28,401 bases of DNA from a virus. The position numbers and the translations under genes were made by a program. The notes beneath the pieces are model-generated. The model was not told where the DNA came from and made no database searches. It saw nothing but the letters and a program-made list of their open reading frames with translations. The number at the start of each line of letters is the position of its first letter. The first letter of the stretch is position 1. Below, one piece after another: positions 1-28,401 of this stretch. The stretch covers positions 1 through 28,401 of the IMG/VR virus record IMGVR_UViG_3300023301_000067. One strand, written 5' to 3'.

Positions 1-263
1 GTTTTGTTGTAGCTTCTCGCGGTGTAGGTACTTGATTGAGAATTGAGATAAACAGCTTTCTGCTTATTATTGGTGGTGAAGTTACGTGATCCACCAATAC
101 TGCCTAACATGCCACCACCTAGATAATTTTGGTAAGCCGTCATTTTTGCGCCGTCAATTTTTAGATACGCGCTAGCGTCAATTTCAATGCCACCACCACG
201 ATAAGATACTTCACAACGTAGCGTGTTTTCTGTAATGTATTCAATAAGATTTATTTTTGACAT
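1..263 (-). CDS. Small phage protein of unknown function, 3' end cut by window edge
   Basis: An open frame runs leftward from an ATG at 263-261 to the window edge without a stop, giving at least 87 residues. The visible part is rich in Gly, Asn, Ser and Tyr, with a short motif YQNYLGGGMLGSIGG near residues 44-58. That motif looks like the core of a small phage/bacterial protein family, but I cannot name it. The start has no Shine-Dalgarno; it is preceded by the A/T run seen at most starts here. It lies 9 bp downstream of the 93-residue gene on the same strand, so the two are probably one transcript from the promoter near 650. No membrane segment or catalytic motif is seen. The frame is probably real because it is long, open and directly follows a gene. 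Its function is unknown. Confidence 0.65.
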   Translation of the reverse strand, partial: MSKINLIEYITENTLRCEVSYRGGGIEIDASAYLKIDGAKMTAYQNYLGGGMLGSIGGSRNFTTNNKQKAVYLNSQSSTYTARSYNK

Positions 264-272
264 ATATATGTA

Positions 273-554
273 TTAGTTGCTGATAAATGCAATGTTACTC
301 TCTACAATTTCCAACATGATCGCGTCCTGGTTCAATTGCTTGCGTAGGTCCCGGCATAATTTGGTGATCGTTGCGTCACTGCTATCGGTTACAATTTCAA
401 TTTTTAGAGTGTTTTCTCTAGCGCCTTTCCAATATCCTATGACTTGCTCGGTGGTAAATCCTTCAAAGTAGTTGCCGGTGATTTCAATAATTTTTTCAAC
501 TTCAAGTTCTTTTGTCTCGTTATTGTGGCCAACGTATAGAATTGCTTTTTTCAT
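273..554 (-). CDS. Small early protein, possibly DUF3574-like
   Basis: A 93-residue leftward ORF and the first gene after the leftward promoter. It has an alpha/beta look: a short N-terminal strand (residues 4-9), a mid-section with the motif FTTEQVIGYWKG (33-44), a strand ENTLKIEIV (47-55), then a helix with KLCRDLRKQLNQDAI (65-79) and a final strand. The pattern of GYW-G, an ..IEI.. strand, and a helix ending in LNQ-A resembles small DUF3574-like proteins, but this is recollection and not a search result. No catalytic site is visible. About 84 nt of leader lies between the predicted transcription start and the ATG. It is likely expressed early, under the palindrome described at 618-635. Confidence 0.7.
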   Translation of the reverse strand: MKKAILYVGHNNETKELEVEKIIEITGNYFEGFTTEQVIGYWKGARENTLKIEIVTDSSDATITKLCRDLRKQLNQDAIMLEIVESNIAFISN

Positions 555-617
555 AAATATAATTTTGGTAAGTCGCTAACTGGACTTATTAATAGTCTAT
601 CAGATGTCGCTGTCGCT

Positions 618-673
618 GTCTAGTAATTACTAGACGTTTTACTAGCTATAACACTCAATCTTTTACTTGTCAA
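618..673 (-). promoter_or_regulatory. Leftward promoter overlapped by a perfect 18-bp palindrome (likely operator)
   Basis: On the minus strand a consensus -35 TTGACA (673-668) is followed after exactly 17 nt by TATAGC (650-645), a good sigma70-type promoter with an expected start near 638. Immediately downstream, at about +3 to +20, lies the perfect palindrome GTCTAGTAATTACTAGAC (618-635). The half-site core TACTAG occurs again at 640-645, overlapping the -10. A short hexamer repeat TGTCGC follows (605-620). A palindrome at the transcription start is the usual place for a dimeric repressor to act. The promoter would drive the leftward genes at 554 and 263. No repressor gene is visible in the window. 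Confidence 0.7.
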
Positions 674-841
674 TTTTGTTATGATCTTACCTATATAGGT
701 ATTGAAACGGGGCATTTTTTAGGGTAAAAATGTAAAAAGTAAAATTCTATAAGGTAGGACTGTGGTAGGATTTTTTTTGGGGTGCTTTTGGGTGGGTGAG
801 GATGGTAAAAAGAAAAAATAAAAAAATAAAAAGATAAAAGC

Positions 842-867
842 CATAAGGTAGGAAAACATACCTTATG
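842..867. other. Short perfect hairpin in the control region
   Basis: CATAAGGTA (842-850) is exactly complementary to TACCTTATG (859-867) with an 8-nt loop. No T-run follows on either strand, so it is not a typical intrinsic terminator. The left arm shares the 11-mer ATAAGGTAGGA with a second site near 749, which suggests a repeated protein-binding word more than an RNA structure. Confidence 0.45.
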
Positions 868-932
868 AGTAGAATACCGTTATTCTAAGCCATATATTGA
901 CTTGACAAAGTGTTAAATGTGTTGGGGCACAA

Positions 933-968
933 GAGTCGTGTCCCGAGTCATGTCCCGAGTCATGTCCC
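933..968 (+). repeat. Three tandem 12-bp repeats (GAGTCRTGTCCC), iteron-like
   Basis: Three head-to-tail copies of GAGTCRTGTCCC occupy 933-944, 945-956 and 957-968; the first has G where the others have A. The TGTCCC core recurs in both orientations through 1175. Short, direct, helically spaced repeats in a gene-free region are typical of iterons or arrays of regulator sites. Confidence 0.7.
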
Positions 969-1005
969 GCTTTTTAGCCTTGTTTATAGCCATATTTTAG
1001 AGAGA

Positions 1006-1105
1006 GGGACACAAGGACACAAGAATCGGAAAAAAAGCGGAAACACTTTTTTCCTTTTTTTTTACGCGCAGCGCTTTTTTTGCCATTCTTGTGTCCTTGT
1101 GTCCC
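1006..1105. repeat. Long inverted repeat, 34-nt arms, 32-nt spacer
   Basis: Arm 1006-1039 pairs with 1072-1105. The outer 21 bp (1006-1026 with 1085-1105) are perfect, two mismatches follow, and pairing then resumes through an A7/T7 block and GCG/CGC. The outer arms contain the repeat core twice (GGGACAC and GGACAC). The structure could extrude as a cruciform or fold as RNA. It is not a classical terminator because no T-run follows the outer stem. Candidate roles are origin hairpin, packaging site, or a structured RNA. Confidence 0.8.
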
Positions 1106-1154
1106 GTGGTCATTCTACCCTTGCAGGTAGCCATATATTAAATTGCTATTGACG

Positions 1155-1174
1155 GGACACAAGAAGTAGTGTCC
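1155..1174. repeat. Short inverted repeat GGACAC/GTGTCC, operator-like
   Basis: GGACAC (1155-1160) and GTGTCC (1169-1174) are separated by 8 nt. A related pair sits at about 925-942 (GGCAC...GTGTCC). Both have a CACAAGA start to the spacer. These look like two sites for the same dimeric DNA-binding protein. A TTGACG at 1149-1154 directly abuts this one, but I find no matching -10. Confidence 0.5.
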
Positions 1175-1338
1175 TAGTACATTTATTTTGATATGTCAAT
1201 AGCCATGAGTTTTGTATTTTGTCAAAAAAGAAAAGCTCATTTTGTCTAGCGTTTTAGTTAGTGGGGATTTTATTTGGGAGGGGGTGAGTCCCTCCGAACA
1301 TACCCCGGTCGAGTTAGTTTAGAATCTCCCCCTACCCC

Positions 1339-1404
1339 CCAAGAAAAATAAATCAAAAGCCCAAGAAAAATAAATCAAAAGCCCAAGAAAAATAAATCAA
1401 AAGC
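1339..1404 (+). repeat. Three perfect 22-bp A-tract tandem repeats
   Basis: Copies at 1339-1360, 1361-1382 and 1383-1404 are identical, and a degenerate fourth copy follows. Each has an A5 and an A4 tract about 11 bp apart, so A-tracts recur close to once per helical turn across the array. This arrangement is known to bend DNA. The position, 120 bp before terS, suits a replication or packaging element or an UP-like promoter region. There are no spacers, so it is not a CRISPR array. Confidence 0.75.
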
Positions 1405-1490
1405 CCATCAAAAATAAAGAAAATACATCAAAACTATATAAATATAATTTTCAATTTTAAAAAAGTTTTAAAAAAAATTTCCCCAAAAAG

Positions 1491-1520
1491 TTTACTACTA
1501 CAAAAAAGGTGTGATATTAT
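1491..1520 (+). promoter_or_regulatory. Possible late promoter with extended -10, placed for a leaderless terS mRNA
   Basis: TGATATTAT (1512-1520) is an extended -10 (TGn plus TATTAT). TTTACT (1491-1496) lies 18 nt upstream as a weak -35. The ATG of terS begins at 1527, 6 nt after the -10, so transcription would start at or next to the start codon. This is the only promoter-like sequence I find directly before the late block. Confidence 0.4.
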
Positions 1521-1526
1521 TCTGAT

Positions 1527-2030
1527 ATGAAAAGACCATCAACAGGTTCAACTCCCAAACAGTATGCGTACGCTACAATGAGATTAACTGGTCAGGGAGG
1601 TTCTAAAAAAGAAATAGCTCGTAAGGCTGGGTTCTCTCATTCTGTGGCTAAGAACGCTAAGTACAAAATTGAGAATACTGAAGGCTACCAAAATGCGGTT
1701 ATTGTTCTCGCTCATGAAAGTAACAATCTATTACTAGCTATCCTCGCTGAGTTTAAAGCGCGTGGTGTAAAAAACTTTTCAGACAAAGATCTTATTGGTT
1801 CGCTTAAAGCTATGACAACCGCTTGGGATAAAATTGATAATAAAAGAGCCCCTGCTAAATTAAAAACTGATGAAGGGAATCCTTTGCGAGCAGTGTTTAC
1901 TAAACGAGTTGAAACTCAAACAGTTAGATTTGAAAAAGAGAAGCAGGATAAAATTTCCAAACAGGAAAAAGCTACCGCGCGTGAGGCCGAAGTCGTTGCG
2001 GTGGGTGAGGGGATTGATATGGATTTTTAA
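1527..2030 (+). CDS. terS: Terminase small subunit (probable)
   Basis: A 167-residue protein, first gene of the late block and 3 nt before the large terminase. Residues 23-48 (GSKKEIARKAGFSHSVAKNA and following) read as a helix-turn-helix of the type small terminases use to bind the packaging site. A central helical part (50-105) would form the oligomerisation core. A charged Lys/Glu-rich C-terminal stretch (130-156) ends in an acidic tip, as expected for contact with the large subunit. TerS recognises viral DNA, often within or just upstream of its own gene; the repeats at 1339-1404 are therefore candidate sites. The assignment rests on the helix-turn-helix, the size and the position; the sequence family itself is too variable to recognise by eye. 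Confidence 0.75.
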   Translation: MKRPSTGSTPKQYAYATMRLTGQGGSKKEIARKAGFSHSVAKNAKYKIENTEGYQNAVIVLAHESNNLLLAILAEFKARGVKNFSDKDLIGSLKAMTTAWDKIDNKRAPAKLKTDEGNPLRAVFTKRVETQTVRFEKEKQDKISKQEKATAREAEVVAVGEGIDMDF

Positions 2031-2033
2031 ACG

Positions 2034-3842
2034 ATGGCCAAATACAATATACAATTTCAGAAAGAACATAACGCCAGTATTGTTGCTCAGTTAATTGAGG
2101 ACCCTGATTTAATTGAAAACAAACGGTGGCGGATGAACAATTTATATTGGATCATTACTAAAGACGTGGAAAGTCCTAAGTCTCTGTTTCTTATGAATCG
2201 GGCGCAGCGGCACTTTTTTGAGAATTATTTAAATCCGGACGATCCGAGTAAGCGGTACTACCGGCATATTATTCTTAAGTCGAGGCAACTGGGGTTTACT
2301 ACGTTTTATGACTTATGGATTTTGGATGAGATTTTATTTAATACCAACCGTGAAGGTTTAGTTATTGCTCATACGCTGGGTGATGCGACTGAAATTTTTG
2401 ACCGTAAGATTGACTACGCGATTCGGAATATGAACGAAGAGGTTAAAGGAGCTTCTTTTAAATTGGTTCGAAACTCAGCGAAAAAGATTCAGGTGGTTAT
2501 TGATTATGGGCCGGAGGAAGGTTCCACCAGTTCAATTCAGGTATCAAACTCTGGCCGGTCGGGAACTTATTTCTACGTACACATCTCTGAGTTTGCGAAG
2601 CTTTGTTTGGCCTACCCAAAACGAGCATCGGAAGTTGAAACCGGAACATTTCCAGCGGTTCCGTTTGATGGATCTATTTTTATTGAATCGACAGCGGAAG
2701 GAATGGCCGGACGTTTTTACGAGATGTTCAACGAGGGGTGGCCGACGAGAGATACGATTACTCCGATGAAATCACGAGTCATGTTCAAGCCGCATTTTTA
2801 TAACTGGCAGTACGACGATACTGAAATGGCTAAAATTACGGAGATCATTCCAGTGGCTGAAATGGAAATGGGGGAGATTGATTTTGCTGAGTATCAGAAA
2901 GATCATAATTTGAGTGACGTTGAAATCACTTACTACTACATGAAGTGGCTACAGGCCGGAGGTAAAAACTCTACCGATGCGGTTAATAAGTTGCATCAAG
3001 AATTCCCTACCACCACGGAGGAAGCGTTTCTCTCAACCGGTCAGGCGTATTTTCCAACTGCTAAAGTGTTTGCGATGATGCAGAAAGTGGTCAATGGTAC
3101 GCGCGGGGAATTATCGAAAGACGAAAAAGGTGAAGTTAAATTTCAAGAGTTTTCTGCCGGGAATTTAGAGGTGATTGAAAAGCCGATAAAAGGTATGCGG
3201 TATGTGATCGGGGGTGACACGGCAGAAGGTCTCGCCCACGGAGACAGTCAGTGTTTATACGTATTAAAACATTCAACCGAAGAGTGTGTGGCCGTTTACA
3301 AATCCCAAGTGCCTCCGGATGAATTTATTACTGAGGCTTTCAATGTGGGCAAGTATTACAACTGGGCGCTGCTTGGAATTGAATCAAACAAAGACGGGCT
3401 GTGGGTAAACGATGGTCTTGATAAGCTGGGGTATGTCAATCTCTACTACCGGAAATCGTTTGACGATATCACTAAAAACATCACCAAGTTCTTTGGTTGG
3501 AAAACAACATCGGCTACGCGACCGTTCGCGCTCGCTGCGCTCAAAGCTATCTTCTTAAAGAAAGAAAACGGATTTCCGATGGCTATTCTAGTGGAAATGA
3601 TTACGTTCTTGCGAAATATGAAGGGGCGACCAGAAGCTCTGGCCGGTAAGAACGATGACGTGGTTATGTCCGCATCGATTGCGTATGCTATTTTGCAAGA
3701 AATTGGAACGTACGTTGTTCAATCCAGCGACAGCGAAGGATTTTCGTACGCTAAAGCCATCTTTGGCGAACCTCAAAATCAGGACCGATTAGTAAATCAT
3801 TCACAACACCAATCAGAAACCTCGGGAGTAAGAGAGTTATAA
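2034..3842 (+). CDS. terL: Terminase large subunit (packaging ATPase/nuclease)
   Basis: A 602-residue motor that pumps DNA into the prohead and cuts it. The ATPase domain shows a terminase-type Walker A KSRQLGFTT (82-90), a Walker B strand ending in catalytic Glu (YVHISEFAK, 181-189, E186), a coupling motif ESTAEG (218-223) and the typical HQEFPTTTEEAF (321-332) at the domain border. The RNase H-like nuclease domain has GGDTAEG with D395, GIES with E450, and KNDDVV with D541/D542 as metal ligands. All key residues are present and the length is normal. The start at 2034 is 3 nt past the terS stop, so translation is probably coupled. Identification is secure. Confidence 0.96.
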   Translation: MAKYNIQFQKEHNASIVAQLIEDPDLIENKRWRMNNLYWIITKDVESPKSLFLMNRAQRHFFENYLNPDDPSKRYYRHIILKSRQLGFTTFYDLWILDEILFNTNREGLVIAHTLGDATEIFDRKIDYAIRNMNEEVKGASFKLVRNSAKKIQVVIDYGPEEGSTSSIQVSNSGRSGTYFYVHISEFAKLCLAYPKRASEVETGTFPAVPFDGSIFIESTAEGMAGRFYEMFNEGWPTRDTITPMKSRVMFKPHFYNWQYDDTEMAKITEIIPVAEMEMGEIDFAEYQKDHNLSDVEITYYYMKWLQAGGKNSTDAVNKLHQEFPTTTEEAFLSTGQAYFPTAKVFAMMQKVVNGTRGELSKDEKGEVKFQEFSAGNLEVIEKPIKGMRYVIGGDTAEGLAHGDSQCLYVLKHSTEECVAVYKSQVPPDEFITEAFNVGKYYNWALLGIESNKDGLWVNDGLDKLGYVNLYYRKSFDDITKNITKFFGWKTTSATRPFALAALKAIFLKKENGFPMAILVEMITFLRNMKGRPEALAGKNDDVVMSASIAYAILQEIGTYVVQSSDSEGFSYAKAIFGEPQNQDRLVNHSQHQSETSGVREL

Positions 3843-3849
3843 TACCTTC

Positions 3850-4053
3850 ATGGGTCGCAGATACAAAAGCCTCCACCACAATCTCCAGCCGGGAGAGAAT
3901 GTTGTATTCCATCGCGAGCATCGATCACCTCGTAATCGCAGTCTAAATAAAATTAGAGTTCTTCGCGAACATAAAAAATCAGATCGTCGAAATTGGAAAA
4001 ACACTGTCAAAAATCAAAAATATTTGCTAAACCTTGAGAAAAAAAAGAAATAG
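3850..4053 (+). CDS. Small very basic protein of unknown function
   Basis: A 67-residue ORF starting with ATG 8 nt after the terL stop and filling most of the gap before the portal gene. It is strongly basic (Arg/Lys/His throughout, ending in a run of Lys) with no membrane segment or zinc motif. The position and tight spacing favour a real gene; the composition would suit nucleic-acid binding. Against it, the A-rich DNA at its end encodes Lys easily, and the protein belongs to no family I recognise. If it is not translated, about 270 nt here would be non-coding, which is unusual in this compact block. Confidence 0.45.
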   Translation: MGRRYKSLHHNLQPGENVVFHREHRSPRNRSLNKIRVLREHKKSDRRNWKNTVKNQKYLLNLEKKKK

Positions 4054-4079
4054 GTGGTATATTTATGAGAATAGCGAAC

Positions 4080-4107
4080 TTGTTTTAATTTTAAAAGACT
4101 TTATTAT
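4080..4107 (+). promoter_or_regulatory. Possible promoter just before the portal gene
   Basis: TTGTTT (4080-4085) and TATTAT (4102-4107) are separated by 16 nt, and the chosen portal ATG at 4115 begins 7 nt after the -10. The spacing matches the arrangement at terS. The flanking DNA is A/T-rich, so a chance match is quite possible. Confidence 0.3.
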
Positions 4108-4114
4108 TACCGAT

Positions 4115-6400
4115 ATGTATAAAAAAACCGATTCACCTGAAGAAGCCGAACTTTTGGGTGGAGAAAGTACTTCTAACACAACTAAGAAAAAAACTGTCTC
4201 TGATGAAGACAAAGCTTCTTATATTTTTGTTGAGGATAAGAAGAAACTGATGAAAGAATCTCAATACCGAAAGCGGTTTGACGAACTTTCAAAAGAAATT
4301 GAAGCTAACATTATCAACACCACCGTCTCCTACGGCAAAAAAGTGTACGAAGAGACCGGTTGGGGGTCAATGGTTTTTTATAATAAAATGTCCAACGGCG
4401 CGTACGATATCAATGTGTATCCGCAAAAGATAAACGGCCAAAACGACAACAAATCTGGCGTGCCAGTGTCTCAAGAACCAATTGCTCTATCTAAAATTCT
4501 TATTGCTACATCGGTCTTGGCTGGTAAAGTCCCAGATTGTGAGGTGGTTGGTGACGATAAAATTTACAACAAGGCAGCTCACGAACTATGGAAGCGGACT
4601 TGGACATTGAAAGGTGGAAATGGTCAGAATACTTTGGAGCGAACGTATCAAAATCTATTTACCTACGGATGGGCCGCTTGGCGGACTTACCCGAGACGAG
4701 TTTCAGTCAAGCGAAAAGGAATCGACAAGATTCTGTTTGACGATATCTATCGAGAACCAATGGATCCAGCCCGGACTTGGTTTGGAATTGGTCAAAATGT
4801 CGGTGATTACTGGTCTCAGTTTGAGGTGTACTACGAGAAAGATATTCTTAAAGCGGAACTGTTTAAATTGGTTCCAGAAACAGAGAGCTTTAAGTCACGA
4901 AAAAACTTTCTTGAAAAGTGCTCAACTTCTGACGAGTCAAAAGACGAAAATCAATTATTGTCTCAAAATTCATACACTATTGGTTACTACGAAAACGTAA
5001 TACTTAACCGGTACGTAGTAAAATGTGGAAAGTACATTATTTACGATGGGGAACTTCCAAATGACGATAGCCATGGATCGATTATGGTGGTTCGATGTTT
5101 TGTTAAAAATATTTTGGACCCGCATGGCGTTGGTTTGTACGAAATGATGCGCGGAAATACAGCCCTGTTTACCTATATCAACTCATTAAACGCGCAGCAG
5201 GTTGAAGCCGAAATTTTTCCACTACTGTTTGGCCCGCAAGTGCAAAATGGAACCAATACCTATCGACGGTCTCCAAATGTCATTAACCCGAAAAATCCCG
5301 GTAGTTCTATCGATGTAGTTAAGACTTCGGGGAACGTGCAGCAGGGTATTGCTTTTGGCCGAGACCAAAAAGTTGCTATCGAAGAAAATACGGGAGTCAA
5401 CAATATCGTTGCGGGACAAAATGCTGAGTCAACTCTTGGCTCAACCGTCATTATGAAAGAGGCAGCTCTGAACCGATTGACCCCTCCTAAAAACTCGATG
5501 ATGAACGCTCTGCAAACAGATGCTCACATTGCAATGTCTTGGATTGAACAGACGTACCCAGTGGACAAAGTATTTATGATTGACACAGACGAAAATGTAG
5601 CTGAGTTTGCCAAGCAAAATCCTGACTACTTTATTGAAAGCCAGAGCGTGACCGGAGACGACGATGAAACGATTGTTGGCCATGTGGTAACCGCTTCGAG
5701 AAACCTTCGAATGAACTTTGACTTTACTCCCGAGGGTGAACTACTTGAAGACGTACCAACTAGAACCATTTCAGCTCGAAATCTGTTTAATGAAATGCGT
5801 GAGCATGGTCATAAAAAAGCTTACATCGAATTTGTCATGGATCCGGATTCAATGCTTGTGCCTTCAATGGAAATCCAGAAGCAAAACTACATGGCTATTT
5901 CTCCATTAATTACAAATCAGATAAATTTAATTTTTGATATTCGTGGCCGAGATCCAGAAGCTGCGGCGGTACAGATGCGGGCGTTTGAGCGGATGTTGAA
6001 AATTCAAAAAGAAAATATTTTTGATTACATTCCAAAAGCTATTTACGATCAGATTATTGCGCTACAACCTTCTGAAATACCACCACCATCAACTGAAGAA
6101 CCAATTGATAAAACCAAACTTTACAAAGATGCTCCAGCTGATGTGCAGCGATCGATTGAAGAGGCAGCTGGATTGCAGCCGTCTGAAAGCGACATGATGG
6201 CTCCCCAAACTCCAGGTACAATTCCTCCACTAAAAAGAGAGAATCCTGAAGCTGGAGTCCCTGGACAATCAGATGATCCTAATCTTGGCCGGCCTTTAAG
6301 TCCTGGTAATATTCCTCGACCACAATCTCCAATGGGAGCAGCTAATGATGCTAGTATGGGTCGAGCAGCCGCTGGTCCTGGTGGATTTTTCCCCAATTAA
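4115..6400 (+). CDS. Portal protein
   Basis: A portal of about 761 residues, the dodecameric ring through which DNA enters and leaves, placed as usual after terL. Supporting features are the order terL-portal-scaffold-capsid, the length (700 or more residues is typical of podovirus portals), an N-terminal helical part with GWGSMVFYN, a central wing/stem region with VGLYEMMRGNTALFTYIN, and the segment GVNNIVAGQNAESTLGSTVIMKEAALNR typical of portal stems (given here in pieces: GVNNIVAGQ, then TVIMKEAALNR). The last 80 or so residues are Pro/Gly-rich and probably disordered. The frame extends upstream to a TTG at 4034, but that would overlap the previous ORF and add an odd Lys/Trp-rich leader; the ATG at 4115 has the usual A/T-rich context, so I chose it. 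Confidence 0.9.
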   Translation: MYKKTDSPEEAELLGGESTSNTTKKKTVSDEDKASYIFVEDKKKLMKESQYRKRFDELSKEIEANIINTTVSYGKKVYEETGWGSMVFYNKMSNGAYDINVYPQKINGQNDNKSGVPVSQEPIALSKILIATSVLAGKVPDCEVVGDDKIYNKAAHELWKRTWTLKGGNGQNTLERTYQNLFTYGWAAWRTYPRRVSVKRKGIDKILFDDIYREPMDPARTWFGIGQNVGDYWSQFEVYYEKDILKAELFKLVPETESFKSRKNFLEKCSTSDESKDENQLLSQNSYTIGYYENVILNRYVVKCGKYIIYDGELPNDDSHGSIMVVRCFVKNILDPHGVGLYEMMRGNTALFTYINSLNAQQVEAEIFPLLFGPQVQNGTNTYRRSPNVINPKNPGSSIDVVKTSGNVQQGIAFGRDQKVAIEENTGVNNIVAGQNAESTLGSTVIMKEAALNRLTPPKNSMMNALQTDAHIAMSWIEQTYPVDKVFMIDTDENVAEFAKQNPDYFIESQSVTGDDDETIVGHVVTASRNLRMNFDFTPEGELLEDVPTRTISARNLFNEMREHGHKKAYIEFVMDPDSMLVPSMEIQKQNYMAISPLITNQINLIFDIRGRDPEAAAVQMRAFERMLKIQKENIFDYIPKAIYDQIIALQPSEIPPPSTEEPIDKTKLYKDAPADVQRSIEEAAGLQPSESDMMAPQTPGTIPPLKRENPEAGVPGQSDDPNLGRPLSPGNIPRPQSPMGAANDASMGRAAAGPGGFFPN

Positions 6401-6410
6401 TTAAAAAAAT

Positions 6411-6647
6411 ATGTTAGATGAACAATCAGAAATTCAGAAAAAAATTGCTTTTGCTCAAAGTGATCATATTGCTACTGTTATTTCACTTATGAAAGAGTGT
6501 GCTCAACAGCAGAAACTTGTAGGAGATACTGAATATGAAACAGTAGTAAATGCCGTAACGATGGACGCGCAAGGTGCAATGATTATTAAATTTATTAATG
6601 CTATAGACTTCATCAAACAAGGTGGTCTTGTAACCCAACAAAAATAA
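6411..6647 (+). CDS. Small helical protein between portal and scaffold
   Basis: A 78-residue, probably all-helical protein with no recognisable family. The start ATG follows an A7 run, 10 nt after the portal stop. Its stop overlaps the next start in the sequence TAATG, so the two genes are translationally coupled. The location within the head-assembly genes suggests a virion or assembly factor. I see no membrane segment or metal site. Confidence 0.75.
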   Translation: MLDEQSEIQKKIAFAQSDHIATVISLMKECAQQQKLVGDTEYETVVNAVTMDAQGAMIIKFINAIDFIKQGGLVTQQK

Positions 6648-7141
6648 TGAAACAAGCTACCGAACTAAAAAAAGAACACTTTACTCTTCAGGTTAATTAT
6701 AGTGAAGAGGCCATTGAAAAAAAACTAATGAAGTTTCAAACCAAATCAGGTGATGAGTTTGTGATCAGCGCTGAAGAAATGTCTACTATTTTGATTGGTC
6801 AAGTTAATTCCGAATTAGTAGCAGCCACATTTGTTGAATCAGAGCGAGTTGATGTTGTAGAGGTTGAACGACAACTAGCAGTAAGACTAGACAAAGATTT
6901 TAAAAAAGGGGAAGAAATTCGCCTCACTTACGTTCACCCTTACCCAGTAGAGTTTGCTCTCATCGAAGAGGCTGCCAAGATTGCTAAAATCCGCATGGAT
7001 GTTCCAGCTCTCAGGTTAACTAACGAGTATATCGACGATGTACGTAAAAAAATTACTCCAGTTCAACATCGCTTTGTTGACTCATTTTACAAGTTTTTCA
7101 AAGGACTATTCTCAAACAAACGAGTCGCTGGTAACCCTTAA
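6647..7141 (+). CDS. Unknown head-region protein, 164 residues
   Basis: It begins in the TAATG overlap with the preceding gene. The first two thirds look like mixed alpha/beta with many Glu and Val (for example VNSELVAATFVESERVDVV, residues 53-71). A helical C-terminal part has FVDSFYKFFKGLFSNKR (141-157), an amphipathic, basic end that could contact membrane or nucleic acid. No family is recognised. The gene order puts it among head-assembly genes. A 65-nt gap follows, holding a small stem CCCTT/AAGGG (7173-7186) nested in an outer AGTGA/TCACT pair. Confidence 0.75.
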   Translation: MKQATELKKEHFTLQVNYSEEAIEKKLMKFQTKSGDEFVISAEEMSTILIGQVNSELVAATFVESERVDVVEVERQLAVRLDKDFKKGEEIRLTYVHPYPVEFALIEEAAKIAKIRMDVPALRLTNEYIDDVRKKITPVQHRFVDSFYKFFKGLFSNKRVAGNP

Positions 7142-7205
7142 AAGTTGCTAGTGACATTATAAAATAAGAACCCCTTGGTGAAGGGATATATCACTGTAGA
7201 AATAT

Positions 7206-7814
7206 ATGTCGTTAGCGACCAAACAAAAGAAAGCCGAAAAACTCGGAATCGTCTTAGAAGAAGGTGCGACCGAACTACAGATCGATGAATTGATCGATGC
7301 AAAGCAAAGCTTTATTGAGCAGCAAAAAAAAGAAGAGGCAATCAAAGCTAAAGAAGTTGAGGAGGCAAAAGATAAGGCCAAGAAAAACACCTTTGTACTG
7401 AAGGACGTTGATGGAGATGATGTTGATCAGGCCGATTATTTCTTTGCTCGTACTGAGGAAGAGGTAATTGATAAAGTTACTCATAAAGCAACGACAAAAA
7501 CAGCCCCTCCTTACTTCAATGTAATTTGTGGATTGCCGGTTGATCGAGAAGAGTTGATTGAAGCTTTTCAGTTGCACTTTCCCACCCGAAAAGGATTTTT
7601 GTTTTACAAACTAAAAGATAAAGAAGTGTATTTGGTAATTATTCCATTAAAATACGCAACGACAATCAGCAAATCAAACGAGTCTCGACCTGGTGACTTC
7701 CAACGGCACGCCCTTTCTTTTATTGGTGAGGGTTCTGTAAATATTGATTCACTTAAGTTAAAGCTAAAAAGAATTGCAGGTCACTCTTCTATCTCCACAG
7801 AGCCACTTGCGTAA
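7206..7814 (+). CDS. Unknown head-region protein with charged coiled-coil N-terminus
   Basis: A 202-residue protein. Residues 5-60 are a Lys/Glu-rich helix likely to form a coiled coil. Residues 61 onward look like a compact alpha/beta domain with the strands EVYLVIIPL (140-148) and a loop RPGDFQRHALSF (161-172). The family is not recognised. Its place just before the scaffold gene suggests a role in capsid assembly or as a minor virion protein. The start has the A/T-rich context AAATATATG, with no ribosome binding site. Confidence 0.75.
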   Translation: MSLATKQKKAEKLGIVLEEGATELQIDELIDAKQSFIEQQKKEEAIKAKEVEEAKDKAKKNTFVLKDVDGDDVDQADYFFARTEEEVIDKVTHKATTKTAPPYFNVICGLPVDREELIEAFQLHFPTRKGFLFYKLKDKEVYLVIIPLKYATTISKSNESRPGDFQRHALSFIGEGSVNIDSLKLKLKRIAGHSSISTEPLA

Positions 7815-7879
7815 ATTCCAAAAGACTATTATTATAAAAGTAATTCCAACGGCAACGGTCACGATACGATCGGATAAAT

Positions 7880-8809
7880 ATGGATCTAAAAGATGAAATC
7901 AAAGATGTGAACACTGAAAATGATGAAACAGCTCTTGATGCAGAGCTAGAAGAATCACTCCAAAGTGTTAAAGCTGGAAAGACTCTCGAGGTTAAACCTC
8001 CAGAGCAAACTGAAGAAACAGAATCAACTGAACCCGCTGGTGAAGAAGCACCAACTGGAGAAACTGCTACTACAGACGAGGCACCCAGCAATCCTCAAGC
8101 AACTGAAGCAGCTGGAGAAGACGAGTTTCGAATTCCTAACAAAGGCAAGTTCGAATCTGATGAGTCTTATGAAAAACGAGTTGAGCTATTTGATCTGGTA
8201 AAAAGGAGAAAAGCAGCCAACACTTCAGCAGCAAAAGAAGCACTTTCTGAAAAAATCGCTGAGACAAAGGGTGACCTGAAGACTCTAGGTGCAACAGAAA
8301 GATTTACTCAAACAAAGGTTGAGGAAGGACCTATTAGTCCAACCGAAGAAGTAGACCCACAATTGGCAGCAGATCAAGCGCGATTAAAAGAGCTTGGTGG
8401 TGCAACTAAAGAGGATATTGCTGAAATTATCCGTCAAGAGAGAGAAACGTCTGAAGTACAAAACGATCTTAAAAAATTCGTGGAAAAACACTCGGATTTA
8501 AAAGATGAAGATGTTAGAGAAGTATTCTTTGACTTTGTTGAAAAAAACTATATTTGGCAAGGTAAGTCAGGAAAAGAGTTGACTGCAACTCTTGAAATGG
8601 CTCGAGAAAATATGTTTCGTCCATCTGAGTCGATACAAGATCGCGTACTGAAAGGAGCTGGAGTTGCTGAAAAAGTAAACGCTATGCAGTTCCCAGGAGG
8701 GAACACAAATAGAGCAGCTTTTACTCCAGAAATACAACAATCTATTGACGAAATAAAAGCTACAGGAATGTCCGAAGAAAAAGCAATTGAATTACTTTCC
8801 GACGACTAA
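7880..8809 (+). CDS. Capsid scaffolding protein (probable)
   Basis: A 309-residue protein lying 5' of the capsid genes, where scaffolds sit. Residues 1-82 are highly acidic and rich in Glu, Thr, Pro and Ala, with no fold expected. Residues 93-250 are charged helices, and the C-terminal 50 residues include a short Gly/Asn hinge and a final helix ending in Asp-Asp. The acidic disordered N-terminus followed by helices is characteristic of scaffolding proteins, which fill the prohead and leave before or during packaging. No protease gene is seen nearby, so scaffold exit without cleavage is likely (inference). Start ATG follows GGATAAAT. Confidence 0.72.
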   Translation: MDLKDEIKDVNTENDETALDAELEESLQSVKAGKTLEVKPPEQTEETESTEPAGEEAPTGETATTDEAPSNPQATEAAGEDEFRIPNKGKFESDESYEKRVELFDLVKRRKAANTSAAKEALSEKIAETKGDLKTLGATERFTQTKVEEGPISPTEEVDPQLAADQARLKELGGATKEDIAEIIRQERETSEVQNDLKKFVEKHSDLKDEDVREVFFDFVEKNYIWQGKSGKELTATLEMARENMFRPSESIQDRVLKGAGVAEKVNAMQFPGGNTNRAAFTPEIQQSIDEIKATGMSEEKAIELLSDD

Positions 8810-8842
8810 TAAAACAACCTCTTCGATAATTTATCTAAAAGT

Positions 8843-9253
8843 ATGGCTTTTATTCAAAGTGTCATTAAGAATCCAACCCGATCACTCCGAGAAGTAGCAA
8901 AAGGATCTGCAGTAGTAATGACTAAAGGTTTCGCTGTTACGCGAGTTTCTGGTCTAGCTGTAGATGCAGCCGCTGCAACTGCTCGGGACCAAATTGTAGG
9001 TATCTGTAACCAGGACATTCTAGCAGCGCAAGCTCTAGTTCAAGTTCCTGTTATCGATGTCTTCGACCAAGATCTTTGGATTGCTGATACGACAAACAAC
9101 TCAAATGCTGCTCACAACGGGCAGTTGATGATCATTGGAGCAAACGCAGGTCTGGTAAACAACACAGGAACAACTTCAGGTGTTGGAGTTGTTCAGCAAG
9201 AAGGAGTGTACGGTGCTGCAGCTGACCGGAAAATTCTGGTTCGGTTTATTTAG
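8843..9253 (+). CDS. Capsid decoration-like protein
   Basis: A 136-residue, Ala/Val-rich, beta-type protein directly before the major capsid gene. Features include a run of small hydrophobic residues (GLAVDAAAATARDQIVGI, 38-55), DVFDQDLWIADT (72-83) and a C-terminal strand ending KILVRFI. A small beta-barrel encoded next to the major capsid protein is usually a head decoration or stabilisation protein (DUF2190-like or lambda gpD-like in function). The family assignment by eye is tentative; the position is the main support. Confidence 0.65.
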   Translation: MAFIQSVIKNPTRSLREVAKGSAVVMTKGFAVTRVSGLAVDAAAATARDQIVGICNQDILAAQALVQVPVIDVFDQDLWIADTTNNSNAAHNGQLMIIGANAGLVNNTGTTSGVGVVQQEGVYGAAADRKILVRFI

Positions 9254-9277
9254 TAATAATTAATCTATCTCACATAT

Positions 9278-10318
9278 ATGAATGGAACAATTCAAGACTA
9301 TGCAGTGATCATGAACAATGTGATGAAGCACATTGCACCCAAGGTTTGTGCAGACATCAAAGCGGAGTATTTGGACTTCATGTTCAAAGTAACTGACAGC
9401 CAAAGAATTTATTCTGACGTTGGAGTTACTGGTTTAGGAATGGCCGAAATCATTCCTGACGGTGGTGTAGGAAATTCTGATGCCCCAATCCAAGGGTACT
9501 CAAAAAACTACAAACAAATGCACTTTACAAAGAAAGTTCGATTAACTTTCCAATCAAACTTCTTCTTGTTTGATGGTGCAGCTGCAAAGATCAAGGGAAC
9601 AGTAAAGGCGAAGGTCCTGGAAGGAAAGAACTCAATCGAGCTAGCTAAAAACTACCTCGCTCAATGTCTTCTTTCCCAAGGTTTTGGTACATCATTCACA
9701 TGGTTACCAATCAACAACGTAGGTACTCCAACTCCAATTTCAACCATGGGAGCTGACGGAGTACCTTACTGGGCAGCTAACCACCCTCGAGAAGATGGTG
9801 GACCGGTCTGGACTAACGTAGTTGTTGATGGAGCTACACCTTCACCACAATTTACTTATTCTTCATTGCTTGCGGCTCGCCGACAGCAATCGTTGAAGAA
9901 GGACGGTCGAGGTATGCCATTGATGTCAACGCTTGATACTTTGGTAGTTCGAAATGGATCAATCTCAGCGCAGTTTGCTAAGACTATCAACGAAACTATG
10001 AAGAAAGGTCTTGCGCCAGCGCAGGTAAACATCTTCAACAACGCACCAGCTACTGACACTTTCAGTATTGTTGAGTTGAGTCCGTTTGAAAATCAAGGTA
10101 TGACTGGCCTGATGTGGGGAATGTTCGATTCTAAAATGAAAAATCAAGATTACGGATATCTCTACATTGAAGCTCTTGCTACTCGCGCAGAACCAGCTGT
10201 CGTTGACCACTTAGGTAACCAAGACCTTGTGATGAACTTCAACGCACTTTCAGTGTTTGGAGCATCAGATCTTCGAGGTTGGATGTGGAGTGCCGGAGAC
10301 GGAACAACTACTGGCTAA
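9278..10318 (+). CDS. Major capsid protein (HK97 fold)
   Basis: A 346-residue protein following the scaffold and decoration genes. Features consistent with the HK97 fold: a long segment at 45-85 that would be the E-loop, a helical spine (about 103-133), and the region GVPYWAANHPREDGG (161-175) followed by SLLAARRQQSLKKDGRG (196-212). The latter pair closely resembles the central part of Mu gpT-like and related capsid proteins. There is no N-terminal protease or delta domain. Codons look optimised for high expression (few rare triplets, regular use of GCT/GGT/CGA), and structured RNA follows the gene. Confidence 0.88.
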   Translation: MNGTIQDYAVIMNNVMKHIAPKVCADIKAEYLDFMFKVTDSQRIYSDVGVTGLGMAEIIPDGGVGNSDAPIQGYSKNYKQMHFTKKVRLTFQSNFFLFDGAAAKIKGTVKAKVLEGKNSIELAKNYLAQCLLSQGFGTSFTWLPINNVGTPTPISTMGADGVPYWAANHPREDGGPVWTNVVVDGATPSPQFTYSSLLAARRQQSLKKDGRGMPLMSTLDTLVVRNGSISAQFAKTINETMKKGLAPAQVNIFNNAPATDTFSIVELSPFENQGMTGLMWGMFDSKMKNQDYGYLYIEALATRAEPAVVDHLGNQDLVMNFNALSVFGASDLRGWMWSAGDGTTTG

Positions 10319-10322
10319 CCCC

Positions 10323-10378
10323 GTAGTCTCTCTACTCAGCCCCTTTTCCTGGGGGTTGGGATAGGCAGATTAAAGCCT
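10323..10378 (+). terminator. Tandem hairpins after the capsid gene (possible attenuator or mRNA stabiliser)
   Basis: The 85-nt gap after the capsid gene has three adjacent stems: GTAG/CTAC (10323-10335), a 9-bp stem CTCAGCCCC/GGGGTTGGG with two G-U pairs (10335-10343 with 10352-10360), and AGGC/GCCT (10363-10378). The first two share one base, so they may alternate. No strong T-run follows, so complete termination is unlikely; partial termination or 3'-end protection of the capsid message is more plausible. Confidence 0.4.
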
Positions 10379-10403
10379 TGTTTATAAAAATAATTTCATA
10401 CGT

Positions 10404-10748
10404 ATGTCTTTACAAGATGCACATAGTAGAAAAATCTCTGAAGCTATTTCAGCACCGGCTGGAGATACCATCATAGTTGCTGCAGCCACTGATGCTTGGC
10501 ACTACATTCACGAAATAATTGGTGACCTTTCTGCTGCTGGTACAATGAGTGTTATTGCCATAAACGCGGCTGCAGACGAACGAATTCTTGGAACTTTCCA
10601 ACTCGCAGACGGACAGGGAATAACCCTTCAAGATGAACCAGGTGAAGACAACCGGCCTCGGTTTGAATTTAAACCAGGAGAAAATGCAGTACTCAGAACC
10701 GCTGGTGGAACTTTTACTGGTTCAGTACACTGGTCAATTCGACACTAA
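10404..10748 (+). CDS. Small beta-sandwich virion protein (decoration or fibre-base type)
   Basis: A 114-residue protein in which predicted strands alternate regularly: DTIIVAAATDAWHYIHEIIG (20-39), MSVIAINAA, RILGTFQLADG, RFEFKPGENAVLR and a final GSVHWSIRH. This pattern of an N-terminal strand, a small-molecule-like response loop, an ...L-pG-L... turn and a C-terminal x-V-x-W/Y strand is common in small phage head or head-fibre proteins with a jelly-roll-like fold. It follows the capsid gene, supporting a structural role. A specific family cannot be named. Confidence 0.65.
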   Translation: MSLQDAHSRKISEAISAPAGDTIIVAAATDAWHYIHEIIGDLSAAGTMSVIAINAAADERILGTFQLADGQGITLQDEPGEDNRPRFEFKPGENAVLRTAGGTFTGSVHWSIRH

Positions 10749-10751
10749 TTT

Positions 10752-11387
10752 ATGAATGACTTAACCCACGCTCAAGCAGAAACAGTGAGAACCTGGGCTC
10801 AGGAGAGGGATACTCTCCTTGGGGAAATTTCTGTACTTTCTTCACAAAAGGAGGCTCTGGAAATTGAACTTGTGACAGCTGGGTTAAATTTAGACGAGCT
10901 TAACAAAACCATTGCTTTTTCACAAGGAGTACTAAAACAAGTATATGCTTTAGAGGAAAGATTTCGAAGCTCTCTCGATGTAGATATTGTTGAGCTTCAA
11001 GTTCAAAAGTCTCGGCTTGAAGGGGAGTGTGTTGCTAAAGAACTAGAGTCAAGCCGGCTTACTGCCAAGAATGACGAAAAAATTCTTTCTATTGTCAATC
11101 TTTCTACCGCTCACAACATAATGGAAGATCAGGCTAAAATCGTAAATGATGTAGCTGGTCAAATAATTGAAGCTAGCAAAACTCATCTGTCTGACGTTAA
11201 GGTAATTGCTGATGAAATTAAAGCAGTAACATCTGAGGTAATTAAAAAAGCCAACGAGAATGTAGAGCAGACTAATATCGTACTCGAAAAATTACCTCGG
11301 TATGTTTTTGAGCTTCAGAAACCAATCCCAATTCGAAGGGTTTATTCAGCCCCACGAAATCACGTAATTGAACCTGAAATAACGTAA
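10752..11387 (+). CDS. Coiled-coil protein preceding the collagen fibre
   Basis: A 211-residue protein dominated by long charged heptad-like helices (roughly residues 8-120 and 135-185). The tail contains a short Pro/Arg segment PIPIRR (195-200). It starts 4 nt after the previous stop, and the fibre gene begins 3 nt after its stop, so it belongs to the fibre operon. It resembles the other small helical proteins interleaved with fibre genes here (13608, 15794) and may be a fibre stalk, a trimerisation partner or a chaperone. None of these is demonstrated by the sequence. Confidence 0.7.
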   Translation: MNDLTHAQAETVRTWAQERDTLLGEISVLSSQKEALEIELVTAGLNLDELNKTIAFSQGVLKQVYALEERFRSSLDVDIVELQVQKSRLEGECVAKELESSRLTAKNDEKILSIVNLSTAHNIMEDQAKIVNDVAGQIIEASKTHLSDVKVIADEIKAVTSEVIKKANENVEQTNIVLEKLPRYVFELQKPIPIRRVYSAPRNHVIEPEIT

Positions 11388-11389
11388 AT

Positions 11390-13414
11390 ATGTCATATCT
11401 TTCAACTTCACCTGGCGATGCAAACAACTTAGGGTATTTTCCTACACTAGCCGCTCTTGAAGCAGCTTTTCCGGTCGGAGTACCAGGAGCTTTTGCTGTA
11501 ATTGGGACAACTGACACAGTGTGGGTTTGGGATGAAGCCACAACCGATTGGGTTAATACTGGTAATCCTGCACCGGGGCCTGTTGGTCCACCTGGTCCAC
11601 CCGGACCACCTGGTCCAGCTGGTCCAGGTGCTATGGTAATTGGTGATCCTATCACGTCAGCAATAGCTGGTTCTGTTCTTTTTGCAGGGGTAGGTGGTGT
11701 ACTTCAACAAGACAATGCTAACTTTTTTTACGATGATACTAATAATAGATTGGGTCTGAGGACTACCTCCCCTGAAAGAAGTTTAGACGTTCGAGGGGGT
11801 GGTTACACCAACAATCAAGATTTTGGTTTGCAAATAGCCAATCCAGCAGGAGAATGGCGGGCACGATTTAGTATCAAGTCTGATGCTTCAGGTAATGCAC
11901 GTACCGCTATTGAAACAGTAGCAAATAATTTTGGTGGAATAAGGGAGGCGATATCAATTCTTCCTAACGGAAACATGGGTCTCAACACTAACGCGCCAGC
12001 CAGTCTACTTGACGTAAACGGAGTGCTAAATGTCGGTAATCTTGCTAACTCAAACGCTCAACTTATCGTTAAGGGTGGAGTGGGTGGTAGTGCGCTAATT
12101 CACCTTGAAAGAACGGGCATGGCTTTTGATTGGTCATTAGCTGGTGGCGGTCTGGCTTTCAGAGATGTTACTGGAGGAGGAAACGTAGTGGCTAATATGT
12201 TTGGTAGCGGTAGTGTAAACCAACTTTATATAGGTCAAAAAGGGAGAGGAGCAGTAGATACAAGCAACTCTTTAATATCGGCTACTACACTCGCAGGTAC
12301 AGCTTCAGTAACTAATGGAGCGGGAACTTGGTTGCGACTACAAGGCGGTCTAGGAACAGGGTCAGGAGTGCCAGGAGATGTTGAAATCAGTACAGGGACA
12401 GCCCTTGCAAGTGGTACAGCCGCTCAATCCTCGTCTATCCGTGTCACAATAAAAGGTGAAACTGGTGACATGGGTGTTGGTATACTTAATCCTTTACAAA
12501 GACTTGCTGTGGCAGGAAATCAGTCAACTTCTGGTTACTTGTTTGTCGGCTCAAATGCTGTTCCACCAAATACAACAGCAGGAGACTTGTCGGCACAACG
12601 ACTGGCGGTTGGTCCAGGTACTACTCTCGTTAATGGTACTTATGCTGGTATAGCTGGAACTTTAACAGCCACTGCTGTTGGTGCAATCGCAGGAGTAAAT
12701 GTCGTTTCAACCATCAACCCGACTGGTAACTCAGCTGCCGACTTCCGTTCATTATCTATGAGCAACAACTTTAACACCGCTTTTAACTTGACAGCGGCAT
12801 TAGATGCTGCGCCAAAAGCGGGATATTTTGAGAACCGTATCACCAACGCAGGGACGATAAATACCATAAACGGTATACTTTCTAACGGCATGTTGCTACC
12901 AGCCGCTGCTGCTTCCTTAGGTACAGTTACGAATGTAAATAGTATCTTGGTGCGAGGGGTCAACTCATTTGGTAATGCTCTTACCACTACTATCACTAAT
13001 ACCTTTGGGGTGCGCGTCTTAAACAACGGCGTTGGTCTTGGTCCTATTAACTTCATCAACACTGTTGGTATTGGTATAGATAATCAAACCACGGGCACTA
13101 ATAACACCAATCTTTTGATTGGTCAGTCAGCTGTCCCAACGGGGAACTTTGGTATTTACAATTCATCAGCATACGATAATTACTTTGCTGGGAATATGGG
13201 TATAGGGACTATCACCCCCGCTACTAGGCTTGACGTATCAGGCGCGTACACGCAACGACCACTAGCGACTGACCCCGCTGACCCTGCTAATGGAAACAGT
13301 GTACAATGGGTGAGTGACGGTACGGGTTCAGGGGATGTAGGGGACGTGATGATGAAGATAACTGTCGGAGCAACCACTAAATTAATCACCCTTATTGATT
13401 ATTCAATAGCATAA
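11390..13414 (+). CDS. Tail or head fibre with collagen-like segment and LDVxG repeats
   Basis: A 674-residue elongated fibre. The N-terminal 60 residues (FPTLAALEAAFPVG..., VWVWDEATTDWVNTG) resemble the small attachment domain found at the base of many phage fibres. Residues 63-80 are collagen-like Gly-X-Y triplets (GPVGPPGPPGPPGPAGPG). Four repeats of the form G-hydrophobic-x-x-x-x-P-x-x-x-L-x-V-x-G follow at about 121-136, 196-211, 361-376 and 603-618 (for example MGIGTITPATRLDVSG). The rest is Gly/Thr/Asn-rich beta sequence. The last 50 residues probably form the tip. There is no intramolecular chaperone (S74-type) at the end. It is likely a trimeric receptor-binding fibre. Confidence 0.82.
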   Translation: MSYLSTSPGDANNLGYFPTLAALEAAFPVGVPGAFAVIGTTDTVWVWDEATTDWVNTGNPAPGPVGPPGPPGPPGPAGPGAMVIGDPITSAIAGSVLFAGVGGVLQQDNANFFYDDTNNRLGLRTTSPERSLDVRGGGYTNNQDFGLQIANPAGEWRARFSIKSDASGNARTAIETVANNFGGIREAISILPNGNMGLNTNAPASLLDVNGVLNVGNLANSNAQLIVKGGVGGSALIHLERTGMAFDWSLAGGGLAFRDVTGGGNVVANMFGSGSVNQLYIGQKGRGAVDTSNSLISATTLAGTASVTNGAGTWLRLQGGLGTGSGVPGDVEISTGTALASGTAAQSSSIRVTIKGETGDMGVGILNPLQRLAVAGNQSTSGYLFVGSNAVPPNTTAGDLSAQRLAVGPGTTLVNGTYAGIAGTLTATAVGAIAGVNVVSTINPTGNSAADFRSLSMSNNFNTAFNLTAALDAAPKAGYFENRITNAGTINTINGILSNGMLLPAAAASLGTVTNVNSILVRGVNSFGNALTTTITNTFGVRVLNNGVGLGPINFINTVGIGIDNQTTGTNNTNLLIGQSAVPTGNFGIYNSSAYDNYFAGNMGIGTITPATRLDVSGAYTQRPLATDPADPANGNSVQWVSDGTGSGDVGDVMMKITVGATTKLITLIDYSIA

Positions 13415-13419
13415 GATAT

Positions 13420-13605
13420 ATGACAAACGAACAAGCAATTCTAATAATTAACAACGTACTAGAGAGTCTCTCATTGAGCTACAAAGACCACGTTGTATTA
13501 AAACAAGCCTTAGAAGTTCTAACCGTAAATGAAATAGTCCCCAACCCAGAAGAAGAAGTGACCACCCCAGAAGAAGAAACCACCCCTAAGAAAAATAAAA
13601 AATAA
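13420..13605 (+). CDS. Small protein with helical N-terminus and Glu/Pro/Lys tail
   Basis: A 61-residue protein. Residues 1-38 form one or two helices; residues 42-61 are low-complexity with the near-repeat PEEEVTTPEEETTP and a Lys-rich end. It lies 5 nt after the fibre stop and 2 nt before the next start. No family is recognised. Its place among fibre genes suggests a small fibre accessory protein. It is real by spacing rather than by homology. Confidence 0.6.
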   Translation: MTNEQAILIINNVLESLSLSYKDHVVLKQALEVLTVNEIVPNPEEEVTTPEEETTPKKNKK

Positions 13606-13607
13606 AT

Positions 13608-13865
13608 ATGACTAAAACATTCACTCTAAGTAGCGAAGAAGTAGACTCAGAGCAAAAGACAATTACCGTTTCAGAAACCAAACAAGTTACCACTGAAAGC
13701 CGAACCAGCGTTGCTCAGCTAAAGACTGAACACGCGCAAATCCTAAGCCAGATTGAAGGCTTAAAAGGGCTTGCCGATGCAGTAGTGGACCAACTTACGG
13801 ACATAAACGACAACGCAGCTATCGATATAACGGTATCAAACATCCCTACCAAATTAAGTAAATAA
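13608..13865 (+). CDS. Small helical protein in the fibre cassette
   Basis: An 85-residue protein with a Ser/Thr/Glu-rich beta-like N-terminus (1-35), a heptad-like helix (36-65) and a short C-terminal strand. It starts 2 nt after the preceding stop and 3 nt before the glycine-rich gene. It resembles the 94-residue product at 15794 in build (charged leader then a helix with regularly spaced Leu/Ile), though not clearly in sequence. The function is unknown. Confidence 0.62.
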   Translation: MTKTFTLSSEEVDSEQKTITVSETKQVTTESRTSVAQLKTEHAQILSQIEGLKGLADAVVDQLTDINDNAAIDITVSNIPTKLSK

Positions 13866-13868
13866 ACT

Positions 13869-14885
13869 ATGACAAAGGTACTACTAGACACCGATAAAGC
13901 AGCAGTCGTCGATGCCATTAGCGGTGCAACTATTCCAGACGCGGGTACACCAGCAACTACAGACAAGGTGCTTATTCAGGATACTAGTGATTCCGATAAT
14001 CTAAAGTATGTCGACGTTTCTGAGCTTGCAGGGGGTGGTTCTGATGTACAAATTTTTACTGCTACAGGTTCAGGTACTTGGACTAAACCAGCGTCAGGTA
14101 CGATGGTAAAAGTGCAAGTCTGGGGAGCGGGCGGTTCAGGTGGTAGAGGTCAAGTTTCTGTCCGCACTGGCGGCGGCGGAGGTGGTGGTTGTTATGTTGA
14201 GAAAATCTTCCCTATTGCCAGCCTTGCAGCTACCGAAGCGATCAGTAACGGCGCAGGCGGAGCGGCGAGAACAGTCGCAAGTACTCCAGGTCTTGTCGGA
14301 GGCAATTCTACTTTTGGAGCGGCTGCCACATTAGTCACTGGTTTTGGTGGCGGCGGCGGTGCGGGTGACGGAGCAGGCGGAGGCGGCGGCGGAGGTGGTG
14401 GTCTGTTGTCCGCTGGTTCTTCCGTGACCTCGACCACAGGTGGTAACGGCGGAACACCAAGAGGTGCTTTTGCAGCCGTTTCGACAGCGACTTCACGGGC
14501 TGGCACAGGTGGCGCACCAGGCGCTTTTGGTAGCAATAATATTTTAGGCGGCGGAGGCGGCGGAGGCGGTGGAAACTTTGGGAGTATATCAGGTGGCGAC
14601 ACTGTATCTGGCGGAGGTGGAGGAGGAGGTTCTTCAGACGTTACAGGTAATGGAGGCAACGGTGGTAATAGTTTTTATGGCGGCGGTGGAGGCGGCGGAA
14701 CTGTTTTAAGTGCGGGTACAATAGGTGTTGGTGGGGTATCTTTATTTGGCGGTAAAGGAGGAGATGGGAGTAAAAGTACAACGGTAGCAGAATCGGGGTC
14801 ACAGCCAGCAGGCGGAGGTGGAGGGTCTAACGACGCAAACTCAGGTGCAGGAGGTAACGGTCAAATTATTGTAACTACATATTAA
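13869..14885 (+). CDS. Glycine-rich fibre-tip or adhesin-like protein 1
   Basis: A 338-residue protein. The N-terminal part (DKVLIQDTSDSDNLKYVDVSE, in pieces: KVLIQDTSDSDN at 33-44, KYVDVSELAG at 46-55) is the short domain common at the base of phage fibres. Residues 61-90 (FTATGSGTWTKPASG then VKVQVWGAGGSGG) mark a Gly_rich_2-type domain. From about 92 on it is dominated by G-G-G runs separated by short Ser/Asn/Thr segments and ends in a strand GQIIVTTY, so this domain looks complete. Glycine-rich tips with polyglycine-II-like packing are known in phage receptor-binding proteins. It is a candidate receptor-binding protein together with the next glycine-rich gene. Confidence 0.75.
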   Translation: MTKVLLDTDKAAVVDAISGATIPDAGTPATTDKVLIQDTSDSDNLKYVDVSELAGGGSDVQIFTATGSGTWTKPASGTMVKVQVWGAGGSGGRGQVSVRTGGGGGGGCYVEKIFPIASLAATEAISNGAGGAARTVASTPGLVGGNSTFGAAATLVTGFGGGGGAGDGAGGGGGGGGGLLSAGSSVTSTTGGNGGTPRGAFAAVSTATSRAGTGGAPGAFGSNNILGGGGGGGGGNFGSISGGDTVSGGGGGGGSSDVTGNGGNGGNSFYGGGGGGGTVLSAGTIGVGGVSLFGGKGGDGSKSTTVAESGSQPAGGGGGSNDANSGAGGNGQIIVTTY

Positions 14886-14887
14886 AC

Positions 14888-15721
14888 ATGTGGCGTTCAG
14901 AAAAAACTAAAGCTGGTTCAGACCTCATTTGGGATGGGGTCGAGCTTGGTATTGCTCAGTCTCCTACTAAGGGAACAGCGATTATTCAGAACGCCAACAT
15001 AGCTACCGAACAGGGAGAGGTGATGGCTTCATATGCACGGGTAAGTCAACAACCAGCACTAGTGTCTGGCACGTTAACACCTGATGGAGCGACTGATTTT
15101 ACAGGACCTGCAAACCTGCGTGTAGGACAATGGATCAAGGCCACGGCTTCCACCGTGTCGTCTATTCCAGTATTTAATGCTCCGACCACGTTAGCCGTTG
15201 ATTATCTTATTGTTGCGGGCGGTGGCGCGGGCGGTGGCTGTAATATCGGCGCGGGCGGAGGTGGAGCGGGGGGTGAAGTTATTGCAGACGCTACTGCTAT
15301 TGCGGTGGGAAACTACCTAGTAAAAATTGGTAACGGTGGTCAATACTTGTCATCGACAATCTTAACCGAATCAGATGGTAAACCTTCCAGCATAGCCACT
15401 ATAGATACAGCAGACGGCGGCGGAGGTGGCGGTTCCTCATTTTTAGCGTCTGTGAATGGGCGGCCAGGTGGAAACGGAGGCGGTGGAGGATTTACCGATC
15501 TATCTGTTCAGGGGTTGGGTGGGATTGGAACACCAGGGTTTAATGGAGGCTTAGGTACAGGCGGCACTACAGGCCGAGCTAAAGGAGGAGGAGGAGGAGG
15601 AGCCAGTGAAGCGGGAGCAGCACCTGTAACAGATCGAGCAGGAAAAGGCGGTAATGGACTTACTAGTGCCATTTCTGGGACGTCTACTCCCTACGGGGGG
15701 TTGTCTTGCAGTAACTTTTAA
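14888..15721 (+). CDS. Glycine-rich fibre protein 2, apparently truncated at its C-terminus
   Basis: A 277-residue protein starting 3 nt after the previous stop. Residues 1-55 (WRSEKTKAGSDLIWDGVELG, then ATEQGEVMASYARV) form a distinct N-terminal module, probably for attachment. The Gly-rich domain begins with DYLIVAGGGAGGG (105-117) and shows typical blocks, but stops abruptly at ...TSTPYGG plus six unrelated residues. Members of this kind usually go on with further Gly runs and a final strand such as G-hydrophobic-V-I-x-x-Y, as the upstream gene does (GQIIVTTY). No Gly-rich sequence is present in any frame of the 72 nt after the stop, so a deletion or an assembly collapse in GGN repeats is more likely than a simple frameshift. 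Confidence 0.7.
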   Translation: MWRSEKTKAGSDLIWDGVELGIAQSPTKGTAIIQNANIATEQGEVMASYARVSQQPALVSGTLTPDGATDFTGPANLRVGQWIKATASTVSSIPVFNAPTTLAVDYLIVAGGGAGGGCNIGAGGGGAGGEVIADATAIAVGNYLVKIGNGGQYLSSTILTESDGKPSSIATIDTADGGGGGGSSFLASVNGRPGGNGGGGGFTDLSVQGLGGIGTPGFNGGLGTGGTTGRAKGGGGGGASEAGAAPVTDRAGKGGNGLTSAISGTSTPYGGLSCSNF

Positions 15722-15793
15722 TCCTCTACTACCAACCTTTAACCCCGCTTGGGGACACCGCCGCTTACTAACAACATGATACAATAATTAAAT

Positions 15794-16078
15794 ATGACAA
15801 ATACAACCAGAAAAATTGACGAGAGTACAATCGAATTATCAAAAGTAATCCCACAAGAGGTTATCCCAGAAAAGACAGAGAAAGACCAATACAGTTTTGG
15901 CTTTTTAGTAGAGCAAAAAAGAGCATTAGAAATTGATTTGGCCAACACGGTCACAAGGCACACTGGGGAATTAGCTATCGCCGAAGCTAACCTTGCAGAA
16001 GTGGTAAATCTATTGGCTGAGTGTGCTAAACTTGGCATTGATGGTGTAAAACCAGAACCAGAAGAAAAACCAGTTTAA
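15794..16078 (+). CDS. Small helical protein after the glycine-rich genes
   Basis: A 94-residue protein with a polar N-terminus, then a long helix with Leu/Ala at regular intervals (FLVEQKRALEIDLANTV, 37-53, and following) and a short acidic Pro/Glu tail. TACAAT lies 8 nt before the ATG; no -35 is evident. It is one of several small coiled-coil proteins that accompany fibre genes here. The function is unknown. Confidence 0.6.
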   Translation: MTNTTRKIDESTIELSKVIPQEVIPEKTEKDQYSFGFLVEQKRALEIDLANTVTRHTGELAIAEANLAEVVNLLAECAKLGIDGVKPEPEEKPV

Positions 16079-16090
16079 TTATAAAAATAC

Positions 16091-16432
16091 ATGAGAACTA
16101 AAAAATCAAAGATGAAAAAAACAAACTTAAGTAAAGTTAAAAGCAATTTTGCCTTAGGTGGTCGTGATCCGAAAGAGGTATTAGAAATAAAAAAGCCGAA
16201 GGAACAAAAAACTGTAAAAGCATCTGAGACAGTAGACCCTGTAGCAGTAGACCCTGTAGCAGTAGACCCTGTAGCAGAAGCTGCAGCTAAAGCAATAGTA
16301 GAAGCTCGTACTTTACTTATTGAAGAAGAACAGAGGGCTCTTAATGCTTTCGGTACGGAGATAGGTGAAGTATGTGCGAAGCACGGATTTACCTTAAAGG
16401 TCAATTACGAAATCGTCGCGGTTAAAACTTAA
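16091..16432 (+). CDS. Small charged protein with VDPVA tandem repeats
   Basis: A 113-residue protein: a basic N-terminus (Arg/Lys to about residue 20), a polar section, three exact VDPVA repeats (about residues 48-62), a helix with AAAKAIVEARTLLIEEEQRAL (given as AAAKAIVEAR then LLIEEEQRAL) and a short beta end. The repeat is a nucleotide triplication (see the entry at 16232). No family is recognised. Spacing of 12 nt from the gene before and 5 nt before the holin supports a real gene in the same transcript. Confidence 0.62.
   Translation: MRTKKSKMKKTNLSKVKSNFALGGRDPKEVLEIKKPKEQKTVKASETVDPVAVDPVAVDPVAEAAAKAIVEARTLLIEEEQRALNAFGTEIGEVCAKHGFTLKVNYEIVAVKT
16232..16276 (+). repeat. Three exact 15-bp tandem repeats inside a coding region
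   Basis: GTAGACCCTGTAGCA occurs three times in a row (16232-16246, 16247-16261, 16262-16276), in frame, encoding VDPVA each time. Perfect identity at all three copies indicates recent slippage; copy number may vary between phage relatives and would change protein length by 5 residues per unit. Confidence 0.9.
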
Positions 16433-16437
16433 GCAAT

Positions 16438-16857
16438 ATGCACTTTGGGGAAATCGTGACAACAATCTTCGAGCCTACTTTTCTTAAAGTCGGCACATCA
16501 GCAATAATGACAATTTCTTTTTTGTTTGGAGACTTTCATTCACAAGCATTAATAGCAATTTTAATGCTCATGGTTTTTGACACTATTCTTGGAATAATGG
16601 CTACTTATCACGAAAATAATCCGATTACTTCACGTAGATTTTCCAGAGTAATACAAAAAGGGGCTGTTTACTTTATCGCCATTTCAGCTGGGTACTATGC
16701 CGACACAACGATCAGTTTTGATATTATCCAGTCTACAATGATTGGGTTTATTGGTATTACTGAATTTATTAGTATACTAGAGAACATGGGGAGACTCGGT
16801 TACCAAACTCCAAAGAAATTATTAAATCAGCTTAAAGGTTTTCAGTCTCGAAAATAA
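16438..16857 (+). CDS. Holin (phage_holin_4_1 type)
   Basis: A 139-residue membrane protein with three to four predicted transmembrane segments (about 20-32, 36-56, 74-88, 96-115). It shows the family-like pattern of an Asp in the second segment (LMVFDTILGIMATYHENNP, 43-61), a following Ser/Arg/Lys loop SRRFSRVIQKG (65-75), a YFIAISAGYYAD helix, and a C-terminal amphipathic tail ENMGRLGYQTPKKLLNQLK (115-133). This is the build of the PF05105 holins, which open the inner membrane at lysis. No endolysin gene was recognised anywhere in the window. The start is an ATG 5 nt after the preceding stop. Confidence 0.85.
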   Translation: MHFGEIVTTIFEPTFLKVGTSAIMTISFLFGDFHSQALIAILMLMVFDTILGIMATYHENNPITSRRFSRVIQKGAVYFIAISAGYYADTTISFDIIQSTMIGFIGITEFISILENMGRLGYQTPKKLLNQLKGFQSRK

Positions 16858-16878
16858 CAAATCTGTTAATCAATAAGG

Positions 16879-16884
16879 TATAAT
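16879..16884 (+). promoter_or_regulatory. Perfect TATAAT 6 nt before a start codon
   Basis: TATAAT at 16879-16884 precedes the ATG at 16891 by 6 nt. No convincing -35 lies 16-18 nt upstream. If functional, the message for the small membrane protein would be leaderless. The match could be chance in A/T-rich DNA. Confidence 0.3.
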
Positions 16885-16890
16885 CTATAT

Positions 16891-17070
16891 ATGGAAAATA
16901 TTTTACGATCAGCTTCAAAAATAGTATTTATCATGATGGCCGTAGGTATCAATGCGGCACTTTTTACTAATAAAATTAGTGCTGAACAGTACATGATTAT
17001 TGCTTCAATGGCCTTCACATTTTACTTTGCCAACAAGGGAGATTCGGACCAACCATACGCCGGTAAATAG
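16891..17070 (+). CDS. 59-residue two-helix membrane protein (second holin or antiholin candidate)
   Basis: A short ORF from ATG 16891 to TAG 17070. Two hydrophobic segments, about residues 11-25 (IVFIMMAVGINAALF) and 33-47, are separated by a short polar turn (TNKISAEQ), and the C-terminus is polar (KGDSDQPYAGK). It directly follows the holin. Two-segment small membrane proteins beside a holin are frequently antiholins or accessory holins, or attach to lysis control. The assignment is by topology and neighbourhood only. Confidence 0.65.
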   Translation: MENILRSASKIVFIMMAVGINAALFTNKISAEQYMIIASMAFTFYFANKGDSDQPYAGK

Positions 17071-17075
17071 TTATT

Positions 17076-17714
17076 ATGCCAAAAGCTTCTCCCAAGAATA
17101 AAATTAATACGGGGAGGTTTAAAAAAGGATGTGTTGGTATCCGTAAAGGAGTCCCCGTATCTGAAGAGACTAGAGAAAAGATGAGGCAAGCAAAAATTGG
17201 TAAGAAAGTCACTTTCTCAGACTCTCACAAAAGAAACTTAAGCATTGCCTTAAAAGGAAAAGAGCGACCACACCTTCAGGGGAAAAAAAGAATTTTTACT
17301 GAGGACTGGAAAGAGAATATTAGACTGTCTAAAGTTGGTCAACCCAGCAAATCTAAAGGTAAAAGCTGGAAAATAAATCCGATCCATATACCAGCTATGA
17401 AAGAAAGAATGCTTGGCAGTAAAAACCCCTCGTACATTTTTGATAGAAGTAAGCTTGCTAAGAAACAGATTAGAAATGACGGAGCTTATTTTGAGTGGAG
17501 AAATTTAGTAAAAGCAAGAGACTGTGGAAAGTGTCGGATTGATAATAAGAACTGTGGTGGTAGAATAGAAGTGCATCATATTTTGAAATGGTCAGACTAC
17601 CCTAATTTAAGATATGAAGTTAATAACGGTATAACCCTGTGCAAGTTACACCATCCTCGAAAGAAAGTTGAAGAAATAAGAATGATTTCAACTTTTAGAG
17701 AGTTAATTTTTTAA
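17076..17714 (+). CDS. Freestanding HNH homing endonuclease with NUMOD3-like motifs
   Basis: A 212-residue endonuclease. The N-terminal half carries repeated NUMOD3-type DNA-binding motifs: VSEETREKMRQAKIGKK (28-44), FSDSHKRNLSIALKGKE (47-63) and TEDWKENIRLSKVGQPS (75-91). The C-terminal HNH domain has the CGKC knuckle (150-153), the VHHIL catalytic His pair (166-170, H167/H168), NNG (183-185) and C189 with H192/H193, all expected for metal binding and cleavage. Such genes are mobile within phage genomes and cut relatives lacking them near their own site. This one lies between lysis and tail genes and interrupts the otherwise structural block. The next gene starts with TTG 5 nt after its stop. 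Confidence 0.9.
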   Translation: MPKASPKNKINTGRFKKGCVGIRKGVPVSEETREKMRQAKIGKKVTFSDSHKRNLSIALKGKERPHLQGKKRIFTEDWKENIRLSKVGQPSKSKGKSWKINPIHIPAMKERMLGSKNPSYIFDRSKLAKKQIRNDGAYFEWRNLVKARDCGKCRIDNKNCGGRIEVHHILKWSDYPNLRYEVNNGITLCKLHHPRKKVEEIRMISTFRELIF

Positions 17715-17719
17715 ATATT

Positions 17720-19111
17720 TTGTTTCCGCAAATCACAATTCGACACAATATTGGCAACATTATTGAAATTCCAAACCAGCTAAATTCTAGCGTGTTTACT
17801 TACCTGTCGAATAACTTTGCGATTGGGGTAACAGCACTTACTGTTGATAATGCCATTGATTTTACAGCTGGGGAGATTTTGCTTTTGTTAGGATCTATGG
17901 GTGCCGAAAATGCAGAATTTATTGCATCAGCTAGCCACATCGACCAAAGCTTTGTAACCCTCTCAACCAAACAACCACACAATCGAGGAGACTTAGTATC
18001 TCAAGTAAATTACGACCAAGTAGTGATTTCAAAGTCAGCTACCATAGATGGAACGTATACAGTACTGGCGACTCTTTCTCTCTCTGTAACACAACAAAAA
18101 ACTGTACACTTTGACTCTGCAGGGCTAACGTCTGACTATTACAAACTACAGTGGCAAAATTCTCTAACTAGTGATTTGTCACCGTTTTCACTACCGGTCA
18201 GTGTACTTTCTTACCCAACTAATTCAGTTGGTAGCGTTATTCTTCCAGTTTTATCAGCGATGGGCGTATCAGAAAATGATAATAAAATAACCGTTCCTTT
18301 TTGTCTTGAGGCAATCAACGATGCTCGAAAATACGTGGACATGAAACTGTACGGAATTCGACACGCTTGGCGTTCAGAGTTTGAGCACCCGATTAAAGTT
18401 TTGGCCGGAACCAACTTTGCGCTTCTTCCCGATGATATCGACTTTGATGAGTCCGATCGCTCGCTGCTCGCTGCTCGGTTCATTACCTCGAATGTACTGG
18501 CTCCGTTCAATCTAAACTACATCGACAAACGGTCATGGAATCAGCGTTCCTTCAACATTGGAGGCAGTAAAAATACCGTATTAGCGGGTATTGCAGCCAC
18601 CACAATTTCACTTGAAAGTGCTGGTGATTTCCCGCTTGGGACAAATGCCGGAGTGGCTTACGTGGCCACTTCTGCTTACAGTCAGACCCTTATGCAGATT
18701 GCGTACACTGGAGTTAATCAAGATACAAATCAGTTGACCGGAGTAACGGGTATTACGAGAGCTATTCCGGTTGGAACTCAAATCTGGGTTCGTCCGACAA
18801 TCGCTCAACCCTTTTCCTACACTGTGTATGATGACCGGATTGTGTTTGATCGAGTTATACCAGGCTCAATGCAGGGGGTAAATGTGTATATTGATTACTA
18901 CCGAAAATCGGGAGAAGTGACTGATTTGTATCAAGATTTGAAAGAGCCGTACCGAGAAATATACAAATGGTATTTACGATATGCCATTAAATATCGAAAA
19001 GATATCACTCTAGCTCAGTCTGATCCTGACTACAAAAAATTTGAAGAGTTGGTCGATGCTTTGTTTGCTAACCTTTACACTGGTCAAGATACGACAATAA
19101 TTACTTCATAG
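17720..19111 (+). CDS. Tail adaptor or head-tail connector-like protein
   Basis: A 463-residue virion protein upstream of the nozzle-like gene. Residues 100-165 resemble a fibronectin-type beta domain (SKSATIDGTYTVLATLSL, then YKLQWQNSLTSDLSPFSLP). Residues 190-262 are helical (ITVPFCLEAINDARKYVDMK, 190-209, then IRHAWRSEFEHPIKVL, 213-228) and resemble the helical part of gp4/gp11-like adaptors that bind the portal ring. Two similar beta segments (VTALTVDNAIDFTAGE, 37-52; TTISLESAGDFP, 294-305) suggest a duplicated module. A C-terminal helical region follows (about 395-455). The only plausible start is TTG at 17720; no in-frame ATG occurs for 58 codons. The adaptor role is inferred from position and helices. 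Confidence 0.65.
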   Translation: MFPQITIRHNIGNIIEIPNQLNSSVFTYLSNNFAIGVTALTVDNAIDFTAGEILLLLGSMGAENAEFIASASHIDQSFVTLSTKQPHNRGDLVSQVNYDQVVISKSATIDGTYTVLATLSLSVTQQKTVHFDSAGLTSDYYKLQWQNSLTSDLSPFSLPVSVLSYPTNSVGSVILPVLSAMGVSENDNKITVPFCLEAINDARKYVDMKLYGIRHAWRSEFEHPIKVLAGTNFALLPDDIDFDESDRSLLAARFITSNVLAPFNLNYIDKRSWNQRSFNIGGSKNTVLAGIAATTISLESAGDFPLGTNAGVAYVATSAYSQTLMQIAYTGVNQDTNQLTGVTGITRAIPVGTQIWVRPTIAQPFSYTVYDDRIVFDRVIPGSMQGVNVYIDYYRKSGEVTDLYQDLKEPYREIYKWYLRYAIKYRKDITLAQSDPDYKKFEELVDALFANLYTGQDTTIITS

Positions 19112-19114
19112 AAC

Positions 19115-21709
19115 ATGAGTAAATTACGATCAATAGAAAGCATTAAAATTCCTTACGCCACTGAGGGTATTATTCGTACTGCAGCGCTTGATGATACAAT
19201 TGCTCCACAAGATTCAGTACAATTGGCAGTCAATATGAACTTTGACCGAGTTGGGGCTATTCAAACTCGGCCGGGTGTTACAAATTACGCTGATTCAATC
19301 ACGGAACAAATTAATAATTTTGGTACGCTACGAAACAGCTTACTTCCTGAGGGATACGATTCAATTGAACAAGTTGGCGAAACTAACGCAATAATAACAA
19401 CTGAGATTCGAAAGCCCATAGCTGTTAAAATAACTGACACTAAAATTGCGGTCTTTTGGCGGGGAGTTGATCAAGACGGTTTTTGTCGAAACTTTTTAGT
19501 TAATCCTAACACGGGATCAATGACCGCGATTGGTACTCTAGTTGAATTCGAAACATCTAACTTTATTGATGGAAAAGGGATATTAGTTGGAACAACAGCG
19601 AGGGCACTGGTCGCCTGGAGAGGGGTAGATTTTGACGGGTTTGTTCAAACTTTTGACTGTTCCGGTGATACTATCAATCCTCTAAGTTCAGCACTTGAGT
19701 TTGATGTCGTGAACGCAAATGCGATCTCTTTAGCGGAAATTAATGCTTCTAACTTTATTTGTTTTTATGAAGGGGGATCTGATGCTGGAACGGCTACAGT
19801 ATTTCAAGTTAACGGTGCTACTGGAGCGGTTACACAACCAGGCAGCCCGCTAGTTTTTGAGGCGACTAATAATTTCAGGAATAGTTGTGCTCCACTCGGT
19901 GACGGAACTAGGTTTATTAATTCGTGGACCGGCGGTGCCTCTGGGATTCCCAAAGCTCAAATGTTCTCAGTTAATCTTACAACATGGGCCATTACAGCTC
20001 TCGCAACTGAAATAAATCTTAGTAACGCTAGTACACCCGGTCCTCTTTTTCCGATTGGTGACGGATCACGTTTTATGTCGTTCTACGTTGCTAGTGGTGC
20101 AGCGGCTGGTTTTTCAGCTCGGGTTCTTGAAGCGAACACTACTACTTACGCCTTAAGTGAAATAGGGACACCGGTTAAATTTCAAGACGGTAGTAGTGGA
20201 AATGAATTACTTGGTGTGTCCTATGGAGACGGAGAAAACTTTGTAGCTTTGTACACTGAAAATATTGGGTTTGGATACGTTCAACTCATCAACATGAACC
20301 CTTCTACTTACGCTATAACTCTCACTCCACCAAAACTTTCTGAGTATGACTTTGCTGGTTCAGGAGAAGGATCACCGATCCTCATATCTCCTACCAAAAT
20401 TTTTATGGTTTGGTCAACTAATATTAATGCAGGGTTTAGTGCAATGTTTCAAACATTCGGTACGCTAGTAAACGGCCGATGGCTGTATGCTGGTCACGGT
20501 GATGAGGTCTCAAACACTGACGATCAAGTGTGGACGGTTAGACGGTCGGGACTAGCTCAAGTGTCGAAACCTCGATTTGCTCAGTACCTAAATTATATTT
20601 GGATGGTCAATGGCAATCAGCGGCTAGGCGGTGATCCTGTTGCTACTTCTAAGGGAGGAGCATTTGGGAATGATTTAGTTCCCGTTGATTTTCCTCGCGG
20701 TGATTTTATTCACGCTGGGTTTGAAGGTCGAGTTTGGGTGGTTGATAAAACACTGGGAATTATTCATTACACCGACATTGTTCAGTTTTCACCACCGAAC
20801 ATATATACATTAACTTACGACCGTACGGTAAATTTTATCAGTAATCTTTCTCCGCAAACTGGTCAATCATTTACCGCTCTATATCGAGTACCTAGAGCAC
20901 TTCTTATTTTCACTGAAGACAGTATTTTTAGAATCTACGGAGCCACTTCGCTCGATGCGTACCCAGCCTACAACGTGGGAACTTTTTCTCAGGAATCAAT
21001 TGTTGAATCGAAGACGGGAATATTCTTTCATCATTCGTCTGGTTTTTACCAGTTTGATTATGGATCTCAACCAGTAGAAATTTCTCGAAGAATTATTGAC
21101 TTTGTAAAAGCTATTCCACGTTCAGCGTACAGTGACGTTAAAGGAGTGTACGATGGCTTTGATACCGTGGAATGGTCAGTGGGATCAGTCACCGTTGAAG
21201 GGGTAGTATTCTCAAATTGTGTGCTTCGCTACACTCTATCGACTCAAGTCTGGACAGTGTACGACTACACTGGAAACGTCATTACCGCGATGATTTCCTA
21301 CGACAATGGTGAATCAATCAATCACTTAATTGGCACTAGCGCTGGATTAGTGGGAGCTCTTGACACCGGAAACACTGATTTTGGACAGCCTTTTTACTAC
21401 GAGTTTATTGACCGGTGGCGATCTTTTACAGAAATGTACTGTGAGATTAAAGCATTGGATGGCATAAACGTGTATTCAGAAAATGCCGCTGGAGCAAATC
21501 TAACTTACCAAATCCAAAAGTCGGGACCAAATGCTTGGTTACCTCTTTTGACGGTAAGTGAAAAAAACAACTCTCTTGACCCTAATGCTCATACTGAAGA
21601 TTTTGATGTCGTTCGAATACGGTTGGCGGGAAATACTAGAGGTGTTCAGGTAGTTGTTCACGGGATTGAAATATTAAGTATGATCAACAAAGGCTTTAAT
21701 AGAAATTAA
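19115..21709 (+). CDS. Tail nozzle/stabilisation-like protein with inserted seven-repeat propeller-like segment
   Basis: An 864-residue protein. Its start (QLAVNMNFDRVGAIQTRPGV, 36-55) matches the entry motif of podovirus nozzle and stabilisation proteins (tail tubular B-like/P22 gp10-like), where N-x-x-F/M-D-x-x-G-x-x-x-R-P-G is typical. Residues about 105-450 contain seven successive repeats of roughly 45-55 residues, such as VFWRGVDQDGFCRNF (113-127) and VAWRGVDFDGFVQTF (166-180), each followed by a Gly/Thr turn and a strand with FE-x or LV; this suits a seven-bladed beta-propeller. The nozzle-like fold resumes at about 455 (GRWLYAGHGDEV...) and ends in beta-rich C-terminal sequence. The protein would form the tube tip through which DNA leaves. 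Confidence 0.75.
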   Translation: MSKLRSIESIKIPYATEGIIRTAALDDTIAPQDSVQLAVNMNFDRVGAIQTRPGVTNYADSITEQINNFGTLRNSLLPEGYDSIEQVGETNAIITTEIRKPIAVKITDTKIAVFWRGVDQDGFCRNFLVNPNTGSMTAIGTLVEFETSNFIDGKGILVGTTARALVAWRGVDFDGFVQTFDCSGDTINPLSSALEFDVVNANAISLAEINASNFICFYEGGSDAGTATVFQVNGATGAVTQPGSPLVFEATNNFRNSCAPLGDGTRFINSWTGGASGIPKAQMFSVNLTTWAITALATEINLSNASTPGPLFPIGDGSRFMSFYVASGAAAGFSARVLEANTTTYALSEIGTPVKFQDGSSGNELLGVSYGDGENFVALYTENIGFGYVQLINMNPSTYAITLTPPKLSEYDFAGSGEGSPILISPTKIFMVWSTNINAGFSAMFQTFGTLVNGRWLYAGHGDEVSNTDDQVWTVRRSGLAQVSKPRFAQYLNYIWMVNGNQRLGGDPVATSKGGAFGNDLVPVDFPRGDFIHAGFEGRVWVVDKTLGIIHYTDIVQFSPPNIYTLTYDRTVNFISNLSPQTGQSFTALYRVPRALLIFTEDSIFRIYGATSLDAYPAYNVGTFSQESIVESKTGIFFHHSSGFYQFDYGSQPVEISRRIIDFVKAIPRSAYSDVKGVYDGFDTVEWSVGSVTVEGVVFSNCVLRYTLSTQVWTVYDYTGNVITAMISYDNGESINHLIGTSAGLVGALDTGNTDFGQPFYYEFIDRWRSFTEMYCEIKALDGINVYSENAAGANLTYQIQKSGPNAWLPLLTVSEKNNSLDPNAHTEDFDVVRIRLAGNTRGVQVVVHGIEILSMINKGFNRN

Positions 21710-22575
21710 TGGAACTAGAAAATTTACAAAAAGACCGGTTCCTTCGTAAAGATCCGAACCAGGAAGATTCAACTAAAAACGCGGCTTACGCAGCGGTTAA
21801 TCCTGTACCCAAGATAGGTAACGACTCAAGAAGAAAGATAGGTCAAACTAACGGTTCTGAAGAAGACCACGGAGCTGAAAATATTTTAACCGGAACGGTT
21901 ATTACTTCATGCTTTATTCAAACATCTGCCTTACCTTCTCGGATTGAGTTAGAAGGGAACGATTTGACTCTGTTTGATGATACCTACTCTCAAAATGGAA
22001 ATATTGTGGGGGATGCTTCGAGAATTGTGTTTACCCACGGTTCTGGTAGCCGAAAAAATACAATCACCAGTGGATTTATTTTACAGAAAAGAGCTTTAAC
22101 TGGAGATACTTATTCAAATGTTTTAGAGCTATTTTCTCCTAATAATGATCCAAGTAGTAATTACATTTTTGTCGGTCGGCGAGGAACAGGAGACAGTAGA
22201 AACATCAGGGTTGTAGAAATTGCACCCGACCACCGAACGGACGTTGGTGATTCAGAAGGATATATCAATGGTATTTTTAGAGTACGCGTATCACGTAACG
22301 GAGTTGATGCTGATTACCGTGACGGTCTGTATGTCTTTGACCGAGGATCAGAAAGCTCTTCTCGATCGGGAACTGTCAATTGGTTGGTGGCCGGGGGCGA
22401 AGGTGGACAAGTTCGCCTTTCTTATATGGCCAGCCGTGAAGGTAATCCTTTGACTGATGCCATATTTGACATTTTTGTGAGCTCCGAGGGGATTAGTTTT
22501 TTTGGACTACCCACATCAAACCCTGGTGGCAGCGGTAAAGTCTGGAAAGATGGTACGACTCTGAGAATAACGTGA
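21709..22575 (+). CDS. Tail appendage/fibre subunit
   Basis: A 288-residue protein overlapping the nozzle-like stop by one base (TAATG), so coupled to it. Residues 1-60 are polar and Lys/Glu-rich. Residues 61-258 are regular beta repeats (GTVITSCFIQTSALPSRIEL, 62-81; ASRIVFTHGSG; NYIFVGRRGTGD). The end GLPTSNPGGSGKVWKDG (266-282) and the final TLRIT is the short terminal motif widely seen at tail-fibre C-termini (form LPTSDPxxxGxLWxDGGxVKV). The only TGA stop of the late block ends this gene, at exactly the expected fibre terminus. It may form a tail appendage attached at the nozzle. Confidence 0.72.
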   Translation: MELENLQKDRFLRKDPNQEDSTKNAAYAAVNPVPKIGNDSRRKIGQTNGSEEDHGAENILTGTVITSCFIQTSALPSRIELEGNDLTLFDDTYSQNGNIVGDASRIVFTHGSGSRKNTITSGFILQKRALTGDTYSNVLELFSPNNDPSSNYIFVGRRGTGDSRNIRVVEIAPDHRTDVGDSEGYINGIFRVRVSRNGVDADYRDGLYVFDRGSESSSRSGTVNWLVAGGEGGQVRLSYMASREGNPLTDAIFDIFVSSEGISFFGLPTSNPGGSGKVWKDGTTLRIT

Positions 22576-22582
22576 TATTATT
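22572..22582 (+). promoter_or_regulatory. Possible extended -10 before the internal-protein genes
   Basis: GTGATATTATT at 22572-22582 is identical to the 11-mer at 1511-1521 before terS and contains an extended -10 (TGATATTAT). It overlaps the stop of the fibre gene and would start transcription about 8 nt before the ATG at 22597. No -35 match is evident at the usual distance. Confidence 0.3.
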
Positions 22583-22596
22583 AATACAAATAAATT

Positions 22597-23388
22597 ATGA
22601 CACCTGAAGCTATAAAACAACTGCAAAGAAGTCTCCGTTTAACTCCTACTGGTGTTATGGATACGGCTACTTATGCAGCCATGACAAATGCGGTGACCAC
22701 TTCAGTTTCTTCTAATCCCCAGATGCAGCAGTACCTGAGAACAAACTCGGTTGAAAGTATAGTAAATGGATTTTTCTCCAATAATCTTTCTGGTATCACT
22801 GATATTACCGGTCGACCGTTCACCAGAGAACAACAACAAGCAGCGGTCAGTGAAGCTGAGCGAGTGTTTAATCCGGGATTTAAAGCTCAAGAAGCTTTTG
22901 ATCAGTCAATGGTTCAAGATACCCTGCGTGGACAACAAGAAGACTTCGGACAGTTCCAACAAGCTGAAGAGGAAATGTTTGAAGATCAAAAAAACCAGTT
23001 GGACAATAGTGCAGCTGACCAAGGAGTACTGTTTTCTGGATCACGCATCCAGAAGGAAAATGACTTGAGAAATACCTTTCAAGATAGAGAAGCTATCCAG
23101 CGTGGGCGGACTCAAGACAATATCAGAACAACAGCTCGAAATAATCAGTTTAGGAGAGGTAACGAAAACGCTAAAGGTTTGTCTGATTTTTATGACCTGC
23201 CCGGCCAGAGTCAATTTAATGCGGGGGTGGCCGGTGGTCAAGTGAGTCGGCCAAACAGTTTGTCTTCTGCGTACAACCCTAATGAATTTAATTTCCAAGG
23301 AACACAAAACGTGGCCAATACTACTGCAGTGCAACAGCGAGCGGCAAATACTTTAACAAATACAAGTAGGAAAAAGATTCCATACTAA
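22597..23388 (+). CDS. Virion protein with peptidoglycan-binding-like N-terminus
   Basis: A 263-residue protein. Residues 4-30 (EAIKQLQRSLRLTPTGVMDT, then ATYAAM) follow the pattern of the PG_binding_1 fold: IKxLQ...L-x-x-x-TG-x-x-D-x-x-T-x-x-A. The rest is helical and Gln/Asn-rich: QQEDFGQFQQAEEEMFEDQK (111-130) and a Gln/Arg/Asn-rich tail. It is the first of three consecutive genes at the end of the block, where podoviruses encode internal or ejection proteins. It could help the particle bind or pierce the wall, but catalytic residues are not seen, so it is not itself a lysin. Confidence 0.65.
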   Translation: MTPEAIKQLQRSLRLTPTGVMDTATYAAMTNAVTTSVSSNPQMQQYLRTNSVESIVNGFFSNNLSGITDITGRPFTREQQQAAVSEAERVFNPGFKAQEAFDQSMVQDTLRGQQEDFGQFQQAEEEMFEDQKNQLDNSAADQGVLFSGSRIQKENDLRNTFQDREAIQRGRTQDNIRTTARNNQFRRGNENAKGLSDFYDLPGQSQFNAGVAGGQVSRPNSLSSAYNPNEFNFQGTQNVANTTAVQQRAANTLTNTSRKKIPY

Positions 23389-23399
23389 TTTAAAAAAAT

Positions 23400-24824
23400 A
23401 TGAGATTATACAATAAAATTACCGATTTATTTAATCCTACTACTAATCAAGCTGGAGGTTTTAAGTTTGAAAATCCTAAATCAGCAGATAGCTTGTCGGT
23501 AAGATTTGGAGGTAGACCAAAAGCTTCTGAAGCATGGAAAAATTTTGGAAGCCAACGCCAAGTTAATCCCCAGAGCGGATTACCAGGACGAAGACCAAAT
23601 TTTACTGGTTCAGATCAAGCTCAATCAGCAATGGCTCAAGTTCAAGCTCAAGCACCAATGGGAGGAAGCTCTCAATCAGCGATGGCTCAAGCGCCAGCAC
23701 CAATGGGAGGAGGTTCTCAGCCGCCTATGAATCCGACGATGGCTCAAGGACCAGAGGCTGCACCAGCTATTCCTTCCCAGTGGATGAAGCCAGACGGAAC
23801 CTTTTTTACCCCAGACGAAGTTGCTGGTAATATAGCATCGACGTTACAACAGGGAAGTGCTGGAGGTGACATTGGAAAAATAGCTGGAGATAACATTGTT
23901 GGAGGTCAGAAAACTACAGAACAATTAGAGACTGAATTGAGATTGCTAAACAACGCTCAAGGTGATATTGCCAGTGGAGCAGAAGATCCGTTTGGAATCG
24001 CTTCTGATTCAGGTATTGCCTATTCACCACAAGAACTTCAAGCCATTGAAAATGCGTACGCCGGTATTTATGACCCAGCAATTGAAAGTGCAAGAAATAA
24101 AGTTATGCAACGGCAGTCTGAAGAGAAAGAAGCGAAAGAGGCTGAAATTGCTGCGTCCAAAGCTGAAACTGAATTTCAAAATGAATTAACTATTTTGGGT
24201 AAAAAGCACGGTTACGATCTTGATAAAATGAAGGCTGACCAGGGGTTTCAAATGTCTTTAGCTTCATACAAAGCTTCTCTGTCTGCATCAGCGGCGGCGG
24301 CCAAAGCCGGTTCGGCCGCTTCAGGAATGACTCCTTACTCTGACGAACGATCTTTCAGAACCGTTCAAACAATCGACGAACTCATGGGTCAAGTTTCAAA
24401 CTTTACCGTTGGATTTGGTAGCTTGCTGGCTGGTGTGCCAACCTCTCAAGCGACTTCTTTCCGGTCACAATTAAATACCCTAAAAGCTTCAATTGCTTTC
24501 GGAGAACTTACCGCCATGCGTGAAGCCTCAAAGACTGGAGGTGCTCTTGGTAACGTGTCAAACATCGAGTTGGGACTTCTTGAGTCAGCTCTGGCTGGAC
24601 TTGATACGGCTCAGGGAGTAGAAGACTTTAAAGGTCAATTAGCCAAAGCTAAAGGATCTATTAATAGATGGCGAGAGGCCCAGGGGGCTGCGGCTCTTGG
24701 AACTGGTCAAGCGACAGGCGGTTCAAGAGTTTTGGTTTCACCGACTGGAGAATCTTTTGATGCTTCAGATCTTACTCCAGAGGAATTTCAAGAAGCCATT
24801 GCTGATGGATTTAGGTCACAATAA
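23400..24824 (+). CDS. Internal virion protein (ejection-type)
   Basis: A 474-residue protein. Residues 1-72 are polar. Residues 73-120 are low-complexity Gln/Ala/Pro/Met/Gly repeats (QAQAPMGGSSQS, QAPAPMGGGSQ). A Glu/Lys/Ala coiled coil spans about 225-305. The C-terminal part has FRSQLNTLKASIAFGELTAM (355-374) and SKTGGALGNVSNIELGLLES (377-396), which I recognise as the conserved block seen in many podovirus internal/DNA-transfer proteins: hydrophobic-ASKTGGALGxVSxxELxLL. It probably packs inside the head around the portal and enters the cell at infection. It lies 12 nt after the previous stop. Confidence 0.78.
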   Translation: MRLYNKITDLFNPTTNQAGGFKFENPKSADSLSVRFGGRPKASEAWKNFGSQRQVNPQSGLPGRRPNFTGSDQAQSAMAQVQAQAPMGGSSQSAMAQAPAPMGGGSQPPMNPTMAQGPEAAPAIPSQWMKPDGTFFTPDEVAGNIASTLQQGSAGGDIGKIAGDNIVGGQKTTEQLETELRLLNNAQGDIASGAEDPFGIASDSGIAYSPQELQAIENAYAGIYDPAIESARNKVMQRQSEEKEAKEAEIAASKAETEFQNELTILGKKHGYDLDKMKADQGFQMSLASYKASLSASAAAAKAGSAASGMTPYSDERSFRTVQTIDELMGQVSNFTVGFGSLLAGVPTSQATSFRSQLNTLKASIAFGELTAMREASKTGGALGNVSNIELGLLESALAGLDTAQGVEDFKGQLAKAKGSINRWREAQGAAALGTGQATGGSRVLVSPTGESFDASDLTPEEFQEAIADGFRSQ

Positions 24825-24826
24825 TT

Positions 24827-26818
24827 ATGTCTTACCAAGATAAACTAAAACCAATTACCAGTCCAGTTACTCAATCGGGGTATGCTTCTAAGTTGAGGCC
24901 TATCGAGTCGGCTACGGCTCCAATCCAGCCTAAACAGGATGGATTTTTAAAGACTCTAGTTAAAGATCCAATTAAAACTCTCCTCGTTAAACCAGCGGCT
25001 CGAGTGACTGAAGCGGCCGGTCGAGGTGGTTTGTTTGGTAAAAATATTAAGCGCGGGTTTGAATCGATTGCTGATTCCGGTGAAGGTCAAAGAATTTTTG
25101 GCATGGACATTGAGCCGGTCAAAGCCTTTGGACAGGGTGGAGGTAAACAAATTGCTGGAGAAGCGCTTCAGTCTTTATCTTATTTGTATGGTGGTGGAGC
25201 CGCAAAGAAAGGCGCTCAAACAATTGGAGCTGCTGCTAGAGGTGCGGCTGTACCTACTGCAGCTCGAGCGGCCAGTCAAACTGCAAAGGTTGGAGCAATC
25301 AGTGGCGCTGCGTATGGAGCTGGAGAACAAATGACTCAAAAGGAAAGCACTCTAGGGAGTATTTTAGCTGGTGGTGCATTTGGTGGAGCACTCGGAGGGG
25401 TTACCGGTGGGGCATTAGGAGCAGCTACTCCGGCTATTGTTAAAACCCTGAGTCCAGCACAAAGAGCAATTCAGCGAGGTACAGATGTAAAAGATGCACT
25501 CAGAAGAATTACTCCAATAACAAAGAAAAGTGACCCAGTAAAAGATGCAGCAATGCAGTCCAGAGTTTTACGCGACTTAGATTTAGGCGATGCTAGAACC
25601 AACTCAGAAATTGCTCAAGTTGCTTCTGAACAAGGTGAGGTTATTCAATCTTTGAAAAAAGAAATCTTACGAAAAGGTACTCAAAGAAAAACCATACCTG
25701 AGTTTTCACAAAAAATTGGTAATGACGGAAAAATGTTTAATCACGTTGATGATTCTCTAAATCAATTGGAGAAAAACTTCGCAAAAAATAATGAATACGA
25801 TGATGTAGCTAAAATTATAGCAATGCGGAAAAAAGCTTTAACTGACGGCTTGACCGCTGACGAGATTGACGACATTGCAATTATGCTTGGTAGACAAGTA
25901 TTTAATCCTCTTACTGGGGAAACTGCTACCGGTGTAACAAAAATTGCAATGAATAATACTCGTCGCAATTTGAAAAATATCTCCAGGAATTTGCTGGGGG
26001 ATGATTTGCTAGATAGTGCCGACAAAGCTATTTTGCGAGATGCAGATGCAGCTCTAGCTGATCTAAATAAGTTTGTGGCTGTACGAAAGCAACGAGCCAA
26101 TGCTGTTGAGAATTTAAAGTCTTCATTGGCTGAACGAAGCTTTAATCAAAAACTTACTGGTCTGATGGAACAAGCTTTGAACATCGTTACTGCAGGAAGA
26201 TCTAGGCAAATTAGTGAAGTGCTTACTCGGGGAGCAAATGCAGGAAAACCAAACAGGTTGAATGTTTTAGACAAAGAAAAAATGTTGGTTAATGACATCC
26301 GCTTGATTAAAGAGGCTTCTAAAAAAGGTGCCACTGAAGAAACTATTGTGAACCGTTTGCAGCAGCTTATTAGAAACAATGGAGAAAAGCCAGTACTGCT
26401 CCTAGAAGCTCCTAAATCAAGTTCAAATACTTTGTTTGGTACTCAGAAAGGTACAATCACCTCCAGTGCTCAAGAAGCATCTGATATGGCAGCAGTGGAA
26501 GCTGGAAAAACTCGCACTACGCAAATGGACGGTCGAACATACCGAAGAAAAATGACTGAAATTCAAGACCGGCTTGAAGAATATCTGACTCCAGCTGAAA
26601 TGGATATAATTGAAATGGGCACTGGTAGGCCAGCGACTCGAGGACCGCAGCTACCAACGGCCCAAGGAGCACCTGATGTGTTTGTTAATCCAGCTAACTT
26701 AGATGCTGCTCTACAAAGAAAACTAGAGCGGTATCTTTCTCCCGAAGAAATGGCCGTAATCCAGATGGGTCCACCACCAAGACCAGCCGCCTTCGATGGC
26801 CCAACAATTCAGTTCTAA
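24827..26818 (+). CDS. Large internal/ejection protein with glycine-zipper segment
   Basis: A 663-residue protein and last gene of the late block, starting 3 nt after its neighbour. Residues 154-204 form Gly/Ala-rich helices (for example GSILAGGAFGGALGGVTGGA, 177-196) that could insert in a membrane to form an ejection channel. The N-terminus has a duplicated KLKPI/KLRPI motif (6-10, 22-26) followed by a helix with KDPIKTLLVKP (46-56). The centre (230-520) is charged helical. The C-terminus repeats an 17-residue unit, RLEEYLTPAEMDIIEMG (582-598) and KLERYLSPEEMAVIQMG (632-648), each followed by a Pro-rich tail. It likely travels with the two preceding proteins into the host. Confidence 0.75.
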   Translation: MSYQDKLKPITSPVTQSGYASKLRPIESATAPIQPKQDGFLKTLVKDPIKTLLVKPAARVTEAAGRGGLFGKNIKRGFESIADSGEGQRIFGMDIEPVKAFGQGGGKQIAGEALQSLSYLYGGGAAKKGAQTIGAAARGAAVPTAARAASQTAKVGAISGAAYGAGEQMTQKESTLGSILAGGAFGGALGGVTGGALGAATPAIVKTLSPAQRAIQRGTDVKDALRRITPITKKSDPVKDAAMQSRVLRDLDLGDARTNSEIAQVASEQGEVIQSLKKEILRKGTQRKTIPEFSQKIGNDGKMFNHVDDSLNQLEKNFAKNNEYDDVAKIIAMRKKALTDGLTADEIDDIAIMLGRQVFNPLTGETATGVTKIAMNNTRRNLKNISRNLLGDDLLDSADKAILRDADAALADLNKFVAVRKQRANAVENLKSSLAERSFNQKLTGLMEQALNIVTAGRSRQISEVLTRGANAGKPNRLNVLDKEKMLVNDIRLIKEASKKGATEETIVNRLQQLIRNNGEKPVLLLEAPKSSSNTLFGTQKGTITSSAQEASDMAAVEAGKTRTTQMDGRTYRRKMTEIQDRLEEYLTPAEMDIIEMGTGRPATRGPQLPTAQGAPDVFVNPANLDAALQRKLERYLSPEEMAVIQMGPPPRPAAFDGPTIQF

Positions 26819-26819
26819 T

Positions 26820-26850
26820 AAAAAACCTCCCGATTGGGAGGTTTTTTTTT
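26820..26850. terminator. Strong bidirectional intrinsic terminator
   Basis: The stem CCTCCC (26826-26831), loop GATT and GGGAGG (26836-26841) is flanked by A6 (26820-26825) and T9 (26842-26850). It thus works as an intrinsic terminator on both strands. The rightward late block stops 2 nt before it, and the leftward genes from the right edge end 7 nt beyond it, so the two blocks converge here. Confidence 0.93.
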
Positions 26851-26856
26851 GCTTAG

Positions 26857-27093
26857 CTACTTACTGAGGTCGATCTCAAATGCTGAGAGGATATTAGGTA
26901 GCATGTCGGTAGCTAGTTCCTCAACTGTTCTTGAACTAAATTCACCCACAATCATTACTTCAGCATTTTTTATTATTTCCGGAGTTAGTTCGACATTTAA
27001 TTCTTTAGCGGCTTCAGCTATAAGCACCCCGTATTCGAAAGCCATTAGAACCTTACTCTTTCCAAACAGCCAGAATTTTAGTTTAGTAATCAT
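26857..27093 (-). CDS. Small leftward protein of unknown function
   Basis: A 78-residue ORF, last gene of the leftward group; TAG stop just before the shared terminator. An N-terminal amphipathic basic segment (MITKLKFWLFGKSK) is followed by helices. It overlaps the end of the next gene upstream by 11 nt. No family is recognised. Not membrane-spanning by eye, though the Leu/Phe/Trp start could associate with a membrane. Confidence 0.68.
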   Translation of the reverse strand: MITKLKFWLFGKSKVLMAFEYGVLIAEAAKELNVELTPEIIKNAEVMIVGEFSSRTVEELATDMLPNILSAFEIDLSK

Positions 27094-27322
27094 TTTCAGG
27101 ACTAGCTACTCCTCGTTTTGGTTCAGGACTAAACAATTCTGTATGATCTTCAGGTTTTACTTCCGGGTATTTCTCTTCATCAATCCAAAATACGACTTTT
27201 TCAAGAAACCCACCTTCTCCAACGCGCTCTCTGGCTTCGTATTTCAAATTGAGGCTCTTTATTAAGCTCATCACTTCTCTTACTTTTTCGGCTGATCTTT
27301 CTTGCATTTGTTTTGGTGTCAT
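27083..27322 (-). CDS. Small leftward protein of unknown function
   Basis: A 79-residue ORF with a charged helical N-terminus (MTPKQMQERSAEKVREVMSL) and a strand VVFWIDEEKY (43-52), ending in an acidic/Pro tail. It overlaps the downstream gene by 11 nt and starts 2 nt after the upstream gene stops. Spacing supports translation. No family is recognised. Confidence 0.68.
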   Translation of the reverse strand: MTPKQMQERSAEKVREVMSLIKSLNLKYEARERVGEGGFLEKVVFWIDEEKYPEVKPEDHTELFSPEPKRGVASPENDY

Positions 27323-27324
27323 AT

Positions 27325-27696
27325 TTATTTAGCGGTAGTTTTTTTAAGCCAATCGTTAAATCTTGCATAAACATCATGGATGTCATCAATTTTCTCTCCC
27401 ATGTAGTAGCAACCGTCTTTCGTTAAAACTAGAGGGGCATTGTCATCTGGTGTCGAGTAGAAAATAAGCTTTCCTTTTTGTTCCAACTTCATGCTGTTTT
27501 CGGTTGACACATTATTGAGTCTTGACTCCTTTGACCATTCATTAAATCTTTTGTGAGTATCTTCAGTATCATCAATTCTTTCTCCCATATAATAAAAGCC
27601 GTCATTAGCTAGTACTAGAGTTGCATTGTGTTCTGTTGTCGAGTGGAAAATAATCTTTCCTTCTTGTTCCAACTTTATGCTGTTTTCGGTTGACAT
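27325..27696 (-). CDS. Early protein made of two tandem copies of one small domain
   Basis: A 123-residue ORF. Residues about 2-58 and 64-120 are two versions of the same unit: STENSIKLEQEGKIIF and STENSMKLEQKGKLIF; then LVLANDGFYYMGERIDD and LVLTKDGCYYMGEKIDD; then RFNEWSKES and RFNDWLKKT. DNA identity is high too, so duplication is recent. Each copy looks like a beta hairpin (...F.ST...LVL..DG.YYMG..IDD...) followed by a helix. Small single-domain homologues with the YYMG-x-x-IDD pattern may exist, but I cannot name a function. It starts 11 nt downstream of the nuclease gene stop. Confidence 0.75.
   Translation of the reverse strand: MSTENSIKLEQEGKIIFHSTTEHNATLVLANDGFYYMGERIDDTEDTHKRFNEWSKESRLNNVSTENSMKLEQKGKLIFYSTPDDNAPLVLTKDGCYYMGEKIDDIHDVYARFNDWLKKTTAK
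27337..27507 (-). repeat. Second copy of the tandem duplication
   Basis: Residues 64-120 of the early two-domain protein. It differs from the first copy at scattered codons, including a Cys in place of Phe before YYMG and several changes in the variable loop after ...ST. Confidence 0.75.
27523..27693 (-). repeat. First copy of a 186-nt-period tandem duplication in a CDS
   Basis: Residues 2-58 of the early two-domain protein. Its partner copy lies 186 nt downstream at about 27337-27507. Both copies contain near-identical DNA around their STENS starts (27468-27507 and 27654-27693). Confidence 0.75.
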
Positions 27697-27707
27697 AATT
27701 TATTTTA

Positions 27708-28401
27708 TTACAGTTCTTTTAAGAAGTCTTGGTAAGCATCACTGATTTGCCACGCTACTTTGATAATCGTTGTCTCCATCCGTTCGATTTCTCGTTCATC
27801 GAACTCTCGGTGGAAGGAGATAATCCGACCGGTCACGTCAAGAATTTTAGCACCTTCTCTCCAAAAGTCTTGACTTTCGGACTGGGTTTCTCTTGTCTCA
27901 ATCCAGTCGAGATCACAGTATTCCGGCATTGGTTTGCCGGTAGCCATGAGCATTACGGCGTAAAACAAGAGCTGGTCGTGCTTGAACACTTTGGCTTTGG
28001 TCCAAGGAGCCTTACCGGTCTTGTACTCACGAATTACATTCAGTTCAGGATTGTAGATGTCCAAGAGTGAAAAGCAGGGGACGATTCCACCAACCTTACA
28101 TACTGGAGTAGGGTCTCCAGCCCGCATTGAGTTTCCAATTTGAAACTCAGATATACCGTTAATATCCAGCTCCATAAGAACTTCGCGCATCCCCTCACTC
28201 ATCGGGTAGTCCCGAGATAGCTCCTGAATCGCTGTTGCCCTGTTCGGAATACTCTTCATAATTTCCCCCAGATCTTCCACCATACTAGCAAACGCACTTC
28301 CAAATCGGAGGTACTTGGTATCGAGTTTCTCGGTACTTTCAAAATACTCTTTTCGATATCGGTCCGGACTCTTTGAAAGTACCGAGAAACTCGATACCAA
28401 G
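27708..28401 (-). CDS. PD-(D/E)XK nuclease (Cas4/RecB-like), 5' end at the window edge
   Basis: At least 230 residues, reading leftward from the window edge; the TTG at 28400 is probably internal, as the frame may continue outside. An S-S-F-x-x-L-x-x-x-P-x-x-Y start and FGSAF (33-37) resemble RecB-family nuclease N-termini. Catalytic motifs are present: D114 in LLDIY, E125 and K127 in EYK, and Q143...Y147 in QLLFYA. The usual His after FGSA is replaced by Phe or Ala (FGSAFASMVED). No Cys cluster is seen in the visible part, so an iron-sulfur site is doubtful. Phages use such enzymes in recombination and end processing. The first 30 codons contain both arms of an inverted repeat. Confidence 0.8.
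   Translation of the reverse strand, partial: LVSSFSVLSKSPDRYRKEYFESTEKLDTKYLRFGSAFASMVEDLGEIMKSIPNRATAIQELSRDYPMSEGMREVLMELDINGISEFQIGNSMRAGDPTPVCKVGGIVPCFSLLDIYNPELNVIREYKTGKAPWTKAKVFKHDQLLFYAVMLMATGKPMPEYCDLDWIETRETQSESQDFWREGAKILDVTGRIISFHREFDEREIERMETTIIKVAWQISDAYQDFLKEL
28314..28401. repeat. 30-bp perfect inverted repeat ending exactly at the window edge
   Basis: 28314-28343 is exactly complementary to 28372-28401, with a 28-nt spacer. The second arm ends on the last base of the window, so the arm may be longer. Both arms lie inside the nuclease reading frame and the translation is sensible on both sides. Confidence 0.95.

Follow-up and report, generated by a model that had tools for sequence, protein, structure and literature searches.

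The window analyzed here, the whole 28,401-base stretch of the single virus record IMGVR_UViG_3300023301_000067, is part of the genome of an uncultivated tailed phage. A leftward gene for a small protein, predicted to be the first of the early genes, is preceded by two putative promoters in tandem, P1 and P2, by a perfect palindrome that lies between them and overlaps the −35 box of P2, and by an RNA hairpin downstream of P2 (Table 1).

Table 1. Features of the early leftward region, with positions in the window.
Feature	Position	Strand	Basis
P1 −35 box, TTGACA	668..673	−	Sequence; TTGACA upstream of P2 in relatives
P1 −10 box, TATAGC, with TGT before it (extended −10)	645..650	−	Sequence; start expected near 638
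Perfect 18-bp palindrome, GTCTAGTAATTACTAGAC	618..635		Seen in none of the relatives examined
P2 −35 box, TAGACA	617..622	−	Promoter scan; TTGACA in most relatives, TAGACA also in L034
P2 spacer, 17 nt, GCGACAGCGACATCTGA, GACA every six bases, ending in TGA (extended −10)	600..616	−	Relatives
P2 −10 box, TAGACT	594..599	−	Promoter scan and relatives; start expected near 587
RNA hairpin, TAAGTC-CAGTTAGC-GACTTA	569..588	−	Fold z; position kept in relatives
First early gene, 93 aa, SAM-lyase-like	273..554	−	Pfam PF23780, PHROG 2226, PDB fold matches

The early genes

The product of the first gene matches the S-AdoMet_lyase family of Pfam with an E value of 4.7e-5 and a score of 23.8 bits, below the 28-bit cut-off, and the PHROG family with an E value of 3.3e-4. 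Its structural model (mean pLDDT 88.5) has a ferredoxin-like, PII-type fold; the best PDB fold matches are phage SAM lyase entries (6zm9, E 2.2e-5; 6znb, E 3.8e-5), followed closely by PII-like proteins. Searching PDB sequences with a profile gave weak matches, the best three of which are named SAM-AMP or SAM lyase (E about 0.1). Relatives of the protein are encoded in six IMG/VR loci, and G40, E47, E53 and Q76 are invariant in seven relatives. The conserved residues given for the SAM lyase Svi3-3 in PMC7877911 are G56, E69 and Q104, and Y58 of that enzyme would correspond to W42 here, a comparison made without superposing the sites. On profile and model evidence, the first gene probably encodes a SAM lyase, and its predicted product is a probable anti-restriction protein.

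Among the families listed for the relatives' early genes are a D5/DUF5906 primase-helicase, helicases, and a resolvase family for Holliday junctions, and the window's ORF at 27708–28400 matches a PD-(D/E)XK nuclease. An HNH/NUMOD3 homing-endonuclease-like ORF lies at 17076–17714 in the window, between the holin gene (16438) and the next gene. One of the 64 early proteins of relatives G002 and G003 matches the Acb2/Tad1 hairpin domain (E 1.3e-10) and is a possible anti-defence protein.

The phage group and the sites compared

Nothing closely related to the phage group turned up in the 50,697 phage records searched: the best match of the window's large terminase (TerL) has about 34% identity, the major capsid protein has no match there, and the DNA of positions 1–1500 gave no similarity match in phage records. 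Rfam and tRNA scans of the window also returned nothing. Close loci were found by scanning IMG/VR with terminase proteins, and a TerL profile scan gave 105 relatives, 80 of which were kept; the IMG/VR search may omit records very near the window, and still closer relatives could differ. The promoter region is closely common to the window and three records (L003, L005 and L006) in the alignment, and in the TerL tree the window, L003 and L006 form one fully supported group. L003 and L007 are the same contig, as are L005, L011 and L027. From relatives of 42–46 kb, about one-third of the phage genome seems to be absent from the window. A TerL scan of GTDB genomes recovered a single contig of 5.7 kb, which belongs to a Dehalococcoidia MAG; the GACA motif described below is not enriched in that MAG (1 match with 1 mismatch, against 2 for the reversed control), and we therefore reject this candidate and assign no host.

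Two sets of promoter sites were compared. The sites behind the 27- and 28-site counts were chosen by eye from a ranked list, with the second-ranked site used in L054 and L068, and L003/L007 brought in from the close-relative alignment. The near-duplicates L027, L057 and L071 were removed before the 27-site counts, and L106, from the motif scan, was added to make the 28-site set; L041, L046, L049, L065, L066, L073–L075 and loci with short upstream sequence are outside it. The automatic test took the single best-scoring leftward promoter in each of 47 loci, of which 6 were too short and 35 were distinct, and used the best promoter on the other strand of the same 35 loci as its control; these loci are not independent, some being near relatives of each other (L057 and L071, for example). 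Both the ranking and the automatic test excluded those of the 80 loci with TerL identity below 60% or little sequence upstream of TerL. The automatic choice gave results weaker than the hand-chosen counts, yet clear.

Predicted tandem promoters

The first-pass annotation had identified TTGACA-17-TATAGC on the minus strand, and this sequence is present from 673 to 645 with its 17-nt spacer; the half-site said to recur on the −10 box is there as well, CTAGTAA starting again at the last base of the P1 −10. Relatives bear out the reading as an early leftward promoter. P1 is kept in the close clade in a shifted form (TTGACA, 16 nt, TATATC in the alignment of L003, L005 and L006), and its −10 box reads TATATC in L003 and L006, TATAGC in L048, and TATAAC in L064. 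TTGACA lies 41–57 bp upstream of the P2 −35 box in 12 of the 28 hand-chosen sites, the window included, with 0.28 expected from shuffling, and 21–60 bp upstream of the best promoter in 14 of 35 automatic loci vs. 1 of 35 on the control strand. The ranking of P1 as the strongest promoter in the window did not hold up: a promoter scan of positions 1–5000 listed TAGACA-17-TAGACT at 622–594 and did not list P1, because the P1 −10 lacks the final T. Judged by the relatives, P1 is the first of two promoters in tandem.

The listed sequence is P2, about 50 bp downstream of P1 on the same strand. The TTGACA conserved in the alignment of L003, L005 and L006 is the P2 −35 box, and P2 of L006 reads TTGACA-CTGACACCCCTTTCTGA-TAACCT. 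Across the group, P2 lies upstream of early genes in the ranked sites and relatives, and its −35 box continues into six-base GACAnC repeats in the spacer. The strict pattern TTGACANCGACANCGACANNNTATA occurs in only seven IMG/VR contigs, all with the group's TerL: four belong to the TerL-profile set, and in the other three the group's TerL is present at 72% identity. Larger relatives have further copies of P2 in their early regions, some with TTATNCACA just upstream (at three places in G009 and, in addition to the main one, at one in G002). P2 of the window is off consensus in both boxes, and P2 is not recognized in every locus (L041, L049, L066 and L073, for example, score low in the automatic choice). 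In the sequences compared, P2 nonetheless proved to be better and more widely conserved than P1.

Both promoters have −35 and −10 hexamers 16–18 nt apart that are conserved in relatives, as expected for the sigma-70 type; both −10 boxes match poorly, yet each has TG upstream. Use of P1 and P2, with starts at the predicted bases, is what we infer from these features. As a separate observation, the repeat unit of the −35 box and spacer varies in step within each phage (GACATC in L035, GACACC in L038, GACAGC in L037, GACAGT in L033), as if the copies were homogenized or read by one protein.

A hairpin at the predicted 5′ end of the P2 RNA

The hairpin starts at the predicted first base of the P2 RNA, and positions 555–588 fold with a z of −4.3. 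Of 27 hand-chosen sites, 21 have a hairpin in the matching position, its first paired base 4–10 nt past the −10 box; the six misses are L039, L045, L048, L053, L054 and L068. In the automatic test, 22 of 35 loci had a start-site hairpin with z below −1, vs. 4 of 35 on the control strand. Comparison of L031 with L034 reveals a compensating pair in the stem (AGTCAG..CTGACT vs. AGCCAG..CTGGCT). An IMG/VR search with the window's own hairpin sequence recovered only L007. A hairpin at the 5′ end of an RNA can slow mRNA decay, and this one probably does the same for the P2 RNA; in the literature searched, we found no papers on 5′ hairpins and mRNA stability.

The slot upstream of P2

In many relatives, P2 is closely preceded by the exact DnaA-box sequence TTATNCACA, 10–28 bp upstream of the −35 box. 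Eleven of 27 hand-chosen sites have it no more than 60 bp upstream, always in one orientation (shuffle mean 0.26, maximum 3), and with the addition of L106 the count is 12 of 28. Among the 35 automatic loci, eight have it in the same orientation and none in the opposite one, compared with 1 and 2 in the control and a shuffle mean of 0.12. The box is spread over the major clades of the TerL tree. L003 has CTATCCACA at the slot, in reverse, and in the window TTATNCACA is absent from 555–1526 even with one mismatch allowed. The name DnaA box is given here on sequence alone; DnaA may bind the site in the relatives, and the slot just upstream of P2 seems, from this recurrence, to be regulatory in the group.

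In the window, the slot holds the palindrome. Its earlier description as a perfect 18-bp palindrome at the P1 start site agrees with what we find, with 618–635 falling at about +4 to +21 if the RNA starts near 638. Of all perfect palindromes in the window it is the longest, and within three mismatches it has no second copy there. Perfect palindromes of at least 18 bp arose by chance in 25 of 10,000 dinucleotide shuffles of 555–760, in 25 of 2,000 shuffles of the intergenic stretch 555–1526, and in 11 of 100 shuffles of the whole window; the palindrome is notable locally and is not striking as a pick out of 28 kb. Five of the six bases of the P2 −35 box are its right arm.

The first-pass annotation proposed an operator here, with conservation in close relatives as the check. 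L003, L005 and L006 keep the flanks and lack the palindrome, the outcome named beforehand as counting against the proposal: the position reads GCATAGTAAATGATTGACA in L005 and L006 and GGATAGTAAATGATTGACA in L003, and no perfect palindrome longer than 6 bp occurs in the slot of L003 and L006, so that the site was neither kept nor swapped for another palindrome. It is absent from every other relative examined; L034 carries ACTACTAGACAGCGACAGCGG, the right arm with the −35 box, without the left arm. On these comparisons, the palindrome appears to be a private feature of this phage. The exact 18-mer occurs in one other IMG/VR contig only (L002, 146 kb, read over 501 bases), which we take for a chance match and not for conservation. 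Over 27 sites, the slot is not enriched in palindromes (median p 0.80); p is below 0.05 in four, with about 1.4 expected, namely the window, L069 (14 bp), L078 (12 bp) and L052 (a 16-bp AT repeat), so that some of these may be genuine sites.

The families listed for 116 proteins (107 encoded in the early regions of G002, G003, G008 and G009, 4 in the window and 5 in L003) contain neither a CI-like repressor nor an integrase; for the four relatives, three of the lists give the first 25 families and the other gives all 14. The sole transcription-regulator family among the early-gene families listed is one ROS/MUCR match. No cognate repressor gene was found among 12 ORFs scanned in the window, which seems to lack about one-third of the genome.

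Other repeats were observed in these regions. The motif C(A/C)TACCTTATAG lies at 740–757 of the window on the minus strand; 14 of 28 loci have it upstream of P2, on the leftward strand. In L003 it gives a perfect palindrome of 26 bp, TATAAGGTAGGAATTCCTACCTTATA, and in the window an imperfect hairpin at 841–868. AT-rich, iteron-like direct repeats of 22 bp (CCCAAGAAAAATAAATCAAAAG) occupy 1338–1423, just before the small terminase gene, and a long inverted repeat around GGGACACAAGGACACAAG, with 34-nt arms that are 94% complementary, occupies 1006–1105. In L003, two consecutive early genes are each followed by an intergenic element, at 3220–3290 and 3624–3690, the two being almost identical and containing the inverted repeat GTGGTACTAATAAATTAGTACCAC, and L006 has a different palindrome, CGGTATCAAAATTTTGATACCG, after its first gene; the L003 element is not found between the window's first two genes.

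Interpretation

We consider it probable, from the comparison with relatives, that the locus is a real tandem early promoter module in which the palindrome is lineage-specific and not an operator. Sigma-70-type P1 and P2 would drive early leftward transcription in tandem, P1 starting near 638 and P2 about 50 bp further on. The P2 RNA would open with its hairpin, continue into the SAM-lyase-like first gene, and then into the early operon. Where many members of the group have the exact DnaA-box sequence, the window's slot would hold only a by-product, peculiar to this lineage, of drift in the sequence near the P2 −35 box. The original proposal of a promoter with an operator thus stands in its leftward promoter, which was real yet incomplete because P2 had been missed, and lacks support for its operator, a palindrome that overlaps the P2 −35 box and is not kept in relatives.

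The palindrome might still be a true operator that has replaced the DnaA box, at which a dimeric regulator from phage or host would cover the P2 −35 box, block RNA polymerase coming from P1, and so lower early transcription. Such sites can change fast between relatives, and their non-conservation need not count against an operator; the perfect dyad is rightly placed between two promoters, with the symmetry over a promoter that an operator should have, it is locally rare, and dyad-symmetric sequences also occupy the slots of L069 and L078. But the site is a single copy in the window and missing from the closest relatives, its right arm is accounted for by the P2 −35 box, the slot has no general enrichment in palindromes, and the early-gene families listed for four relatives include one ROS/MUCR match and no repressor or integrase. 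We regard an operator as unlikely on balance, if the most serious of the alternatives. A role for the palindrome in RNA, as a 5′-terminal hairpin of the P1 transcript like that of the P2 RNA, appears more doubtful still. The 7-bp stem and 4-nt loop would sit close to the P1 start, 600–638 folds at −10 kcal/mol (z −2.2), and the group favours hairpins at 5′ ends; however, no hairpin was seen, by reading, in the P1 leader of relatives with P1 (L003, L006, L048, L064 and L068, for example), and the palindrome of L069 would there begin before +1. As for an intrinsic terminator of rightward RNA, formed by the palindrome and the TTTT beside it, a terminator scan does list 617–636 on the plus strand, but with just three GC pairs and four T, with terminator-like matches no commoner than in shuffles (3 found, 4.6 expected), and with the genes to its left running leftward, so that nothing obvious is transcribed into it, we reject this reading. 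Most of the weight that remains after the operator and the P1 hairpin have had their small shares goes to the by-product of drift.

A broader scenario, which we offer as speculation and hold somewhat less probable than even the operator, is that the group couples early transcription to host DnaA through the box, the GACAnC promoter, and the protective hairpin, and that the window's lineage lost this control and a palindrome-binding regulator took the slot. If so, infection would be read against the host's replication state; and if DnaA acts in the relatives, the arrangement would let a phage sense host replication by simple means. The palindrome, then, sits in a well-conserved early-promoter module, and the operator as first proposed has no backing from relatives. 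From the module itself, early RNA starts can be predicted for dozens of metagenomic genomes, and the first gene expressed would be that of a SAM lyase, which is the strategy of phage T3.

Comparison with known systems

The tandem module is a variation on known promoter designs. Early operators of the lambda type are dyad sites over an early promoter and are bound by a repressor. The window's palindrome resembles them as a dyad-symmetric site overlapping an early promoter, and differs in being single and not conserved, with no repressor gene found among the proteins scanned.

The position of the SAM-lyase-like gene, first among the early genes, recalls the early anti-restriction enzymes of phages, the gene 0.3 SAMase of T3 and Svi3-3; in T3 infection, the SAMase is made before any other phage protein (PMC8406200). 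The ferredoxin-like fold, with SAM lyase as the best PDB match, is also that of a phage SAM lyase. Unlike those enzymes, the window's protein has only 93 residues and a Pfam score below the cut-off, and is a predicted lyase.

A phage parallel to the box is found at lambda pR/pO, where DnaA sites lie close to promoters linked with replication (PMC3985674). The lambda sites lie downstream of pO in that account, whereas the box in this group lies upstream of the −35 box in unrelated phage sequence. By title and abstract, and in a literature search that covered few subscription journals, we found no report of DnaA boxes at phage early promoters. The nearest arrangement is that of the E. coli dnaA region, whose order is dnaAp1, TTATCCACA, dnaAp2 (PMC8203912). 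The phage module drives early genes and not dnaA, adds GACAnC repeats and a 5′ hairpin to a box that is predicted, and in the window has a palindrome instead of the box; in L058, L064 and L068, a promoter, a TTATCCACA-type box and a second promoter follow one another in the same order as in E. coli.

Follow-up and report, generated by a model that had tools for sequence, protein, structure and literature searches.

For the origins of SaPI/PICI elements, two sets of iterons are known to flank an AT-rich region, an organisation that a 2018 survey knew from no other bacterial replicon (PMC6092414), and these iterons are bound by the SaPI proteins Rep and Cch2 through their C-terminal domains (PMC7581432). 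The locus described here resembles them in its facing iteron sets and AT-rich region, as well as in the primase-helicase of its relatives, which matches PDB 7OLA. However, it is found in full-sized phages, which themselves encode a terminase, portal and structural proteins, rather than in helper-dependent satellites, it lies beside terS and, in relatives, 5-9 kb from the initiator gene whereas the SaPI/PICI origin directly follows rep, and about 20 iteron words occur within one phage family. The alpha protein of phage P4 is comparable in joining primase and helicase in one polypeptide and in its P4-family primase C-terminal domain (TIGR01613), with a predicted fold like 1KA8; yet the proteins are only distantly related, P4 is itself a satellite, and the comparison covers the protein. 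Iteron plasmids of the RepA/RepE type also have iterons adjoining an A/T-rich element, but the initiator here is a helicase-primase rather than a RepA-type protein, and the iterons face one another across the A/T element. This kind of origin is already known; what appears to be new, with the literature after 2018 covered in part, is its presence in a full-sized phage family, how far it lies from the initiator gene, and the large set of words together with a candidate specificity residue.

The window analysed here is a complete IMG/VR virus record (28,401 bases, linear) and is probably a fragment, with longer relatives measuring 42-46 kb. Its plus strand carries terL, the portal and structural genes, and leftward genes are found at both ends; the contig ends before the primase-helicase region, so that the initiator gene is absent from it. 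The features relevant to the putative origin are as follows.

555-1526: intergenic region with the putative origin, between leftward genes and the rightward terminase and structural genes (from the ORF list)
924-968: left iteron group, word sites in a tandem array; 924-933 on the plus strand (GGGGCACAAG), and 935-944, 947-956 and 959-968 on the minus strand at 12-bp spacing
1006-1015 and 1014-1023, plus strand: core left arm, two overlapping iterons at an 8-bp step
1024-1087: core spacer and candidate DNA-unwinding element, 64 nt, 64% A+T
1088-1097 and 1096-1105, minus strand: core right arm, two overlapping iterons facing the left pair
1154-1163 (plus) and 1166-1175 (minus): right iteron group, a dyad of word sites
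1527-2030, plus strand: terS-position gene, preceding terL, with homologues in the same place in relatives
2034-3842, plus strand: terL, large terminase (phrog_2 terminase large subunit, E 1.7e-24)

The intergenic region holds no ORF longer than 80 aa in the ORF list. The terS-position gene, which likely encodes the small terminase, gave no match in a PHROG search; it immediately adjoins the array in the window and in relatives. On the other side of the array, the minus-strand gene at 273-554 shows a weak likeness to S-adenosylmethionine lyase (PF23780, 4.6e-5), a match that falls short of the curated cut-off and, if right, would mean an anti-restriction function. Elsewhere in the window, an HNH endonuclease with a NUMOD3 motif, likely a homing endonuclease, is encoded at 17076-17711 within the structural gene cluster, and a 30-bp inverted repeat (28314-28343 / 28372-28401) that reaches the exact contig end suggests a fold-back assembly artefact.

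The presence of the inverted repeat at 1006-1105 is confirmed, and it far exceeds what chance would produce. As reported by the first-pass annotation, its 34-nt arms (1006-1039 / 1072-1105) are 94% complementary across a 32-nt gap and each contains TGTCC twice; scored with +1 per match and -2 per mismatch, it reaches 28, against at most 14 when the intergenic region was dinucleotide-shuffled 300 times and at most 15 in 60 shuffles of the window. The claim that the repeat shares its words with the adjoining iteron-like array also stands, as the 12-bp unit of that array at 933-969 (GAGTCATGTCCC) contains the same word; array and inverted repeat are thus one feature. In terms of iterons, the repeat sets two tandem copies of the 10-bp word GGGACACAAG opposite two inverted copies, with the 64-nt A/T-rich spacer between them, and it forms the middle of three groups that together comprise ten iterons at 924-1175 between divergent genes. 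The outer iterons (924-968 and 1154-1175) match GGGACACAAG exactly or with one to three changes. All five occurrences of GGACACAA(G) in the 28.4-kb contig fall within 1007-1163, GGACACAAG is likewise confined to the array, and six words within one mismatch of GGGACACAAG were found where 1.5 were expected, a number reached in none of 100 shuffles. The left group recurs in the close relative L002 with another word (GGGGCACAAGTTCTTATGCCCCGCTTATGCCCCGCTTATGCCCC), and the right-group dyad in L002, L005, G001, G004 and G008. A further dyad, CTATTGAC ... GTCAATAG, surrounds the third iteron group at 1145-1203 and is also present in L002 and L005.

Relatives were gathered by scanning viral contigs (IMG/VR) for the terminase, the word and the primase, with terL as the anchor, and all of them are metagenome contigs. 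More than 30 related phages, counted as those whose contigs cover the region, carry an iteron cluster with both orientations between terS and the leftward genes; an automatic array search found none in a further dozen short contigs. About 20 different words occur among these relatives, each repeated across its own array in both orientations, so that the word changes in concert throughout an array. The word consensus was derived by eye and by script, and some arrays (L098, G006) contain mixed words. The words and their phages include the following.

GGGGCATAAG: L002, L005, G001, G004, L081
GGGGCACRWG: G008
GGGGCAGATG: G009, L082
GGGACATGA: G010
GGGACATAAG: G011
GTGACATAAG: G014, L101
GTGACACAG: G002
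GTGGCAGGA: L080
ACGGCACAAG: L092
TAGGCATAAC: L099, L100
CAGGCATAAG: L109
GTGGCGTAAG: L110
CCAACATAAG: L118, G026
GGAGCATAAG: G018
AGGGCATAAC: G037

The core layout of facing iterons was recovered automatically in most of 26 sequences tried, while a few gave none; where recovered, the inner gap measures 52-101 nt and is 64-90% A+T, against 51-67% A+T for each phage's sequence. Two opposed iteron sets flanking an AT-rich segment, the layout of P4/SaPI-type iteron origins, are seen at 1006-1105 in the window and in most relatives with an array. An exact scan with the word TTGTGTCCTTGTGTCCC yielded one true relative (G006/L031); its match in L032 lies on an unrelated contig and is probably due to chance. 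A DNA-level search with the intergenic region against cultured phages gave no match. Cultured Vibrio phages encode distant homologues of terL (33%) and of the primase (27%), and the array is absent from the one such phage examined. A terminase scan of a genome collection returned a single relative, L157 (JAUUZT010000063.1), a 5.6-kb contig in a Dehalococcoidia MAG; Dehalococcoidia was rejected as the host because the contig is too short and too easily misbinned, and it is possibly a misbinned phage contig. In three relatives the terL frames (G018:C1:34797-37358, G019:C1:13955-16660, G034:C1:10424-13132) are 882-907 aa long, with the match split near residue 540 by about 300 residues inserted in frame, probably an intein. 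In G014 (oriented 22301-24505), a 734-aa helicase-like frame also has an intein-like insertion (CFTGETEILTD...VRHKGFVFVTGNC).

The relatives bear directly on what the repeat is for. The first-pass annotation had offered a cruciform origin, a structured RNA or a packaging site; the origin and the shared words are retained here, and the cruciform, RNA and packaging proposals are not. If the hairpin itself were the functional element, as a cruciform or as a structured RNA, a strong fold would be expected, and the window sequence indeed folds as RNA at -53.1 kcal/mol (z -9.2); it does so, however, because it is a palindrome. Covariation of the arms, one of the suggested checks, was followed across relatives: the compensatory changes are whole-word changes common to iterons outside the arms, where unpaired copies of the words lie, and they therefore give no indication of base pairing. 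Only 11/18 outer arm positions are paired in G018, where the iteron step is 8 in one arm and 9 in the other, and 9/18 in G011, with the iterons intact in both. Since the palindrome is out of register there while the iterons stay intact, the palindrome itself is probably not what matters. In most relatives the inner stem pairs roughly as often as chance predicts, the exceptions being the window and its close relative L002; the 12/16 inner pairs of the window make an unusually good extended stem, which counts against reading the repeat simply as an origin. An Rfam search gave no match. A functional hairpin is accordingly very improbable, and the palindrome simply results from the opposite orientation of the two iteron pairs.

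It might also be supposed that the array is a packaging (pac/cos) site read by the small terminase encoded alongside, as it adjoins the terS-position gene in those relatives that were examined. However, the word is tracked by none of the TerS residues, the best column having five exceptions, whereas the primase-helicase does have such a residue (see below). In addition, a better packaging candidate lies closer to terS: a second, unrelated 22-bp direct-repeat array at 1338-1423 (unit CCCAAGAAAAATAAATCAAAAG, 3.7 copies), between the putative origin and terS, which is a candidate TerS/packaging site. Arrays in this position were also noted in L004, G006, G008, G014 and G037 with unrelated units, so that their place is conserved and their sequence is not. 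A packaging role for the iterons is therefore most unlikely, and on its own the inverted repeat would serve neither as a hairpin nor as an RNA or packaging element.

For the candidate initiator, a primase-helicase homologue is encoded by the ten contigs with a resolved gene and by G006, and a P4/D5 (SF3) primase-helicase is thus found on the same element as the array in relatives with long enough contigs. The protein is approximately 800 aa long and is encoded on the strand leading away from the array, which lies 5-9 kb off on the upstream side of the gene (G008, G009, G014). TIGR01613 (2.9e-63) places it in the P4 family of phage and plasmid primases; it contains the domains D5_N, DUF5906 and Pox_D5, and its profile matches the 'DNA primase' of PDB 7OLA, which we take to be the SaPI5 protein, at 1.2e-31 over the helicase and C-terminal parts. 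An AlphaFold model of the C-terminal 115 residues, built from 31 sequences (pLDDT 82), is a winged helix whose best structural matches are RFX DNA-binding domains (8ZJR, Z 10.1; 1DP7, Z 9.8; 17-18% identity), followed by 1KA8, the origin-binding domain of phage P4 (Z 9.5 over 86 residues), and the tail of the African swine fever virus PrimPol (Z 8.8). The C-terminal domain is therefore predicted to have the P4 origin-binding winged-helix fold. RFX proteins are eukaryotic transcription factors and the similarity to them is one of fold only; a similarity between the P4 origin-binding domain and RFX1 was already noted for the African swine fever virus primase tail (PMC10516667). Many relatives also have long inverted repeats shortly before the primase-helicase start (L089 9884-9964, L092 9344-9439, L096 9880-9960, L101 9372-9454 and others); their sequence varies while the stem is conserved, and they could be an RNA control element.

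The pairing of word and protein was read in relatives, the window contig being without the initiator gene. When about 800 alignment columns were scanned in the 17 phages with both word and protein, a single column, corresponding to G009 residue 767, separated the words beginning with GG from all others, with His in 9/9 and 0/8 phages, respectively. In the predicted model this residue lies in the wing loop (model residue 86, between strands 78-80 and 90-92). The wing, in which the word-linked His is found, is the part with which RFX1 reportedly reads DNA in the work behind 1DP7. Predictions for further phages were recorded before their origins were sought, and all five with located origins fit the rule: G018 (GGAGCATAAG) and G019 (GGGACAT) have His, while G026 (CCAACATAAG), G023 (TAGGCAY) and G027 (AAGACAT) do not, G019 being a weaker test for its closeness to L089 and G023 because a short inverted repeat containing its word had come up beforehand. 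Predictions for G012, G013, G015, G017, G020, G024 and G025 are unscored, as no array was found on their contigs. G006 (GGGACAY), which the fit excluded on technical grounds, also carries His, and G037 (AGGGCATAAC), found later, has Ser and fits the GG rule, although it would be an exception (1/23) to a rule on position 2 alone.

Altogether, His and a leading GG match in 25/25 phages. After removal of near-duplicates, His is present in 11/11 GG phages and 0/12 others, with a Fisher's p of 7e-7 against 3e-4 for the next-best column, both values ignoring relatedness. A tree built from the remainder of the protein shows five word switches and five residue switches, and 5/5 independent pairs agree (sister pairs G006/L092 and L082/L080 among them), a number of pairs with which a sign test cannot fall below 0.0625. 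The leading GG is the only word feature linked to a residue: no link stands out between word positions 4, 7 and 8 and primase residues, and no column of TerS, encoded beside the array, tracks the word.

These observations also bear on the possibility that the iterons are mainly an operator array: the primase-helicase, or some other regulator, would bind them to control the divergent early and late promoters, and the origin would lie elsewhere. The position of the array between divergent gene sets would suit such a role, as would the conserved TTGAC that many relatives have immediately ahead of the third group of iterons and that could be a promoter covered by the initiator; autoregulation by P4-type initiators is also possible. 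Operators, however, do not require facing pairs around an A/T-rich spacer of steady length, the word tracks a residue of a primase-helicase, and promoter prediction revealed no excess over shuffles that stands out. We consider a mainly regulatory array unlikely.

We are instead fairly confident that the inverted repeat is the core of a replication origin, at which a P4/D5-family primase-helicase binds the iterons via its C-terminal winged helix, opens the spacer and starts replication. Taken as a whole, the array is best read as an initiator-specific, P4/SaPI-type origin carried by full-sized phages of an undescribed family. Binding, melting and replication start at the array are proposed after the established SaPI/PICI origin scheme. 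The primase-helicase, whose gene would lie in the section of the genome that the window contig lacks, would bind the iterons through its C-terminal winged-helix domain and assemble on both core arms; it would then open the A/T-rich spacer at 1024-1087, and replication would start there. As a guess, the outer iteron groups may set the frequency of initiation or repress neighbouring promoters. The A+T content of the window spacer, only 64%, counts against this reading, as do the 5-9 kb between array and initiator gene, the link of a residue to a single word position, and the missing array in the Vibrio phage. The cumulative GC skew has its minimum at the array or within about 1.5 kb of it in the window, G009, G010, G011 and G014, and not near it in G008 and G006; GC skew was not used as evidence because the divergent gene direction confounds it.

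The finding places a probable P4/SaPI-type origin in full-sized, apparently undescribed phages. It also supplies about 20 naturally occurring iteron words, the majority paired with an initiator, plus a candidate specificity residue, so that the joint change of an initiator and every one of its sites becomes directly testable. It is conceivable, though we would lean slightly against it, that origin specificity follows a readable code, in which the RFX-like C-terminal domain uses residues of its wing to choose bases of the word (with His reading a leading GG) and lineages change the wing and all iterons together. If this is true, each lineage would keep its origin to itself, safe from firing by competitors and from hijacking by satellites.
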